A stretch of 64,000 nucleotides of DNA from NCBI GenBank assembly GCA_009841105.1, contig VXMM01000056.1:1-64000 (forward strand), given 5' to 3'. Position 1 is the first letter of the stretch. Each line of letters begins with the position of its first letter. Shown here in pieces: positions 1 to 64,000 of this stretch. A program made the position numbers and the translations under genes. The stretch is from Acidimicrobiia bacterium (lineage in GTDB: Bacteria; Actinomycetota; Acidimicrobiia; Spongiisociales; Spongiisociaceae). Under the pieces are notes generated by a model, which did no database searches, was not told the origin of the DNA, and saw only the letters and a list, made by a program, of their open reading frames with translations.

Positions 1-180
1 CTGCGGGCCCTCCCCCACCGCCACCACCTTGGTCCGGGACGCGTCCCGCCATGCCCCGGCGGGCCGCACCCGAACGATTTGATCCCTCGGCGGCCGGGTC
101 GACGTCCAAACCGGGCCGTTGGTAATTACGGTTATCCGACAACCTATAGCGCCGGTGTGACAGGTTCAACCCCTTTGTTG
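1..180 (-). repeat. Interspersed repeat, copy A (cut by window edge)
   Basis: One of four related intergenic repeats in this window. Read on the minus strand it begins with a GGGGTTGAACCTGTCACACC-type block (about 156-177), contains GAGGGATCAAATCGTT (73-88), and ends in a G-rich block GGTGGTGGCGGTGGGGGAGG near 10-30. It matches copy C (7339-7550) in inverted orientation over almost its full length and copies B and D more loosely. The G-rich end runs to the window edge, so the copy may be longer. No reading frame across it looks coding. Its function is unknown; it could be a structured RNA, a regulatory leader or a non-autonomous mobile repeat. Confidence 0.75.
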
Positions 181-298
181 CCGGGCGATGAGCGAGCGGA
201 AGGCGCACGGCGGATCCGGAGCGGTCGATCCGCCGTCGCCGAGGTCACGAAACCCGACCAACCAACGATCCCAGACACAGGAACTACCGTACGAATCC

Positions 299-907
299 AT
301 GGAGTTCCGTGAGGTGATCGCCCGGCGGCGGATGGTGCGCAACTACACCGGCAGTCCCGTGGATCCGGCGGCAGTCGAGCGGATCGTCGATGCGGGACGG
401 AGAGCCCCGAGCGCCGGGTTCTCCCAGGGCCAGGCCTTCGTCGTGGTGACCGACCGGGCCGACCGGGCCGAGATCGCCGCCCTGGCGGGAGAGGCCCGCT
501 ACGTCGAGGCCGGGTTCGATCCATGGATCAGCCGGGCGCCGGTCCATGTGGTCGTCTGCGCCTCGGAGGAAGCCTACCGGCGCCGCTACCGGGAACCCGA
601 CAAGTCACCCGACGGGAAAGAGATCGAATGGCCGGTCCCCTACTGGTGGATAGACGCCGGAGCCGCCCTCCAGAACATACTCTTGGCGGCCGTGGACGAG
701 GGCCTGGCGGCCGGCTTCCTCGGTTGCCATGCCATGTCCGGGCTGGCGGCCCTGCTGGACGTCCCCGAGGAGTACTCGCCGATCGGCGTGGTCACCATCG
801 GCCATCCCGCCCCCGATCGGAGGTCGGGGTCGTTGGACAGAGGCCGGCGACCCGTCCGGGACGTCATCCACCGGGATCGCTGGTCATCCGCCGCCCGATC
901 CGGATGA
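299..907 (+). CDS. Nitroreductase family protein (FMN-dependent)
   Basis: A 202-residue nitroreductase-fold protein, likely an FMN-dependent NAD(P)H oxidoreductase in the cytoplasm. The N-terminus MEFREVIARRRMVRNYTG carries the Arg-rich FMN-phosphate contact typical of the family, followed by a RRAPSAGFSQGQ segment and a C-terminal GFLGCHAM...GVVTIGHP core. The ATG at 299 starts where family members start; the frame stays open upstream to 188, but that stretch is low in family character. The stop overlaps the downstream RNA methyltransferase start by ATGA, so the two are co-transcribed. The substrate (nitroaromatic, quinone, or a flavin role as in BluB-like enzymes) cannot be told. Confidence 0.85.
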   Translation: MEFREVIARRRMVRNYTGSPVDPAAVERIVDAGRRAPSAGFSQGQAFVVVTDRADRAEIAALAGEARYVEAGFDPWISRAPVHVVVCASEEAYRRRYREPDKSPDGKEIEWPVPYWWIDAGAALQNILLAAVDEGLAAGFLGCHAMSGLAALLDVPEEYSPIGVVTIGHPAPDRRSGSLDRGRRPVRDVIHRDRWSSAARSG

Positions 908-1704
908 TCACCTCTCCGGCCAACCCCAAGGTGAAGCGCCTGGTCCGGCTCCGAAGCCGGCGCCACCGGGATGCCGAGGGCTCGTTCCTGATCGAGGGTT
1001 ACCGCGAGATCGCACGGGCGGCGGCCGCCGGAATCCGGATCGATGAGGTCTACGTGTGCGATCGCCTCTTCCTCGGGACCAACGAGCCGGACCTGGTCGA
1101 CCGGATCGTGGCGTCAGGCGCCCGGTGCCACCGATTGGCGCCCGAACCGTTCCGGAAGGCCGCCTACCGGGACCGGCCTGAAGGGCTCCTGGCCGTGGCG
1201 CCGCAGTTCGACACCGGGTTGGAGCGGCTCAGGCTCCCACCCGATCCACTCCTGCTGGTGATGGAAGGTATCGAGAAGCCGGGCAACCTCGGGACGATGC
1301 TGCGCACAGCCGACGCCGCCGGAGTGAATGCGGTCATCGTGGCCGATCCCACCACCGATCCGTTCAACCCCAACGTGGTGCGAGCCTCGCTCGGTTGCGT
1401 GTTCACAGTGCCGCTGGCGGTCTCGACCACGGAGAGAACCATCCGGTGGATGGCCGAACACGGGATCAGGGCCCTCGTCACCACCCCCTCCGCGCCGGAT
1501 GTCTACTGGGACTCGGACTACTCGGGAGCCGGAGCCATCGTCGTGGGATCCGAGCAGTACGGGCTCAGCGAGACCTGGCTGGACGGACGCTTCCCAATGG
1601 CCCGCATCCCCATGGCGGGCTCGGCCGACTCCCTCAACGCCGCCACCGCCGCCGCCCTGGTCCTCTTCGAAGCCCTCCGCCGGCGCACATCCGGTACATC
1701 TTGA
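904..1704 (+). CDS. TrmH/SpoU family RNA 2'-O-methyltransferase
   Basis: A 266-residue SPOUT methyltransferase that probably 2'-O-methylates rRNA or tRNA using S-adenosylmethionine. The N-terminal substrate-binding domain (about 1-100) starts MITSPANPKVKRLVRLRSRR and contains GSFLIEGYREI. The trefoil-knot catalytic domain shows all three SpoU motifs: NLGTMLRTADAAG, VVGSEQYGLSE, and IPMAGSADSLNAATAAALVLFE. The ATG at 904 overlaps the nitroreductase stop by 4 bp. The target nucleotide is not deducible; 23S rRNA methylation is the usual annotation for this length and layout. Confidence 0.9.
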   Translation: MITSPANPKVKRLVRLRSRRHRDAEGSFLIEGYREIARAAAAGIRIDEVYVCDRLFLGTNEPDLVDRIVASGARCHRLAPEPFRKAAYRDRPEGLLAVAPQFDTGLERLRLPPDPLLLVMEGIEKPGNLGTMLRTADAAGVNAVIVADPTTDPFNPNVVRASLGCVFTVPLAVSTTERTIRWMAEHGIRALVTTPSAPDVYWDSDYSGAGAIVVGSEQYGLSETWLDGRFPMARIPMAGSADSLNAATAAALVLFEALRRRTSGTS

Positions 1705-2191
1705 ATGGAACGGGCGTCGAAGAAACTCCCTACCCGGCCTACAAGTGGAGAGGAAGATGAATGATCGTCAACTGGCCCGCAATCTTCAGTCGGTAGGGAT
1801 GGTGTGTTTTGTTACCTAACTACGGTCTTCTCAGACTTTTCAGTTCCCAATGAAGAAGTCGCCGCCCGAATTCAAGAGGACAGTAACTACACAAGCAAGT
1901 CTTGCAACTCTCGAACAAGTCATGCCCGAAGCATTATCAGGTCGGGGCGAGGTAACGATGCCCTGTATGCGGTCGTCAACAGTAACTCACCGCGGATTGG
2001 TAACTACATACGTAGCGAGGCTGGACGCCTTCTAAGTTGACGAGTTCCCCCGACGTGTCGGTTGATCCACCATGCGCAGGACATAGGTCAACCGAAGAGG
2101 CGTAGGGCCATAGGGCTTGGCTCTAACGGAGTCGCCACGGGTCACTGGCCATGTTCCACTGAGCACTGACGGCATTCTGGAATCAACGGAT
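1705..2191. other. Intergenic stretch without a supported gene
   Basis: About 490 bases between the methyltransferase stop and the Fic protein stop. It is locally more AT-rich than its surroundings. Two overlapping short plus-strand frames (1804-2040 and 1850-2035) have no recognisable domain, no good ribosome-binding site and no family-like composition. GTAAC or GTTAC occurs five times (near 1811, 1882, 1952, 1981 and 2000), but no consistent repeat unit could be built. It may be a decayed gene. Confidence 0.4.
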
Positions 2192-3331
2192 TCATGCCTG
2201 CCAGAGATCCAGCAGATCCCGGGCGATGAACCAGTGGCGGTTGCGACCGGGGCCGGGGCTCGGGACGTCGATCGGCGACAGCACGCCGCGGGCGGCCAGC
2301 GCCGCGAGCGCGGTGCGGGCGCTCCGTTCGCTCGTGCCGAGCAACCCGGCCACATCCCCGGCGCTGAGAAGCGGGTGGGAGGGAAGGCTGGGGACCAGGG
2401 CGCGGGCGCTGTGGTCGGACCGTAGCCCGGTAACTGCTCCCTCCCACCGGACCATGAGAGCCTCGGTCTGGTCGATGATCCGACGGGTGGCGGATGCGGC
2501 TCTCTCGGCCATCTCGGCGAACCACCTGACCCATGGGTCGACCCTGCCCTGCTCGAAGAAATGAAGGCCGGAGAGGTAACCGCCGGGATCCCGGGCGATG
2601 GCCATGCTGATGGGAACGCTGCAACGCCTGGTCAACCCTCTCCGGTGCAGCGTCCGGTTGATCAGCACCCGGCCGAGACGCCCGTTGCCGTCTCCGTACG
2701 GGTGGATGGCTTCGAACTGGGCGTGGATGACCGCGGCGTGGGAGACCGGATCCAGGTCCGGAGGGGCACGGTCCGCGAAGAGGATGAGATCGTCGACCAG
2801 TCTCGGGATTTCTCGCGGCGGCGGGGGGACGTAGGTCGCATCCAGGGGCGTGCTGCCTCCCACCCAGCCAAGTACCGGTCGGAACACACCGATCATGTCG
2901 GGCGGCAGCATCCCATACCGCATGAGCCGGCGGTGCCAGCCATGCAGGGTATCCACGGTCAACGCCGCGTGGGCCGTCTCCAGGGCCCGATCGATTACCA
3001 CCAGGTTGTCGGCCACCCAGCCGGCGGTACCACCCGAGCCGGTCCGTCCCGCCATCAGGACGGCTTCTGCGGGTACGCGCAGCCCCTCGATGGCGGAGGA
3101 AGCCATCCCCTCGTTTCGCAGGAGCAGCCGGGCCAACGGCTCCCAACGGTCGGGCATCCTGGCATCTACCAGGCGTATGGACGCGCAGGCTCGCTCGCCG
3201 GCTCTCGCGGTGGAGGCCGACAAGATCAAGGGGCGCTCTCGAAGCGGGGCCGGTACCCATGCCCGGACCGGTCGCCCGTTCCAGTCGGTTTCTACGTATT
3301 GGCCCGAGATGCCTTCCGTATCCGAGATCAT
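2192..3331 (-). CDS. Fic family protein (class II, N-terminal inhibitory helix)
   Basis: A 379-residue Fic-domain protein, expected to transfer AMP or another phosphate-containing moiety to a target protein. The catalytic loop HPYGDGNGRLGR lies about mid-protein, with the catalytic His and the GNGR anion-binding Arg intact. An N-terminal SSAIEGL motif matches the autoinhibitory (S/T)xxxE(G/N) helix, so this is a class II Fic without a separate antitoxin. The C-terminal about 90 residues look like a winged-helix segment (GDVAGLLGTSERSARTALAAL), common in Fic regulators. The ATG at 3329-3331 has no clear ribosome-binding site and the upstream palindrome sits close by, so a leaderless or autoregulated transcript is possible. 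A second Fic lies at 16540-17724. Confidence 0.9.
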   Translation of the reverse strand: MISDTEGISGQYVETDWNGRPVRAWVPAPLRERPLILSASTARAGERACASIRLVDARMPDRWEPLARLLLRNEGMASSAIEGLRVPAEAVLMAGRTGSGGTAGWVADNLVVIDRALETAHAALTVDTLHGWHRRLMRYGMLPPDMIGVFRPVLGWVGGSTPLDATYVPPPPREIPRLVDDLILFADRAPPDLDPVSHAAVIHAQFEAIHPYGDGNGRLGRVLINRTLHRRGLTRRCSVPISMAIARDPGGYLSGLHFFEQGRVDPWVRWFAEMAERAASATRRIIDQTEALMVRWEGAVTGLRSDHSARALVPSLPSHPLLSAGDVAGLLGTSERSARTALAALAARGVLSPIDVPSPGPGRNRHWFIARDLLDLWQA

Positions 3332-3353
3332 TTCGGTAGCTTACTATGCTACA

Positions 3354-3380
3354 CTTCCGTAATGGTGAGGGTTACGGAAG
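3354..3380 (-). promoter_or_regulatory. Inverted repeat upstream of Fic gene, probable operator
   Basis: Perfect 9-bp arms CTTCCGTAA (3354-3362) and TTACGGAAG (3372-3380) around a 9-bp spacer, placed 23-49 bp upstream of the Fic start. A further half-site, CTTCCGTA, occurs at 3313-3320 inside the first codons of the gene. The Fic protein has a DNA-binding-like C-terminus, so autoregulation is plausible; this is inference. Confidence 0.5.
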
Positions 3381-3480
3381 GATACGGGTCCGGATCTCGG
3401 CATCAACCCCACCTGCCTATTTCACGTCCTCGTAGCCCGATGTTCAAAATGACGACAGAGACGGAAACTAAACTCACCTT

Positions 3481-4638
3481 ATGATTGCCGAGCCTTCCTG
3501 GACGATGGGGATCGAGGAGGAGTACCTCCTAGTCGAGCGCGAAACAGGGGCGCTCGTGTCCTACCAGCCCGAGGGACTCATCGAGAAGGTAAAGGCACTG
3601 CGCCACGGGTTGGTAAGCCCCGAGCTGTTCAGTTGCCAGATCGAGATCGGCACTCCGGTCTGCGACAACCTCAAGGACCTGCGGGCCGAGATCGGGCTGC
3701 TGCGCATCGCAGTCTCCGAGGCCGCTGCCGATTACGGCCTGGCGCCGATCGCTTCCTCGACCCATCCGTTCACCCGCTGGGAGACCCAGCAGGTGACCGA
3801 CGGCGACCGCTACCGCCAACTGGCCGACGACCTACAGGGCACCGCCCGGCAGCTGGTGATCTCTGGACTCCACGTCCATGTCGGAATCGAGGACCCGGAC
3901 CTCCGCATCGACCTGATGGGACAGATCTCCTACTTCCTTCCTCACCTCCTCGCTCTGTCGACCTCCTCGCCGTTCTGGCAAGGCAGGGACACGGGCCTCA
4001 AGAGCTACCGCCCGGCCATCTTCGGCGCCATTCCCCGCACCGGCCTGCCCGAGAGGTTCGAGTCGTGGGCGGAGTACCAACGACACGTGGACGTCCTGGT
4101 GAACGCCGGCATGATCGAGGACGCCTCAAAGCTCTGGTGGGACGTCCGTCCCTCCTGTCGCTACCCCACCCTCGAGATGCGGATCACCGATCTCCCCACC
4201 AAGATGGAGGACAGCATCACGCTCGCCGCCCTCTACGTGTGCCTGCTGCGCATGCTCTGGCGGTTGAGGATGGAGAACCAGCGCTGGAGGAGCTACGCCA
4301 ACTTCCTGGTCGGGGAGAATATCTGGCGGGCCCAGCGGTACGGGATCGCCGACCGCCTCGTTGACTTCGGCAAGGGCGTCCTGGTGCCGTTCCCAGACCT
4401 GATGGAGGAGATGATCGAGTTGGTGCGGCCCGATGCCGAAGCACTCGGCTGCGTCTCCGAGGTGGAGCATGCCCGCACGATCCTGGAGCGGGGCACCTCC
4501 GCCGACATCCAGCTGGCCGTGTACAAGGAGGCATTGGAATCGGGCGCCGACGAGAGGGAGGCACTGCGGGCCGTGGTGGATCGCCTGGTGAACGACTCGT
4601 TGGCTCCTCCCGACGTACGGGAGTCCGGACGGGAATAG
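3481..4638 (+). CDS. ybdK: Carboxylate-amine ligase, YbdK type (glutamate-cysteine ligase 2 family)
   Basis: A 385-residue ATP-dependent carboxylate-amine ligase of the GCS2/YbdK family, which forms gamma-glutamyl-type amide bonds in the cytoplasm. The start MIAEPSWTMGIEEEYLLVE carries the family's N-terminal GxEEEY ATP/Mg-binding motif. SGLHVHVGIEDPD, the acid-rich EMRITDLPT and a conserved WRS-N segment follow, at the usual length. In actinobacteria such ligases may act in ergothioneine or mycothiol-like chemistry or on unknown amines; there is no EgtB or EgtD nearby to support that. Transcribed divergently from the Fic gene; a stem-loop follows its stop. Confidence 0.88.
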   Translation: MIAEPSWTMGIEEEYLLVERETGALVSYQPEGLIEKVKALRHGLVSPELFSCQIEIGTPVCDNLKDLRAEIGLLRIAVSEAAADYGLAPIASSTHPFTRWETQQVTDGDRYRQLADDLQGTARQLVISGLHVHVGIEDPDLRIDLMGQISYFLPHLLALSTSSPFWQGRDTGLKSYRPAIFGAIPRTGLPERFESWAEYQRHVDVLVNAGMIEDASKLWWDVRPSCRYPTLEMRITDLPTKMEDSITLAALYVCLLRMLWRLRMENQRWRSYANFLVGENIWRAQRYGIADRLVDFGKGVLVPFPDLMEEMIELVRPDAEALGCVSEVEHARTILERGTSADIQLAVYKEALESGADEREALRAVVDRLVNDSLAPPDVRESGRE

Positions 4639-4640
4639 GC

Positions 4641-4664
4641 GCCAGGGGCCGACCGCCCCCTGGC
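4641..4664 (+). terminator. Stem-loop after ybdK-like gene
   Basis: GCCAGGGG (4641-4648) pairs with CCCCTGGC (4657-4664) across an 8-nt loop, 2 bp after the ligase stop. There is no T-run, as is common for GC-rich actinobacterial terminators. Confidence 0.5.
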
Positions 4665-4669
4665 CAGGT

Positions 4670-4906
4670 AAGAACGCGAAAAACGCGCCGAAAACGGCGC
4701 CCGGACCGGGCCCTTCCCCCGCCACCACCGCCGTGCTGTCGGAGCGCGGCTGGCCGCGCCCGGCGGTTGCCGGGGCTCGGCCTCCGCTCCATCGAGCTTT
4801 TATGTTCCCTTCAGCCCGGCCGTTCCGATCGGTATGTAATCGGCCGGTGTTGGTGCTTGGCGATAGACAACATAAGGCCGGCCTGTGACGGTTTCAACCC
4901 CTTTGC
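4670..4906 (-). repeat. Interspersed repeat, copy B
   Basis: A divergent member of the window's repeat family, lying between two convergent genes. On the minus strand it shows GGGGTTGAAACCGTCACAGG at its beginning and a G-rich block (GGCGGTGGTGGCGGGGG) near 4713-4730. It ends in GCGCCG-TTTT-CGGCGC followed by GTTTTTCGCGTTCTT (4670-4702), a terminator-like hairpin with T-run. The middle differs from copies A and C. The conserved ends with a variable middle argue for a structural rather than coding role. Confidence 0.65.
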
Positions 4907-4935
4907 GGGAGAACGGGAAATAATCTCTGGTACCC

Positions 4936-4966
4936 CGAGCACGCGTACAGCACGTCGGCGTGCTCG
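4936..4966 (-). terminator. Possible terminator for hisA
   Basis: CGAGCACG (4936-4943) and CGTGCTCG (4959-4966) form an 8-bp stem about 100 bp beyond the hisA stop. No T-run follows. Nothing else is seen between 4907 and 5064. Confidence 0.3.
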
Positions 4967-5064
4967 ATGGGCGGCGTTCCGGCAGCGGTTCCTCAAGGAA
5001 AATGGAACGTTGGTAGGGGCCCGACAATAAGCAACGCACGCCATTTGTGCAGCTGACAGGCCGG

Positions 5065-5778
5065 CTAACCCGGGAACTCTCCCAGGGCTTCGGTGAGGTT
5101 GATCCCACCTTCGTAGAGGGCACGTCCGATCACCGCCCCGTCGATGCCTCGGGCCGCCAGCTCGCGCAGGTCGTCCATCGTGGCGATGCCTCCGGCGGCC
5201 ATCAACTCGGCGTCCGGGGCCTGGCTGCGGACCGCTTCGAGTAGCCCCAGGTCGGGGCCGCTCATAGCACCGTCGCGGGCGATGGCGGTCACCAGGAACC
5301 GAGATACGCCGGCCTCCAGGGCGCCCTCGACCACCTGCTCGAACTCCCGGCCCTCGTCCAGCCAACCCTCGCCTCCGGCCCGCCCGTCCCTGACGTCAAC
5401 TGCCGCCACCACCCGGTCGGGCGAGGATCGGTCGATAACCGATGCCAGGACGCCCGGCGACCAGACCGCGCTGGTGCCCATGATCACCCGGTCGATGCCG
5501 CAGCCGAGCGCCGCCACCGCGTCCCCGGCGCTCCGGATACCCCCGCCCAGCTGGACCGCCACGCCCCGGCCGGCCACCCGGCCCCACAGGGACGGATCGG
5601 GCTTGCCCGTCCTTGCCCCGTCGAGGTCGATCACGTGCAACCAGGCGGCTCCGGCCTCCTTCCAGGCCTCCAGTTGGTCCCCGATCGACTCCCCGTACCT
5701 GGTGACCTGGCCGTAATCGCCCTGGAACAGGCGTACCACTCCCCCATCCAGGACATCTATCGCCGGAAAGATTCTCAT
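5065..5778 (-). CDS. hisA: Phosphoribosylformimino-AICAR phosphate isomerase (HisA or PriA type)
   Basis: A 237-residue beta/alpha-barrel isomerase of histidine biosynthesis. It starts MRIFPAIDVLDGGVVRLFQGDY, with the catalytic Asp in PAID; the second catalytic Asp is in VAAVDVRDG. Phosphate-binding loops GGGIRS and AAGGIATMDDL are present. ATG at 5776-5778 matches the family N-terminus, although the frame is open much further upstream. In many actinobacteria the homologue (PriA) also isomerises phosphoribosyl-anthranilate; trpD at 62173 shows the tryptophan route exists here, but no trpF is in view. It is separated from the main his operon by 4 kb, and the his operator motif is not present upstream. 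Confidence 0.93.
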   Translation of the reverse strand: MRIFPAIDVLDGGVVRLFQGDYGQVTRYGESIGDQLEAWKEAGAAWLHVIDLDGARTGKPDPSLWGRVAGRGVAVQLGGGIRSAGDAVAALGCGIDRVIMGTSAVWSPGVLASVIDRSSPDRVVAAVDVRDGRAGGEGWLDEGREFEQVVEGALEAGVSRFLVTAIARDGAMSGPDLGLLEAVRSQAPDAELMAAGGIATMDDLRELAARGIDGAVIGRALYEGGINLTEALGEFPG

Positions 5779-5872
5779 GGAGCGCCTCGGAACTACAACT
5801 CGGAGCGAGATTCCAGCGTGGGAGGGTAACCGGAACGAGCCTAGGCCGGCCACGATGTGGTCAAATGGCGCC

Positions 5873-7306
5873 ATGAATGTGTGCTCGCTCCCGGCCACGG
5901 AAATGTCCTCGCTGCTCGCCGGAGGGCAACTCAGCGCCCGCGAGCTGCTCGATGCCCACCTGGCCCGTATCGACGCGCTCAACCCGATCGTCAACGCCCT
6001 GGTGACCCTGACGCCGGACCGGGCTCTGGAACGCGCCACAGCGGCGGACGATGCCCACGCTCGGGGCGAGTCGCTGGGGCTGCTGCACGGCCTGCCCGTG
6101 GCCCACAAGGACCTGCTGGCCACGGCGGGCATCCGCACCACCTTCGGATCGCCCATCTTCTCCGACTTCGTCCCCCCGTCCGACTCGCTGGTCGTCGAGC
6201 GCCAGCGGCGGGCCGGAGCGGTGATGGTGGGCAAGACCAACACGCCCGAGTTCGGCGCCGGATCCCACACCTTCAACCCGGTCTTCGGCCCCACCCGAAA
6301 CCCCTACGCGCTCGCCCGGACGCCGGGAGGCAGCAGCGGAGGAGCGGCCGCTGCGCTGGCGGCCCGGATGCTTCCTCTGTGCGACGGGAGCGACCTGGGC
6401 GGGTCGCTCCGCAATCCCGCCGCCTTCTGCAACATCGTCGGGCTCCGGCCTTCGCCCGGTCGCGTGCCCTCCATCACCGCCCACGACCCGTGGTCCCCCC
6501 TTCCGGTCAGGGGTCCGATGGCCCGGACCGTGGCGGACGTCGCCCTCTACCTCCGAGCCATGGCCGGACCGGATCCCCGGTCGCCGTTCTCCATCGACCA
6601 GTCGCCGGATACCCTGGCCGGCTCTCTGGAGAGGGATTTGACCGGCGTCAGGGTGGCCTGGTCGCCTGACGCGGGCGGACTTCCGGTCGACCCCGCCATC
6701 AGGGCGGCTCTCGCACCCGCTCCCGACGTGCTGGCCGAGCTGGGTTGCGAGGTCGTCGAGGACTGGCCGGACCTGTCCGATGCCGCCGAGATCTTCCAGG
6801 CGCGGAGGGCATGGCTGTTCGCGGTCGGCTACGCGCCCCTGCTGGACCGGCACCGGGACGTGATGAAAGCGACCGTGATCTGGAACATCGAGGCCGGCCT
6901 GGACATGACGATCGCCCGCTACGCCGAGATCTGCCGCCGGCATCGCCAGCTCGTAGCCCGCGTCCATGACTTCATGAGGCTCGAGGACGGAGGCTTCGAC
7001 TTCCTGGCGGCGCCGGTTACCCAGGTGCCGCCGTTCCCGGTTGAGGTGGAGTACCCCACCGACGTAGACGGAACCCCGATGGAGACCTACATCGACTGGA
7101 TGCGGTCGTGCAGCGACATCACGGTGACGACGCTTCCCGCCATCTCGGTGCCGGGCGGTTTCACACCCGACGGGCTACCGGTCGGGCTGCAGCTGGTGGG
7201 CCGCTACCACGCCGACCGCTCCGTTCTCGAGCTGGCCCATGCCTGGGAACAGGCCACCCGCTGGAACGAGCGGGTGCCTTCCGAGACTGCCGGCGCCGGC
7301 CAGTAG
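5873..7306 (+). CDS. Amidase signature family amidase
   Basis: A 477-residue amidase that hydrolyses a C-N amide bond. The Ser-cisSer-Lys machinery is visible: Lys in PVAHKDLLAT, the Gly/Ser-rich stretch RTPGGSSGGAAAALAARM, and the nucleophile region DGSDLGGSLRNPAAFCNIVGLRPS. The C-terminal TTLPAISVPGGFTPDGLPVGLQLVGR is the usual family end. ATG at 5873 gives the normal family start; the divergent hisA start is 95 bp away, so the two share a promoter region. It is not linked to gatB or gatC, so tRNA amidotransferase is unlikely. The substrate is unknown. Confidence 0.9.
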   Translation: MNVCSLPATEMSSLLAGGQLSARELLDAHLARIDALNPIVNALVTLTPDRALERATAADDAHARGESLGLLHGLPVAHKDLLATAGIRTTFGSPIFSDFVPPSDSLVVERQRRAGAVMVGKTNTPEFGAGSHTFNPVFGPTRNPYALARTPGGSSGGAAAALAARMLPLCDGSDLGGSLRNPAAFCNIVGLRPSPGRVPSITAHDPWSPLPVRGPMARTVADVALYLRAMAGPDPRSPFSIDQSPDTLAGSLERDLTGVRVAWSPDAGGLPVDPAIRAALAPAPDVLAELGCEVVEDWPDLSDAAEIFQARRAWLFAVGYAPLLDRHRDVMKATVIWNIEAGLDMTIARYAEICRRHRQLVARVHDFMRLEDGGFDFLAAPVTQVPPFPVEVEYPTDVDGTPMETYIDWMRSCSDITVTTLPAISVPGGFTPDGLPVGLQLVGRYHADRSVLELAHAWEQATRWNERVPSETAGAGQ

Positions 7307-7338
7307 ACACGGGACCTTCAGCCCGGACCGCCACCTGG

Positions 7339-7550
7339 CAACAAGGGAGTTGAAACTGTCACACCCACGCTATAGGTTGCCGGATACTGTAATTACCAGC
7401 GGTTCTGAAGTCGACCGGGCCGTGTGAGGGATCAAATCGTTCGAGGCGCCCCCATCCTGGGGCAGGGCGGGACGCGCCTCGGACCAAGGTGGTGGCGGTG
7501 GGGGTGGGCCCAGCGTGGGGGCGCCGTCGGCGCGATTTTCGCGTTCTTTG
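7339..7550 (+). repeat. Interspersed repeat, copy C
   Basis: A copy in plus orientation, nearly the exact inverse of copy A. It starts CAACAAGGGAGTTGAAACTG with TCACACC, continues through CTATAGGTTGCCGGATACTG and GAGGGATCAAATCGTT, and ends with GGTGGTGGCGGTGGGGGTGG, a GC hairpin region and CGCGATTTTCGCG. It sits between the amidase and the sulfite-oxidase-like gene and ends about 124 bp before the latter's start; copy D ends about 121 bp before its downstream gene. The rest of the intergenic stretch to 7674 holds no gene. Confidence 0.75.
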
Positions 7551-7674
7551 GCCGGTACGAGACACTCGGCCACCTATGACCGGGCTGATCGAGCTACCGC
7601 GACCGGGTGCCGGACGGGTAGGTGGCCGCAGCCCGCGGTGCTGCGAAGCTACCGGATCGCTCTAATCTTGGGCT

Positions 7675-9819
7675 ATGGAACGCGACCCCACTGTTTCCGG
7701 CGCCGATCCGGCTCTCCGGTCCCGGCTGTGGCCCGGCTTCGCTTTGCTGGGTGTGGTGGCGGCGGGCGCCGCTCTCGCCGTTTCCGAACTGGTGGCGAGC
7801 CTCTCCCCTTCCGCCCCGTCGCTGGTGCGCACCATCGGACAGCGGGTCATCGACGTCACCCCCGTACCTGTCGTGGATTGGGCCATCGCGATGTTCGGGA
7901 CCAACGACAAGTTGGTGCTGGTGATCGGGATAGTCATAGTTTCGCTCGGGATCGGCGCCCTTCTCGGCCTCCTGTCCAGGGACCGCCCTGGCATGGCCGC
8001 GGCCGGCTTCGCGGTGTTTGGCGCGGTCGGGTTCGTGGCCGGTTTGACCGATCCGCTGGCAGGGGCGGCTCTCACCCTGGTGGCTGCCTTGGCTGCGGCG
8101 GGCTTGGGCGTCGGCGTGCTGCTGACGCTCCGGTCTTTGTTGGTGGACGCAACCGCGCCAGGGTCCGGCGCGGTCGTCCGAGCCGGATCGCGGCGCGCCT
8201 TCCTGGTCGCGTCGGCCGCGACGGTGGTCGTGTCGGTGTTCGAAGTGTTCCTCGGTCGATACCTCGGGAGCCGCACACAGTCGGCCGCGGTCGGACGGCA
8301 GCAGGTCACGCTCCCCACGGTATCCGCCTCGCCGGCGCCCGCCGCTACCCCGTCCGAGGACGGCGTGTCCGAAACCACCCTGCCGGAGTTCGAGCCCATC
8401 GACACCACCGTGCCGCAGTTCGACCCGATCGAACCGGAACTCCTTCCGACCGACACTCCCGAAGGGGCCGGGACCGTCCCAGCCGCGGTCGAGACCACCG
8501 AGCCGGCCGAGACCGCCTCGACCACCCAGCCCCCGACCACGGAAACGACCCAAGCACCCGAAACCACCACCACCCAGCCCGCGAGCACGGAAACGACCCA
8601 AGTACCCGAACCAACCACCACCACCGAGCCCACCCAGACGGAGACCACGCAGCCCGCCGAGACCACCACCACACAAGCCACCGCGACAGAAACAACCCAG
8701 GCGGCCGAAACCACCACCACTCAAGCACCCCAGACGACCACCACACAGGCCCCGGAAACGACTACTACCACCCAGGCGCCTCAGACGACCACCACGCAGG
8801 CGCCCGATACCACGACCACAACCCAGGCTCCCCAGACCACGACCACGCAGGCACCCACCACTACCACCACCCAGCCCACCGCTGCTCCGAGGGTCTCGGG
8901 GGTGGCGGCGCCCACCGCCGCCCAGATCGCTTCGGTCGAGGGCGTGTCGGAGCTGATCACGCCCAACGACGAGTTCTACGTGATCGACACCGCGATCGGC
9001 GTTCCCCAGGTTGATCATCGAACGTGGACGCTCTCGTTCACCGGACGGGCTGACAACCCCTTCAGCATCACGTATGACGAGTTGCTGGCCATGCCCTTGG
9101 TGGAGCGCTACATCACGCTCTGCTGCGTGTCGAACCGGGTGGGCGGGAACCTGGTGGGCAACGCCAAGTGGCTGGGCGTTCCGCTAAGGACCCTCGTCGA
9201 GAGGGCTGGTGTCCGCCCGGACGGCAACCAGTTGGTCGGCCGCTCGGTGGACCGGTTCACGGTCGGCTTCCCCACCGCCGCGGTGTTCGACGGGCGGGAG
9301 GCTCTGGTGGCGATCGGGATGAACGGCGAGCCGCTCCCGCTGAAGCACGGGTTCCCGGCCCGCCTCGTCGTCTCGGGGCTGTACGGGTACGTGTCCGCCA
9401 CCAAGTGGCTGACGGAGGTGGAGTTCACGGGATGGAACGACTTCGACGCCTACTGGGTCCCGAGGGGATGGGCCAAACAGGCGCCCATCAAGACCCAGTC
9501 CCGGATCGACACACCGCGCGAGGGGACCATCACGGCCGGGCCTAACGTCATAGCCGGAGTCGCATGGGCCCAGACCCGGGGCATCTCGAGGGTACAGGTC
9601 CGGGTGGACGATGGTGACTGGTTGAACGCGCACCTTCCCCAGGAACTGTCCATCGATACCTGGCGGCAGTGGTACCTGGAACATGACTTCACGCCCGGCG
9701 CCCACAAGATCGCGGTCAGGGCCGCCGACGGTACCGGCAGGACCCAGACCGGCAATGTCCGCCCACCCCGACCCGACGGAGCGACCGGATACCACACCAT
9801 CCAGGTGCACGCCGCCTGA
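7675..9819 (+). CDS. Membrane-anchored sulfite-oxidase-like molybdopterin oxidoreductase
   Basis: A 714-residue protein in three parts. Residues 1-195 contain about four hydrophobic helices and end in RRAFLVASAATVVVSVFEVF. Residues about 205-405 form an acidic then Thr/Gln/Ala-rich linker made of TTTTQAP-like repeats. Residues about 410-714 are a sulfite-oxidase-fold molybdopterin domain with the likely Mo-ligating Cys in YITLCCVSNRVGG, followed by LVGNAKWLGVPL, and a C-terminal Ig-like dimerisation domain (RVQVRVDDGDW). The catalytic part is predicted to face outside. Actinobacterial relatives with four membrane helices are known, but a linker of about 200 residues is long. The electron acceptor and true substrate are unknown. 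Confidence 0.88.
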   Translation: MERDPTVSGADPALRSRLWPGFALLGVVAAGAALAVSELVASLSPSAPSLVRTIGQRVIDVTPVPVVDWAIAMFGTNDKLVLVIGIVIVSLGIGALLGLLSRDRPGMAAAGFAVFGAVGFVAGLTDPLAGAALTLVAALAAAGLGVGVLLTLRSLLVDATAPGSGAVVRAGSRRAFLVASAATVVVSVFEVFLGRYLGSRTQSAAVGRQQVTLPTVSASPAPAATPSEDGVSETTLPEFEPIDTTVPQFDPIEPELLPTDTPEGAGTVPAAVETTEPAETASTTQPPTTETTQAPETTTTQPASTETTQVPEPTTTTEPTQTETTQPAETTTTQATATETTQAAETTTTQAPQTTTTQAPETTTTTQAPQTTTTQAPDTTTTTQAPQTTTTQAPTTTTTQPTAAPRVSGVAAPTAAQIASVEGVSELITPNDEFYVIDTAIGVPQVDHRTWTLSFTGRADNPFSITYDELLAMPLVERYITLCCVSNRVGGNLVGNAKWLGVPLRTLVERAGVRPDGNQLVGRSVDRFTVGFPTAAVFDGREALVAIGMNGEPLPLKHGFPARLVVSGLYGYVSATKWLTEVEFTGWNDFDAYWVPRGWAKQAPIKTQSRIDTPREGTITAGPNVIAGVAWAQTRGISRVQVRVDDGDWLNAHLPQELSIDTWRQWYLEHDFTPGAHKIAVRAADGTGRTQTGNVRPPRPDGATGYHTIQVHAA
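8515..8882 (+). repeat. Imperfect tandem repeats encoding Thr/Gln/Ala/Pro linker
   Basis: In-frame low-complexity DNA built from ACCACCACC-rich units that encode TTTTQAPQ/E/D variants. It encodes the flexible linker of the sulfite-oxidase-like protein. Units vary in length and third-base usage, so this is degenerate rather than freshly duplicated. It is prone to slippage and length variation. Confidence 0.75.
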
Positions 9820-9870
9820 CACCGGAAGTGGCCACTTTTCCATCATCCGCTTGGACTACGCGCGGACCAG

Positions 9871-9905
9871 TGTACTATCACACTAGTACATTAATGTGCT
9901 ATGAT
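9871..9905 (+). promoter_or_regulatory. Probable his operon operator overlapping an extended -10 promoter
   Basis: TAGTACATTAATGTGCTA (9884-9901) is an 18-bp palindrome with one mismatched pair. It overlaps a second inverted repeat, TGTACTATCACACTAGTACA (9871-9890). The extended -10 sequence TGCTATGAT spans 9897-9905. The site lies about 100 bp upstream of the TrpR-like gene that heads the his operon, in an AT-rich patch within GC-rich DNA. TrpR-superfamily YerC proteins (renamed HisR) regulate histidine genes in Gram-positive bacteria, so binding by the first gene's product is a direct inference. Confidence 0.7.
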
Positions 9906-10003
9906 CTCCGGACTCGCGGCAAACCCGTAGCCAACTACCGACTAGGAACTGATCATCTGGACCCGCGCAGCAGCGCCCGGGTCCTATCTGGAGTGACGAC
10001 CTC

Positions 10004-10318
10004 ATGACCATGCCCGATCACAACTGGAGAACCGGCGATTCCGACGCTTTGTGCCGCGCCCTGCTCAGCCTGGAGACGGTTGACGAGATGGCGCTCTTCC
10101 TGCGCGACCTCTGCACCCGCACCGAAATCGAGGGACTGTCGAGTAGGTGGGCGGTGGCCACGTTGCTCGAGTCCGGCCTCCCCTACCGGCAGGTATCCGA
10201 GCAGACCGGCGCCTCCATCACCACCGTGGGTCGGGTCAACGAGTGGCGCCGGTTCGGGACGGGGGGATACCGCATCGCCCTCGACCGGCTCGACAGGTCC
10301 GATCACGATGCCCGGTAG
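10004..10318 (+). CDS. yerC: TrpR-like regulator of the YerC family, probable histidine repressor
   Basis: A 104-residue TrpR-superfamily DNA-binding protein. The Trp-repressor-like region includes LETVDEMALFLRDLCT, the core SRWAVATLLESGLPYRQVSEQ and the recognition helix TGASITTVGRVNEW. Length and motif order match YerC/YecD proteins. ATG at 10004 is preceded by GGAG at suitable distance. It overlaps hisG by 11 bp and is the first gene of the his operon, with a palindromic operator upstream, so it is probably an autoregulated, histidine-responsive repressor. Histidine as co-repressor is inferred from family knowledge, not visible in sequence. Confidence 0.85.
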   Translation: MTMPDHNWRTGDSDALCRALLSLETVDEMALFLRDLCTRTEIEGLSSRWAVATLLESGLPYRQVSEQTGASITTVGRVNEWRRFGTGGYRIALDRLDRSDHDAR

Positions 10319-11201
10319 GTCGCTCCGGGTCGCCGTACCCAACAAGGGCCGGCTCCGGGAACCCACCATCGCGCTGCTGCGAGAGGCGGGCCTGTCGTTC
10401 GAGCAGAGCGAACGGGCCCTGTCGGTCAGGGTACGAAACGCCGACATCGAACTCCTCTTCGTGCGGGCCGAGGACGTGGTGGACCTGGTGGAGACCAGCG
10501 TGGCCGACCTCGGCGTGACCGGTCTCGACCTGCTCGAGGAGTTGGGGAGGGGGAACGGGGCCGAACATGTGGCTGCCCTCCTGCCGCTCGGCTACGGCCG
10601 GTGCGCCCTGACCGTGGCGGTCCCGGTCGGCTCCCCGGTCCGCGTGCCGGAGGACTTTGGCGACCGGATGACGGTGGCCACGTCACACCCCAACCTGACC
10701 CGAAGGTACTTCTCGAAGCTCGGCAGCCGGGTACTCGTGAAACGGCTGCGCGGCTCGGTCGAGGTCGCTCCCAAGCTGGGGTTCGCGAGCGCTGTGGCCG
10801 ACCTGGTGTCCACGGGAAGCACCATGCTCATCAACGGGCTCCGGCCCGTGGCAAGCATCATGCAGAGCGAGGCGGTGCTCATAGGCACCACCGGGACCGA
10901 AGCACCGGACCCCGATCGGCGCCAGCCCGAGATCGAGAGGGTGGTGACGGCGATCGACTCTGTGCTGGCCGGGAGGAAGAAGCGCTACCTGTTGCTCAAC
11001 GCTCCCCGCGAGACCGTGGTGACAATAACCGCCCTCATTCCTGGCCTCGAGGCGCCCACCGTCATCCCCTTGGCGGAGGACGGCATGGTCTCGATCCACT
11101 CGGTGGTCGGCCGTGACGAGGTCTGGAACCTGCTACCCCTACTCAAGGAGGCCGGGGCACAGGACATCCTGGTCCTTCCGATCGGGCAGCTGATCCCGTG
11201 A
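10308..11201 (+). CDS. hisG: ATP phosphoribosyltransferase, long form
   Basis: A 297-residue HisG catalysing the first committed step, ATP plus PRPP to phosphoribosyl-ATP. The N-terminus reads RVAVPNKGRLREP, followed by DLGVTGLDLLEE and the PRPP loop STGSTMLINGLRP. The C-terminal about 80 residues form the ACT-like histidine-feedback domain (VVTITALIPGLEAPTVIPL), so this is the long, HisZ-independent form. ATG at 10308 overlaps the end of the regulator gene; the stop overlaps hisD by GTGA. Allosteric inhibition by histidine is expected in addition to transcriptional control. Confidence 0.95.
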   Translation: MPGRSLRVAVPNKGRLREPTIALLREAGLSFEQSERALSVRVRNADIELLFVRAEDVVDLVETSVADLGVTGLDLLEELGRGNGAEHVAALLPLGYGRCALTVAVPVGSPVRVPEDFGDRMTVATSHPNLTRRYFSKLGSRVLVKRLRGSVEVAPKLGFASAVADLVSTGSTMLINGLRPVASIMQSEAVLIGTTGTEAPDPDRRQPEIERVVTAIDSVLAGRKKRYLLLNAPRETVVTITALIPGLEAPTVIPLAEDGMVSIHSVVGRDEVWNLLPLLKEAGAQDILVLPIGQLIP

Positions 11202-12544
11202 GCCCTCCCGACTCCTCCTCCCGCCTGTTGAGGGTGCGCCGGCTGGCCGACCCCGATGCTCGCTCCCGCCGGCAGATACTCAGCCGGACGGCCGTGCCCG
11301 ACTCCGGAGTCCGCGAAGCCGTCGCCTCCATCTGCCGGACGATCCGCCGGGACGGCGACCGGGCGCTGGCGGAGGCCGGCGCGTCATATGGCGGCGGGCG
11401 GCCCGATCCCAGGGTGGCGCCGTCCGAGATCTCACTGGCCCTCGACAACATCGAGCCCTTCGTGCGAAAGGCCCTCGAAGGGGCCATCGACGCGGTGCGC
11501 CGGCACCACGAGACCCAGCGACCGGCCGACACCTCGCACGAGACCGCTCCCGGCGTGCGGATCGACCGCCTCTGGACCCCGCTCCGGCGGGTTGGGGCGT
11601 ACGTGCCCGGGGGCAAGGCCAGCTACCCGTCCAGCCTGGTCATGACGGTGGTCCCTAGCCAGGTCGCCGGAGTCGCCGAGATAGCGGTGGCGACCCCGTG
11701 TGACGAGGACGGGGGGATCGACCCCACCCTGCTGGCGGCAGCAGGGCTGCTGGGTGTGGACGAGGTCTACGCCATGGGGGGCGCCCAGGCCATCGCCGCC
11801 CTCGCCTACGGCACCGAGAGCATCCCCCCTGTCGACAAGATCGTGGGGCCGGGCAACGCCTGGGTCACCGCCGCCAAGCTGGAGGTGTTCGGCGCATGCG
11901 CCATCGATCTGCCGGCCGGCCCCAGCGAAGTCCTGGTTCTGGCCGACCACACCGCCGACGCTCGGCTCGTTGCCATCGACCTGCTCTGCCAGGCCGAGCA
12001 TGGTCCCGACTCGCTGGCCGTCCTGGTCACCACCGACCCGGGGTTGGCCGAAGCTGTGGAGACTGAGATCGCCGGTCTGCTACCGCTACTCCCCCGGCGA
12101 GCCATCCTCGCGTCCGCCCTGGCAGACCACGGATGGATTCTGGTAGCCGATTCCATCCACGATGCGGTGGGCTTCGCCAACGAATACGCGGCCGAACACG
12201 TCTCGGTGGTAACCGCCGACGCGCCCGAGACCGCCGCCCGGGTGGTCAATGCCGGATCGGTCTACGTAGGCCGGTGGTCGCCGGAGTCGGCAGGCGACTA
12301 TGCCACCGGCGCCAACCACGTGCTCCCGACCGGAGGGCTTGCCAGATCGCAAGGACCGCTGGGAGTGGGAGACTTCGGATCGTGGCGGCAGGTCCAGACG
12401 CTGACCAGGGAGGGCCTGGCCTCCATCCGAACGGTCATCGAGGACCTCGCCACGGCCGAGGGTCTGGACGCCCACCGGATGGCGGCCTCCATGCGATTCG
12501 ACCCGACCACAACGACCACCACTACTGACGGCGAGGAGGCCTGA
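11198..12544 (+). CDS. hisD: Histidinol dehydrogenase
   Basis: A 448-residue zinc- and NAD-dependent enzyme for the last two oxidations from histidinol to histidine. Conserved blocks include RVGAYVPGGKASYPSSLVM, MGGAQAIAALAYGTESI, DKIVGPGNAWVTAAKL and GPSEVLVLADHTADA followed by QAEHGPDS with zinc and catalytic residues. The C-terminal SAGDYATGANHVLPTGGLA is also typical. GTG start in a GTGA overlap with hisG. The last residues include a short Thr run (TTTTTT). Reads directly into hisB. Confidence 0.95.
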   Translation: MSPPDSSSRLLRVRRLADPDARSRRQILSRTAVPDSGVREAVASICRTIRRDGDRALAEAGASYGGGRPDPRVAPSEISLALDNIEPFVRKALEGAIDAVRRHHETQRPADTSHETAPGVRIDRLWTPLRRVGAYVPGGKASYPSSLVMTVVPSQVAGVAEIAVATPCDEDGGIDPTLLAAAGLLGVDEVYAMGGAQAIAALAYGTESIPPVDKIVGPGNAWVTAAKLEVFGACAIDLPAGPSEVLVLADHTADARLVAIDLLCQAEHGPDSLAVLVTTDPGLAEAVETEIAGLLPLLPRRAILASALADHGWILVADSIHDAVGFANEYAAEHVSVVTADAPETAARVVNAGSVYVGRWSPESAGDYATGANHVLPTGGLARSQGPLGVGDFGSWRQVQTLTREGLASIRTVIEDLATAEGLDAHRMAASMRFDPTTTTTTTDGEEA

Positions 12545-13144
12545 ATGCCCCGCAAAGCCAACTTCGGGCGCAGCACCAAGGAGACCCGGGTGTCGGTGAC
12601 CCTCGACCTCGACGGGACCGGCGATGCCACCGTCCGGACCGGGGTCGGTTTCTTTGATCACCTGTTCACCTCGCTCGCTCACCATGCCCTGTTCGATCTG
12701 ACCGTCATCACGGAAGGCGACCTGGAAGTGGACGACCACCACACGGTGGAGGACACCGCCCTGTGCGTGGGTGAGGCGCTCGGCGCCGCCCTGGGCGAAC
12801 GAACCGGCATCCACCGTTTCGGTGACGCAAGGGTGCCGATGGACGAGGCCATCGGCTCGGCCACCGTGGACGTGGGAGGCCGGCCATACTCCGTGATCGA
12901 CCTGGAACTGGCCACCCCCGCCATCGGCAACCTGACCGCCCAGAACATCCCGCACGCCCTGGAGTCGTTCGCCCGATCCGCCGGGATCACGATGCACGTG
13001 ACCGCCACCGGGCGGAACGACCACCATGTGGCCGAGGCCGCCTTCAAGGCTCTGGCCCGGGCCCTGCGGGCCGCCGTCTCCCCCGACGAACGGCGCAGCG
13101 GCGTGCCCTCCACCAAGGGAGCACCCTCGCAGGTGGCCTCATGA
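12545..13144 (+). CDS. hisB: Imidazoleglycerol-phosphate dehydratase
   Basis: A 199-residue monofunctional HisB that dehydrates IGP to imidazole-acetol phosphate. Both manganese-binding repeats are visible, DDHHTVEDTAL and NDHHVAEAAFKAL, plus GFFDHLFTSLAHH at the N-terminus. ATG follows the hisD stop directly, with GAGGAGG just upstream as ribosome-binding site. There is no fused histidinol-phosphatase domain, and neither hisC nor a histidinol-phosphatase gene is nearby. The stop overlaps hisH by ATGA. Confidence 0.95.
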   Translation: MPRKANFGRSTKETRVSVTLDLDGTGDATVRTGVGFFDHLFTSLAHHALFDLTVITEGDLEVDDHHTVEDTALCVGEALGAALGERTGIHRFGDARVPMDEAIGSATVDVGGRPYSVIDLELATPAIGNLTAQNIPHALESFARSAGITMHVTATGRNDHHVAEAAFKALARALRAAVSPDERRSGVPSTKGAPSQVAS

Positions 13145-13800
13145 ACTCTCCGCCCCTCGTGGCGGTGATCGACCACGGCGCCGGCAACCTGGTCTCGATC
13201 AGCCAGGGTCTGGAGCGGGCCGGGGCGAGGGTGGCCATCGCCACCGGTCCGGCGGACCTCTCGGGCGCCCAGGCCGTGGTCCTGCCGGGCGTGGGCGCGC
13301 CCGGCGCTGCCATGAGCCGGCTGACGGACGAAGGGCTCGTGGAACCGCTCAAGACATGGAAACGGCCGCTCCTCGGTATCTGCATCGGCCTGCAGCTGTT
13401 CTTCGAGGTGAGCGACGAGGACGGACAGGCCTGCCTGGGCCTGGACCGGGGGCGGGTGCGCAGGCTCGAGGACGCTCCGCTGCTCCCCCACATCGGATGG
13501 AACGACCTGGTCTTCCCCGCGAACGGCCCCGGCCGGGATCCGCTGTTCGACGGCATTTCCCCGGAGGCGACCTTCTACTTCGTCCACAGCTACGCGCCGG
13601 TTCCCGAGGATCCGACCATCACCATCGCCTACGCCGAGTATCCCCGCCCGTTCACGGCCGCCGTTCGCAGCGCCGGGCGGATCGGTGTGCAGTTCCACCC
13701 GGAGCGGAGCGGTGATCAGGGTCTTCGAGTTCTGGCCAATTTCGTGGCCGAGGTCGAGCAGTGGTCCCCGCCGGCCGGCGGTCCTGGGGCCGCCGGATGA
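13141..13800 (+). CDS. hisH: Imidazole glycerol phosphate synthase, glutaminase subunit
   Basis: A 219-residue class I glutamine amidotransferase that supplies ammonia to HisF. The nucleophile Cys is in [11 protein letters not shown], and the His/Glu pair is in [12 protein letters not shown]. The N-terminal [19 protein letters not shown] contains the P-loop-like oxyanion region. ATGA overlaps on both sides, with hisB and hisF, fit translational coupling of the two synthase subunits. Confidence 0.94.
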
Positions 13801-14558
13801 GCCTGCGGACGCGCATCATCGCCTGCCTGGACGTCAAGCACGGACGGGTGGTGAAAGGGGTGAACTTCGTCAACCTCACCGACGAGGGCGATCCGGTGGA
13901 GCTGGCCGGCCGTTACGCCGAGGAGGGGATGGACGAGATCGTCTACCTGGACATCGCCGCCTCCCCGGAGGGCCGCTTCGCCTTCCTCGACGTGGTCCAT
14001 CGCACCGCCGAGAACGTCTTCGTCCCGCTCACCGTGGGCGGCGGGGTGCGGGAGCCGGACGACATGCGCCGCGTGCTCCGGGCCGGGGCGGACAAGGTGT
14101 CTCTGAACACCGCCGCCGTGCGCACCCCAGGCCTCCTGGACCGGTGTTCCGAGGCGTTCGGGAGCCAGTGCGTGGTGCTCGCGATAGACGCCAAGGCCAT
14201 GCCCGGAGGGTCGTGGAACGTCTACGTGACCGGCGGGCGCCACGACACCGGGCGTGATGCGGTGGAGTGGGCCACGGAAGGGGTCGCTCGCGGCGCCGGC
14301 GAGATCCTGCTTACCTCCATGGACCGGGACGGCACCAACATCGGCTTCGACACCCAGCTGCTCCGGGCGATCACCGCCGCGGTGGATGTACCCGTGATCG
14401 CCTCGGGAGGCGCCGGCCGTCCCCACCACTTCGTCGAGGCGGTAGAGGCCGGGGCGTCGGCGGTGCTGGCCGCCTCGATCTTCCACCGGCGCGAGGTGGA
14501 GCTGGGCGAGATCAAGCGGGCGATGAGCGAAGCAGGGATACCGGTCCGCCGTGTCTGA
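13797..14558 (+). CDS. hisF: Imidazole glycerol phosphate synthase, cyclase subunit
   Basis: A 253-residue beta/alpha-barrel cyclase that forms IGP and AICAR using ammonia from HisH. It starts [21 protein letters not shown], with the first catalytic Asp in CLDV; the second is in LAIDAKA. Phosphate loops GGGVREPDD and [10 protein letters not shown] are intact. ATG at 13797 overlaps hisH; the frame is open a little further upstream, but the family N-terminus begins here. It overlaps hisIE by 8 bp. Confidence 0.95.
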
Positions 14559-15189
14559 CGTGCGCATCACCTGGGACGACCGCGGGCTGGTTCCGGCCAT
14601 CGTCCAGCACCACCGGACCGCCGAAGTGCTGATGATGGCGTGGATGGACCGGGAGGCGCTGGGGCTCACCCTGTCCAGCGGCCAGGTGCACTTCTGGTCG
14701 CGCTCCCGCCGGAAGCTGTGGAAGAAGGGCGAGACCAGCGGCAACACCCTCCGGCTGGTCGAGATGGGCGTGGACTGCGACCGTGACACGCTGGTCGTGA
14801 AGGTCGCGCCGGCCGGGCCGGTCTGCCACACCGGAAGCCGCACCTGCTTCGAGGACCTCGACGGTGCGGAGAGTCCTGCTCCGCAAGGTTTCGCCGACCT
14901 GGAAGTGCTGTGGCGGACCATCGCCGACCGGATCTCGTCGGCGTCCACAACCGGTTCCTACACCGTCCGGCTGGCCGAGGGTGGGCCGCCTGCCACCGGA
15001 CGCAAGCTGATCGAAGAGGCCTCGGAACTGGCCGAGGCCGCTCTCCTCCACCGCTCGGGCCGGGCCGATGACCGCCGGGTGGCCGAGGAGGCGGGAGACC
15101 TCATCTACCACCTGCTCGTCCTGCTGGCGGAGCGGGGTGTCAGCGCCCGAGAAGTGTTAGGGGAACTGGCCTCCCGCCGCGCACCCTGA
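14551..15189 (+). CDS. hisIE: Bifunctional phosphoribosyl-AMP cyclohydrolase / phosphoribosyl-ATP pyrophosphatase
   Basis: A 212-residue fusion performing steps 2 and 3 of the pathway. Residues about 1-110 are His[28 protein letters not shown] and the zinc-Cys segment [12 protein letters not shown]. Residues about 118-212 are His[26 protein letters not shown] and [14 protein letters not shown], with metal-binding acids. GTG start inside the end of hisF. Separate hisI and hisE genes are common in actinobacteria, so the fusion is a mild taxonomic clue. It is the last gene of the operon. Confidence 0.94.
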
Positions 15190-15594
15190 TACACACCACG
15201 GTGGCCGCACGTTGATTCGGTTGACGGCGGCCATTGGCTGACTCTTTACGGCGGATCTGCCCTCATCACAGCACCGCTATGACAAGGCCGGCAGCGGAGG
15301 CCACAGATGCGACCATCAATGTGGCGAGCCACATCGTTTCCCGGAATCGGGCTCTGTCGGATTTCTGAATCGCCTCCATTACCTGAGCTTGCATTTCAGC
15401 CTGGAGCCGCCCGGTCTGCGCTTCTACGTAGCCTTAGTAGCGGGGGCCATCGGGTGTCCTCTTCCCTGTGGGTGGTTCGGCCTCACGCCTCGGCCTCGGC
15501 GTCATCCTTGGCATCCACTGGCGTCCGCCGGGCCGGGTCGGCTACCAGCGAGCCGGCGGTAGTCTCCGACCCGTCTAGAGAAGGGGGACGGGGC
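15190..15594. other. Intergenic stretch between hisIE and SPFH gene
   Basis: About 405 bases. The only coding-like signal is a short minus-strand membrane-segment frame (15266-15394, listed separately). The plus frame that runs into the SPFH gene from 15307 lacks a ribosome-binding site and family similarity, so it was not used as the gene's start. No clear operon terminator was found after hisIE. Confidence 0.4.
15266..15394 (-). pseudogene. Remnant of a coiled-coil/transmembrane small protein
   Basis: A 42-residue minus-strand frame reads as a charged amphipathic segment ([19 protein letters not shown]) followed by one transmembrane helix ending at the stop ([20 protein letters not shown]). 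The same frame continues upstream in keeping with a heptad-like segment ([11 protein letters not shown]) until a TAA about 40 bp upstream of the ATG. There is no ribosome-binding site. This looks like the 3' end of a decayed gene for a small coiled-coil protein with a C-terminal membrane anchor; a real small protein is the alternative. Confidence 0.35.
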
Positions 15595-16458
15595 ATGATC
15601 GAGGAACGGATCCGCAAGGCGCCGTCGGGTGTGCTGGCGCTGGTGATCCTGGTGCTGCTGTTCGCCCTGGACATCTACATGCTGATCAGAGGCATCATCG
15701 ACGGGACGCTTTGGCTGATCCTGGTCACATCGTTGCTGGTCCCGGTCATCCTCTTGCTGTCGGCAGGCCTGTTCACGGTGGCCCCGAACGAGGCTCGCGT
15801 GCTCCAGCTGTTCGGAAGCTACGTGGGCACGGTCCGCGACACCGGACTCCGGTACACCAACCCGCTCTACTCGAAGAGACGCATCTCCGTGCGGGTCCGC
15901 AACTTCGAGACGGAGCGTTCGAAGGTCAACGACACCGACGGCAACCCGATCGAGATGGCCGCCGTGGTGGTATGGAAGGTGGCCGACACGGCCGAGGCCA
16001 GCTTCGAGGTGGACGACTACGTCAACTTCGTGCATGTCCAGAGCGAGTCGGCCGTGCGCAACCTGGCTACCCGGTACCCGTACGACACGCAGCAGGAGGG
16101 ACAGATCTCGCTGCGCGGCGACACCGAGGAGATCGCCGACCAGCTCAAGACCGAGATCCAGGGCCGGCTCGGCACGGCGGGGGTAGAAGTGCTCGAAGCC
16201 CGGATCACCCACCTCGCCTACGCGCCGGAGATCGCCTCGGCGATGCTCCAGCGCCAGCAGGCCGGGGCCATCATCGCCGCCCGCAGCCAGATCGTGGAAG
16301 GTGCGGTGAGCATGGTCGAGATGGCCCTCGAAGGGCTGTCCACCCGCGGGATCGTCGAGCTGGACGAGGAACGCAAGGCGGCCATGGTGAGCAACCTGCT
16401 CGTGGTCCTCTGCGGCGACAAGGCCACCCAACCGGTCCTCAACACCGACACGCTATAG
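15595..16458 (+). CDS. SPFH/band 7 (stomatin-prohibitin-flotillin) membrane protein
   Basis: A 287-residue SPFH protein. Two hydrophobic segments occupy about residues 12-60. The band 7 domain begins [21 protein letters not shown] and contains [27 protein letters not shown] and [19 protein letters not shown], followed by a helical [18 protein letters not shown] oligomerisation segment. Likely organises membrane microdomains or associates with proteases. GAAGGGGG precedes the ATG. The NfeD or FtsH partners often seen with SPFH proteins are absent. A short palindrome (16473-16489) lies just after the stop. Confidence 0.9.
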
Positions 16459-16539
16459 GAGCGGCGCCGAGCCCGATGGTCACCATCGGTGTACCTGGGA
16501 AACCGGGGGCTTACACTTGTCTCGGGGGCGAGGGTTCTG

Positions 16540-17724
16540 TCACCTCTGGGGGTCTGAAGCGGGTGCAGAGTGAGGCATGAAAGCCCTGATGATGTCTTCG
16601 TTCGATCTCCAGCCCCTCCCTATCCGTACGATCAGTTCCGCATCGGCCAAGCGGTTCAGGTCACGGCTCAGCGTTCGCGGGCCCACCTTCGCGTAGGCAG
16701 CAGCTAATTCGGGAGAAAGGCCAGGCAAGGCGGAGCGGGTGACGGTCTTGCCAGATGGCAGCGCCAGGACGAGGGAGCGCTGGCGGGTACGAGTCGGGCC
16801 CTGAGGAAACTTGTTCATCGTTTCGTGAACGTGATTGATCCAGGTAACCCGCAGTTGATGCTCTCGTACCAGTTCAGCCTGCCCACGTAGCCCATCGATG
16901 AGACCCTGCGTGGCGTAAATCACGAATCGAGTGATCGAGTTGTCACGACTGGACCGAGAGAGTTCGCGTTGGTATTGGTCGCGCGTGAGGTTGTAATGGT
17001 TGGACAGCACATGTGCCGCCGACATCGGGATCATGCCGGTACGGGCTAGTAACACGAACTCGAGTAGACGGGCAGTCCGCCCGTTTCCGTCGCCGAAGGG
17101 GTGTATCCAGGCAATGTACAGATGGGCACAAATCGCACGAGCTATGGCGAGGGCAAAAGCGATCGCGGGGTCGTCAGACTCGAAGGTATCACTTTCGAGC
17201 CAGTCAGCTAGGCGTTGCAATAGGTGGTCGCAATCCTCCGCGGGGGCGCCGCGGTACCGCCCCACCCCCACCGAGTGACCGCGAACGTTGCCGGGCACAG
17301 CTCCCTCGTCGTGCTCGGTGTTGATGAGAACCTGACGGTTGAACTCGCAGATCAGCTCATGCGTTATGTGCAGCTCCTGCCCGCTTAATAGCTGGTCAGC
17401 AATCGAGTTGAGCGCAACGATGACGTTGCGAACTTCGCGTTCTTGGTACGCACGGGAGGGAGGAGCCTCGTACGTGCCCAGTAGGATGCCGCTGATCTGC
17501 TCCTCGGTAAGGGTGTTTCCTTCGATGGCCGTCGTGCCTTGGACACCCTTCACCAGGGCAACCTCGTACAACCGCTTGGCTGTATCGGGCTGCAGAGGCG
17601 TCCCGGCGAACTGCCGGCACATCGCCCAAGCTTCTCCCATCGCCATCCATGCCGTTGGAGGAAGCTCGTTCAGATCGGTGGCCGAGAATGTTATCCACGG
17701 GTGGGATTCCTGGTAGGTCCGCAT
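16540..17724 (-). CDS. Fic family protein (class II)
   Basis: A 394-residue Fic protein, distinct from the one at 2192. The catalytic loop is [13 protein letters not shown] with all key residues. The N-terminal TTAIEGNTL carries the inhibitory Ser/Thr-x-x-x-Glu-Gly/Asn motif, again class II. The C-terminal about 80 residues ([29 protein letters not shown]) look like a winged-helix DNA-binding segment. ATG at 17722-17724. The inverted pair ACAAT/ATTGT near 17737-17756 lies in the promoter region shared with the ccm operon. Expected activity is AMPylation or a related transfer; the target is unknown. Confidence 0.9.
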
Positions 17725-17897
17725 GGGTTCATTCTACAATTGACCCCTAGATTGTCCAGTCGCGTGTCCAGGATGCTGTCATGCAAGATGTCTAAGTCGA
17801 AGGACAATAGGGCGACAATCTCGACGGTTCGAACGTGGCAGACAACGGGCTGGTGTCCGCTTCCAGGCTACGGGGAGCATCGTTCTACACTCCGCTC

Positions 17898-18551
17898 GTG
17901 TCAGATCAACCCCTGGTCAGACTGGTAGACGTTGGGTTCGCCACCTCGGGCTCGGTAATCCTGCACCGCGTGGACCTCACGGTCGAAGCCGGCGAGATAG
18001 TGGGGATCAGCGGACCCAACGGAGCGGGCAAGACAACCCTCCTGCGCCTCCTGGCCACCTTGCTACGGCCCACGTCCGGCAGCGGCACCGTGCTGGGCGC
18101 GGACACCGGCGGCCGCCCGCAAGACCTAGTGCGCGTCCGCCGCCAGATCGCCCTGGTCGGCCACTTCCCCGCGCTCTGGCCCGAGCTGACGCTGAGGCAG
18201 AACGTGGATCTACCGGCCGGACTGCGGCATGACCCCCCGGATGGCGACCCCCTCCGCGCCGTCGGATTGGCGGGGGTGGCGGGGGTGAAGGCCGCCCAGG
18301 CTTCACTGGGGATGCAACGCCGGGTGGAGTTCGCCCGCCTCCTCGCCTGGACGCCCCGGTTGCTCCTCCTGGACGAACCCCACGCCGGCCTGGACGAGTC
18401 CGCCGGCCCCTTGGTGGACCATCTCGTCACCCGGGTGACCGAAGGGGACGGGGCGGTGGTGATGGTCTCGCACAACCCGAACCGGGCGGGTTCGCTGCTG
18501 ACCCGCAGTCTGTCGGTGACCGCCGGAACGGTGGTCGAGGCGCCGGCATGA
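17898..18551 (+). CDS. ccmA: Heme exporter ABC ATPase
   Basis: A 217-residue ABC ATPase heading the cytochrome c maturation operon; with CcmB and CcmC it drives release of heme-loaded CcmE. Walker A is GPNGAGKTT and Walker B is LLLLDEPHAGLDE. The signature region is degenerate (ASLGMQRRVEFARLL), as is usual for CcmA. GTG at 17898 gives the typical N-terminus (SDQPLVRLVDVGF); an in-frame GTG at 17835 would add 21 residues and cannot be excluded. Overlaps ccmB by ATGA. Confidence 0.85.
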   Translation: MSDQPLVRLVDVGFATSGSVILHRVDLTVEAGEIVGISGPNGAGKTTLLRLLATLLRPTSGSGTVLGADTGGRPQDLVRVRRQIALVGHFPALWPELTLRQNVDLPAGLRHDPPDGDPLRAVGLAGVAGVKAAQASLGMQRRVEFARLLAWTPRLLLLDEPHAGLDESAGPLVDHLVTRVTEGDGAVVMVSHNPNRAGSLLTRSLSVTAGTVVEAPA

Positions 18552-19228
18552 CCCCCGGCGCCTTCTGGCGGCAGGTGGGGTGGGTATTCGCCAAGGACCT
18601 ACAGGTCGAGGTCCGGGGCGGTGTGACGCTCCGGATGGCAACCCCGTTCGCCGCCCTCGCCCTTCTCCTGGCGCCCCTCGCTATCGGTACCGACACCGCT
18701 CTGCTCCGCCGGATCGGCCCTGGCATGCTCTGGCTGGTGGTAATCCTGTTCGGCATGACGGTCACCCTGCGGTCCGGCGCCCCCGAGTCCGGCCCGGTCA
18801 GGGACCTGCTCACTCTGAGCGGTCTCGATCCCGCCGCCGCTTTCCTGGGGCGGAGCCTGGCGAGCGCCGTCCTGCTGTTCGGCGTGACCCTGGTGCTCGC
18901 GCCGCTGATGGTCGTCCTGTACGCACCGGAGGGCAGCCCGGGCTGGGGCTGGCTGGCCCTACTTGCGATCGCAGGCGTGATGGCGCTGGGTCTCCTGGGG
19001 TCCCTGGTCGCCACGCTGGTCACCGGCCTGCGGGAGCGCACCGCGCTGGGGCCGTTGATGGCGATACCCCTGGCCGTCCCGGTCCTCCTGGCCACGGCCC
19101 GCGGCACGGATTCCGCGATCTCCCAGCAAGGTAGCCTTTCCTGGTTGCTCCTGCTGGTGGCAATGAACCTGGCCCTCGTTATCGTGGGCGTGCTGCTGGC
19201 GGGACCCATGGACGAGTCCACCCGGTAA
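18548..19228 (+). CDS. ccmB: Heme exporter membrane subunit CcmB
   Basis: A 226-residue integral membrane protein with about six hydrophobic helices and an N-terminal cytoplasmic segment FWRQVGWVFAKDLQVEVRGG, matching CcmB size and topology. RTALGPLMAIPLAVPVLLATA is typical of the family's penultimate helix. Forms the membrane channel partner of CcmA. Located directly between ccmA (4-bp overlap) and ccmC (60-bp gap). Confidence 0.9.
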   Translation: MTPGAFWRQVGWVFAKDLQVEVRGGVTLRMATPFAALALLLAPLAIGTDTALLRRIGPGMLWLVVILFGMTVTLRSGAPESGPVRDLLTLSGLDPAAAFLGRSLASAVLLFGVTLVLAPLMVVLYAPEGSPGWGWLALLAIAGVMALGLLGSLVATLVTGLRERTALGPLMAIPLAVPVLLATARGTDSAISQQGSLSWLLLLVAMNLALVIVGVLLAGPMDESTR

Positions 19229-19288
19229 GGATGTCATGGCACCATCTGCCCGGCCGCACGCAGCCCGGCCTGCCGACCACCGGATCCG

Positions 19289-20041
19289 ATGACCCGCGGA
19301 GCCACCGCCCTCGACCCGACGTCCCGGGCCACTACCGCTGCCGGCGTGGTGGCGCTGTGTCTGGTAGCGGTGGGCCTCTACATGTCGGTCACCGCCCCGG
19401 CTGAGGAGACCCAAGGGGAAGCCGCCCGGCTGCTGTTTGTCCACGTCCCGTCCGCGATCACCGCCTATGTCGCTCTCGGTACGGGCCTGGTGACGGCAGC
19501 CTGGTACCTGATCCGACGCTCCGCCGCCGCCGACCTGGTGTCGGCGGCCGCGATAGAAGTCGGCGTACTGTTCACGGCCATCACCCTGCTCACCGGCATG
19601 ATCTGGGGACGTTTTGTCTGGGGCCTCTGGTGGGACTGGGGAGACGCCCGGATGGTGTCCACCGCCGTGATGTTCTTCTTCTACCTGGGCTACCTGGCCC
19701 TGCGCCGGTCGATCACGGACCATCGGGTGCGGGCGGTTCGCTGCGCCGTGCTGGGGATCGTGGGTTTCGTGCAGGTGCCGATAGTGCACTACTCGGTGCT
19801 GTGGTTCCGGACCCTCCACCAGGGTCCCTCCATCATCCGTCCCGACCTGGGAAACAGCACCATGGACGCCGCCTTCATCGCGCCCTTGGGCGCCGCACTG
19901 GCCGCCTTCATCGCCGTCCTCGCCTACTTGGTTGCGGTCCGGGTCCGCATCGCCCGGCTCGAAGCGGCGGTCGCCCGGTCTACCACCACATCGCAACCGG
20001 TTGGTGCGTCGGTCAGCCCTCCTAGTGGTCTGTCTGTGTAA
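19289..20041 (+). CDS. ccmC: Heme handling protein CcmC
   Basis: A 250-residue membrane protein of the heme-handling family. The periplasmic WWD-type motif reads WGLWWDWGDARMVS; the heme-ligand His residues are in LLFVHVPSA and IVHYSVLWFRTLHQG. Six hydrophobic helices are predicted. It hands heme to CcmE together with CcmD. The last five residues and the stop are supplied by the MITE-like insertion starting at 20022, so the native C-terminal tail has been replaced; this tail lies after the last helix and is probably not essential. Confidence 0.92.
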   Translation: MTRGATALDPTSRATTAAGVVALCLVAVGLYMSVTAPAEETQGEAARLLFVHVPSAITAYVALGTGLVTAAWYLIRRSAAADLVSAAAIEVGVLFTAITLLTGMIWGRFVWGLWWDWGDARMVSTAVMFFFYLGYLALRRSITDHRVRAVRCAVLGIVGFVQVPIVHYSVLWFRTLHQGPSIIRPDLGNSTMDAAFIAPLGAALAAFIAVLAYLVAVRVRIARLEAAVARSTTTSQPVGASVSPPSGLSV

Positions 20042-20189
20042 TGGCGGTGTGGTATGGCGAGGCAGCGGTGTTCCTCGCAAGGCCCGCTGACGAAGGCGTA
20101 CCCGCAGCGGTACGTCGAGGAAGCGGAACGCAGCGACGGGGCGCCGATGGCCGCCAGAGCACCCGGTTGTTTCGCAGACAGACCACTAG
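20022..20189. mobile_element. MITE-like element with 15-bp terminal inverted repeats
   Basis: A 168-bp segment bounded by perfect inverted ends CTAGTGGTCTGTCTG (20022-20036) and CAGACAGACCACTAG (20175-20189). If the outer CTAG on both sides is a 4-bp target duplication, the element has 11-bp inverted repeats TGGTCTGTCTG and a CTAG target, as seen with IS5-group elements. No transposase is encoded inside. It sits at the end of ccmC and 14 bp before ccmD's ATG, and supplies the ccmC stop codon. This is the only copy found in the window. Confidence 0.7.
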
Positions 20190-20203
20190 TCTCGGAGGCG
20201 GGG

Positions 20204-20323
20204 ATGGCGAGTAGTTGGGTGCTGTTCGGCTACCTGGTGGCCTACGGGGCACTGGTGATCTATGCCGGTCACCAGGCCCACCGCATCAGGCGACTCCGCC
20301 GCCGCCTGCCCCCGGAGACATGA
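20204..20323 (+). CDS. ccmD: Small heme exporter accessory protein CcmD
   Basis: A 39-residue protein with one transmembrane helix (WVLFGYLVAYGALVIYAGHQ) followed by an Arg-rich tail (HRIRRLRRRL), the standard CcmD layout: it assists release of holo-CcmE from CcmABC. GGAGG lies upstream of ATG at 20204. The same frame is open upstream across the MITE-like element, but that part is not CcmD-like. Overlaps ccmE by ATGA. Confidence 0.82.
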   Translation: MASSWVLFGYLVAYGALVIYAGHQAHRIRRLRRRLPPET

Positions 20324-20739
20324 ACCGTCGCCACGTTCTGATCCCGGCCGGGGCGCTCCTGGCGATCGTGGTCGGTTTCCTGGTGTGGGGAGGGCTCGGT
20401 GACAACGTCGTCTATTACCTGACTCCCTCCGAGGCGGTCGATCAGCGGGCCGGCCAGGAGCCCGGCTACCGGTTCCGTCTGGGGGGCCTGATCGAGGCTG
20501 ACTGGCTCGAGGGGACCGACGACGGAGTCCGGTTCATGGTCGGTGACGGCGCCGTCTCGATAGCCGTCGAGCACACCGGCGCCGTCCCCCAGCTGTTCCG
20601 GCCCGGAGTCGGAGTGGTCGTGGAGGGGGCCTGGGAGGGAGACACGTTCCGGTCGGACACGCTGCTCATCAACCATGACGAGCAGTACCGGGCCGTGGAC
20701 GGCGAGGGAACCTACCAGGTACCCACCACCCGGCCATGA
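20320..20739 (+). CDS. ccmE: Periplasmic heme chaperone CcmE
   Basis: A 139-residue heme chaperone with an N-terminal signal anchor (VLIPAGALLAIVVGFLVWGG) and an OB-fold domain. The heme-attachment region reads LLINHDEQY, conserving the His and the following Tyr of the HxxxY motif. YYLTPSEAVDQ and FRLGGLIEADW are typical of the fold. It receives heme from CcmC and passes it to CcmF/H. ATG at 20320 overlaps ccmD; the stop overlaps ccmF. Confidence 0.92.
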   Translation: MNRRHVLIPAGALLAIVVGFLVWGGLGDNVVYYLTPSEAVDQRAGQEPGYRFRLGGLIEADWLEGTDDGVRFMVGDGAVSIAVEHTGAVPQLFRPGVGVVVEGAWEGDTFRSDTLLINHDEQYRAVDGEGTYQVPTTRP

Positions 20740-22763
20740 TCGCCTGGCTGGGACTCGGCTCGATCCTGGTCGCTCTCGGAGCGGCGCTGGCAGTGGCGTG
20801 GAGGGGACTACCAGCCCTGGCGGGTCGAGGCGCCGTGCCGATGGAGCGGATGAGGGGTCCCGTGCTGTGGCTCCTCGGCGGAGCTGCGGCCGCCATGCTG
20901 GTGCTGGAGATCGGCCTCTTGGCGGGCGACTTCTCCATCGCCTACATCGCCGACAACCACCGCAAGGGAACCCCGCTGATCTTCACGATCGCCGCCGGAT
21001 GGGCTGCGCTCGAGGGTTCGATCGTCCTGTGGGGGCTGGTGCTGGCGGCCTTCACCGGAGCGGTCTTCCGGGCCTTGTACCGGCGCGACCATCCGCTGGC
21101 CGGAGGAACCCTGTCCGTACTGGGGATGCTGGCGGTGTTCTGGTTCGGCCTGATGGCCACGGTCGCCAACCCCTTCGCCGTCTGCACCGCCGCGGCCGAT
21201 GCCGCCGGGTGCGCCGTGTCGGGTTGGGCGCCGTGGTCGGCCGTCGACCTTCCCGGCACCGGCCGGGGCGCCAATCCCCTGCTCCAGAACCACATCCTGA
21301 TGGCGGTCCACCCGCCCGTCCTGTACGTGGGGTACGTGGGCTTCTCGGTGCCGTTCGCGGTGGGCATCGCCTCGCTGGCCGCCGTAGACCACGAAGAGAG
21401 TTGGCTCCGGACGACCCGCAACTGGACCGTCGCGGCCTGGGGGTTCCTCACCACGGGCATCGTGCTGGGCGCCTGGTGGAGCTACGAGGTGCTGGGCTGG
21501 GGCGGGTACTGGGCCTGGGATCCGGTGGAGAACGCCTCCTTCATCCCGTGGTTGCTGGCCACCGCCTTCATCCACTCGTCAGTGGTCCAGTTGCGCCGGG
21601 GGGTCCTCCAGTCGTGGAACTACGTGCTCGTGATCGGCGCCTTCGCCGCCACCATCCTCGGCACCTTCCTGACCCGCTCGGGGGTGGTCGCCTCGGTGCA
21701 CAGCTTCACCCAGTCGTCCATCGGCCCCGTCCTGCTGGCATTCCTGGCGGTGATCCTGGTCGGGTCCCTGGCGCTGTTCGCCACCCGCATCCACCTGGTG
21801 GGCAGCGCTCCCCGTCTCGACTCGCTCGCCAGCCGGGAGGGCGCCTTCCTGCTCAACAACCTGCTCCTGGCTGTATTCGCCTTCGTAGTGCTGTCGGGCA
21901 CCCTGTTCCCGCTTGCCGTGGAGGCCTTCGAGGGAAGCACCGTGGGCGTGGGCCGTCCGTTCTTCGACCGGTGGGCCGTACCGCTCTCGTACTGCCTGAT
22001 CCTGGCCATGGGCATCGGGCCCGTCACGCCGTTCCGGGTGGCCCGCCGCCAGGTGTTGTGGGAGCGGGTACGGACTCCGACCCGGATCGCCTTGGTGCTT
22101 GCGGCGCTGGTGGTCCTCCTGGTGAGCCGCAACCGGCACGTGATCCTGGTGGTGCTGCTGGCGGCGTTCGTGGTCTCGGCCATAGGGCGGCACCTGGTGG
22201 TGATGGTCCGTAGGCGCGCCGCCGCTACCGGCCAGGGACCGATGGCCGCGGTGGCACACCTGATGAGACGTGATCCCGGCTACTGGGGCGGGCAGATCTC
22301 CCATGTCGGGGTGGCGATCCTGGCGGTAGGGATCGCGGTCTCGGCCAACCACGCCGGCTCGGGGACCATCGCCCTGAGCCCCGGCGAGACAGCTCCGTTC
22401 GCCGGCTACGAAATCGCCTACCGGAGCCCGTTCACGCGCGCCGAGCCGAACCGGGATGTGGTGGGCGCCCGCCTGGACGTGTCGCGGGGCGGCCAAGCGG
22501 TGGCCGTGATGTCGCCGAGTCTCAACAGCTACGGCGACGGCATCCCGCCGGTGGTCACGCCCGCGGTGTACTCGACGCCGCGGGGAGACCTGTACGTCTC
22601 GCTCACCCGGCTCGACAGCTCGGGAATGGTGGCCGACGTGTGGAGCTACCCCCTTCAGTGGATGGTGTGGCTGGGCGGGCTGGTGACGGCCGCAGGCGCC
22701 GGCTTCTCGCTCTCGTCCGTGGCGGGCCGGAGGAGGCAGGCCGCGGGAGCCGGCCGTGGCTGA
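20736..22763 (+). CDS. ccmF: Cytochrome c heme lyase subunit CcmF
   Basis: A 675-residue polytopic membrane protein of the holocytochrome c synthase complex. The WWD domain reads WGGYWAWDPVENASFIPWL; nearby His residues are in ILMAVHPPVLYVG and LLATAFIHSS. About 14-15 hydrophobic helices are expected. The C-terminal soluble loop includes GYEIAYRSPFTRAEPN. Start ATG in an ATGA overlap with ccmE; the end overlaps ccmH by 8 bp. Confidence 0.94.
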   Translation: MIAWLGLGSILVALGAALAVAWRGLPALAGRGAVPMERMRGPVLWLLGGAAAAMLVLEIGLLAGDFSIAYIADNHRKGTPLIFTIAAGWAALEGSIVLWGLVLAAFTGAVFRALYRRDHPLAGGTLSVLGMLAVFWFGLMATVANPFAVCTAAADAAGCAVSGWAPWSAVDLPGTGRGANPLLQNHILMAVHPPVLYVGYVGFSVPFAVGIASLAAVDHEESWLRTTRNWTVAAWGFLTTGIVLGAWWSYEVLGWGGYWAWDPVENASFIPWLLATAFIHSSVVQLRRGVLQSWNYVLVIGAFAATILGTFLTRSGVVASVHSFTQSSIGPVLLAFLAVILVGSLALFATRIHLVGSAPRLDSLASREGAFLLNNLLLAVFAFVVLSGTLFPLAVEAFEGSTVGVGRPFFDRWAVPLSYCLILAMGIGPVTPFRVARRQVLWERVRTPTRIALVLAALVVLLVSRNRHVILVVLLAAFVVSAIGRHLVVMVRRRAAATGQGPMAAVAHLMRRDPGYWGGQISHVGVAILAVGIAVSANHAGSGTIALSPGETAPFAGYEIAYRSPFTRAEPNRDVVGARLDVSRGGQAVAVMSPSLNSYGDGIPPVVTPAVYSTPRGDLYVSLTRLDSSGMVADVWSYPLQWMVWLGGLVTAAGAGFSLSSVAGRRRQAAGAGRG

Positions 22764-23154
22764 CCGCCGGGCCATCATGGCCGGCGCCGCCACCTTGATC
22801 CTGGCCGGGATCGTCGGGTGGGGCCTAGGAGTCGGCGAGCCGAGCGACCAGGACCGGGTGGAGGCGCTCGGCGCCCGGATCCGGTGCCCGGTCTGCCAAG
22901 GGGAATCGATAGTCGACTCCCCCACGCCCTACGCCAACGACATCCTGGCGTTCGTGGAGGAGAAGGTGGACGAGGGCTGGAGCGACGAGCAGATCCTGGA
23001 CTACCTGGAGGCCAGGTTCGAGGGCATCCGCCTGGATCCCCGCTTCTCGGGCACGACGGTGCTGCTCTGGGTACTGCCGGCCGGCGTGGCCGTCGCCGGC
23101 GCCTGGCTGGCCGCCCGCCGCCTGATCCGGCGAGCGGAGCCCGCCGATGGTTGA
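22756..23154 (+). CDS. ccmH: Cytochrome c biogenesis thioredox protein CcmH (CcmL)
   Basis: A 132-residue protein with an N-terminal signal/anchor and a C-terminal transmembrane helix (LLWVLPAGVAVAGAWLAARRL). The redox motif RCPVCQGESIVDS is the classical RCxxC of CcmH, which reduces apocytochrome c Cys residues before heme attachment. GTG start. Followed by a separate TPR protein that likely plays the CcmI role, with an 8-bp overlap. Confidence 0.93.
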   Translation: MADRRAIMAGAATLILAGIVGWGLGVGEPSDQDRVEALGARIRCPVCQGESIVDSPTPYANDILAFVEEKVDEGWSDEQILDYLEARFEGIRLDPRFSGTTVLLWVLPAGVAVAGAWLAARRLIRRAEPADG

Positions 23155-23917
23155 TGGGCCACCGCCCAGCCGGCGTCGAGACCTGATCGAGGCCGACATC
23201 CGGGACGTCCGCCGGCAACTAGCCGAGGAGGAACTCGACGCCACCACCGCCGGGCGGCTGATCGAGCGGTACCGCCGGGAACTGGACTCCGTCGAGTCCG
23301 GCACGGAGGATGGGGCCCCGGAGCAGGCGGGGCCCGGCCGATCCGGGCGGCGCCTCGCAGGCACGCTGCTTCTGATCGGCGCCGTGGTCGCGGTGTCGGT
23401 GACCGCATACCTGGCAATCCGGCCGAGGGAGGGCGGGTTCGTGACCGGCAACGTGGAGGCACCGGTAGACCTTTCCGAGGTGACCAACGACCAGATGGAA
23501 GCGGTCATCGCCGCCAACCCCGATGTGCCCGAGATCGCCGCCATGCGCCTCAGCCTGGCCGACCGGTATTTCGAATCCGGGGAGTTCTCCAACGCCCTCC
23601 CCCACTACCTGGGCGCACTGGATGGGGTCCTCGACCCCACCCGCCGAGCCCGCGCCCTGGCAAGGGTGGGCTGGATGACCTTCGAGTCGGGCAATGCGGG
23701 TATCGCCCGCGCCTACCTTGACGAGGCCTTGGCGGTGGACGACGGCTACGCGGAAGCGCACCTGTTCCTCGGGTTGTTGCTGCTGGCCGAAGAGGACGCC
23801 ACCGGCGCCCTGGAACACCTGGAACCGCTGCTGGACGAGGATCTTCCCGAAGGGATGCGGGAGGCGATCGAGGAGAGGATCGCCGAAGCCCGCCGGCTGG
23901 CGGAGGGCAGCGGATGA
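23147..23917 (+). CDS. CcmI-like tetratricopeptide protein
   Basis: A 256-residue protein: a cytoplasmic helical N-terminus (about 1-60), one transmembrane helix (LAGTLLLIGAVVAVSVTAYLAI), then periplasmic TPR-like helices (RYFESGEFSNALPHYLGAL, AHLFLGLLLLAEEDATGALEHLEPLL). Position between ccmH and ccmG and the TPR architecture point to an apocytochrome chaperone like CcmI, though the sequence is not close to proteobacterial CcmI as far as can be judged by eye. ATG or GTG overlap with both neighbours. Confidence 0.75.
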   Translation: MVDGPPPSRRRDLIEADIRDVRRQLAEEELDATTAGRLIERYRRELDSVESGTEDGAPEQAGPGRSGRRLAGTLLLIGAVVAVSVTAYLAIRPREGGFVTGNVEAPVDLSEVTNDQMEAVIAANPDVPEIAAMRLSLADRYFESGEFSNALPHYLGALDGVLDPTRRARALARVGWMTFESGNAGIARAYLDEALAVDDGYAEAHLFLGLLLLAEEDATGALEHLEPLLDEDLPEGMREAIEERIAEARRLAEGSG

Positions 23918-24513
23918 GTTCCCGCGGGCGCTACCTGCTCGTAGCCGGGCTGGTGGTCGTCGGCCTGGCCGTAGCCGTGTTCGCGGCACGGTTCGGGGAC
24001 GGCGCCGGAGGGAGCGCGTCACCGATCGTCGGCGCGGTGGTTCCCGACCTGACCCTCCCCTATCTGGACGGTCACGGCTCCCTGAACCTGGCGGACCTAA
24101 GCGGCTCGCAGGACGTGGTAGTGGTCAACTTCTTCGCTTCCTGGTGCTTGCAATGCCGCAACGAGCACGCCGATCTCGTCTCGACCGCCGACGCGTACCA
24201 CGACCGATCGGTACGGTTCCTGGGAGTCACCTTCCAGGACGACCCGGACCGCGCTATCGCCTTCCTCGACGAGTTGGGCCGGGGGGAGACGACTCGGTAC
24301 CTGTCCGATCCGGGCTCCCGCGCCGCCATCGAGTTCGGCATCTTCGGCGTCCCCGAGACTGTCTTCATCTCCGGTGGCGTGATCGTCGGGAAGTTCCTCG
24401 GCGAGACCGACGCCCTCACCCTCACCGGAGCCCTGGAGCGGCTCCTGGCCGGGCAGGACATCGAATCGAGGCAGGTAGGAGAATTCCGCCGGTCCCGGCC
24501 AGACCGGACATAG
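23914..24513 (+). CDS. ccmG: TlpA/DsbE-type thiol-disulfide oxidoreductase (CcmG role)
   Basis: A 199-residue membrane-anchored thioredoxin-fold protein with an N-terminal signal anchor and a TlpA domain. The redox motif is NFFASWCLQCRNEHADL; the cis-Pro loop is GVPETVFISGG. It keeps CcmH and apocytochromes reduced outside the membrane. Last gene of the ccm operon; a perfect long hairpin overlaps its stop codon. Useful for comparison with the UGA-containing TlpA protein at 61369-62100, which has the same motif context. Confidence 0.9.
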   Translation: MSSRGRYLLVAGLVVVGLAVAVFAARFGDGAGGSASPIVGAVVPDLTLPYLDGHGSLNLADLSGSQDVVVVNFFASWCLQCRNEHADLVSTADAYHDRSVRFLGVTFQDDPDRAIAFLDELGRGETTRYLSDPGSRAAIEFGIFGVPETVFISGGVIVGKFLGETDALTLTGALERLLAGQDIESRQVGEFRRSRPDRT

Positions 24514-24544
24514 CCGGCCTCCGGGCCGGCTATGTCCGGTCTGG
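24499..24544 (+). terminator. Perfect 21-bp hairpin at end of ccm operon
   Basis: Arms 24499-24519 and 24524-24544 are fully complementary with a 4-nt loop (TCCG). The left arm includes the ccmG stop (TAG at 24511-24513). No T-run follows. Likely intrinsic terminator or mRNA 3' stabiliser. Confidence 0.75.
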
Positions 24545-24678
24545 CCCGGCCGACAAGATCCTGCGATGCGCCTGTCTAGGACGCCGGACGGGCTCTCCAT
24601 GTATGCTCACTGCGGATAACTCGGGAGTCCAGCGGAGCAAGTACGTACCGACCTGGAGACCGGGAGGGAGGGAGAACG

Positions 24679-26493
24679 ATGTACAAGCACCGAACAGGCC
24701 GATGGCTGGCCGTGTTGTTGACACTGGCTGTGTTCGCCGTCGCTTGCGGCACGGACGATCCGGACGATGCCGCACCCGCAACCACGGCGGCGCCTGCGAC
24801 CACCGCCGCGCCCGCGGAGACAACCGCTACCACTGTGGTGGAGGTGGGCACGACCACCACGACCGCGGCGCCGGCGGGTGAGACCACCACGACGACCGTT
24901 GCTCCCACGACCACCACCGAGGCGATGGCCGAGCCCCTGACGGGTCGCGAGGCGACCGTGGTGATCGGCAAGAAGATGGATGGCGACACCAAGTTCGATC
25001 CGGCCCGGGCCTTCGAGGAACTGTACGTGCTCGTGCTCGGATCCGTGTACAACAACCTCGCGCAATGGGCGCAGACCGATACCGGCTACGACTACCAGAC
25101 GCTGCTTCCCGAGTTGGCCACCGAGTGGTCGTCCAACGCGGACGCTACCCAGTGGACCTTCACGCTGGATCCGAACGCCCGCTTCCACGACGGGTCACCG
25201 GTCACCTCTGACGATGTGGCGTTCTCGTTCATGCGGCTGAAGAACGTAGCTGCCACGCCGTCCTACCAGGCGGCCAACGTCGACAGCGTCGACACGCCCG
25301 ACCCTCAGACCGTGGTCGTCAACCTGGCCGCACCAGACGCGGAGTTCCCGGGCCTGACCACCGCGGCCGCTTTCAGCATCCTCAACAGCGAGTTGGTGAT
25401 GGCCAACGGCGGGGCGGCCGGGGAGGATGCCTCGGAGACCGACACGGCCGGCGAATGGCTGGCCCTGAACAGCGCCGGATCCGGTCCGTTCACCTTCGAC
25501 TTCTCCGAACCGGGCAGCCGCCTCGAGATCGTCCGCGTGGACGATTACTGGGGAGGCCCGCCCGCCGTCATGGAGCGGATCATCATGGTGAACATCCCCG
25601 AAGCCCAGTCGCGCATCGACGCGCTGGCCCGGGGCGACATCGACCTGGCGTGGACAGTAATCCCGCACCAGGCCGCTACGTTGGGAGAGGACTACACGAT
25701 CCTGCAGGCCAACACCAACCACTGGTACTACGTGATATTCACGACCGATGCGGAGAACAACAACGCATTCGTGGCCAACCCGACGGTCCAGAAGGCGCTC
25801 AAGTACGCCATCGACTACGACGGCCTCCAGCGACTCTGTCCCGGCTACACCGCCAACCGGGTGTACGGCCTGGCGCCGATGCGCCTGGGAGGCATCACGG
25901 ACGGCTACGAGCGTGACCTCGACAAGGCCAAGGAACTGCTAGCCGAGGCAGGTTATCCCGATGGCTATGACGATCCTGAGAACCCGATCCGTCTCCAGAC
26001 GTTCCAGTGGAGCGGTTTCTGCCCCGGATTCGGTGACGTGGCCCAGAAGCTGGCCGCCGACTTCGCCGACATCGGTGTCAAGACCGAGGTGCAGATCCGC
26101 GATGTGGGCGTGTTCTTCACCGACTTCCGCAAGGGCGACCTCGACATCAACGTGAGCGACTGGTTCCCAGACTTCCCATCGGCTATGAACTCGGCGGCGG
26201 TGTCGTTCGCGGACGGATTCATCAACTGGCAGCGGTCGCTTTGGCCCGACAATGCCGAGGGCTGGCCTCTGTATGACGAGATCAAGGCGGCAGGTGACGC
26301 GGCGCTGGCGTCGGTCGATCCGGCGGAGCGGTTGAGCCTGCTGAACGACGTGGAGCGGTTGAGCTTGGAAGCCAACCCGACCCACCTGATGGTCGAGATC
26401 CCCGAGTGGTACCCGCACGTCAACACGTTGACCGGCGTCTACTACCACGCCGTCCACCGGTTCGAGCCATACCGGATGGGGCGGTCCCGGTAG
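24679..26493 (+). CDS. Peptide/opine ABC transporter substrate-binding lipoprotein
   Basis: A 604-residue family 5 extracellular solute-binding protein. The signal peptide ends in a lipobox (FAVAC, Cys at about residue 23). A Thr/Ala-rich linker (TTAAPATTAAP, TTTTTVAPTTTTE) spans about 30-85 before the binding domain. Domain hallmarks are PELATEWSSN, WTFTLDPNARFHDGSPVTSDDVAFSF and AAGSGPFTFDF. It captures di/oligopeptides or related solutes outside the cell. First gene of a five-gene importer operon; ATG is preceded by GGGAGGGAGG. A stem-loop separates it from the permease genes. Confidence 0.92.
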   Translation: MYKHRTGRWLAVLLTLAVFAVACGTDDPDDAAPATTAAPATTAAPAETTATTVVEVGTTTTTAAPAGETTTTTVAPTTTTEAMAEPLTGREATVVIGKKMDGDTKFDPARAFEELYVLVLGSVYNNLAQWAQTDTGYDYQTLLPELATEWSSNADATQWTFTLDPNARFHDGSPVTSDDVAFSFMRLKNVAATPSYQAANVDSVDTPDPQTVVVNLAAPDAEFPGLTTAAAFSILNSELVMANGGAAGEDASETDTAGEWLALNSAGSGPFTFDFSEPGSRLEIVRVDDYWGGPPAVMERIIMVNIPEAQSRIDALARGDIDLAWTVIPHQAATLGEDYTILQANTNHWYYVIFTTDAENNNAFVANPTVQKALKYAIDYDGLQRLCPGYTANRVYGLAPMRLGGITDGYERDLDKAKELLAEAGYPDGYDDPENPIRLQTFQWSGFCPGFGDVAQKLAADFADIGVKTEVQIRDVGVFFTDFRKGDLDINVSDWFPDFPSAMNSAAVSFADGFINWQRSLWPDNAEGWPLYDEIKAAGDAALASVDPAERLSLLNDVERLSLEANPTHLMVEIPEWYPHVNTLTGVYYHAVHRFEPYRMGRSR

Positions 26494-26522
26494 TCGAGGT
26501 CTCGCGGGAGACCGCACAATCC

Positions 26523-26554
26523 ATCGGGGGGCGGCCGGCCGGTCGCCCCCCGAT
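26523..26554 (+). terminator. Stem-loop between binding protein and permease genes
   Basis: ATCGGGGGGCG (26523-26533) and CGCCCCCCGAT (26544-26554) are perfectly complementary, loop of 10 nt. Lies 30 bp after the binding-protein stop and 42 bp before the permease start. Probably a partial terminator or 3' stabiliser that raises binding-protein mRNA relative to the downstream genes. Confidence 0.6.
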
Positions 26555-26596
26555 CCCCATCTCGTACGACTGAAGCCATGACCCGGAGGAGTTGAC

Positions 26597-27634
26597 ATGC
26601 GCTGGTTCGTACTGCGGCGCCTGGCCTTGGCTCCGCTCGTGCTGCTGGGTATGACATGCATCACCTTCTTCGTATCCCAACTGATCCCCATCGACCCTGT
26701 CGCCGCCTACCTGGGGGGTCGGGGCGCCGCCCAATCCGACGCGGCGGAACAGGCCATCATCGACGCCCTCAACGCCCGCTGGGGATGGGACAAACCGATC
26801 CCGGAGCGCTACTGGATCTACCTGACCAACCTGGCACAGGGTGACATGGGCGAGTCGAGCCACTCGGCCCGTGCGGTCAGCACCGACCTCGCCAACGTGC
26901 TGCCCCCCACCATCGAGTTGGTGGTGGCAGCCTTGATGGTCGCCCTCGTCTTCGGCATCCCGCTCGGCGTGTTCGCGGCGGCGCGCCGGGGAGGCGCCTG
27001 GGACGCGTTCTTCAAGGTGGTCTCCACCCTGGCCATCTCCGTACCGGTGTTCTGGCTGGCGATAGTCGGGTTCACGGTGTTCTACGGGCGGCTGGGGTGG
27101 GCAGCCGGGCCCGGACAGCTGGACATCTTCACCCGCCCGCCGCCCGACGTGACCGGGATGGTGACCGTCGACTCCATCCTGGCCCGCCGATGGGACGCCC
27201 TGTTCGATACCCTGCACCACTTGGCGTTCCCGGCCCTGGTGCTGGGTCTGGTGATCGGCTTCTACTTCGCTCGTGTGGTCCGTTCGGAGATGGTCGACGC
27301 CCTGGAGTCGGACTACGTCCGTACCGCCCGCGGCAAGGGCCTGCGCCGTCGTCTGGTCCTATACCGCCATGCTTTTCGCAACGCGGTCATCCCGGTGATC
27401 ACCCTGTCGGGGCTTGCCTTCGGTTCGCTGCTCACCGGGATCATCGTGGTCGAGCGCGTGGTGGGCTGGCCCGGACTCGGCTCGTACGCCTTCACGGCGG
27501 CCACGCGCCTGGACCTCAACGCCCTCTCCGGCGTGGTGCTGGTGATCAGCCTCGCCTACGTACTGGCCAACCTGGCGGTCGACCTCCTGTACACGGTGGC
27601 CGATCCGCGGGTACGCGACGGGATGAGTTCGTGA
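26597..27634 (+). CDS. Peptide-type ABC transporter permease (DppB-like)
   Basis: A 345-residue inner-membrane permease with about six helices. It starts MRWFVLRRLALAPLVLLGMTCITFF, typical of DppB/OppB. The EAA-type loop that contacts the ATPase is ALESDYVRTARGKGLRRRLVLYRHAFRNA. ATG preceded by GGAGG. The stop overlaps the next permease by GTGA. Forms the membrane channel with the following gene's product. Confidence 0.93.
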   Translation: MRWFVLRRLALAPLVLLGMTCITFFVSQLIPIDPVAAYLGGRGAAQSDAAEQAIIDALNARWGWDKPIPERYWIYLTNLAQGDMGESSHSARAVSTDLANVLPPTIELVVAALMVALVFGIPLGVFAAARRGGAWDAFFKVVSTLAISVPVFWLAIVGFTVFYGRLGWAAGPGQLDIFTRPPPDVTGMVTVDSILARRWDALFDTLHHLAFPALVLGLVIGFYFARVVRSEMVDALESDYVRTARGKGLRRRLVLYRHAFRNAVIPVITLSGLAFGSLLTGIIVVERVVGWPGLGSYAFTAATRLDLNALSGVVLVISLAYVLANLAVDLLYTVADPRVRDGMSS

Positions 27635-28509
27635 CCTTGGGCCGGCTGCGCCGCCTGGAGGAGGCGGTAGCACCCACCCGCCTCTCCACGACCCTGGAGT
27701 CCCTCCGGCCCCGCACCTTCCTCGAGTTCTACGGCGTGGCGGTGATCGTGGTGATAGTGGCTGCTATCGCCGCCGCACCGCTCATCGCCCCCGATCCGCT
27801 CGCCCAGGACCTGACGTCGTCCCTGGCCGGTTCGAGTGCCGAACACTGGCTGGGCACCGACAACCTGGGCCGCGACCTGTGGGCGCGGATCCTCTACGGG
27901 GGCCGCGTGTCGGTGGTGATCGGCGTCTTCGTCCTCCTGACGGCAGGCGCCGTCGGCGTGCTCTACGGCGCGGTGTCCGGATATGCCGGTGGCATGGTCG
28001 ACGCGGTGATGATGCGGATCGTCGACATCTTCCTGTCGTTCCCCTCGATCATGCTGGCCCTGCTCATCTCCGCAGCGCTGGGACCCACCATCCGCAACGT
28101 CATCATCGCCATCGCGGCAGCCTGGTGGCCGGTCTACGCCCGGCTGATCCGGGGCCAGGTCATCGTGGTGAAAGAACGTGAGTTCGTGACCGCCTCCAGG
28201 GCGTTGGGAGCGGGGCCGATGCGGAACCTGCTGCTTACGGTCCTGCCCAACAGCTTCGGGGTGATGAAGACGATCTTCGTCCTCGACATCGGCTACGCCA
28301 TCCTGGCCGGCTCCACGCTCGGCTTCCTGGGCCTCGGCGTCTCGGCACCGACCCCCGAGTGGGGGTACATGATCCGCGAGGCTCTCCAGTACCCCACCCA
28401 CTGGTGGTTCATCCTCAGCCCCGGCCTCGCTCTCATGCTGTTCGTATCGGCCATCAACTTCGCCGGGGGTATCGTGACCCGGTCGGTCCATGAAGACCCC
28501 GGTCGCTGA
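27631..28509 (+). CDS. Peptide-type ABC transporter permease (DppC-like)
   Basis: A 292-residue permease. The N-terminal soluble part is followed by APLIAPDPLAQDL and the LGTDNLGRDLWARILYGGR motif characteristic of DppC. The EAA loop reads VKEREFVTASRALGAGPMRNLL. The C-terminal segment resembles PEWGYMIREAL of this family. GTG at 27631 in a GTGA overlap; the frame is open upstream but upstream residues are not family-like. Overlaps the next ATPase gene by 20 bp. Confidence 0.93.
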   Translation: MTLGRLRRLEEAVAPTRLSTTLESLRPRTFLEFYGVAVIVVIVAAIAAAPLIAPDPLAQDLTSSLAGSSAEHWLGTDNLGRDLWARILYGGRVSVVIGVFVLLTAGAVGVLYGAVSGYAGGMVDAVMMRIVDIFLSFPSIMLALLISAALGPTIRNVIIAIAAAWWPVYARLIRGQVIVVKEREFVTASRALGAGPMRNLLLTVLPNSFGVMKTIFVLDIGYAILAGSTLGFLGLGVSAPTPEWGYMIREALQYPTHWWFILSPGLALMLFVSAINFAGGIVTRSVHEDPGR

Positions 28510-29617
28510 GTCCCGCTCCGAGGCCGCCTCTCCCGGTCCGGACCGACCCGTGCTGTCGGTGAGGGATCTGGACGTCACCTTCCGGGCGAGGTCGCCGGTA
28601 CTGGCGGTGCGAGGGGTCTCGTACGACCTGGCGGCAGGCGAACACGTCGGCCTGGTCGGTGAGAGCGGATCGGGCAAGAGCGCCGGCGCGCTGGCACTGG
28701 TGCGGCTACTACCCGACTATGCCGATGTGTCCGGGACGGTGATGCTGGACGGCGCCGATCTGTTGCGGCTCAACGAGCGCGAACTGAGGGCCGTACGGGG
28801 TGACCAGGTGGGGATCGTCTACCAGGATCCCTTCAGTTCCCTGAACCCGGTGCTTACGATCGGCAAACAGCTCACCGAGGTACTGAGCAAGCACAAGGGT
28901 CTCCGGGCGAGGGCGGCGCGCCGGGAGGCGGCCCGGCTGCTGGAAACCGTGGGAGTTCCCAACGCCGAGGAGCGCATCTCCGACCACCCCCACCAGTTCT
29001 CCGGAGGCATGCGGCAGCGCGCCGTCATAGCCATGGCGGTGGCGCCCCGGCCGGCCCTCCTGATCGCTGACGAACCCACGACCGCCCTCGATGTCACGGT
29101 TCAGGCGCAGATCCTCGAGCTGCTGCAGGAACTGACGTCGGAGCATGGAACCACCATGCTCCTGATCACCCACGACCTGGGCGTGGTGGCCGGGGTGACG
29201 CAGCGGCTGATGGTCATGTACGGCGGCCGGATAGTGGAGGCCTCGACCACCGAGGACGTGTTCGCCCGGCCGGCGCATCCGTACACGGTGGCCCTTCACC
29301 GGTCCCTGCCGCGGATCGACGCCCGCCAGGAACGGCTCGTGACGATCGAGGGCCAGCCTCCCGACCCGACCCGTCCGATTGAGGGATGCCCGTTCGCTCC
29401 CCGATGTCCGTCCCGGATCGATCGATGCACGGTCGAGAACCCGCCCCTCATGACGCTCCCCACGGCGCGGCGCGCTACCACCGCGGGTTGGGAGCTGCCG
29501 ACGATCAGTGAACGGGACGGCAACCCGGTTCCGGGACCGGCCAGCCCGCACCTCACCGCCTGCTGGAACCCTCCGCTACCTGAGGCGCGCTCGGCAGGCG
29601 CGGGAGGCGCCGGATGA
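28490..29617 (+). CDS. Peptide-type ABC transporter ATPase (DppD-like)
   Basis: A 375-residue ABC ATPase. Walker [12 protein letters not shown]-loop [11 protein letters not shown], signature [16 protein letters not shown], Walker [13 protein letters not shown]. The C-terminal oligopeptide/dipeptide extension shows the Cys-containing [15 protein letters not shown] motif usual in DppD, which may bind an iron-sulfur cluster. About 60 extra residues at the C-terminus, including [14 protein letters not shown], are typical. Energises import with the next gene's product. Confidence 0.94.
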
Positions 29618-30678
29618 GCGCGGGAAGCCATGACGCCAAGGCGCTCGTGGAGGTGGAGGATCTGCGGGTCTGGTTCCCCACCCGGCGGGCCCCTACCGCC
29701 GAACGGCGCGGCTACATCAAGGCCGTGGACGGGGTGGCGTTCACCGTCCGGCAAGGTGAGACGCTCGGGTTGGTGGGCGAGTCGGGATGCGGCAAGACCA
29801 CCACGGCACGGGCGATCCTCAAGCTCCTGGAACCCACCGAGGGACGGATCATGTTCGACGGCGTAGACCTGTCAACAGTCTCCGGACGGGATCTCCGGCT
29901 GCTGCGGCGCCGGATGCAGCCTGTTTTCCAGGACCCGTTCGCCAGCCTCAACCCCAAGCGGACCGTGGCCCGGATCGTGGCGGAGCCGCTGGCCATCCAC
30001 CGGCAGGGAACCCGCGCGCAGCGCCGGGAACGGGTTGCCGAGCTGCTGGACACGGTCGGGCTCCCGCCGGACGCGGCCGGTCGGTTCCCGCACGCCTTCA
30101 GCGGGGGCCAGCGGCAACGCATCGCCATCGCCCGCGCTATGGCTCTACGCCCCGACCTGATTGTGGCCGACGAGCCGGTCAGCTCACTGGACGTGAGCAT
30201 CCGCGCCCAGATCCTGAACCTCATGAGCGATCTCCAGCAGGAGTTCCGGCTGACCTACGTGGTGATCGCCCACGACCTTGCCCTGGTCCGGCAGGTGACC
30301 GACCGGGTGGCGGTCATGTACCTGGGGAACATCGTGGAACTCCGGTCCACCGAAGACCTCTACCGGCGACCCCTTCACCCCTATACGGTGGCACTTCTCT
30401 CCGCAGTGCCGATCCCGGACACCGAGGCAGAGGCCACCCGCCAACGTATCGTGCTGGAAGGGGACGTGCCGAGCCCGGCCGACCCGCCCTCCGGTTGCCG
30501 GTTCCATACCCGCTGCTGGCTGCGACGGAAGCTCGACAACCCCGACATCTGCTCCGGCGAGACCCCACCCCTGACTCCGATCGAAGACGGCGGCGGTGCG
30601 GTGGCCTGCCATTTCCCGGATGAGGTACGGACCTCCTCCGAACGGCGCGAGACCCTGGTGACGATTGGAAGTCGCTAA
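29614..30678 (+). CDS. Peptide-type ABC transporter ATPase (DppF-like)
   Basis: A 354-residue second ATPase of the importer. Walker [13 protein letters not shown]-loop [10 protein letters not shown], signature [16 protein letters not shown], Walker [13 protein letters not shown]. The C-terminal extension has the Cys pattern of DppF ([11 protein letters not shown]...C). It overlaps the upstream gene by ATGA and is the last gene of the operon. The next gene is on the opposite strand 80 bp on. Confidence 0.94.
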
Positions 30679-30758
30679 CCGGCAGAACGCTATCCCCCCA
30701 TGGGGTGTCCGGACCGGCCGGAAACCCTAACTACCGGCCTTCCTCGGCAACCCCCGAC

Positions 30759-31502
30759 CTATCCCAGCATCTCTCCCCGATCCACCACGGCGACGTGGCC
30801 GGTGATGGAATCGTTGGCGACGATCCCCATCAGGCAATCCACGACATCCTCCAACGGCGCCAGTGGTAAGGCGCCGGACCGGATCTCAGCAGCGCGCTCG
30901 GGCGGTAGGTAGCGATCCAGCCAGCCTGTGGCCATCCATCCCGGTGCGACGGCGTTGACCTGGACGGCGGGCGCCAGCGCTCGGGCCAGGCACGTGGTCA
31001 GCGAGACCAGCGCCGCCTTGGACACGACATAGGGGATGGAGCTACCGGTACTGGTGAAGGCCGAGTTCGTGGCGATGTTGACGATCTTGCCGGCGCTCCG
31101 GGACACCATCCCCGGCGCCACCGCCTGCGAGCAGAGGAAGGCGCCCGTGAGGTTGACATCCAGGATGCGCCTCCATTGCTCCTCGGTAATGGCGTCAATG
31201 TCAGAGAAGGGGATGTACCGAGTGATCCCGGCATTGTTGACCAGGACGTCCACCGGTCCCAACCGCTCCTCCACCGAAGCCACCATCAAGGAGACCGCGG
31301 AACCGTCGGTGATGTCGGCCTGGACCGCCAGGGCGGTCCCTCCGCGGTGGCTGATCTGCCGGGCGACTCGCTCCGCCTCCTGGCGCGACCTCGAGTAGTT
31401 CACGGCTACCGAGGCGCCGGCCCTGTCCAGCGCGAGGGACGTCGCTCGACCGAGACCGGTGCCCCCGCCCGTTACCAGCGCCACCCGCCCGTCCAAGTCC
31501 AC
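30759..31502 (-). CDS. Short-chain dehydrogenase/reductase
   Basis: A 247-residue NAD(P)-dependent oxidoreductase. The Rossmann Gly motif is TGGGTGLGRATSLAL; NNAG follows; the catalytic triad is Ser (NSAFTSTGSS), Tyr and Lys (YVVSKAAL). The motif VNAVAPGWM is typical. GTG at 31500-31502 is best spaced from the GGGGG ribosome-binding site; GTG 3 bp upstream is possible. Starts 10 bp after the class V aminotransferase gene, so the three minus-strand genes 34241-30759 form an operon. It could reduce the aldehyde or ketone product of the adjacent ThDP enzyme. Confidence 0.9.
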   Translation of the reverse strand: MDLDGRVALVTGGGTGLGRATSLALDRAGASVAVNYSRSRQEAERVARQISHRGGTALAVQADITDGSAVSLMVASVEERLGPVDVLVNNAGITRYIPFSDIDAITEEQWRRILDVNLTGAFLCSQAVAPGMVSRSAGKIVNIATNSAFTSTGSSIPYVVSKAALVSLTTCLARALAPAVQVNAVAPGWMATGWLDRYLPPERAAEIRSGALPLAPLEDVVDCLMGIVANDSITGHVAVVDRGEMLG

Positions 31503-31512
31503 CACCGACCCC

Positions 31513-32670
31513 CTAAAGCCTGTGCAGAACGTCGCGCCGGTACGCGTCGATGCCCTCGAGGAGACGGTCCACGTCGCCGGGAGTGTTGTAGAGGTGGGGA
31601 TCGGCCCGGACCCGGTCGTCCTCGGGGTATCCCCACGCGTCCACACCCAGCCTCCGCAGATGGCGGCACAACGACACTGCACCGTCGAAGTGGAAGGCCA
31701 CCACCCCACCCCGCTCGGCCGGGCTCGCGGGAGTCAGCACGCGTATCCCCCGCTCGGTCAACCCGTCGATCATCTGCCCGGTCAGTTCCAGCACATGCCG
31801 TTCGATGTCCGGTATGCCCGCCTCGAGAATGATGTCCAACCCCCTACGGGCTGCCGCGATGCCCGCCAGATCCGCAAGACCGATCTCGTGGCGCACCGCA
31901 CCGGGACGGTACGAGAGGTTGCCGGGCTCGTCCGGCCCGCCGTCCCGGTAGGCGCCCACGTAGCCGACGTGGGGCGGCGCCAGGGACTCGATGTGGTCCC
32001 GGCGCGCGTAGAGGTATCCCAGCCCGGGCGGACCGAGTAGCCACTTCATCAGCGTGCCGCTGATGAAGTCGACTCCGGCAGCCTCGGCATCGACGGGAAC
32101 GGCGCCCGCCGACTGGGCAGCGTCGACGATGAGATAGCCACCACGACTGCGGGTGAGTCCGGCGAGTTCGCGGAGGTCGTGGCGGAAGCCGGTACGGGGG
32201 TCCACATGAGAGACGAGCACCGCGATAGTGTCCCCGTCCACGAGGCCTTCGATCCCAGCCATCCAGGTGGAGGGTGGTCCATCGGGAACCGAGCGGACCT
32301 CGACCGGGCGGCGGTCGGGCAGCAGCCAGGGCCAGACGGCGCTCGGGTGGGAGGTCGGGTCGGTGACGATGTTGGCGCCGGGGGGCGGTTCGATCATCTG
32401 AACTGCGAGGTTGGAACCGCGCGAGGTGTTGTCGACGATGGCCACCTCGCCGGAGTCTGCGCCCAGGACGGTTGCGAGGCGGTCCTTGAGGATCCGCCAC
32501 TCGTCGAAGTAGCGGGCGCGGTGGTAGGCGGGGTCGAACATCCATCGGTCGGCCCACCGGTCGAGAGCCGCCTTGACCGGAATCGCCGCCGGGGCTAGGC
32601 CTCCTGCGAACAGATAGGCGCGGGTCTCGGTGATCGGGAACAGGGGCCGGTATCGCTCGCTCAGGACCAT
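31513..32670 (-). CDS. Class V aminotransferase-fold PLP enzyme
   Basis: A 385-residue PLP enzyme related to cysteine desulfurases, isopenicillin epimerases and kynureninases. The PLP-binding Lys is in ISGTLMKWLLGPPGLGYLY; the Asp contacting the pyridine N is in YLIVDAAQSAGAVPVD; NTSRGSNLAVQMI contributes phosphate contacts. ATG overlaps the ThDP enzyme's end by 10 bp. The lack of a desulfurase-type active-site Cys loop with an obvious LRxGT context argues against a NifS role. Probably part of the same catabolic step set as its two operon neighbours; the substrate is unknown. Confidence 0.85.
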   Translation of the reverse strand: MVLSERYRPLFPITETRAYLFAGGLAPAAIPVKAALDRWADRWMFDPAYHRARYFDEWRILKDRLATVLGADSGEVAIVDNTSRGSNLAVQMIEPPPGANIVTDPTSHPSAVWPWLLPDRRPVEVRSVPDGPPSTWMAGIEGLVDGDTIAVLVSHVDPRTGFRHDLRELAGLTRSRGGYLIVDAAQSAGAVPVDAEAAGVDFISGTLMKWLLGPPGLGYLYARRDHIESLAPPHVGYVGAYRDGGPDEPGNLSYRPGAVRHEIGLADLAGIAAARRGLDIILEAGIPDIERHVLELTGQMIDGLTERGIRVLTPASPAERGGVVAFHFDGAVSLCRHLRRLGVDAWGYPEDDRVRADPHLYNTPGDVDRLLEGIDAYRRDVLHRL

Positions 32671-34241
32671 GCGGGCACTTCCACCAGAGTCGGACGGTCC
32701 GCGGCGAGGGCGGACTCTACGGCGACCGCCAAGTCCTCGGGCTCGTCCGCCCGCGCATATGCCGCACCGTAGGCCGCGGCCAGCGTTGCCAGGTCCGGAA
32801 CATGCAGGTCGGTCGCCATCGGTTCGAACCCGCGCTCCAGCATCAGGCGGTGTATCTCCCCGAAGGCCCGGTCGTTCCAGATCACGAACGGTATCGGAAG
32901 GCGGTGCTGGGCCGCCACCATCAGTTCGGACATGGTGAACATGAAACCGCCGTCCCCGACCAGGGCCGCCACCGGGAGCTCGGGACAGGCGATCTTGGCG
33001 CCGATGGCCGCCGGCAGGGCGTAGCCGAGGGTGGCGAGGCCGGACGGGTTCATCCAGGTCCGCGGTCCGGGCAGGTCGTAGTAGGGGAAGGCCCCGAAAC
33101 CGGCCACCATGGCCACGTCGAGCGAGAGGATGGACTCGTCGGGCATGGCTTGGCGGAGGGCGCTGATCCATGGCTGGTACGGGTGCCCCAGTACCGACGC
33201 CTCATCGTGGGCGGCCGCCCTTACCCCGGCGGCGCGGCGCCGACCATGCCTGGACTCCGGGCGTGCGGCGCCCACCATGAAGGTGACCGCGGCGCGGGCG
33301 TCCCCCACGAGCGCCAGGTCCACCTGGTGGTTGACCCCGATCTGGCCGGGGTCGATGTCAACCTGGATCAGCTTCCCGCCCAGCCGCAACGGCCCGATCC
33401 AGAAGTCGGCGGGGCTTAGCTCCGTCCCCACAGCGAGAACAACGTCGCACTTCTCCAGGAAGCGGGCCGCCGACCGGTAGAAGGCCAGCGAGGCGGCCAG
33501 GTCGTGACCGGTCGGAATGACCCCCTTGCCGTTCAGCGTGGTCACCACCGGGGCGTCAATCTGGTCGGCTAGCAGGACGATCTCCTCGGCTGCCCCGATT
33601 GCCCCGCCTCCCACGAGCATGCCGGGTCGCTCGGCTGACTCGAGAAGCGCTACCGCCTTGCGGAGCCCTTCTTCGTCAGGCGCCGGTGGATCGTCTTCGG
33701 GAGGCGGCGGGACCACTGCCGCCGTCGCCATCTCCTGCACGTCAACCGGGATGGCCAGGCATGCCGGGCGAGGCCGGCCCGTGCGGAACCGCCGGAAGGC
33801 TTCGTGGACGGCATCAGCGATCCTGCCGGGCGCCAGGATCAGATCTGATCGGTCGGTAATGCCTTCCAGGACCTGCTCCTGGGAACGGAGTTCGTGCGAG
33901 TGGCCCCGACCGCGTCCGATGTCCTCGCTCGGGATATGGGAAGTGATGCAAAGCACCGGAATGGAATCCGAGTAGGCCTCGGCGATGGCCGTGGCCGCGT
34001 TGGTGACTCCCGGACCGGTCGTGATCAGACACACTCCCGGCTGCCCGGTGGCCCGGGCGTACCCGTCCGCCATAAAGGCGGCACCCTGCTCGTGGCTGGT
34101 CGTCACGTGTTCGATGCCGGTGGTTTGCCCGAGCGCCCGGTAGAACTCCAGGGTATGCGTGCTGGGAATGCCGAACACATGGCGAATGCCGTTGACCCGG
34201 AGCGACTCGATCAATACCTCGGCGCCGGTCATCTCAGGCAC
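32661..34241 (-). CDS. Thiamine diphosphate-dependent enzyme (acetolactate synthase/benzoylformate decarboxylase superfamily)
   Basis: A 526-residue three-domain ThDP enzyme. The catalytic Glu is in TTSHEQGAAFMADGYARATG. The central domain shows VLAVGTELSPADFW. The ThDP/Mg motif is VGDGGFMFTMSELMVAA...VIWNDRAFGEI. No FAD-binding hallmark or regulatory subunit is nearby, so biosynthetic acetolactate synthase is unlikely; a 2-oxo-acid decarboxylase or carboligase is more likely. It starts only 20 bp from the divergent deacylase gene at 34262, so both promoters overlap. First gene of a three-gene minus-strand operon. Confidence 0.9.
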   Translation of the reverse strand: MPEMTGAEVLIESLRVNGIRHVFGIPSTHTLEFYRALGQTTGIEHVTTSHEQGAAFMADGYARATGQPGVCLITTGPGVTNAATAIAEAYSDSIPVLCITSHIPSEDIGRGRGHSHELRSQEQVLEGITDRSDLILAPGRIADAVHEAFRRFRTGRPRPACLAIPVDVQEMATAAVVPPPPEDDPPAPDEEGLRKAVALLESAERPGMLVGGGAIGAAEEIVLLADQIDAPVVTTLNGKGVIPTGHDLAASLAFYRSAARFLEKCDVVLAVGTELSPADFWIGPLRLGGKLIQVDIDPGQIGVNHQVDLALVGDARAAVTFMVGAARPESRHGRRRAAGVRAAAHDEASVLGHPYQPWISALRQAMPDESILSLDVAMVAGFGAFPYYDLPGPRTWMNPSGLATLGYALPAAIGAKIACPELPVAALVGDGGFMFTMSELMVAAQHRLPIPFVIWNDRAFGEIHRLMLERGFEPMATDLHVPDLATLAAAYGAAYARADEPEDLAVAVESALAADRPTLVEVPAWS

Positions 34242-34261
34242 CCCCCGGGTAGGCTCGGCAC

Positions 34262-35848
34262 GTGGTCGATCTTCTCCTGCGGAATGCGACGATCTATCCC
34301 GGCGATGCCGAGCCCCGTCGCGGGGACGTCGCTATCGACCGCGGCTCGATACTAGCGATGGCCCCCGATCTGGACGCCGCGGCCGCCCGCACCATCGATC
34401 TGGAAGGCCTCGCCCTCTGCCCCGGGTTCGTAGACATGCACGCCCACAGCGCTCTGCGTTCGTTCGAGGATCCGATCCTCACACCGAAGCTCCTCCAGGG
34501 CTTCACGACGGAACTCATCAACCCTGACGGGCTGGGTCCGGCGCCTGTGACGGACGAGCGTCTGGCCGATCGGATGACACAGCTTGCTCTGTCGGAAGGC
34601 CGGGGCCCCGCCGAGTGGCCCTGGCGATCCATCGGCCAGTACCTGGACGCCCTGGACGGTACGCGGCCCGCCATTAGCCTGTGCCCCTTCGTCCCTCATG
34701 GTGCGGTGCGTGACGCCGTACTGGGAGGAGCACAGCGGCCACCCGGCGCCGACGAATTGCGAGCCATGCGGCGCCAGGTCGCTCAGGGCATGGAGGCGGG
34801 CGCGTGGGGAATCTCTTTCGGCCTGGTTTACACCCCGGGCGCGTACGCGGACCGCGACGAGGTCGTGGCGGTCGCCACCGAGGCGGGCCGGTTCGGCGGG
34901 CTGATCGCCGTCCACCTGCGGGGCGAGAGCCATAACCTGCTGGAGGCGGTCGAGGAGATGATCGACGTGTCACGCCGGAGTGGTGCGCCCCTTCACCTCT
35001 CCCACCTGAAGGTGCTGGGCCATCGCAACGCCTGGAAGCTGGAGCCGCTGCTCGAAATGATCGACAAGGCGCCGGCGGACGGGGTCGACGTCACCTTCGA
35101 CCAGTACCCGTACGGTGCCGGTGTGACCCTCCTGTCCGCCCTGCTACCGCCGTGGGCGCATGACGGGGGCGTCAAGCAGATGACGGCCCGTCTGCGGGAC
35201 GGCCCCACGGTGGCCCGTCTACTCCGGGCGCTCGGAGACCCGGACGCGGGCCCGGAGAGCTTCTACTACCAGTGCGGCCCGGCGGGAATCGTCGTGATCG
35301 ACTGCGGCCCGGACGGACCCGGAGACGCAGTAGGGCGCACGCTGGCCGAGATCGCCTCGTCCCGCAATGTCGAACCCGAGCGGGTGGTCATCGACCTCTT
35401 GCTGGAAACCAGGATGAGCGCGCTGGTCATCCTCCATTACGCCGACGAATCAGTAGTCAAGACCATCGCCCGGCACCCGGCCATGCTGGTGGGGAGCGAC
35501 GCGGTCTTCGCCGCCACCCCCCACCCGAGGCTGTGGGGCACGGCACCCCGATTCCTGGGCGGTTACGCCATCAGGGATGGCGTAGTCACAGTGCGTGAAG
35601 CCATCGCCCGGCTCTCGTTCCGGGCAGCACGGCGGGTCGGGCTGGACGACCGGGGTGAGATCGCACCGGGACAGCGAGCCGACCTGGTCGCCTTCGACCC
35701 GGACAGGGTGATCGACCGCGCGACCTACGACCAGCCCGAGCTCTTACCCTCCGGGATCGACTGGGTAATAGTCGGCGGCGCGGTTGCGGTAGGCCCGACA
35801 GGACCCACCCGTGCCCGCCGCGGCCAGATCGCCCGTAAGCAACGCTAA
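34262..35848 (+). CDS. N-acyl-D-amino-acid deacylase-like amidohydrolase
   Basis: A 528-residue metal-dependent hydrolase of the D-aminoacylase/dihydroorotase type. The first metal motif is GFVDMHAHSAL (HxH). LCPFVPHGAVRDAVL, GAWGISFGLVYTPGAYAD, IAVHLRGES and LHLSHLKVLG match the block order of N-acyl-D-amino-acid deacylases; the C-terminal amidohydrolase tail GEIAPGQRADLVAFDP is present. GTG start, divergent from the ThDP operon. It likely releases an amine or amino acid from an N-acyl compound taken up by the nearby importer. Confidence 0.88.
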   Translation: MVDLLLRNATIYPGDAEPRRGDVAIDRGSILAMAPDLDAAAARTIDLEGLALCPGFVDMHAHSALRSFEDPILTPKLLQGFTTELINPDGLGPAPVTDERLADRMTQLALSEGRGPAEWPWRSIGQYLDALDGTRPAISLCPFVPHGAVRDAVLGGAQRPPGADELRAMRRQVAQGMEAGAWGISFGLVYTPGAYADRDEVVAVATEAGRFGGLIAVHLRGESHNLLEAVEEMIDVSRRSGAPLHLSHLKVLGHRNAWKLEPLLEMIDKAPADGVDVTFDQYPYGAGVTLLSALLPPWAHDGGVKQMTARLRDGPTVARLLRALGDPDAGPESFYYQCGPAGIVVIDCGPDGPGDAVGRTLAEIASSRNVEPERVVIDLLLETRMSALVILHYADESVVKTIARHPAMLVGSDAVFAATPHPRLWGTAPRFLGGYAIRDGVVTVREAIARLSFRAARRVGLDDRGEIAPGQRADLVAFDPDRVIDRATYDQPELLPSGIDWVIVGGAVAVGPTGPTRARRGQIARKQR

Positions 35849-35883
35849 CTGGTTGGCCTGGCTGCGCCGCAAGTTCGTATCGA

Positions 35884-36501
35884 ATGGACACAGCCGGGTC
35901 TCACATCCGGGCGCTCAAAGACATGATTGACTCGCAAATCCCCCACGCTGAAGACCGGCCCCGGAAAGACGACCGCCTTGTCTTGGTCGGTACCACCGGC
36001 GCGGGCAAGACAACGATGGCCAAGACGATTGCTCAAGCGCTCGACATGGATCACATCGAGTTCGACGCCATTCGCCATGGGCCGAGTTGGACGGAGACAC
36101 CCGACGATGTCTTCCGAAAACGGTTACGGCAGCATCTGCAGGGCGACAGGTGGATCGGGGACGGAAACTACAGCCTCGCACGGGATGTCGTTTGGCCCAA
36201 GGCAACCATGTTGATATGGCTGGACTACCCGATACGCGTGGTCCTGTGGAGGTTGTTTTGGAGGACGATGCGTCGTGGAGTCCTTCGGGAAGAGCTGTGG
36301 CACGGCAATAGGGAACAGATATGGCGGCACTTTTTCAGCCGTCAGTCGTTATTCCTATGGGCATTACAGACTCACTGGCGGCGACGCCGATCAATACCAG
36401 CGGCCCTGGCCCATCCGGACCATGCTCATCTGGACCTGGTCCACCTGCGCTCGCCGAAGGCTGCTGACGAGTGGCTCGTGACAATGACGCAACGGCAATG
36501 A
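35884..36501 (+). CDS. P-loop kinase-like protein (adenylate-kinase/topology-modulation type)
   Basis: A 205-residue NTPase. Walker A is VGTTGAGKTTMAK, then a lid-like region with DHIEFDAIRHGPSW and DGNYSLARDVVWPKATMLIWLDYP, matching small AAA/AK-like proteins often annotated as topology modulation protein FlaR. The N-terminal 25 residues are extra. The GC content is lower than that of its neighbours and it is followed by a toxin-antitoxin pair, so this 1.5-kb patch may be acquired. The real substrate is unknown. Confidence 0.75.
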   Translation: MDTAGSHIRALKDMIDSQIPHAEDRPRKDDRLVLVGTTGAGKTTMAKTIAQALDMDHIEFDAIRHGPSWTETPDDVFRKRLRQHLQGDRWIGDGNYSLARDVVWPKATMLIWLDYPIRVVLWRLFWRTMRRGVLREELWHGNREQIWRHFFSRQSLFLWALQTHWRRRRSIPAALAHPDHAHLDLVHLRSPKAADEWLVTMTQRQ

Positions 36502-36620
36502 GGGCAACAGGATGGCCCTTGCGGTAGCGCCCACATCGCTCTTCCATCCCCCGTATGGTCACCATGTAGGCCAATACGGAGCATGGCTGTCCGCAAGTGA
36601 TATCTGAGCGTTACCACCTA

Positions 36621-36690
36621 GGCGTACGGATACCGCATACGGTACGAAGTGGCTATAATCTTCTGTACAATACTTCTTGGAGGGAACCGT
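36621..36690 (+). promoter_or_regulatory. Promoter/operator of the toxin-antitoxin operon
   Basis: A perfect TATAAT -10 box at 36654-36659 and a ribosome-binding site GGAGGG at 36679-36684 precede the antitoxin ATG. A short inverted pair TACCG/CGGTA (36631-36644) overlaps the expected -35 position, a natural place for autorepression by the antitoxin. The segment is AT-richer than the surroundings. Confidence 0.55.
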
Positions 36691-36981
36691 ATGGGGGCCA
36701 GCACCCGAACCATCCCCGCCGCCCAGTTTCGTGACCGATGCCTGAAACTGCTGGACGAGGTCCACGCCACGGGTGAGAAACTCATTGTCACCAAGCACGG
36801 ACGACCCGTCGCAGCCGTAGTGCCGGCGGTAGCGTCATCCGAGGCGAGCGTCATCGGGTGGAGCGACGACATCCGCATCGGCACCGATTTGACCGAACCG
36901 GCCGTGCCACCTGAGGACTGGCATGTCGTCTCCGACCCCGAAAGAATCCTGACCGGCCTTCCAAGCAACGACCAGCGTTGA
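36691..36981 (+). CDS. Phd/YefM-type antitoxin
   Basis: A 96-residue antitoxin. The N-terminal IPAAQFRDRCLKLLDEVHATGEKLIVTKHGRPVAAVVP is the standard Phd/YefM DNA-binding fold; the C-terminal about 35 residues (IGTDLTEPAVPPEDW) should wrap the toxin. It is followed by a PIN toxin with a 4-bp overlap. The ATG at 36691 has a good ribosome-binding site, although the frame is open to 36649. Confidence 0.88.
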   Translation: MGASTRTIPAAQFRDRCLKLLDEVHATGEKLIVTKHGRPVAAVVPAVASSEASVIGWSDDIRIGTDLTEPAVPPEDWHVVSDPERILTGLPSNDQR

Positions 36982-37406
36982 GTGTGGACCTCATCCTCGA
37001 CACGGATGCGTTGCTCTGGATGTCGCGAGACAGCCCAAGCCTAGGACCTAGGGCTAGGACCGCCATCGACGACGCCGCTTCGGGCGGCTCCCTGAGGTTC
37101 TCATCCGTCTCGATGCTCGAGATAGCGCGGCTCCACTGGGATGGGAGGATCGACCTCAGGAAAGATCCCGGCCTATGGCTCCGCAGCCTGCTGGACCAGG
37201 GTCTGCATGAGATACCCGTGACATCGGAGATGTCGGTCCTGGCAGGTTCTCTGGAGAGACGGGACGGCTTTCACGCCGACCCGGCCGACCAACTCATCAC
37301 CGCGGCTGCCATTCTCACCGGGCGCCGGTTGGTCACCTCAGATCGCAAGATCCTGCGGTGGGCGGAGAGCCGAGCAGAGCCGGACTGTCTCGACGCCCGA
37401 TCCTGA
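36978..37406 (+). CDS. PIN-domain toxin (VapC-like ribonuclease)
   Basis: A 142-residue PIN domain endoribonuclease. The acidic triad is visible as LILDTDALLW (first Asp), the conserved Glu in SVSMLEIARL and HADPADQLITAAA (third and fourth acids), followed by VTSDRKIL. TTG at 36978 overlaps the antitoxin stop by TTGA; GTG at 36984 is an alternative. Inhibition of translation by cleaving tRNA or mRNA is expected from the family. Between its stop and 37515 nothing else is seen. Confidence 0.88.
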   Translation: MSVDLILDTDALLWMSRDSPSLGPRARTAIDDAASGGSLRFSSVSMLEIARLHWDGRIDLRKDPGLWLRSLLDQGLHEIPVTSEMSVLAGSLERRDGFHADPADQLITAAAILTGRRLVTSDRKILRWAESRAEPDCLDARS

Positions 37407-37515
37407 ACCGGACTGACACGGAGCGGGCAGCACAGCGCTTGGGGCTGATTTGGTTCGATCCGGGTGCATGCGGAGCCCGGAATCGGGCATCGTGTGCGTA
37501 CCACCGGACTCCGAC

Positions 37516-38814
37516 CTAGAGAGCCTCTGCCACCTGGTCGAAGACGGCAGCGGCCGAATTCAGGACGTATTCCATGTGTTCTTCCTCCATCACCGAGGAG
37601 GTGGACAGGAACGGGAAGCCGAAGACTCCCCGGTTGCCGAACGCCAGGGGGAGGCCGGTCATCAGGAAGTCGGATCCCGCCAACCCGGGCTCGCACGCCA
37701 CGCTGAGCAGGGAACCGCCGCCCTCCACCCGGAGCGGCAGCCCGCGTTCGGTCACCGCTGCGGACAACCCCTCGCGCAGCGCACGGCCGAGGTGATCGAT
37801 CCACTGGTGGACCCCCGGCGTCAGCAGGCGTAGGCCCGCGACGCCCGCCGCGGCGGTCATCGGATTGGCATTGAACGTACCTGCCAACGCCACCTTCATG
37901 TCACCCAACGGATCGGTCACCGCCATGATGTCGGCCCTCCCGCCGAAGGCTCCTACCGGGAGCCCTCCCCCGATCAGCTTCCCGAGGGCGGTCATGTCGG
38001 GCACCACGCCGTAGCGGTCCTGCGCGCCCCCCATCGCGAGGCGGAGGGAGATGACCTCGTCGAACAAGAGGAGCACATCCTCGTCGGCCGTCACCGCCCG
38101 CAGAGTCTCCAGGAAGCCGGCGGGCGGATGGGCGAAGCCGCCCGCCGAGCGGAAGGGGGTGAGGATCACCGCGGCCAGGCGGTCGGCGTTCTCCCGTATC
38201 AGGGCGGCCACACCATCCGTGTCGCCCCAGGCGCCGAGGACGATGTTCTCCGCCAGGTTGGCAGGGACTCCCCCGGTGCTCGGCGAGATGCCACCGTCGC
38301 CGTCCGCGGCCAACTCGAAACCGTCGTAGGTGCCGTGGTAAGCGCCGTCCAGCTTGATAACGAGATCGCGGCCGGTGAATGCCCGGGCGACCTTGAGCAT
38401 GTGCATGTTGGCCTCGGTTCCCGAGTTGGCGAAGCGCACCCTTTCAATCGAAGGCACCCGTTCGCAGATGATTCCGGCCCAGTCCAGTTCGGCCCGGTTG
38501 TGCCCACCCCAGGCGGTCCCCAACCGGGCCTGGGAGCGGACCGCCGCCACGATGTCCGGATGGGCGTGGCCGTGGACCAGCGCCGTCGAGTTGTTGTTCA
38601 GATCGAGGCGGCGGGTCCCGTCCACGTCCCATATGTACGGACCATCACCGCGCTCGAAGTAAAGAGGATGCGGGCGGGTGGTGATCGAGTAACGGGTGTC
38701 ACCGCCCGGGAGAACCCCGCCGCCCCTTACGAACAGGGCAGCCGACCGGGGCGTGATCCGGCGGTACTCGTCGACTACGCCCTGATACCAAGCCAGGGGA
38801 CCGCCCTCGTTCAT
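37516..38814 (-). CDS. Class III aminotransferase, glutamate-1-semialdehyde aminomutase-like
   Basis: A 432-residue PLP enzyme. The catalytic Lys is in MTALGKLIGGGLPVGAFGG. Substrate and PLP contacts are in FANSGTEANMHMLKVARA, LDGAYHGTYDGFE and LLLFDEVISLR, and phosphate binding in TFNANPMTAAA. It resembles GSA aminomutases, but genes for tetrapyrrole synthesis are absent here and a PTE-like hydrolase is translationally coupled upstream (ATGA), so a catabolic transaminase or aminomutase role is more likely. It resembles 57918-59279 only at family level. Confidence 0.87.
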   Translation of the reverse strand: MNEGGPLAWYQGVVDEYRRITPRSAALFVRGGGVLPGGDTRYSITTRPHPLYFERGDGPYIWDVDGTRRLDLNNNSTALVHGHAHPDIVAAVRSQARLGTAWGGHNRAELDWAGIICERVPSIERVRFANSGTEANMHMLKVARAFTGRDLVIKLDGAYHGTYDGFELAADGDGGISPSTGGVPANLAENIVLGAWGDTDGVAALIRENADRLAAVILTPFRSAGGFAHPPAGFLETLRAVTADEDVLLLFDEVISLRLAMGGAQDRYGVVPDMTALGKLIGGGLPVGAFGGRADIMAVTDPLGDMKVALAGTFNANPMTAAAGVAGLRLLTPGVHQWIDHLGRALREGLSAAVTERGLPLRVEGGGSLLSVACEPGLAGSDFLMTGLPLAFGNRGVFGFPFLSTSSVMEEEHMEYVLNSAAAVFDQVAEAL

Positions 38815-39752
38815 GCTCCGGTCAGCCAGCGCCGGGGGTTGTCATGGGTGATGGTCCTGATCGTTTCATCCGGCACGCCCCTGGCGGAAAGGGCCGGCAA
38901 GAACATCTCGGACAGGTAGACGAAGCCCGTACCGCCGTGTATCCGCAGCTGTCCCAGCTTGCAGACGTCGTGGGACAGCATCAGCCGATCCTCGAGGCCA
39001 CGGTCTACGAGTTCCACGATCAGGCCGAGGATCCGGTCCTCGAACTGACCCAATCCCCTGAACTGGCCGCAGTTGTCGAACATGATGTACACACCCCTCT
39101 CGATGAGTCCGAGCAGGTAGCGGAGATGCGGATAGGCATCGCAGTGGGCGACTGCCACCCGGGTCATGTCCACGTCCTCTTCCTCGAGAATGGTGAGTTG
39201 CTCGGGGGCGACGGGTCCGATGGCGTGGAGCGCGCCGATAGCCAGACCGGTGGCCTTGTGTGCCCGGGCGACTGCACGGAGCACCCTTTCCTCGGCGGGC
39301 GACACCCAGTCCTTTTCGGATCCAATCTCACCGATCACCCCCGGCCGGATCCCGGTATCGCCCACGCCGTCGGTGATCTCTCGGATCAGCTCCTCCGCGA
39401 GGTCGTTCGCCGGTCGGCGGTCGATCCGCTCCTCGGGCAGGAAATAGTTCCCGCGATACCAGCCGCAGCCCATGACGAAGTGCACGCCTGTCCGCTCCGA
39501 CAACCTCCGCAACCGTTCAGGTGATCGGCCGTTGTCGGGAACGCTCAGGTCGAAGATGGTGTCGCCCCCCAGGTTGGCGAAGGCCATGACCTCGTGTGCC
39601 ATCACCTCCTCGTCCATGAACTGATCGGCCACGTCGTAGCGGTAGTCGGCATGGCGCAGGGTGCAGTAGACGTGCTCGTGGGGAAGCGTGAAGCCCAGAT
39701 CCTGCCCGGATACCGGTCCGCGTACCGTCATGACGCTTCCCGTGTCGTTCAT
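38811..39752 (-). CDS. Phosphotriesterase-like hydrolase (PHP/lactonase type), paralogue 1
   Basis: A 313-residue TIM-barrel metallohydrolase of the phosphotriesterase family. First metal motif TLPHEHVY; the bridging acid is probably the Glu in GVIGEIG (as in Php, instead of a carboxylated Lys); later ligands in GALHAIG, VAHCDAYP and LSHDVCKL. GGGAGG precedes the ATG. The most divergent of the five PTE-like paralogues in the window. Members of this family are lactonases, esterases or N-acyl hydrolases more often than true phosphotriesterases; the substrate is open. Confidence 0.87.
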   Translation of the reverse strand: MNDTGSVMTVRGPVSGQDLGFTLPHEHVYCTLRHADYRYDVADQFMDEEVMAHEVMAFANLGGDTIFDLSVPDNGRSPERLRRLSERTGVHFVMGCGWYRGNYFLPEERIDRRPANDLAEELIREITDGVGDTGIRPGVIGEIGSEKDWVSPAEERVLRAVARAHKATGLAIGALHAIGPVAPEQLTILEEEDVDMTRVAVAHCDAYPHLRYLLGLIERGVYIMFDNCGQFRGLGQFEDRILGLIVELVDRGLEDRLMLSHDVCKLGQLRIHGGTGFVYLSEMFLPALSARGVPDETIRTITHDNPRRWLTGA

Positions 39753-40019
39753 CCGACCTCCCTCCGGGCCTGGCCTCGCCGGTCGGAGCCGGCGGGTTCG
39801 GACTCTAGCCTGGTCATCCAAATTCCCGGCAGGGGGTCATGGCCATTCGGCACTCCGTCGCGCGCCTTGCGTGGCCTCCCCCGCGAGGGTGACAGGGACC
39901 CGGACCGCCGCTCCCTCTCCCTCCAAGTCTTCATCGATGACTGATCGGGCCTCACGCCCTGCGGAGTTCTTGGCGCACCGGGAGGCATCACCGTAGGCTG
40001 GACCGGTGGAGTTGGATAC

Positions 40020-41456
40020 TTGAGCGGGGAGACCGGGGCGAGGGTCGATACCCTGCTCAGGCACGGCCGCATCCTGACGATGGACCAGCGGCGCCGCATC
40101 CTCGTAGACGGCGCGATAGCCATCCGGCAAGGGATCATCACCGCGGTCGGCCCGGACCGCCAAGTGGGGGCCGGTACATCGGCGACGACCACCAGGGACC
40201 TCGGCGGAGCACTCGTCCATCCGGGCCTCGTCGATGCGCACGTCCACGCCGGTAGCTCCGAACTCAGCCGGGGCATGGCTCCCAAGGACCATGCCGACTA
40301 CGGGGCGGTGGATGATTGGCTCTTCGCCTTCCGACGGCCGGAGACCGACCACCTGGGCGCTCTGCTGTCGTGCATGGAAATGGTGAGCAACGGCACCACG
40401 GCCTACAGCGACACGGGAGGGTCCTTCTACCTCGAGGAAACCGTGCGGGCAATCGAGACGGTGGGCATGCGGGGCATGCCGGGCCATGTGGTGCTCGACT
40501 TCAACCCGAAGGTTCCCGGTCGCGACACTTCCGCCGGGGCGATGTCCGACGACGAGACCGAGACGCTGCGGACTCCGACACGGGAGTGCGTGGAACGGCT
40601 GGAGGAACAGATGACCCGCTACCCGTTCCACAACGGCGACCGGATCCGAGGGGCGGCGACTATGTACGGCTGCATGCGGTGCTCCGACGAACTGCTGGTC
40701 CAGGCTCAGGCCGTGGCCCGCGAGCACGGGGCGCCGATGATCATGCACCAGTCGTGGGACCCCGAGGAGGTGACCATCTCCGAGGCGCTGTACGGATGCC
40801 GCCCCATCGAGCATCTGGCGGATATCGGCGTGCTGGACGAGAACCTGACCCTGGTGCATATGAACCATCTGTCGGCGCGGGAGGTAGACCTGGTCGCCGA
40901 CGCCGGCACCCGGGTGGTGCACTGCCCGGCCGCATCTCTCAGGCGAGGCATGGGCGCCATCCGGCTCGGGTCCTTCCCGGAGATGCTGGCCAAGGGAGTC
41001 CCGGTGGCTCTCGGCTCCGACGGCTACAGCGGACGCCGCGACCTGCTGCGCCAGGCCTATCTGGCTGCGGTGGGGTTCCGTGAATTCCGGGGCGAACTGC
41101 CGGTCCTCACCGGCGAGACCGTCCTGGAGATGGCCACCCTCCATGGCGCCAGGGCGCTAGGCCTCGATGACGAGATCGGTTCGATAGAGGTCGGCAAGCG
41201 CGCCGACCTGGTGGTACACCGGCTGGACAGACCGGAGGCGCACCCCCGGTTCCGCGATCCTGTGGACAATCTCGTCTATTTCCGGGCGTCCAGCACCGTG
41301 GACACCGTATTCGTCGATGGGGAAGCCATCCTCGACAGAGGAGTCTTTACCCGCTTCGATAGCGGAGAGGCCTACCGCAGGATCGACGCGGCCGCGGCCG
41401 AGTTCGAAGCGGGCGTGGGCGCTGCCACGTACGCCGCCTGGCCACTCGTCGACTGA
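40020..41456 (+). CDS. Amidohydrolase/deaminase (cytosine deaminase, TrzN/SsnA-like)
   Basis: A 478-residue amidohydrolase. Metal and catalytic residues: HxH in GLVDAHVHAGSS, His in APMIMHQSWDPEE, His in LVHMNHL, Asp in LGSDGYSGRRD, and the C-terminal GSIEVGKRADLVVHRLD. It deaminates or dechlorinates a heterocycle or hydrolyses an amidine, by family. TTG at 40020 has a poor ribosome-binding site; no better in-frame start is seen. The 267-bp region to the divergent PTE gene holds no gene. Probably works with the adjacent P450. Confidence 0.85.
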   Translation: MSGETGARVDTLLRHGRILTMDQRRRILVDGAIAIRQGIITAVGPDRQVGAGTSATTTRDLGGALVHPGLVDAHVHAGSSELSRGMAPKDHADYGAVDDWLFAFRRPETDHLGALLSCMEMVSNGTTAYSDTGGSFYLEETVRAIETVGMRGMPGHVVLDFNPKVPGRDTSAGAMSDDETETLRTPTRECVERLEEQMTRYPFHNGDRIRGAATMYGCMRCSDELLVQAQAVAREHGAPMIMHQSWDPEEVTISEALYGCRPIEHLADIGVLDENLTLVHMNHLSAREVDLVADAGTRVVHCPAASLRRGMGAIRLGSFPEMLAKGVPVALGSDGYSGRRDLLRQAYLAAVGFREFRGELPVLTGETVLEMATLHGARALGLDDEIGSIEVGKRADLVVHRLDRPEAHPRFRDPVDNLVYFRASSTVDTVFVDGEAILDRGVFTRFDSGEAYRRIDAAAAEFEAGVGAATYAAWPLVD

Positions 41457-41515
41457 GCAGCCCTCCACGCGAAGCCTTCACCGCGCCGGAGGTACGCTTT
41501 TGTTACGGTTCGTCA

Positions 41516-42739
41516 ATGACGTTCGTCCTCGACGCCTACGACCCTGAGTTCCTCCGCGACCCCTATCCGGTGTTCGACCGGATACGCGAAGAGACTCCCG
41601 TCTTCCGCGGTCCGGGCCGCGCCGGTGAGCGACCGATCTGGTTCCTGACCCGCCACGACGATGTCCGTCGGGCGTTGCGGGATCGCCGGCTCGGCCGGAT
41701 CGACCAGCCCACCGTGGACCGGGAGGCCTGGGGACTCCCCCCGCTCCAAGACGGCCTGGAGCCCTACTACGAGGTGGAACATTGGGCTCTGGTGTGGTTG
41801 GAACCGCCCAACCACACCAAGATCCGCCGCCTGGTCTCCACCGCCTTCACGATGCGGCGGCTGGCCGGCCTGCGACCGCGCATCGCTGAACTAGCCGACC
41901 GCCTGCTCGACCCGATCGTCGAGCGAGGCCGGTTCGATCTGGTCGACGACTACGCAGCGCCCCTGTCCGTCCAGGTGATCGCCGAGTTGCTCGGAGTTCC
42001 GACCGAGGACTGGCGCCGGATGCTCGACTGGTCGAGCCTGATCACCCAGATGTACGAGTACAACATCACCGGAGCGGACACCCGGGCGGCAGTGACGGCC
42101 TCCGTGGAGTTCGCCGAGTACTGCAGGGACCTGATGGCGCGCCGGCGTGCTCGGCCCCGCGACGACATGATCACCGCCCTGTGCTTCGCCAGGACAGAGG
42201 ACGGAACCTTGACCGACACCCAGATCGTGTCGATGATCATCACCCTGCTGAACGCCGGCCACGAAGCGTCGGTCAACACCCTTGCCAACGGAATGCTGGC
42301 GCTGATGCAGCATCCGGATCAGTGGGGTCTCCTTACCGGCGGCGAGGTCGACCCGGCGACCGCCGCTGAGGAACTCTTCCGCTGGGACGCGCCCATCCAG
42401 ACCTTCGACCGCTGGGTGGTCGCTGACAGCTACGAGGTCGGCGGCCAGAGGATCGAGCAGTACGAACAGGTGACTGTGCTTCTCGGATGCGCCAATCGCG
42501 ACCCTCGCCACTTCGACAGCCCGAACTCCTTCCGGATCGGAAGAGGCGACCCGACCCACGTCAGCTTCGGTGGGGGAATCCATCACTGCCTGGGCGCGCC
42601 CCTGGCTCGCCTCGAGTTGGAGGTGGCGCTTGCCCGGCTTGCAACCCGGTGTCCCCAGTTGGAACTGGTCGAGCAACCGGTGCGGCCGCCGCGCTTCGTC
42701 CTGCGCGGCTTCGACTCTCTCAGGTTCGCCCTAGCCTGA
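41516..42739 (+). CDS. Cytochrome P450
   Basis: A 407-residue soluble bacterial P450. The heme loop FGGGIHHCLGAPLARLE contains the proximal Cys; the I-helix reads LLNAGHEAS, with Ser in place of the usual Thr; the ExxR motif is in EELFRWD. The length fits a class I P450 that needs a ferredoxin and reductase; neither is adjacent. The ATG follows an AT-rich gap of 60 bp after the amidohydrolase, so the two may be co-transcribed. The substrate is not deducible. Confidence 0.93.
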   Translation: MTFVLDAYDPEFLRDPYPVFDRIREETPVFRGPGRAGERPIWFLTRHDDVRRALRDRRLGRIDQPTVDREAWGLPPLQDGLEPYYEVEHWALVWLEPPNHTKIRRLVSTAFTMRRLAGLRPRIAELADRLLDPIVERGRFDLVDDYAAPLSVQVIAELLGVPTEDWRRMLDWSSLITQMYEYNITGADTRAAVTASVEFAEYCRDLMARRRARPRDDMITALCFARTEDGTLTDTQIVSMIITLLNAGHEASVNTLANGMLALMQHPDQWGLLTGGEVDPATAAEELFRWDAPIQTFDRWVVADSYEVGGQRIEQYEQVTVLLGCANRDPRHFDSPNSFRIGRGDPTHVSFGGGIHHCLGAPLARLELEVALARLATRCPQLELVEQPVRPPRFVLRGFDSLRFALA

Positions 42740-42754
42740 CCGTAAGCCGGCTGA

Positions 42755-43669
42755 TCAGACGGCGAGTACCCGCGCCGGGTTGGTATGGGTCATGGCGTGG
42801 ATCGCCTCCTCGCTGATACCTTCGTCACGCAGCATGGGAAGGAAGCTCTCGATCAGGTGCTGGTAACCGTGGCCGCCGTTGGTCTTGAGGCGGGGCCGAG
42901 CTGGCATGTCCTGCGCGATGACCAGGCGGTCCTGATGGCCTTGGCGAACCAGTTCGGCCAGGAACTCGGCCCGGCGCCTGTCGGAGTTGATCCACTCGAT
43001 CCCGATCAGGTCGAACGCCATGTAGGCACCGGTGGCGGCCACCCGCTCCAGTTCCGGCATCTCCAGGACACCGTCGAGGTGCCCGAAGATGACCCGATCG
43101 GCTTGAACGCCCTCCTCCTGGAAGATCTCCAGGAACTCCAGCGCCATGTACATGGTGGTATGGGTGGTCAGCGCCAGTCCGGTCGCCACCTGCGCCCGGG
43201 CGGCGGCGCGCAGGACGCGCTCCTCCACGCCCTGGACCCAGGTCTTGTCGAGACCGATCTCCCCGATGATGCCGGGCTTGACACCGGTGTCGCCGACGCC
43301 GTTCTCTATCTCGTCGATCATGTAGTCGGCCAGCCGCTGAGTCGTCCACTTGTTGACGAACTCCGGGTAGTAGGGCTCGCGGTAGAAGCCGGTTCCCATA
43401 ACGATGTGGACATCGCTCGCCTCCGAGACCCGGCGGAGCTTCTCCGGATCGCGCCCGATGTGTTCCAGAGTCGGGTCGACCAGGGTTCCCCCGCCGACTT
43501 CCTTGTAGAGCCGGACCTCCTCGGTCATCTGAACCTCGTCGGTCATCGGGATCGCCAACCAGCGGTGTCTGGGCCACGAGAGATCGGCGAACACATGCTC
43601 GTGCACCTGGGTGTGGCCCAGCTCGCTGGGCGACACCGGGCCTCTGACCGTCATCACCTCCTTGGACAC
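42755..43669 (-). CDS. Phosphotriesterase-like hydrolase, paralogue 2
   Basis: A 304-residue PTE-family protein. Metal motif TQVHEHVF, bridging Glu in GIIGEIGLDKTW, His in LALTTHT, His in RVIFGHLDG, Asp in VIAQDMPARP. Very similar across its length to the protein at 60040-60966 (shared blocks such as TGFYREPYYPEFVNKWTT and EEVxxYKxxGGGTLV), so the two are recent paralogues. GTG start at 43669 (MSKEVMTVRGP); a start at the later ATG is possible. Directly downstream of the TIM-barrel gene on the same strand. Confidence 0.88.
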   Translation of the reverse strand: MSKEVMTVRGPVSPSELGHTQVHEHVFADLSWPRHRWLAIPMTDEVQMTEEVRLYKEVGGGTLVDPTLEHIGRDPEKLRRVSEASDVHIVMGTGFYREPYYPEFVNKWTTQRLADYMIDEIENGVGDTGVKPGIIGEIGLDKTWVQGVEERVLRAAARAQVATGLALTTHTTMYMALEFLEIFQEEGVQADRVIFGHLDGVLEMPELERVAATGAYMAFDLIGIEWINSDRRRAEFLAELVRQGHQDRLVIAQDMPARPRLKTNGGHGYQHLIESFLPMLRDEGISEEAIHAMTHTNPARVLAV

Positions 43670-43700
43670 GAGTTACCACCTCCCCCGAGCCGTCTACCCG

Positions 43701-44579
43701 CTATCCCGAGCTGGAGGCTTCGATCGCCTCCCTGGCGAACACTACGCCCCGCTCGAATACTTCCTCGGCGTGTTCCTCCCGGGCGTGGTCCTCGAAAGCC
43801 GCGTACTTGGCGGTCCCGTCCTGCTCCATCTCCATCAGGAGGCCCCGGTAGTTGATGCCGTCGTCTCCGACTGCGATCGGCAGGAACGTCCCGGCATGGG
43901 CATCGGACAGCGTCTCGTACTGATCCGCCGGCCCGTAGATTTCCTCCGAGAACCTGGCCATGCCCTTGAGATGGGCGTACGCGATGTAATCGCGCAGGAT
44001 CCGGTACCCGTAGGGCCAGGGCTCGATGCCCGCCGCGTAGACGTTGCCGGCATCGAAGTTGACCCGGATGTGAGGTATGTCGAGAGCGTCGAGGAAGCGG
44101 GCTGTAAGTTCTGGTTCCCGAACGACGTCCGTGCGCCCAGGATCCTCGTTGCGGAGATCGAAGTGATTCTCCAGCAGCATGGTGATGCCCTTGCCGGCCG
44201 CGAGGTCATGGCAGGGTTCCATACGCCGCTTGTACCGCTCCACGATCTCGTCGAAGCCCCACGCGGGGTTGTGCCCGGGATAGGTGATGACGAACTCCGC
44301 TCCCGCATCGGCTGCGAGGTTGATCACATCACAGATCGCCCGCTGCGCCGCCGCCACGTCATCGGTAATCATCACCCGCCACTTGGCGGTGGCGTTGACG
44401 CACACGATGCGAACACCATATCCGTTAAGCGTCTCGGCGGCGTTATCGAAACCATCGTTCTGGGGGTAGTAAACGAGTTCGATGGCGCCGATCCCCAGAC
44501 GGCGGCATCGTTCCCCGAGCTGCTCGTAGGTGGGATGCCATCGATTCCAGGACGAGTCGGCGCATATCGCTAGTTCCAT
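43701..44579 (-). CDS. Xylose-isomerase-like TIM barrel (sugar phosphate isomerase/epimerase)
   Basis: A 292-residue AP-endonuclease-2/xylose-isomerase-fold protein. Metal ligands fit MLLENHFDLR (Glu), VNFDAGNVYAAG (Asp/Asn) and YAHLKGMARF (His), plus a C-terminal Glu in LLMEMEQDG. ATG preceded by GGAGAG. A long antisense-type open frame extends far upstream of this start, but those residues are low-complexity and not family-like. Likely an isomerase or epimerase of sugars or hydroxy acids. It sits 31 bp before a PTE-like gene on the same strand. Confidence 0.85.
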   Translation of the reverse strand: MELAICADSSWNRWHPTYEQLGERCRRLGIGAIELVYYPQNDGFDNAAETLNGYGVRIVCVNATAKWRVMITDDVAAAQRAICDVINLAADAGAEFVITYPGHNPAWGFDEIVERYKRRMEPCHDLAAGKGITMLLENHFDLRNEDPGRTDVVREPELTARFLDALDIPHIRVNFDAGNVYAAGIEPWPYGYRILRDYIAYAHLKGMARFSEEIYGPADQYETLSDAHAGTFLPIAVGDDGINYRGLLMEMEQDGTAKYAAFEDHAREEHAEEVFERGVVFAREAIEASSSG

Positions 44580-44622
44580 CGGTTGCTCTCTCCTCGGGGC
44601 GCGGACCACCCAGGTTAGATTC

Positions 44623-45983
44623 ATGGCCATGTTGATCACGGCCCGGATCGTCACGAGGATCGGTTTGCCCGCGGCCGCTTGCCTGCTAATCCTCGCGTGC
44701 GGCGGCGAGACCTCTCTCGATGCCACGACGGCCGCCACAACCCCGGCATCGACCACCACCAGCTCCTCCGCCACGACATCGGCCACCACAACTCCGGATC
44801 CCGTGGCCACCACCGATCTCGTGCCCGCCGCCGACGTCTCCACGGAGCCGAGCACCACCATCACGTCGCCACAGGTGCTGACGGTTGAGGTAGTGATCAC
44901 CGACATGGAGAACCCCGCGGCGTCGGGATCGATGCGGAGGGCGCTCTGCTGATCGCCGAGGCCGGATACGGGGAAGACGCCGATGCGCCGATCCTGAGGA
45001 CCGGCCGCCTCACCCGTTTCCTGGACCTCAACGGTGACGGCGACTTTCTCGATCCCGGGGAGGCCGAGCGGTGGCTGGACAACCTGTACAGCTTCAACTC
45101 GGTCAATAAGTACGAGACAGGGCGGGACGAAGTGAGCGGGGCTACGGACGTGCTGGTCTACGAGGACGGGCGCGTCTTGCTGTCCCTTGACGGTGGAATC
45201 GACCAGAGCGGGGGTACGTTCATCCTCTTCGAGTTGGACCGGCACGGAACCGTCCTGCGCGAGATCAGCCAGTACTCCAACATGACCGGGATCGGGTTCG
45301 CTCTCGATCAGCGCAGTGTCTATGCGACCCAGAGCACCCACAATTCGCTGATCGAGATCGGATTGGAGGACGGGGACGTCCGGGAGATCGTCACGTTCCA
45401 GGATCTCCACAGCGGGCAGCAGGCGGTCCCGGCCGGCCTGGGAGTGGACCCGACAACCGGCGACGTGCTGGTGGCGTTGTTCTCCGGTGTCGCCAAGGCC
45501 GAGGGCGAAGCATGCCGGTTCGTACCTGACGTGAAGTGCGACGGTCGCTACCTGCCGCTGGTCCCGACCGATGCCAAGATCGTAAGGGTCGATCCCGCGA
45601 CGGGGGCCGTCACCGACGAGGTGACGGGCCTGACCGCGGCGGTGGACGTGGCGGCCGACTCCGAAGGGAACGTCTTCGCGGTGGAGATGGCCGCCGACTA
45701 CGCCCAGCTGTTCCATCTCGGAGTCGACCTCTTCCTGGCCGACCTCCCCGCCCTGCACGGCGGATACATCAGGTTCAGCGGCCGGGTCACCATGTATCCG
45801 GCCGACGGAGGGGATCCCCGTATCCTGGCGGAGGGCCTCGACCAGCCGACCAACATCACAGTCGCCCCTGACGGCGCCCTCTACGTATCGACGGGGCAGG
45901 GCACGCCGGGCCGCCCCATTCCCGGTCCCCAAGGCACTACCGAGATCATCGGAGAGGTTCTCCGGATAACCGGATACAAGTAG
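44623..45983 (+). pseudogene. Secreted ScyD/ScyE-like beta-propeller lipoprotein with a frameshift
   Basis: Two plus-strand frames make one protein. Frame one encodes a lipoprotein signal (LILACGG), a Thr-rich linker and VVITDMENPA, then meets a stop at 44950-44952. Frame two, open from at least 44919, continues G-V-G-I-DAEGALLIAEAGYG with FLDLNGDGDFLDPGE (an EF-hand-like loop) and beta-propeller repeats to 45983. One missing base around 44917-44920 joins them naturally. Without a correction the protein is broken. Family members are secreted or cell-surface proteins of unknown enzymatic role. Sequencing error, recent mutation and recoding all fit. Confidence 0.72.
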
Positions 45984-46079
45984 AACCCCTTCCCTGTGGA
46001 CGACAACCGGCGGGAGCACTATGTTACGAGGGCGCAGTGGGCCGCGCTGCGGCCTCAAAGGCACCCGAGAGGAGGCGCT

Positions 46080-47954
46080 ATGAGAGCTAGTCGGATAAGG
46101 CGATTGCTGGGGCTGCTGCTCGTTGTCGTGCTGGTGACCGCGGCATGCGGCGCCGAGGACGACACGGCCGCGGAGGAAGCGGCCGCCGCGCAGGCACAGG
46201 CGCAGGCACAGGCAGAGGCGGATGCTGCCGCGGCGCAGGCAGAGGCAGCCGCAGCCCAGCAGGAGGCCGACGCGGCCGCAGCGGCGTTGGCCCAAGCCCA
46301 GTCCGACCTGGAGGCCGCGGAGGCAGCCGCGGCCGAGGCCATGGAAGGCGACGAAGCGGCCCAGGCCGAACTCGCCGCAGCGCTGGCCGAAGCAGAGGCA
46401 GCTCTCGACGAAGCCGAGATGGCCGCAGAGGAAGCCATGAAAGCCGCTGAGGCCGCTGAGGCCGAGGCAGCCGCGGCGACCACCACGACGGCGCCGGCCA
46501 TGCAAGAACCGGAACTGATCGAGGTCGTGGTCTCCGAGGACAGCGATATCTACAACTTCGATCCGAAGAACTCGGCGGGTGGTGAGTTCGACGCACCTGT
46601 GTTCACCACGATCTACGAAACGTTGGCCTGGACGAGCCCCTCGGGCGACGTCCTGCCCCGTCTGGCGACGGACTGGACCATCTCCGAGGACAAGATGACC
46701 TACACGTTCAATCTGCGGGAGGGAGTCAAGTTCCATAACGGGGCCGACTTCACCGCCCACGATGTCGTGTACAGCGTCAACCGGGCGGTCAGCCAGGGGA
46801 TCCCGATGGTGCAGCAGCGGGCCCAGAACCTGGAGAGCGTGACCGCGGTCGATGACTACACGGTCGTCTACCAGCTGAAGCAGCCATCCACGGCGTTCCT
46901 CCTCAACATCGCGGACACCACCGGCCTGGGTTTCTCATCGATCCTCACGTCCACGGCGCCCGCTCATGGCACAACTCCGGTGGGGACCGGTCCGTTCACG
47001 TTCGTGTCCTACGTCCCGGGATCGGAACTGGTACTCGACGTCAACCGCGACTACTGGGACCCGTCAGTATTGCCCTCGTATGACCGCATCCGGGTGAGGA
47101 TCATCAAGGAGGATGCCTCGATGGTTGCCGCGCTCAATTCCAAGGAAGTTGCGCTGATCCATCCCACCGCCACCGCCACGGCGCGAGGCCTGAGGGACAA
47201 TCCGGACTTCACGATCATCGACACGGCGTCCCGCACCTTCTGGATCCATGCCAGCCGGGTGGGAGCGACCCGTGACGAGGCCGTGGTCAAGGCGCTGTGG
47301 CTATCCATGGATCGCCAAGCCCTGGCCGACATCGCCTTCCTGGGCGAGGCCTTCCCGTGGTCGACGTCCCATCCATCGGTCGCGTACGGCCTGGGACCTG
47401 ACGACCTGCCCAACTACCAGCGGGATGTCGAGGAGGCCAAGCGGATCCTGGCGGAGGCCGGTTACTCCGACGGAGTCGAGCTCGTATTCACGTATCCGAC
47501 CCGTGTCCCTTACGAGGACGTGTTCTTCGAGGTCCTGCAGGCATCCTGGGCGGAAGCGGGGATAACCGTGAACCTCAATCCGGTGGAGCAGGCGGTGTGG
47601 ATTCCGAAGCTGATCAACGCGGACTACGACCTGTCCGCCACCGACCAGGGTTGGTATTCCAACCCCTACAGGTACGTCCTACCGAGGACCGGCTGGCAGG
47701 CACCGCCTGAGGAGATCCTTCCTGAGTTGATCCCCGAGCTGGATGCGCTGGCAGCTGCCTCGCAGGACGAGCGCCCGGAGATCTTCCAGAGGATCCAGAT
47801 ACTCGAGGCCGAGAACGTCTATCCGTACACCGGTACGGTCTACGCCAACGCCTCACACGTTTACCACAACGAACTGCTCTCCAACGCCGATATGGGTACG
47901 TATATCACCGGGGACAAGCGGGTTCTCTACCTCTCGCTGGTACCGGCCGGATAA
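46080..47954 (+). CDS. Peptide-type ABC transporter substrate-binding lipoprotein with Ala/Glu-rich coiled-coil spacer
   Basis: A 624-residue family 5 solute-binding lipoprotein. The signal peptide ends VTAACGAEDD. Residues about 28-145 are almost only Ala, Glu and Gln with a heptad-like pattern, then TTTTAPAM. The binding domain begins with ELIEVVVSEDSDIYNFDPKNS, with PRLATDWTISED and YTFNLREGVKFHNGADFTAHDVVYS. GAGAGGAGG precedes the ATG. The spacer is long and helical, unlike the Thr linker of the other importer's binding protein. First gene of the second importer operon. Confidence 0.9.
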   Translation: MRASRIRRLLGLLLVVVLVTAACGAEDDTAAEEAAAAQAQAQAQAEADAAAAQAEAAAAQQEADAAAAALAQAQSDLEAAEAAAAEAMEGDEAAQAELAAALAEAEAALDEAEMAAEEAMKAAEAAEAEAAAATTTTAPAMQEPELIEVVVSEDSDIYNFDPKNSAGGEFDAPVFTTIYETLAWTSPSGDVLPRLATDWTISEDKMTYTFNLREGVKFHNGADFTAHDVVYSVNRAVSQGIPMVQQRAQNLESVTAVDDYTVVYQLKQPSTAFLLNIADTTGLGFSSILTSTAPAHGTTPVGTGPFTFVSYVPGSELVLDVNRDYWDPSVLPSYDRIRVRIIKEDASMVAALNSKEVALIHPTATATARGLRDNPDFTIIDTASRTFWIHASRVGATRDEAVVKALWLSMDRQALADIAFLGEAFPWSTSHPSVAYGLGPDDLPNYQRDVEEAKRILAEAGYSDGVELVFTYPTRVPYEDVFFEVLQASWAEAGITVNLNPVEQAVWIPKLINADYDLSATDQGWYSNPYRYVLPRTGWQAPPEEILPELIPELDALAAASQDERPEIFQRIQILEAENVYPYTGTVYANASHVYHNELLSNADMGTYITGDKRVLYLSLVPAG

Positions 47955-47965
47955 CGGAACAAGCA

Positions 47966-47998
47966 ATGGTCGGGTGGGACACGAGTTCACCCGACCAT
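47966..47998 (+). terminator. Stem-loop between binding protein and ATPase genes
   Basis: ATGGTCGGGTG (47966-47976) and CACCCGACCAT (47988-47998) are perfectly complementary across an 11-nt loop. It lies 12 bp after the binding-protein stop and 30 bp before the ATPase start, matching the position of the loop in the first importer operon. Confidence 0.65.
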
Positions 47999-48027
47999 CA
48001 CCCCCGCTCTCGTTGTAGTTCTCGGAA

Positions 48028-49065
48028 ATGTCAGACGTAGAGCACGACCGGACAATCCTGTCCGTCCGGAACCTGGTCACCGTTTACCCGACCCGTCTCG
48101 GGGTGGTTCCTGCCGTCGACCACATAGGGTTCGAGCTACGAGCCGGTGAGATACTGGGCATCGTCGGCGACTCGGGTAGCGGGAAGACCACCCTGGCCCG
48201 TTCTCTACTGGGTCTGGTGGCGGCGCCTGGCAGGATCGTGAGCGGGGAGATACTGCTGCACGGCCGGGACCTGCTGGAGTTCTCCGGCGAAGAGATGAGA
48301 CAGGTGCGCGGCACCGAGATCGCGATGATCTTCCAGAATCCGATCCGCTCGTTCCATCCCGGGTTCACGATCGGACGGCAACTGACCGAGGCGGTGACCA
48401 GGCACGAGCGGGTCTCCCGCCGCGATGCGCGTGAGAGGGCCATCGAGGCTCTGACCTGGGTGGGAATGCCGGAGCCGGCAATACGGATGAAAGACCATCC
48501 CCACCAGTTCTCCGGGGGAATGCTGCAGCGGGTCATGATCGCGATGAGCCTGCTCAACGAGCCCGCCGTCCTGGTCGCCGACGAGCCGACGACTGCCCTC
48601 GACGTGACCATCCAGGCCCAGATCCTGGAACTCATCCAGAGGTTGGCGGTCGACCGGGGGCTGGGGGTGATCCTGGTCACGCACAACCTGGGGATGGTGG
48701 CCAGCATCTGCGATCGCGTGATAGTCATGTACGCCGGCCAGATCGTAGAGGAGGCATCGGTGGACCAGGTGTTCGCCAATCCCTCGCATCCTTACACCGT
48801 AGGCTTGCTCGACTCGCAACCGGATCGGGCAACAGGCACAAGACTGGAGGCAATGGCGGGCGGGTCGCCGCGGATGACCGACCTGCCTCCGGGGTGCAGG
48901 TTCGAGCCGCGTTGCGCGTATGCCGAGACGGAGTGCTCGCAGCCGCCGACCCTGTGGCCGCTGTCCGATGGACAGACCGTCAGGTGCTGGGTCAGCAGGC
49001 GCCACGGCGGGTTACCGGACCTTCCGGATCGTGAAGCGAGCCGCGCCGGACGCGGACTCGGGTAA
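48028..49065 (+). CDS. Peptide-type ABC transporter ATPase (DppD-like)
   Basis: A 345-residue ABC ATPase. Walker A GDSGSGKTTLA, Q-loop FQNPIRSFHPG, signature HQFSGGMLQRVMIAMS, Walker [12 protein letters not shown]. The C-terminal oligopeptide extension contains PPGCRFEPRCAYAETEC with the usual Cys pattern. Here the ATPase genes precede the permease genes, unlike the first importer operon. Separated from the next ATPase gene by 7 bp. Confidence 0.93.
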   Translation: MSDVEHDRTILSVRNLVTVYPTRLGVVPAVDHIGFELRAGEILGIVGDSGSGKTTLARSLLGLVAAPGRIVSGEILLHGRDLLEFSGEEMRQVRGTEIAMIFQNPIRSFHPGFTIGRQLTEAVTRHERVSRRDARERAIEALTWVGMPEPAIRMKDHPHQFSGGMLQRVMIAMSLLNEPAVLVADEPTTALDVTIQAQILELIQRLAVDRGLGVILVTHNLGMVASICDRVIVMYAGQIVEEASVDQVFANPSHPYTVGLLDSQPDRATGTRLEAMAGGSPRMTDLPPGCRFEPRCAYAETECSQPPTLWPLSDGQTVRCWVSRRHGGLPDLPDREASRAGRGLG

Positions 49066-49072
49066 GCAGGCA

Positions 49073-50086
49073 ATGGCCCTACTCCGACTCGACGGCGTCT
49101 CGGTCCACTTCCGGCTTCGCGGGAGGGGGCGCGGCGGCGGTGTCGTGCGAGCAGTCGACAATGTGGACCTGACCATCGACGAGGGTGAGGTCCTAGGCAT
49201 CGTCGGCGAGTCGGGCTGTGGCAAGACCACCCTGGGCAGGGTCATCGTCGGGCTGCAGAGTCCCACCGCCGGGAACGTGGTCGTGCGGGGCGAGAAGCGG
49301 CCGCTCCGGCAGCGGCCCGGCGCCAATGCCCGCCGCGACGGGTTCCAGATGGTGTACCAGGACGCTGCGGGATCGCTCAACCCATGGAAGAGAATCGGCT
49401 GGAGCATCGCCGAACCCCTCCGCAACGAGGGCATGAGGAAGCCCGCAATGCGCGAGCGGGTTCTCGAACTGCTGGACCAGGTCGGTCTTCCCGACTCGCT
49501 GATCGACCAGTATCCGGGCGAACTCTCGGGCGGGCAGCAGCAGAGGGCGGCCATCGCCCGGGCCCTGGCCGGCCGGCCGCGGCTGATCGTACTCGACGAG
49601 GCGGTCAGCTCGCTTGACATGTCCACCCAGGCACAGGTCCTCAACCTGCTCAAGGACCTTGCGGAACGTCACCCGGTGAACTACGTGTTCATCTCCCACG
49701 ACATCGCCGCGGTCGACTTCATGAGCGACCGGGTTGCGGTCATGTACCTGGGCAAGATCGTCGAGCTCGAGGACGCTCACGACCGCAAGAGCCCACTCGT
49801 CCATCCCTATTCGATCACCCTGAGATCGGCGGTGCCCGTGCCCGATCCGGTGGTAGAGCGCCGCCGTAACCGCATCGTCCTGACCGGGCCGGTCGCCAGC
49901 GCCACCGACCTTCCGTCCGGGTGCCGGTTCCACACGCGATGCCCGATCGCCCAACCGCTGTGTGCCGACGCCGAGCCGGAGTTGGCCAGCACATCTGAGA
50001 CCAGCCGGGTCGCCTGCCACTTCGCCGGGGAGTTCGACGACCGTTACGCCGCGGCCCGCGCCGGGACCACGGGCGGTTCGGGATGA
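49073..50086 (+). CDS. Peptide-type ABC transporter ATPase (DppF-like)
   Basis: A 337-residue partner ATPase. Walker [14 protein letters not shown]-loop YQDAAGSLNPW, signature GELSGGQQQRAAIARA, Walker B LIVLDEAVSSLD (Asp-Glu-Ala in place of the usual DEP). C-terminal [16 protein letters not shown] as in DppF. The ATG at 49073 gives a family-like N-terminus; an in-frame GTG at 49031 is possible. Overlaps the following permease by ATGA. Confidence 0.92.
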   Translation: MALLRLDGVSVHFRLRGRGRGGGVVRAVDNVDLTIDEGEVLGIVGESGCGKTTLGRVIVGLQSPTAGNVVVRGEKRPLRQRPGANARRDGFQMVYQDAAGSLNPWKRIGWSIAEPLRNEGMRKPAMRERVLELLDQVGLPDSLIDQYPGELSGGQQQRAAIARALAGRPRLIVLDEAVSSLDMSTQAQVLNLLKDLAERHPVNYVFISHDIAAVDFMSDRVAVMYLGKIVELEDAHDRKSPLVHPYSITLRSAVPVPDPVVERRRNRIVLTGPVASATDLPSGCRFHTRCPIAQPLCADAEPELASTSETSRVACHFAGEFDDRYAAARAGTTGGSG

Positions 50087-51033
50087 TCCTCTTCGCCGCC
50101 CGGAGGCTCGCCGAGGCGGTTGCCGTCCTGTTCGTGCTGACTTTCCTGATCTACGTGATCGGCACGATCGTGCCCGGTGACATCGCCCAGCAGATGGCGG
50201 GCATCGAGGGAGCCACCCCCGAACGGATGGCCGAGATGCGAGCCCGTCTCGGTCTGGACCGCCCACTGATGGTGAGGTACGGGGAGTGGCTGGGCAACGC
50301 AGTCCGGGGTGACTTCGGCCATTCGTTGTTCACCGAACGCGACATCGCCGCCGATGTCCGGCAGCAGTTTCCGGTCTCGCTGGAGGTGGCCTTCGCCAGC
50401 GTCCTTCTCGCCGTGGTCATCGGCATCCCGCTCGGCGTGTACGCGGCCGTGCACACCGGCACCATCGTGGACCGGATCCTGCGCGGCATCTCCCTGGTGT
50501 TCTTCTCCGTACCGACCTTCGTTTCAGGGGTGCTGTTCGTTTGGCTTGGATCGATCATCCTCAAGTCCTACTACACGTCGTTCTACGTGCCGTTCACGGA
50601 GGACCCGATCGCCAACCTGCGCTCGATCATGCTGCCGTGCCTAGCCATCGCGCTCCCGACGTCGGCCTCGATCATCCAGATGACCCGCACCACGATGATC
50701 GCCAGCCTCCAGGAGCCATTCATCGACACGGCCCGGGTCAAAGGCGCCAGAGAGAGCAGGGTCCGCTACATCCACGCCCTCCGTGCCTCTCTCGGACCCG
50801 TGGTCACGTTGATCGGTCTGCTGTTCGGCGCGCTCGTCGGCGGATTGATCATCGTCGAGCAGATCTTCAACCTGCCCGGACTAGGCCGGGGTGTGTTGCT
50901 CGCCATCGCGGAACGAGACTTCCCTTACGTGATCACGGCCACACTGGTCATCGCCAGCGTGTACATAGTCGTCAACTTCATCGTGGACCTGCTCTATCCC
51001 ATCCTGGACCCGAGACAGCGGGAACAGACATGA
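50083..51033 (+). CDS. Peptide-type ABC transporter permease (DppB-like)
   Basis: A 316-residue permease with six predicted helices. It starts MILFAARRLAEAVAVLFVLTFLIYV, typical for DppB. The EAA loop reads LQEPFIDTARVKGARESRVRYIHALRAS, followed by GALVGGLIIVEQIFNLPGLG. ATGA overlaps on both sides. Confidence 0.93.
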   Translation: MILFAARRLAEAVAVLFVLTFLIYVIGTIVPGDIAQQMAGIEGATPERMAEMRARLGLDRPLMVRYGEWLGNAVRGDFGHSLFTERDIAADVRQQFPVSLEVAFASVLLAVVIGIPLGVYAAVHTGTIVDRILRGISLVFFSVPTFVSGVLFVWLGSIILKSYYTSFYVPFTEDPIANLRSIMLPCLAIALPTSASIIQMTRTTMIASLQEPFIDTARVKGARESRVRYIHALRASLGPVVTLIGLLFGALVGGLIIVEQIFNLPGLGRGVLLAIAERDFPYVITATLVIASVYIVVNFIVDLLYPILDPRQREQT

Positions 51034-51956
51034 ACGCACCCGCTGCCCGAGGCGCGCTCGACGGCAATGCGGCCGAGAACCGGGAAACGCCGAGGATCCG
51101 CGACGCCCGGCTCTGGCACCAACTCCGGGCTGTGGCCAAGCACCCCTCCGGAAGGTTCGGTCTCCTGCTGATCGCTCCCGTGCTTATCCTCGCCATCGCC
51201 GGACCCCTGGTGATCGACTGGGATCCCATCAAGATCAACCCCTCCGACACCCTCCAAGGGCCATCGGCCCGGCACTGGTTCGGGACGGATCAACTCGGAC
51301 GGGATCTCGCCGCCCGGGTGGTGAGCGCCATACCGGTGGTGATCTGGGTACCGCTCGGAGCGGTCCTCCTGGCGGTAACCGGGGGGAGCGCCATCGGGAT
51401 CCTGGCCGGATACCGGCGGGGATGGCTGGAAAGGGTCCTGATGGCGGGAACCGACGTGCTGCTCGCCATGCCTGGCCTGCTCACGGCCATTCTCATCGTC
51501 GGGGTGTTCGGGGGCGGATCGCGCAACATGATCCTGGCCATCGGTGTCATATACCTTCCCCGCTTCACGCGTATCGCCCGCGGATCGACGCTGGAGGTCC
51601 GGGGCCTCCCCTACGTCGACGCGGCCCGATTGTCGGGAACCAAGCCTCTGGCCCTCGTGATGCGGCACATACTGCCCGGCATCAGCTCGCCCCTCTTCGT
51701 CATGTGCGTACTCAGCCTGTCCACGGGCCTGCTGGTCCAGACTGCTTTGAGCTTCCTCGGGTTCGGCTTCGAGCCTCCCACCGCCGACCTGGGAAGGATG
51801 CTGGCCAACTCGGTCGACTTCCTGACGCTGGCCCCGTGGATGGCCATCTCCCCCGCTCTGGTGATCACCCTGCTGATCCTGGCCTTCAACAACCTGGGCG
51901 ACGCAGTCCGCGACGTGATGGACCCCGAGGTAGCCCGCGCCGCCGGAACCGTCTGA
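51030..51956 (+). CDS. Peptide-type ABC transporter permease (DppC-like)
   Basis: A 308-residue permease. The N-terminal soluble segment (about 1-45) precedes the first helix; HWFGTDQLGRDLAARVVSA is the family motif. The EAA-like loop reads LEVRGLPYVDAARLSGTKPLAL. It ends NNLGDAVRDVMDPE, a typical DppC C-terminus. Last gene of the importer operon. No hairpin was seen after it; an AT-rich promoter region follows. Confidence 0.93.
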   Translation: MNAPAARGALDGNAAENRETPRIRDARLWHQLRAVAKHPSGRFGLLLIAPVLILAIAGPLVIDWDPIKINPSDTLQGPSARHWFGTDQLGRDLAARVVSAIPVVIWVPLGAVLLAVTGGSAIGILAGYRRGWLERVLMAGTDVLLAMPGLLTAILIVGVFGGGSRNMILAIGVIYLPRFTRIARGSTLEVRGLPYVDAARLSGTKPLALVMRHILPGISSPLFVMCVLSLSTGLLVQTALSFLGFGFEPPTADLGRMLANSVDFLTLAPWMAISPALVITLLILAFNNLGDAVRDVMDPEVARAAGTV

Positions 51957-52024
51957 CCCTGGCCCTCCGGTACCGATATTTGTAACAGTTATCAATATAT
52001 AGGATTGAACACAAAGGTTAGCAA
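51957..52024 (+). promoter_or_regulatory. AT-rich promoter region of the ThDP enzyme gene
   Basis: A 68-bp gap that is far more AT-rich than its surroundings, with a run CAATATATAGGAT that fits a -10 region and an AAAGG ribosome-binding site about 9 bp before the ATG. It marks the start of a new transcription unit after the importer operon. Confidence 0.4.
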
Positions 52025-53911
52025 ATGACCCCACCAACCCGGCCTGATGACTATCATGCCGGGCTCTTTGCTGCTGGACTACCCCCGGCCGGTGACGGCC
52101 GGAAAACTCGGCACGTGTACAATCCGCTCACCGACAGGAGTGGACATACGGGCGATCCGACTCAGATAACCGGCGCGGCGTCCCTCGTGCGTGCCCTGGA
52201 GATCGAAGAGATCGATACCGTCTTCGGGCTGGTCGGTCACGGCAACCTGGCATTCGTGGACGCCCTCCTGGACAGCGACACCATCGACTACGTGACCGTG
52301 TTCCACGAGCAGGTGGCCGCCCACGCCGCTGACGCTTACTTCCGGGCGGACGGACGGGTCTCTGTCGTGACGACCACGGTAGGACCGGGATTCACCAACC
52401 TGATGACCGGACTCGGGGATGCCATGCTCGACTCGTCGGCCATGGTGGTGATAGCCGGGGGGATGCCGAGCGCCTACGTGGGGAAGGAACCTCTCCAGGA
52501 ACTCTCCTACTCGATCGACAACGCCCAGATCGACATCGCCCGCCCACTCACCAAACGCATCATCCAGGCAACCGGCGCCGCCGAACTCGCCAACCAGTTC
52601 CACCGGGCGGTGCGCTACGCCCTGGCCGGGTGTCCGGGCCCGGTCGTGCTACAGGTCCCGCTCGACTACTTCTCGGAATGGGTGGATCCTTCGGTCGCCA
52701 CGCTCCGACCCACCCGGCCCGGACGGGGCGGTCCCGATTCCACCGAGATTGAACGGGCCGCCGATCTGATCGCACGGGCCGAACGCCCGCTCGTATTCGC
52801 CGGCGGAGGCGCCATCCTGTCGCGCGCCTCGGCTGCGGTCACCCGTCTTGCGGACCGGTTCGGCATTCCCGTCGCCACAACCATGAGCGGGCAGGGCGCC
52901 ATTGCCGAGGACCACCCGCTTTCGATCGGCTACACGGGCGTCGTGGGGACCAGGCCGGGCAACAACGCGGCCAGAAGGGCCGACGTGCTGGTGGCGGTCG
53001 GTACCCGTTTCCCGGAGATGGACTGCAACAACTGGCGGCCGGAGTACTTCACGCCCATCCCGCCCGCCAAGTTGATCCATATCGACATAGACCCCAACCA
53101 GATCGGCAAGGTCTACCCCACCGACGCCGCCCTGGTCGGTGACGCCCGCCGCTCACTCGAAGAACTGGCCACGGCGCTGGAAGACCGTATGAACGGGGCA
53201 GACATGTGGCATGGCTGGCGCGAGGAGCTGGCCGGCGAGAAGCGGACCTGGGCGGACGACCTCCATGAGGTGCGCACCGCCCCCAGCTTCCCGTACGAGC
53301 CGGCCTACCTCGGAACCCTGCTGCGTGAGTTGCTGCCGGCCGAGACGATCCTGATCACGGGGGTGGGCATCCGCCACGCCATCGGGCAGCACTACCCGTT
53401 CCTGAAGGAGGGCACTCAAATCGTGGCCAGCGGGTTCGGGACGATGGGCCAGGAAGTAGCCGCACCGATAGGAGTGCGGCTGGCCCGCCCGGACGTGCCG
53501 GTGGTGGCCGTGGTGGGCGACGGTGCAGTGATGGCATGCCTCGCCGCGCTTCCCACCGCGGTGGCGACCGGCATCGACGCGGTATGGCTGATCGCCAACA
53601 ACACGGGTTACGCGTCGATTGCCCTGTACCAGAACAAGCACTACGGGCGGGACGCCGGTACGTACTTCAAGGATCCCGAAGGGGTCGCCTACGACCTCGA
53701 CTACGTGGCCTTCGCCCGCTCCTTCGGCGCCCGGGCGGAGCGGGTCTCCGACCCGGATGAATTCCCCGGACTTCTCGCCAGGGCCTTGGAGGAACGCGGC
53801 ACCTGGGTACTGGAACTGCCGGTGACACCGTATCCCCGTATCATCGGATCAGGTCATTGGGACGTGAACGACATACTGGCGGCGGGTACCGAGAAGGGTC
53901 GGACCCACTGA
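52025..53911 (+). CDS. Thiamine diphosphate-dependent enzyme (acetolactate synthase-like)
   Basis: A 628-residue ThDP enzyme. Catalytic Glu in FHEQVAAHAADAYFRADG, central domain motif VLVAVGTRFPEMDCNNW, cofactor motif VGDGAVMACLAALPTAV...ANNTGYASI. The first about 45 residues have no counterpart in typical members, so a GTG near 52115 is an alternative start; the upstream AT-rich promoter and ribosome-binding site favour 52025. Followed 52 bp later by a PTE-like gene. Possible roles include decarboxylation of a 2-oxo acid or a sulfoacetaldehyde-acetyltransferase-like carboligation; none is proven by sequence. Confidence 0.88.
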   Translation: MTPPTRPDDYHAGLFAAGLPPAGDGRKTRHVYNPLTDRSGHTGDPTQITGAASLVRALEIEEIDTVFGLVGHGNLAFVDALLDSDTIDYVTVFHEQVAAHAADAYFRADGRVSVVTTTVGPGFTNLMTGLGDAMLDSSAMVVIAGGMPSAYVGKEPLQELSYSIDNAQIDIARPLTKRIIQATGAAELANQFHRAVRYALAGCPGPVVLQVPLDYFSEWVDPSVATLRPTRPGRGGPDSTEIERAADLIARAERPLVFAGGGAILSRASAAVTRLADRFGIPVATTMSGQGAIAEDHPLSIGYTGVVGTRPGNNAARRADVLVAVGTRFPEMDCNNWRPEYFTPIPPAKLIHIDIDPNQIGKVYPTDAALVGDARRSLEELATALEDRMNGADMWHGWREELAGEKRTWADDLHEVRTAPSFPYEPAYLGTLLRELLPAETILITGVGIRHAIGQHYPFLKEGTQIVASGFGTMGQEVAAPIGVRLARPDVPVVAVVGDGAVMACLAALPTAVATGIDAVWLIANNTGYASIALYQNKHYGRDAGTYFKDPEGVAYDLDYVAFARSFGARAERVSDPDEFPGLLARALEERGTWVLELPVTPYPRIIGSGHWDVNDILAAGTEKGRTH

Positions 53912-53963
53912 CTCCCCGCGCCGTTGGACGTGCGCACACGGACCGGCCGGGGAGGATGATGGA

Positions 53964-54929
53964 GTGACCGGATCGGGCCTGATACGAACGGTGCTGGGCG
54001 ACGTGCCGCCCGAACCCTGGGGAATCACCAACGCCCACGCCCACCTGGTCGGCGGGCCCGACACCTCCAGGCCCCCCTTCGACACCACCGACGCGTCCGA
54101 GCTCATCATGACCCTCGACGACAGCCTCCCCGAGTTGGATGACTTTGCCCGCGCCGGCGGGTTCTGCCTGGTCGATCTGACCCCCGCAGGTATGGGACGG
54201 GACCCGACGGCCCTCGTAACGGCCTCTGAGCAGACCGGGATGCACATCGTGATGGGCACGGGCATCTATCACGACGCTCACCATCCCGAGTCGATCGCCG
54301 GCCTGGACGAAGCGGAGATCGCGGAGATGCTGGTCCGGGACATCACCGTGGGAGTGGACGGCACCGGTGTGCGCGCCGGCATCATCGGGGAACAGGGCAC
54401 TTTCACCGGACCGATGACCGAGCGCGAGAAGGTGGTCTTCCGGGCTTCGGCCATGGCCGCTATGGAGACCGGAGTGGCGGTCACCACCCACACCCACCTG
54501 GGACTCAACGCCTTGGACCAGATCGACGTGCTGACCTCGATGGGTTTGGCTCCCGAGCGGATCGTCATCGGGCACCTCGACGACAGCGAGCCGGACCTCG
54601 ACTTGATCCGCGAGATCATCAAGCGGGGCGCCTGGGCACAGTTCGATGACATCGGCTACGAGTACTACACCGAGAGGCTCAAGGTCCAGATGGCCACCGA
54701 CGTCGTCCGGGCCGCCAAGCTGCTCCAGCTGGCGGAGGAGGGACTGGCCGGCCGGGTGATCCTCGCCAGCGACTTCGGCATGCAGCGGCATCTGCGGGTC
54801 CGGGGTGGACCGGGACTGGTAGTGCTGGCGGACGGGTTCCGCCGGACGGCGCTGGAGGGAGGAGTCCCCGAAGAAGTGCTCGATCAGTGCATGATCAACA
54901 ACCCGGCAACCGTTCTGACCATGCTGTGA
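53964..54929 (+). CDS. Phosphotriesterase-like hydrolase, type II paralogue a
   Basis: A 321-residue PTE-family protein. Metal motif ITNAHAHLV, bridging Glu in AGIIGEQGTF, His in VTTHTHLG, His in IVIGHLDDSE, Asp in ILASDFGMQ. Very similar to 55297-56271 (shared blocks LTSMGLAPERIVIGHLDD, GYEYYTE, TGPMTERE), so a tandem duplication. GTG start with GGAGG upstream. The N-terminal region LIRTVLGDVPPEPWG differs from the MTVRGPVS type of paralogues 1, 2 and 5. Confidence 0.88.
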   Translation: MTGSGLIRTVLGDVPPEPWGITNAHAHLVGGPDTSRPPFDTTDASELIMTLDDSLPELDDFARAGGFCLVDLTPAGMGRDPTALVTASEQTGMHIVMGTGIYHDAHHPESIAGLDEAEIAEMLVRDITVGVDGTGVRAGIIGEQGTFTGPMTEREKVVFRASAMAAMETGVAVTTHTHLGLNALDQIDVLTSMGLAPERIVIGHLDDSEPDLDLIREIIKRGAWAQFDDIGYEYYTERLKVQMATDVVRAAKLLQLAEEGLAGRVILASDFGMQRHLRVRGGPGLVVLADGFRRTALEGGVPEEVLDQCMINNPATVLTML

Positions 54930-54960
54930 GCTCCCTCGTCTCTGGCCCTGCGGGCTCCGC

Positions 54961-55175
54961 CTACAAGGGGGTTGAACGTGTCACACCACTACCGCATACT
55001 GTGGGATACCAAGCACCTGCGCGGTCGGGAGACCGGTACCGTCCTGATCGCCGGAGGGAACAAGACTACGGAGTGACAGCCCTGCAAGGGTATGACGGGA
55101 CGCGTTCCGATCCCTGGAGTGGTGGCGGTGGGGGTGGGCCCAGAGGGCCAGCCCGCGCCGGCGTTTTTCGCGACT
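54961..55175 (+). repeat. Interspersed repeat, copy D
   Basis: A copy in plus orientation between the tandem PTE-like genes. Begins ACAAGGGGGTTGAACGTGTC with ACACC (54963-54987) and ends GGTGGCGGTGGGGGTGGGCC followed by GCGCCGGCGTTTTTCGCG. The middle is diverged. It ends about 121 bp before the downstream start codon, almost the same spacing as copy C to its downstream gene. Confidence 0.7.
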
Positions 55176-55296
55176 TCGAGTCGCTGAGCACCGTCCGATC
55201 GGGCATCCACCATCATGGATACATGCCAGGCGGACGTACCGGGGGTTCCGTCCGCCGTCCCGGACGCGTGCCGGGTACGAGGAAGGGATCGGGGGC

Positions 55297-56271
55297 ATGA
55301 GCAAGACCGGTCTCATCCGTACGGTTCGCGGTGACGTGCCGAAGACCAGTTGGGGTCTGACCAATGCCCATGCTCACCTCGTGCTGGGCGCGGAGGAGCA
55401 GGATCATCCGGAGTGGAGCGATACCGCCGAGCGGTATGACGACCACATCTTGTCACTCGACGACACCCTGCCCGAGATGCGGTCATACGCCCGGGCGGGA
55501 GGTACCTGCCTGGTCGAACTAACACCAATCGGCATGGGCCGAGATCCCGGCGCCCTGGTGCGCGCCTCGGAAGAAACTGGCGTGCATGTGGTGATGGGAG
55601 CGGGCATCTACCACGAACCGTTCCATCCCAACCATATCGCCGGCCTGCCCGCTCGCCAGATCGCCGAGATGCTGATCAAGGACATAACCGAGGGTGCGGG
55701 CGGTACGGGGATAAGGGCCGGGATCATCGGGGAATTGGGCACATATACCGGACCGATGACGGAGCGCGAGGCAACCGCGTTCAGGGCATCGGCGCTGGCA
55801 GCCGTCGAGACAGGGGTGGCGGTGTCCACCCACACATACCTGGGCCGTAACGCCCTCGACCAGATCGACGTGCTCACCTCGATGGGATTAGCCCCCGAGC
55901 GGATAGTCATCGGGCACCTCGACGACACCGAACCCGACCTTGACTTGATCCGCCTGATCATCGAACGGGGCGCCTACGCGCAGTTCGACACCATCGGGTA
56001 CGAGTACTACACGGAGACGCTCGGAGTGCAGATGACGACCGACCGGGTGCGCGCCAGGGCGCTGCGCCTGCTGGCGGAGGAGGGTTTGAGCGACCGGGTC
56101 ATCGTGGGCAGCGACCTATGCAGGAAGAGGCACCTCAAGGTCAACGGCGGCCCCGGCCTCGCCCACCTCATCACCGGGTTCCGGGCTCTGGCCATCGATG
56201 AGGGTGTCCCCGCCGATATTCTGGACCGGTGCATGATCACCAACCCTGCCTCTGTCCTGGCGATGGTGTGA
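55297..56271 (+). CDS. Phosphotriesterase-like hydrolase, type II paralogue b
   Basis: A 324-residue duplicate of the protein at 53964-54929. Metal motif LTNAHAHLV, Glu in AGIIGELGTY, His in VSTHTYLG, His in IVIGHLDDTE, Asp in IVGSDLCRK. All ligands are retained, so it should be active, yet loop residues around the active site differ (EEQDHPEWS insertion near residue 35), suggesting different substrates. The stop (TGATG) overlaps the next ThDP gene start. Confidence 0.88.
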   Translation: MSKTGLIRTVRGDVPKTSWGLTNAHAHLVLGAEEQDHPEWSDTAERYDDHILSLDDTLPEMRSYARAGGTCLVELTPIGMGRDPGALVRASEETGVHVVMGAGIYHEPFHPNHIAGLPARQIAEMLIKDITEGAGGTGIRAGIIGELGTYTGPMTEREATAFRASALAAVETGVAVSTHTYLGRNALDQIDVLTSMGLAPERIVIGHLDDTEPDLDLIRLIIERGAYAQFDTIGYEYYTETLGVQMTTDRVRARALRLLAEEGLSDRVIVGSDLCRKRHLKVNGGPGLAHLITGFRALAIDEGVPADILDRCMITNPASVLAMV

Positions 56272-57866
56272 TGACGGTCCCCAACGGCGGGGACGCGGTA
56301 GCCGCCGCCCTGCTACACAGCGGTGTCACCACCGTCTTCGGCATTCCGGCCAGCTACACCGTCGAGATCTATGACGCTATCGGCCGCCAGGGAAGCATCA
56401 GGTCGATTGTCGCTCGCAACGAGCAGGCCGCCGCCTTCATGGCCGACGGCTACGCCCGCCGCTCGGGCCAACCCGGGGTCGTGGTGGTGACCGGCGGTCC
56501 CGGATTGGGGAACACCGTCACGGGACTGCAGACCGCGTACGCGGATTCGTCGCCTCTCGTGGTCATCGCCAGCGATCACAATCCGTCCCAACGGTCCAGC
56601 CGGCTCATGGGACTCCCTCATGAAGCGTTGAATCAGGCCACGCTGGCGGAAGCCACCGGAGCGCGGGTGGTCCGGGCGGACGCCGGCGCATCGATCTTCG
56701 GGGCCGTGGAGGAGACTCTGGCAGCGTGTCGTTCGGGCCGTCCCCGACCGGCGGTGGTACTGATCAGCCGGGCCGCTCTCGAAGCACCGGAGGCAAGTGG
56801 CCGTCCGGATATGGAGCCGTCCCGGACCGACGAGCCGCGGACCGCCGATGAGGAACTCGATCAGGTGGCCGCGCTGCTGGCCGGCGCCACCGACCCGGTC
56901 GTGTTGGCCGGCGCCGGCGTGATACGGGGACGGGCAGAACCCCAACTGGCGCGCCTCCTTCGTAAGACAGGCTTGCCGGTGGTCACGACGGTTCCCGGCC
57001 GCTCGTCTGTGGACCGAGCAAGCGGCTGGGTCGGCGTCATGGACAATGACCACACCCGGGCCATCGTGGAACGCGCCGACCTGGTACTGGCGCTCGGCAC
57101 CAGCTTCGGGTGGGCCTCCACCGCGGACTGGACGCTCCGTATCGGGGGCACGCTCATCCACGTCGATGTCGACCCGACCTGCCTCGGACAGCATTACGAG
57201 GCGGACCTGGCCATCGAAGCCGACGTCCGCGCCTTCCTTGCCTCGCTCGCTGACACGATGGGCTGCCTCCGGACCCGCCCCGACCTCCGCCGACCGGCGA
57301 TCGACCCGGTGACCACTTCCCACCCCTGGACAGACCCGATCGAGAGCGTGCTCCCGTCCCGGGCGGTCACGATCTGCGGGGATGTCACCATGGCCTCGCG
57401 GTGGATCCCCGGCGGGGTATCCCTAGGGCCGGACCGCCGGCTGATGACCCCGTGGAACTTCCAGACCCTCGGGTGGGCATACGGAGCCGCGCTGGGAGTG
57501 CAGGCCGCCGCACCGGACGAAACCGTGCTGGCAGTGATGGGCGACGGAGGGGCTCTGTTCACGCTCGCGGAACTGGCGACGGCAGTGGAGCATGAGTTGC
57601 CCGTGTGCCTACTGGTCTACAACAACCGCTCCTACGGGATCATCGCCGAGGTGCAGGACGCTGCCTGCGAGGGGCGGCGGTTCGGTGTCGACCTGGAACA
57701 ACCGGATTTCACGGCCGTAGCGGGTGCGTTTGGGATGCCGGCCTCCCGTGCCGATACACCGGAACAACTCGAGGCCGCGTTGATGCGTCACATCGGAAGC
57801 GGGGCGCCCAGCCTCATCGAGGCCAGGGTCGGGATCGGGGATCTGGGAGTAGATTCCCACCAATGA
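56271..57866 (+). CDS. Thiamine diphosphate-dependent enzyme, third in window
   Basis: A 531-residue ThDP enzyme. Catalytic Glu in VARNEQAAAFMADGYARRSG; cofactor motif MGDGGALFTLAELATAVE...YNNRSYGII; central domain LVLALGTSFGWAS. ATG at 56271 overlaps the PTE stop by one base; GTG at 56268 is also possible. Closest in layout to the ThDP enzyme at 32661, both about 530 residues. Likely a 2-oxo-acid decarboxylase; it lies before a class III aminotransferase, so oxo acids from transamination are plausible substrates. Confidence 0.88.
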   Translation: MTVPNGGDAVAAALLHSGVTTVFGIPASYTVEIYDAIGRQGSIRSIVARNEQAAAFMADGYARRSGQPGVVVVTGGPGLGNTVTGLQTAYADSSPLVVIASDHNPSQRSSRLMGLPHEALNQATLAEATGARVVRADAGASIFGAVEETLAACRSGRPRPAVVLISRAALEAPEASGRPDMEPSRTDEPRTADEELDQVAALLAGATDPVVLAGAGVIRGRAEPQLARLLRKTGLPVVTTVPGRSSVDRASGWVGVMDNDHTRAIVERADLVLALGTSFGWASTADWTLRIGGTLIHVDVDPTCLGQHYEADLAIEADVRAFLASLADTMGCLRTRPDLRRPAIDPVTTSHPWTDPIESVLPSRAVTICGDVTMASRWIPGGVSLGPDRRLMTPWNFQTLGWAYGAALGVQAAAPDETVLAVMGDGGALFTLAELATAVEHELPVCLLVYNNRSYGIIAEVQDAACEGRRFGVDLEQPDFTAVAGAFGMPASRADTPEQLEAALMRHIGSGAPSLIEARVGIGDLGVDSHQ

Positions 57867-57917
57867 CGCGCGACGCAGGCGCGGCATCGGCGCATCGAAC
57901 GGGCCAGGAGTGACACT

Positions 57918-59279
57918 ATGAACGATCGATCCCCTCTCTCCGGAGGCCTCGATCTCCCACGCATGGTGACCGATGTGCCCGGCCCGAAGTCGCGGGCAGT
58001 ATTCCGGCGGGATCAGGACGTTCTGGCGGCCGGCAACTCGGCCGGGTCGCTGTGGTCGGAGCTGGCCGTGATCGAAGGGCGCGGCGCCATGATCCGGGAC
58101 GCCGACGGAAACTGGCTCCTCGACGCGTGCGCCGGCACCGTGGTTATGAACCTGGGCCATGGGCATCCGGCAGTGGCGACGGCAGTGGGCGACCAGGCCC
58201 GCCTGCTGACCCACTTCTACGACTTCGCCACCGAGGTCAGGCCACGGTTCGTGGAACTCCTCAGGAGCACCCTTCCGGAGAGCTTCGACGCCTTCCACCT
58301 CGCCAACTCGGGAAGCGAGGCCGTGGAGGCGGCCCTCCGGACGGTCCGCTCGGCGACCGGCCGGCACGAGGTGATCGCCTTCCACAACGGCTACCACGGC
58401 CGGACGCTGGGCGCCCTCTCCCTGACCACGGGAGCCGGGCGGGAGGGCCTCGGGCCGTTCCTGCCCGGCGTGGTGCACGCGGCGGCCCCCGATCCCATGG
58501 AATCGCCGGACTGGAACGAAGCAGATCGGGTCGAGGCGTGTGGCAGGCGACTCGAGCGGATGGCGTCCCAGGTATTGGCCGGACCACCCGCCGCGGTCAT
58601 TATCGAGCCCCTACAGGGGGCGGGCGGCATGATCCCGATCCCGTCGCGGTTCCTGGAGCTGCTGAGCGCCTTCTGCGACCGCACCGGGGCCCTGCTCGTA
58701 TTCGACGAGATCCTGACCGGCGGCGGCCGCACCGGCCGCCTCTGGGCCCACGAGCACTCCGGGGTCGTACCCGACCTCCTGCTGCTGGGGAAGGGCATCG
58801 GCGGCGGGTTCCCGATCGGCATCGTGGCCGGACCTCGCCGGGTCATGGATGCCGGCCCAGGTGCCCAGCCCACCCACAACAGCAGCACTTTCGGCGGCAA
58901 CCCGCTCGCCTGCGCGGCCGGACTGGCTGCGCTGACCGCCCTGCTCGAAGAGGGTCTGGTGGACAACGCCTCCCGGGTGGGTGAACACCTGATCACCGCG
59001 CTCGGAGAGCGACTTGCGCAACGTCGCCACGTCGCGGACGTCCGGGGACTGGGCCTGGCTGTCGGTGTCGAGATGGTCCGGGATCCGGCCACGCGCACCC
59101 CCGTTTCCGGTGACTTCATCCGAGACGTTCTGCGCGGTCTCCTCCGTAGGGGTGTCGTGATATCCAGCACCGGCCACGTGATGAGGATCACCCCTCCCCT
59201 CTGCCTGACGATCCCCCAAGCCGACTTCATCGCCCGGGCCGTCGATAGCACCCTGCTCGAACTGGAAGGGCGACCATGA
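57918..59279 (+). CDS. Class III aminotransferase (4-aminobutyrate/ornithine type)
   Basis: A 453-residue omega-amino-acid or diamine transaminase-like PLP enzyme. PLP-Lys in LLLLGKGIGGGFPIGIVAG; Asp in LLVFDEILTGGGRTG; ANSGSEAVEAALRTVRSATGR and NGYHGRTLGALSL bind PLP phosphate; STFGGNPLACAAGLAAL follows. It starts 51 bp after the ThDP enzyme gene and shares its strand, so it likely belongs to the same operon (52025-59279). Confidence 0.9.
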   Translation: MNDRSPLSGGLDLPRMVTDVPGPKSRAVFRRDQDVLAAGNSAGSLWSELAVIEGRGAMIRDADGNWLLDACAGTVVMNLGHGHPAVATAVGDQARLLTHFYDFATEVRPRFVELLRSTLPESFDAFHLANSGSEAVEAALRTVRSATGRHEVIAFHNGYHGRTLGALSLTTGAGREGLGPFLPGVVHAAAPDPMESPDWNEADRVEACGRRLERMASQVLAGPPAAVIIEPLQGAGGMIPIPSRFLELLSAFCDRTGALLVFDEILTGGGRTGRLWAHEHSGVVPDLLLLGKGIGGGFPIGIVAGPRRVMDAGPGAQPTHNSSTFGGNPLACAAGLAALTALLEEGLVDNASRVGEHLITALGERLAQRRHVADVRGLGLAVGVEMVRDPATRTPVSGDFIRDVLRGLLRRGVVISSTGHVMRITPPLCLTIPQADFIARAVDSTLLELEGRP

Positions 59280-59331
59280 CCGTCACCCCCGTCGGACTCC
59301 CACTCGACCGGTAAGGGGCCTGGCGGCGCAG

Positions 59332-59931
59332 GTGCCGGGAGTGTCACGCCGGGCCGGGAGTTGGGCGATCCTTGCCATCGTGCTGGCCTGCCTGGTCGGC
59401 GCGTGCCGAGCCGCGGCACCATCGACCACCATCGCCGACCCGGCAACGCCGACCACGGCCACCACCGGGACCACGGCCTTGACCTCCCCGTCGACGTCGA
59501 CCGGTACCGGCCCGCAGATCACCTCCGACGGAGTGGTGGACCAGGATGCCGAGGATTGCCACAGCTTCACCGTCGGGCTCGACCGGTTCGTCTATAACCG
59601 GCTACGGCCCGTGGTCGAGAACGCGGCCGACCTGCTGCATTCCCCTCAGGAAGACGCAGACCCGTCCCATGTGGCGGAGTCGCTAGCGGAAGCGAGCAGG
59701 CAACTCGCCGGACTTGTCGAGGAACTCGATCTCATGGGGATACCGCCACGGGAGGTCGTCGATCTGCTGCTCTCGATCCGGGAGGGCACGCGGCTCTATG
59801 CCGCGAGCTTCGACAAGGGAGCCCGCGGCTGGGCGTCGGGCAACCAGGACCTGATCGGTGAGGCCGAGGCCGAGGTCCAGGAGGCATCAGCGATTCTGAC
59901 CGAGATGTTCGGCTTGCAACTCTGCGGATGA
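59332..59931 (+). CDS. Secreted lipoprotein of unknown function
   Basis: A 199-residue lipoprotein: signal with lipobox ACLVGACRA, Thr-rich linker (about 28-60), then a helical domain (LRPVVENAADLLHSPQ, VAESLAEASRQLAGLVEELD) with two Cys residues (DAEDCHSF and LQLCG at the very end) that could form a disulfide. No known family is recognised. GTG start at 59332. It follows the aminotransferase by 52 bp. Confidence 0.7.
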   Translation: MPGVSRRAGSWAILAIVLACLVGACRAAAPSTTIADPATPTTATTGTTALTSPSTSTGTGPQITSDGVVDQDAEDCHSFTVGLDRFVYNRLRPVVENAADLLHSPQEDADPSHVAESLAEASRQLAGLVEELDLMGIPPREVVDLLLSIREGTRLYAASFDKGARGWASGNQDLIGEAEAEVQEASAILTEMFGLQLCG

Positions 59932-60039
59932 GGAACATTGTGGGTGCAGGACTTGGCGCAGGGCCACTATGCAGTCCCGGCACGTGCCGATTCGGGTAGG
60001 GTCGAAGTAACGACGGGATCGACCAGCCGGGGAGATGAC

Positions 60040-60966
60040 ATGGCGTTGCAGGTAATGACGGTGCGAGGGCCGGTCTCGCCTGATGAGTTGGGCCACACCC
60101 AGACGCACGACCACGTATTCTCCGATATCTCGTGGGCCCGCCACCGCTGGGTGGCCATGCCGAACACCGACGAGGTCCAGATGACCGAGGAGGTCGGCTT
60201 TTACAAGGACGCCGGCGGCGGCACCCTCGTCGAGTGCACGCTGGAGCACATCGGTCGGATGCCCGAGGCGATGCAGCGGATCTCCGAAACCACCGGAGTA
60301 CACATCGTGATGGGAACCGGCTTCTACAGGGAGCCCTACTACCCCGAGTTCGTCAACAAGTGGACCACTCGCCGCCTGGCCGAGTACATGGTCGACGAGA
60401 TCGAGAACGGTTGGGCGGACACCGGTATCCGCCCAGGCATCATCGGCGAGATCGGTATCGACAAGCGCTGGGTGCAGGGCGTGGAGGAGCGGGTCATCCG
60501 CGCCGCCGCCCGTGCCCATCACGCCAGCGGCCTGGCGATCACCACCCATACCCCGCCGCACACGGCCCTGCTCTTCCACGAGATATTGCTGGAGGAAGAG
60601 GTGCCGCCGGACCGGATCATCTACGGCCACCTGGACAACACGTTGGAGATGGACGAACTGGAGCGCGTCGCCCAGACCGGCGCCTACATCCAGTTCGACC
60701 TGATCGGCATCGAGTGGATCAACGTTGACGTCCGGCGGGCCCGGTTCCTGGCCGAGTTGATCCGTCGGGGTCACCGGGACCGGCTGCTGGTCGCCCAAGA
60801 CATGCCCGCTCGGCCGCGCCTGATGACCAACGGAGGCCACGGCTACCGGCACCTGATCGACAGCTTCCTACCGATGCTCCGCAACGAGGGCGTGGACGAG
60901 GAGACCATCCACCACATCACCCACACCAACCCCGCTCGAGTCCTCGCCGTGGATAGCGCCGACTGA
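60040..60966 (+). CDS. Phosphotriesterase-like hydrolase, paralogue 5
   Basis: A 308-residue PTE-family protein closely related to 42755-43669. Metal motif TQTHDHVF, bridging Glu in GIIGEIGIDKRW, His in LAITTHTPP, His in IIYGHLDNT, Asp in LVAQDMPARP. GGGGAG precedes the ATG; upstream frame residues to 59938 are not family-like. Located at the end of the catabolic cluster; no gene follows for 400 bp. Confidence 0.88.
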   Translation: MALQVMTVRGPVSPDELGHTQTHDHVFSDISWARHRWVAMPNTDEVQMTEEVGFYKDAGGGTLVECTLEHIGRMPEAMQRISETTGVHIVMGTGFYREPYYPEFVNKWTTRRLAEYMVDEIENGWADTGIRPGIIGEIGIDKRWVQGVEERVIRAAARAHHASGLAITTHTPPHTALLFHEILLEEEVPPDRIIYGHLDNTLEMDELERVAQTGAYIQFDLIGIEWINVDVRRARFLAELIRRGHRDRLLVAQDMPARPRLMTNGGHGYRHLIDSFLPMLRNEGVDEETIHHITHTNPARVLAVDSAD

Positions 60967-61368
60967 CGGAAACGACCATTCGAAAGACACACCGATGCCC
61001 AGATCGCCGCGTCTAGCCAGGGACCGTTGAACATCCTCCCTGGCACATACTCGGCATCATCGAGAGCCGGAGCAAACCAGGGTGGGGGTGGCTCCAAAGG
61101 ACTTCCAGAGTCCTGCTGCCCGACAGGATTCTCGGATCCCGCAATCCGGCGCACAGTCCTCAAACCAAGCGACTGGCACGCCGACTGCTGAGCGAGGTAG
61201 GCCTCGGCGGGTTCGAAGTCCACCCTGCTGATGGAACCCTGTCGTAACACGAAGTCCTAAGGCAACCCAGGGAGGGCCCGTTCGGCGATGATGGTGAAGT
61301 TACGCCAATGCCCGCCGGGATCGCGACCCCGTTTGCCGACTCGGGTGTTACCCGGGGATTGCTCAGGG
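60967..61368. other. Intergenic stretch without a supported gene
   Basis: About 400 bases between convergent genes. A minus-strand frame through it (to 61250) has no recognisable domain. A stretch near 61211-61235 resembles a tRNA T-arm (GGTTCGAA) but no acceptor or anticodon stem could be built. GTTGAAC and TGGGGGTGG near 61028-61090 faintly echo the repeat family but do not align over length. Confidence 0.4.
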
Positions 61369-62100
61369 TCAGGCGGTGGCGTCCATGAAGGCTTGGCGGA
61401 GTTCCTGCTCGGGGATGGAGCCGAACCAGCGGTTGACCTCGACGCCGTTCACCGCGAATACACCGACCGGCTGGTAAGTCACCTCGAAGGCGGCGAATAT
61501 CGAGTTGTCCTCATCCAGTAGCCAGCGGGTCGCGCCGGAGGTGAGGAAACCGCGGGCGGCGGAGGCCGTCTTCTCGTGGGTCGAAGCCCAGGCGACCGCG
61601 ATCACGTCCACCTGGCCGGCGTACTCGCCGGCTACATAGTCAACGACGGGCAACTCCCGTCGGCAGGCCGGTCACCACTCCGCCCAGAACAGGTAGAGGA
61701 CGGGGCGCGTGGCCTCGGTCGTGACGAAGGTGGTCCCGTCATCCAGTTCCAGGGTGAGGGCCGGAATCGGGGGTCCCTCGGGAACGGCAACCGGCTGGGT
61801 GGCCTGGGTCGTCTCCGGAACGGCGGTCGTCTCGACGACGGTGGTGGTCGCCGGCGCCTCGGCCGGCTCTTCCGGCGCCGCGGTCGTGGTGGTTGCGGCG
61901 GGCGGATCCTCCGCGACGGTGGTACCGGACACTGCGGTGGTGGCCGTGGTCGCGGACGTAGTGGCCGAGGTGGCGGCCGTCGAGGTCGTGGCCGGCTCCG
62001 CCGGTTCGGACGCCGCCTGCTCGTCCGATCCGCCTCCGCATGCCCCCAGGACAATGACGGCGGCCAGGATGGCGCCCACCACTCGATTGCGGCCTCTCAT
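61369..62100 (-). CDS. TlpA/thioredoxin-like lipoprotein with in-frame UGA at the redox motif (candidate selenoprotein)
   Basis: One frame spans 62100-61369 with a single internal TGA at 61672-61674. Residues 1-24 are a lipoprotein signal (VLGACGG), residues about 25-110 a Thr/Ala-rich linker. Residue 143 is the UGA in the context LFWAEW-U-PACRRELP, the place of the first Cys in the WCxxC motif of TlpA proteins; ccmG here has FFASWCLQCR. The frame then continues through a normal TlpA domain with the cis-Pro loop TYQPVGVFAVNG. ATGA/TGA overlaps elsewhere show UGA is a stop in this genome. With Sec inserted the product is 243 residues. Nonsense mutation is the main alternative. ATG at 62100 puts the lipobox correctly. 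Confidence 0.75.
61628..61674 (-). promoter_or_regulatory. Candidate bacterial SECIS element
   Basis: Immediately after the UGA (minus strand), CGACGGG (61662-61656) pairs with CCCGTCG (61650-61644) around loop AGTTG. The apical loop starts at nucleotide 17 after the UGA and has G as its second base. A lower stem CCGGC (61671-61667) with GCCGG (61632-61628) can extend it. These spacings match published general rules for bacterial SECIS hairpins (short upper stem, loop 16-37 nt from UGA, G early in the loop). Confidence 0.6.
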
Positions 62101-62172
62101 ACCCCCCAATGATACGCATCGACCGGAGTAACCGTTAGCCATCCGCGTGTTGTTTCCGCAGAACCAGCGGGA

Positions 62173-63207
62173 TCAGCCCCCGGCCAACTCCAGGCTCCGC
62201 GCAACCACCCTGTCCAGGACGTCGCCGGCAGTACCGCTGTCGATCGACTCGGCGGCTACGGCAACGGCTTCGGCCAGGTCGTTCGTGCGGCCCGATGCAG
62301 CGATGGCGGCGGCCGCGTTCAGCATGGAGACATCTCGATGCGGACCGGGTTCGCCATCAAGGACGCGGCGGGTGATGCCCGCGTTGACCTCTGCCGTCCC
62401 GCCCAGGAGCTCGGCCACGGATGCCGGTTGCAGGCCCACTTCCATGGGCGACACGTCCGTTCGGGACACCTCGCCTCTGTCAAGCCGCCAGACCACTGAA
62501 GGGCCGCTCAGGGTGAGCTCGTCCAGACCGTCCGAGCCGTGGAACACTAGGGCCCGCTCCGACCCCCGGAGGCTCAGCACCCGGACCATGCGCTCAGCCA
62601 TGCGCCCATCCGCCACCCCGAGCGCATACTTCCGCACCCCGGCCGGATTGCTCAAGGGGCCCAGGAAGTTGAAGACCGTGGGAATGCCGAGTTCCTTGCG
62701 AACCGGCCCGGCAAAGCGCATGGCCGGGTGGTAGACCGGCGCCAGAAAGAAGGCGTAGCCCGTGTCCATGAACAACCGGCGGTTCCTGTCGGGCGGCAGG
62801 TCGATGATCACCCCCAGGGCCTCCAGCACGTCCGCCGAGCCGCACTTGGACGACATGGACCGGTTGCCGTGCTTGGCGATCGGTATCCCGGCGCCGGCGG
62901 CGACGAAGGAGGCGGTGGTGGAAATGTTGAAGGTGCCGGAGCGATCGCCTCCGGTTCCCACGATGTCCACGGGATCGGCGTCGCCGAGGTCGACCCGGAC
63001 CGCCGCCTCCACCATGCCGTCGACCAGCCCACCCATCTCCTCTACCGTCTCCCCCTTCATACGGAGCGCCACGATCAGACCAGCAATCTGGGCAGGGGAA
63101 GCGAGGCCGCCCATTACCTGGCGCATGGCCTGGCGGGCCTGGGTGCGATTCAGGTCGGCGCCCCGAGAGATCGTGCCCAGAACCTCCGACCAGGAGAAGT
63201 CGGTCAT
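62173..63207 (-). CDS. trpD: Anthranilate phosphoribosyltransferase
   Basis: A 344-residue enzyme of tryptophan synthesis joining anthranilate and PRPP. The PRPP loop is DIVGTGGDRSGTFNIST; other blocks are AKHGNRSMSSKCGSADVLEALGV, HPAMRFAGPVRKELGIPTVFNFLGPLSNPAG and HGSDGLDELTLSG. ATG at 63205-63207 gives MTDFSWSEVLGTI, the usual start. It lies alone, not in a trp operon. The stop is 73 bp from the TlpA-like lipoprotein start, on the same strand. Confidence 0.94.
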   Translation of the reverse strand: MTDFSWSEVLGTISRGADLNRTQARQAMRQVMGGLASPAQIAGLIVALRMKGETVEEMGGLVDGMVEAAVRVDLGDADPVDIVGTGGDRSGTFNISTTASFVAAGAGIPIAKHGNRSMSSKCGSADVLEALGVIIDLPPDRNRRLFMDTGYAFFLAPVYHPAMRFAGPVRKELGIPTVFNFLGPLSNPAGVRKYALGVADGRMAERMVRVLSLRGSERALVFHGSDGLDELTLSGPSVVWRLDRGEVSRTDVSPMEVGLQPASVAELLGGTAEVNAGITRRVLDGEPGPHRDVSMLNAAAAIAASGRTNDLAEAVAVAAESIDSGTAGDVLDRVVARSLELAGG

Positions 63208-63299
63208 TGCGGGGAGTTTATCAGTGGTCCTGCTCCGGACCGGGCGAGACCTGTCTGACACCCATGTTCCTCGACGAGCAGGCTCAGCCGAACGCGGAA

Positions 63300-63361
63300 G
63301 GTACGGGGCCGGGAAAGGTTACCGACCCCGTACCTCAAAAGGCCTGAGGAGGAAGGCCTTT
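63300..63361 (-). terminator. Double hairpin terminator after aquaporin gene
   Basis: On the minus strand, right after the aquaporin stop, AAAGGCCT (63361-63354) pairs with AGGCCTTT (63345-63338) and is followed by TTT. A second hairpin, GGTACGGGG with CCCCGTACC (63334-63300), lies just beyond. Confidence 0.7.
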
Positions 63362-63362
63362 C

Positions 63363-64000
63363 TCAAGAAGCCTCGGTGTTGATGAAACGGTCCACGTAGA
63401 CCGCTACGGCGCCACCCACCAGGGGACCCACGATGTAAGCCCAGGCGTCGGTGAAGTCAGTAGCGACGATGGCGGGGCCCAGACTCCGCACCGGGTTGAC
63501 GGAGGCGCCCGTTATGGGGTACACCGCGAGGTGGATCGCAACCAGTGTCAAACCGATGATGACCGGCGCGGTGGCATTCTCGCCCGAGCTGACACGCAGG
63601 ATGACTATCACCAGGAAGGCGGTGAACAGCGCCTCGAGAGCCAGTACCCAGATCGAACCGATGTCCGACCAGTCCCCGACCACGGTCCTACCGACCGCCG
63701 TAGTACCCATCACGGCGGCCACCAGGCCCGAAGCCAGGACCGCTCCCGCGAGCTGGGCGACGATGTATCCGACCGCATCGGCGGCGGTGATCTCACCCCG
63801 GATAAGCTGGGCCAGCGTGACGGCAGGGTTGTAGTGGCCGCCCGACACCGACCCGAACATGTAGAGCCCGATCAGGAGAGCCAGACCGAACCCGAAGGCT
63901 ATGGCAACGATGCTGCCGCCGGAGCTGAGGATCGCCATGGAACCGACGCCGATCAGTACGAAAGCACCCAGCAACTCCGCTAGGTACTTGTTGAGTGAAC
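63363..64000 (-). CDS. Aquaporin/glycerol facilitator family (MIP) protein, start beyond the window
   Basis: At least 211 residues; the start codon lies past the window's right edge (the frame is still open there with SLNKYLAELLGAFVLIG). Six-helix MIP fold: first pore motif SGGHYNPAVTLAQ, second GASVNPVRSLGPA. The second motif is NPV instead of the usual NPA, with the following Arg of the selectivity filter present. It conducts water or small neutral solutes. A double hairpin follows the stop. Confidence 0.88.
   Translation of the reverse strand, partial: SLNKYLAELLGAFVLIGVGSMAILSSGGSIVAIAFGFGLALLIGLYMFGSVSGGHYNPAVTLAQLIRGEITAADAVGYIVAQLAGAVLASGLVAAVMGTTAVGRTVVGDWSDIGSIWVLALEALFTAFLVIVILRVSSGENATAPVIIGLTLVAIHLAVYPITGASVNPVRSLGPAIVATDFTDAWAYIVGPLVGGAVAVYVDRFINTEAS

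Follow-up and report, generated by a model that had tools for sequence, protein, structure and literature searches.

Does the reverse strand of the 64,000-nucleotide window, the whole stretch of Acidimicrobiia DNA analysed here, encode a selenoprotein, or is a UGA codon at the active site of a redox domain the mark of a broken gene or of an altered code? On computational grounds, we are highly confident that the gene at 62100-61369 encodes a selenoprotein, with selenocysteine (Sec) at codon 143. The evidence for this decoding and for the possible role of the protein is set out below.

A TlpA-like lipoprotein gene with a single internal UGA

The frame is continuous over 243 amino acids including one Sec, with a single internal TGA (Table 1), whereas the standard code splits the gene into two broken pieces of 156 and 94 amino acids. 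This bears out the sequence-only reading, which had placed one UGA at the first cysteine of a WCxxC motif, in a frame continuous on both sides and encoding a complete TlpA domain. The trpD cluster next to the gene is also present at 27 of the ~50 loci examined in relatives.

Table 1. Features of the locus, in window coordinates.
Feature	Position	Strand	Detail or basis
Predicted Sec-containing TlpA/ResA-like lipoprotein gene	61369..62100	minus	ATG at 62100, terminal TGA 61371-61369
Lipobox L-G-A-C, residues 18-21, with predicted lipid-anchored Cys21	62038..62049	minus	Sequence pattern
Low-complexity Thr/Ala/Pro/Glu linker, lipid anchor to redox domain	61789..62037	minus	Sequence
Redox domain of TlpA/ResA/DsbF fold (Pfam Redoxin/AhpC-TSA)	61372..61773	minus	Pfam, predicted fold
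In-frame UGA, predicted Sec codon 143	61672..61674	minus	First position of W-U-P-A-C
Cys146, predicted resolving cysteine	61663..61665	minus	Invariant in orthologues
Candidate SECIS hairpin CGACGGG-AGUUG-CCCGUCG	61644..61662	minus	7 bp, 5-nt loop, covariation
trpD (anthranilate phosphoribosyltransferase)	62173..63261	minus	Upstream of lipoprotein gene, same strand

The protein has an N-terminal signal peptide and lipobox (MRGRNRVVGAILAAVIVLGAC), and is predicted to be a bacterial lipoprotein, the lipobox being kept in orthologues (62 of 66 by pattern, 3 more by eye and 1 masked by N). Pfam assigns the redox domain to the Redoxin/AhpC-TSA/thioredoxin group, with PF08534 as the top match (34.6 bits, cut-off 26.6) and PF00085 also scoring above its cut-off (32.1 bits, cut-off 23.5). 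Its active-site stretch reads FWAEW-U-PACRRELPVVD, and the QP of the conserved cis-Pro loop lies at residues 210-211. The AlphaFold2 model of the domain (pLDDT 96.8) has Mycobacterium tuberculosis DsbF as its closest solved structure (TM 0.88), with Bacillus ResA and MPT53 also among the nearest, and pneumococcal Etrx1, TlpA and CcmG as the next matches. Both the fold and the family score above cut-off are those of a TlpA/ResA-like extracytoplasmic thioredoxin. Every match of the lipoprotein to the NCBIfam equivalogs (TlpA, ResA, DsbE, StoA) fell far under cut-off, and the same search matched no specific selenoprotein model; with no NCBIfam match above cut-off and two broken frames, the gene would probably be missed by standard annotation.

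UGA is conserved at the first active-site position

We searched for the redox domain in 98 relatives from the same order, 68 of which carry an orthologue with exactly one in-frame UGA. Throughout the 66 distinct genes read, this UGA is the codon after FWAEW, at the first position of CxxC, and five genomes (G041, G068, G072, G080 and G087) have Cys there, so that homologues show the UGA/Cys exchange that the sequence-only reading had proposed to look for. The assemblies behind these genes are independent. Where records with the family carry a name, they are Acidimicrobiia/Actinomycetota MAGs, UBA5794 among them, and several apparently stem from sponge sampling series. When 296 genomes of the class were sampled, 80 had a match at E <= 1e-12, of which 75 belong to this order.

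These orthologues bear on the possibility that a TGC or TGT codon was mutated to, or miscalled as, TGA, leaving a dead, truncated lipoprotein. One base difference would be enough, and the genome assembly is fragmented, with 69 contigs; however, the identical UGA recurs in all 66 distinct genes read, which come from many separate assemblies, purifying selection persists downstream of it, and the RNA structure 3' of it is under selection (see below). In an example comparison, dN was 0.037 and dS 0.476 downstream of the internal UGA, indicating that the stretch 3' of this codon is translated and useful. We consider a pseudogene or error extremely improbable. Sequencing error and further inactivating mutations were two of the three grounds for refutation named at the outset, the third being a lack of Sec machinery (see below); relatives from independent assemblies share the codon, and no other inactivating changes are present.

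The Sec machinery is encoded in the same genome

The sequence-only reading had suggested a search for the Sec genes, and all four were found: a tRNA-Sec with UCA anticodon (77 bits), SelA (435 bits) adjoining SelB (319.6 bits in one frame) on contig C13, and SelD (372 bits), which has its own in-frame UGA at SPGGG-U-ASK. Outside the window, the genome also encodes the alpha subunit of formate dehydrogenase, a classic Sec enzyme, with its UGA in frame at NRT-U-HAPS (L209, C21:48851-50701).

A UGA reassigned genome-wide (to Trp, for example), or read by a near-cognate tRNA without Sec, would equally keep the frame open, as any sense reading of UGA does, but this has next to no probability, since UGA terminates the lipoprotein gene and all four neighbours checked, relatives replace the internal codon by Cys and never by Trp, and Sec machinery is present together with a hairpin at the correct place.

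A hairpin 3' of the UGA is under selection as RNA

The stem of the hairpin starts at the 10th nucleotide after the UGA and its loop at the 17th, as originally described, leaving spacings of 9 nt from UGA to stem and 16 nt from UGA to loop. Published constraints on bacterial SECIS elements comprise a loop of 3-9 nt, a stem of 4-16 bp, a spacing of 16-37 nt, a G within the first two loop positions and an MFE <= -7.5 (PMC13188914). The hairpin at 61662-61644, with an MFE of -12.6 kcal/mol, has this geometry, in line with the initial claim of bacterial SECIS spacing. Folding of the single sequence is barely above chance (z -0.8 to -1.9), with 7 of 7 pairs also present in 310 of 5000 synonymous recodings of the gene, and we set it aside as too weak to serve as SECIS evidence.

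Comparison across the 66 UGA genes is far more telling. Mean pairing there is 6.35 of 7, against 4.49 +/- 0.12 upon synonymous recoding, where the highest mean among 500 trials was 4.89; the pairing is far beyond chance, in sequences that are related. Among 62 distinct sequences, 90.3% of stem cells are paired, 30 stem cells are changed on both sides, compared with 8.6 +/- 2.3 in shuffles, and the stem covariation score of 0.247 exceeds that of every shuffle and every slid register. Also, 60 of 66 UGA genes use TTG or TTA for the Leu of the loop, against 13.5% elsewhere in the same genes, while in Cys orthologues this codon is CTC or CTG or is replaced by Met (ATG), and never TTG or TTA. Together, this codon bias and the pairing relative to recoding indicate selection on the RNA, only where the UGA is present. 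Kinship of the sequences inflates these counts but does not explain the contrast with Cys orthologues, and part of the hairpin conservation is protein-driven, because the hairpin overlaps the RRELPV codons.

With a covariance model of the element, the hairpin of the lipoprotein gene was the best match in the whole genome (E 3.2e-9), and in this genome-wide scan for further selenoproteins the lipoprotein gene alone was convincing. The next matches were rejected, those at C14:7680, C23:40861 and C59:26041 having their TGA outside a real reading frame and that at C62:776 not starting at a TGA. The model is specific to the lipoprotein subfamily and missed SelD and FdhA, which were therefore sought by homology instead.

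In the mechanism we propose, SelB on the hairpin 3' of the UGA would deliver Sec-tRNA-Sec to codon 143, and the ribosome would read through to produce a full-length lipoprotein, exported and lipid-anchored, whose U-P-A-C centre would face the outer side of the cytoplasmic membrane. In the thioredoxin mechanism, the N-terminal residue of CxxC attacks and the second Cys resolves. Sec143 would thus act as the nucleophile that attacks, with Cys146 resolving. The first description had given the lipoprotein Sec as its resolving nucleophile; the presence of Sec is upheld, and the resolving role passes to Cys146.

Sec appears to have been exchanged for Cys more than once

SelB was found in 62 of the 69 UGA genomes, that of the window included. 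Of the seven others, four are at least 84% complete and have tRNA-Sec, the remaining three being only 56-77% complete. SelB and tRNA-Sec are both absent from four of the five Cys genomes, G087 having both; the association of Cys with absence of the machinery has a Fisher p of 0.0013, calculated on related genomes that are not independent events. In the tree, Cys sequences are nested within the UGA clade, and no fewer than two changes are required. Based on this tree and the genome counts, Sec appears to be ancestral in the family and to have been replaced repeatedly by Cys, usually with loss of the machinery.

The swap does not always go with that loss, given that G087 (L039) keeps SelB and tRNA-Sec yet encodes Cys. 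Its sisters G068 and G080 have Cys and lack Sec machinery, which suggests that the Cys swap preceded machinery loss. Most members of this uncultured Acidimicrobiia order have held on to the selenoprotein, and its reversals, which mostly coincide with machinery loss, offer a natural experiment on selenium retention.

Further Sec-containing TlpA-like genes

Three genomes of one genus, g36 (G085, G071 and G093; L044, L046 and L108), carry three UGA TlpA genes in tandem over ~2 kb, with poorer hairpins in two copies. Family f7, also of this order, has weaker UGA matches. A TlpA lipoprotein that is more distantly related, with W-UGA-STC, is encoded in G217 (L200), from another order of the class, showing that Sec TlpA proteins occur elsewhere as well.

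The genome of the window itself has two more Sec TlpA-like genes, both beyond the window. One (L216, C44:4574-4927) has a UGA at WSPF-U-ETC, and its protein has a lipobox-like N-terminus and a Thr-rich linker. The other (L215, redox domain at C16:3967-4347) encodes a Sec redox domain, WFWAEW-U-PTC, fused to S-layer-homology (SLH) repeats; with its putative signal peptide, the product is a candidate cell-surface selenoprotein, and the same SLH-redox fusion, with UGA, occurs in relative G009 (L207). Our literature search combining S-layers with selenoproteins turned up no S-layer-type selenoprotein, and this protein may be a more unusual item than the lipoprotein of the window.

We tentatively suggest, with slightly less than even confidence, that these proteins form a dedicated system for selenium-based thiol redox reactions on the outer side of the cytoplasmic membrane, with several CcdA-fed Sec TlpA proteins, two of them lipid-anchored and one carrying SLH repeats. 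If so, redox chemistry of the envelope would be the main use of selenium in an uncultured, partly host-associated actinobacterial lineage. The lipoprotein itself suggests that Sec is used outside the cytoplasm, possibly at the cell surface.

Physiological role

By inference, the lipoprotein would be a selenol/thiol-disulfide oxidoreductase working outside the cytoplasm, and most likely a reductase that CcdA recharges, an assignment that we hold at about even chances. It would act on oxidised envelope proteins, possibly apocytochromes c. Reduction is favoured because the genome encodes a homologue of CcdA, a CcdA-type electron carrier, and because lipoproteins of this fold in pneumococci take part in CcdA-Etrx-MsrAB2 electron pathways.

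Rather less probable, though a serious contender, is a protein that acts mainly as a thiol oxidase or isomerase (DsbF/DsbE-like) or as a peroxide reductase. The closest structures include M. tuberculosis DsbF and MPT53, which are thought to work as oxidases, and the Pfam matches are to Redoxin/AhpC-TSA; on the other hand, reduction is consistent with the UxxC motif, with a CcdA-type donor and with the lower redox potential that Sec confers, none of these points being decisive.

For the reductase that we prefer, a part in cytochrome c maturation is only suggested by gene neighbours in relatives. In about 14 of these, CcmF is encoded no more than a few kb away, in many cases along with CcmE, a TPR protein and a CcmG-like protein of the Cys type, the ccm genes often being in opposite orientation; ccm genes are absent beside the lipoprotein gene in the window genome. 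Identity with CcmG was rejected on account of the separate Cys CcmG-like gene in relatives, and the lipoprotein is not the sole thioreductase of a ccm operon, its gene lying outside any ccm cluster in the window.

Comparison with known systems

A recent review counts 119 prokaryotic selenoprotein families and subfamilies, and its Table 1 lists a 'Redoxin family protein, PF08534, UxxC' (representative HEU0032618.1) and a 'Thiol-disulfide isomerase-like, cd02966, UxxC' (PMC13188914). By Pfam family and motif, our lipoprotein resembles these entries in domain family, UxxC motif and Sec position, whereas the table gives neither a lipoprotein anchor nor an Acidimicrobiia order-wide distribution for them. 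Earlier, the Sargasso Sea and GOS surveys had turned up UxxC thioredoxin-like proteins. Selenoproteins of the UxxC TlpA/redoxin type have been catalogued before, and the family is of a known kind; its rarity as an extracellular selenoprotein, stressed in the sequence-only reading, is less than was supposed.

Among proteins of related fold, the best matches to the predicted model are M. tuberculosis DsbF (3ios) and MPT53/DsbE (1lu4), with TM 0.81-0.88 and 25-27% identity, and these differ in having a Cys-xx-Cys active site without Sec. The pneumococcal Etrx1 and Etrx2 (4hqs, 4hqz/2yp6), parts of CcdA-Etrx-MsrAB2 electron pathways, likewise place a lipid-anchored TlpA-fold domain outside the membrane (PMC3914529), but have a Cys active site and belong to a different bacterial phylum. 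ResA and CcmG have the TlpA-family fold in common with the Sec lipoprotein, near which CcmF, CcmE and CcmG-like genes lie in relatives; unlike them, it has a lipobox instead of a transmembrane anchor, and the ccm clusters of relatives already contain their own Cys CcmG-like protein. Our literature searches on selenoproteins in connection with Acidimicrobiia, sponge symbionts or S-layers did not find the lipoprotein family described. As far as our searches reach, its lipoprotein architecture, its nearly order-wide presence and its Sec-to-Cys reversals are new relative to these known systems.
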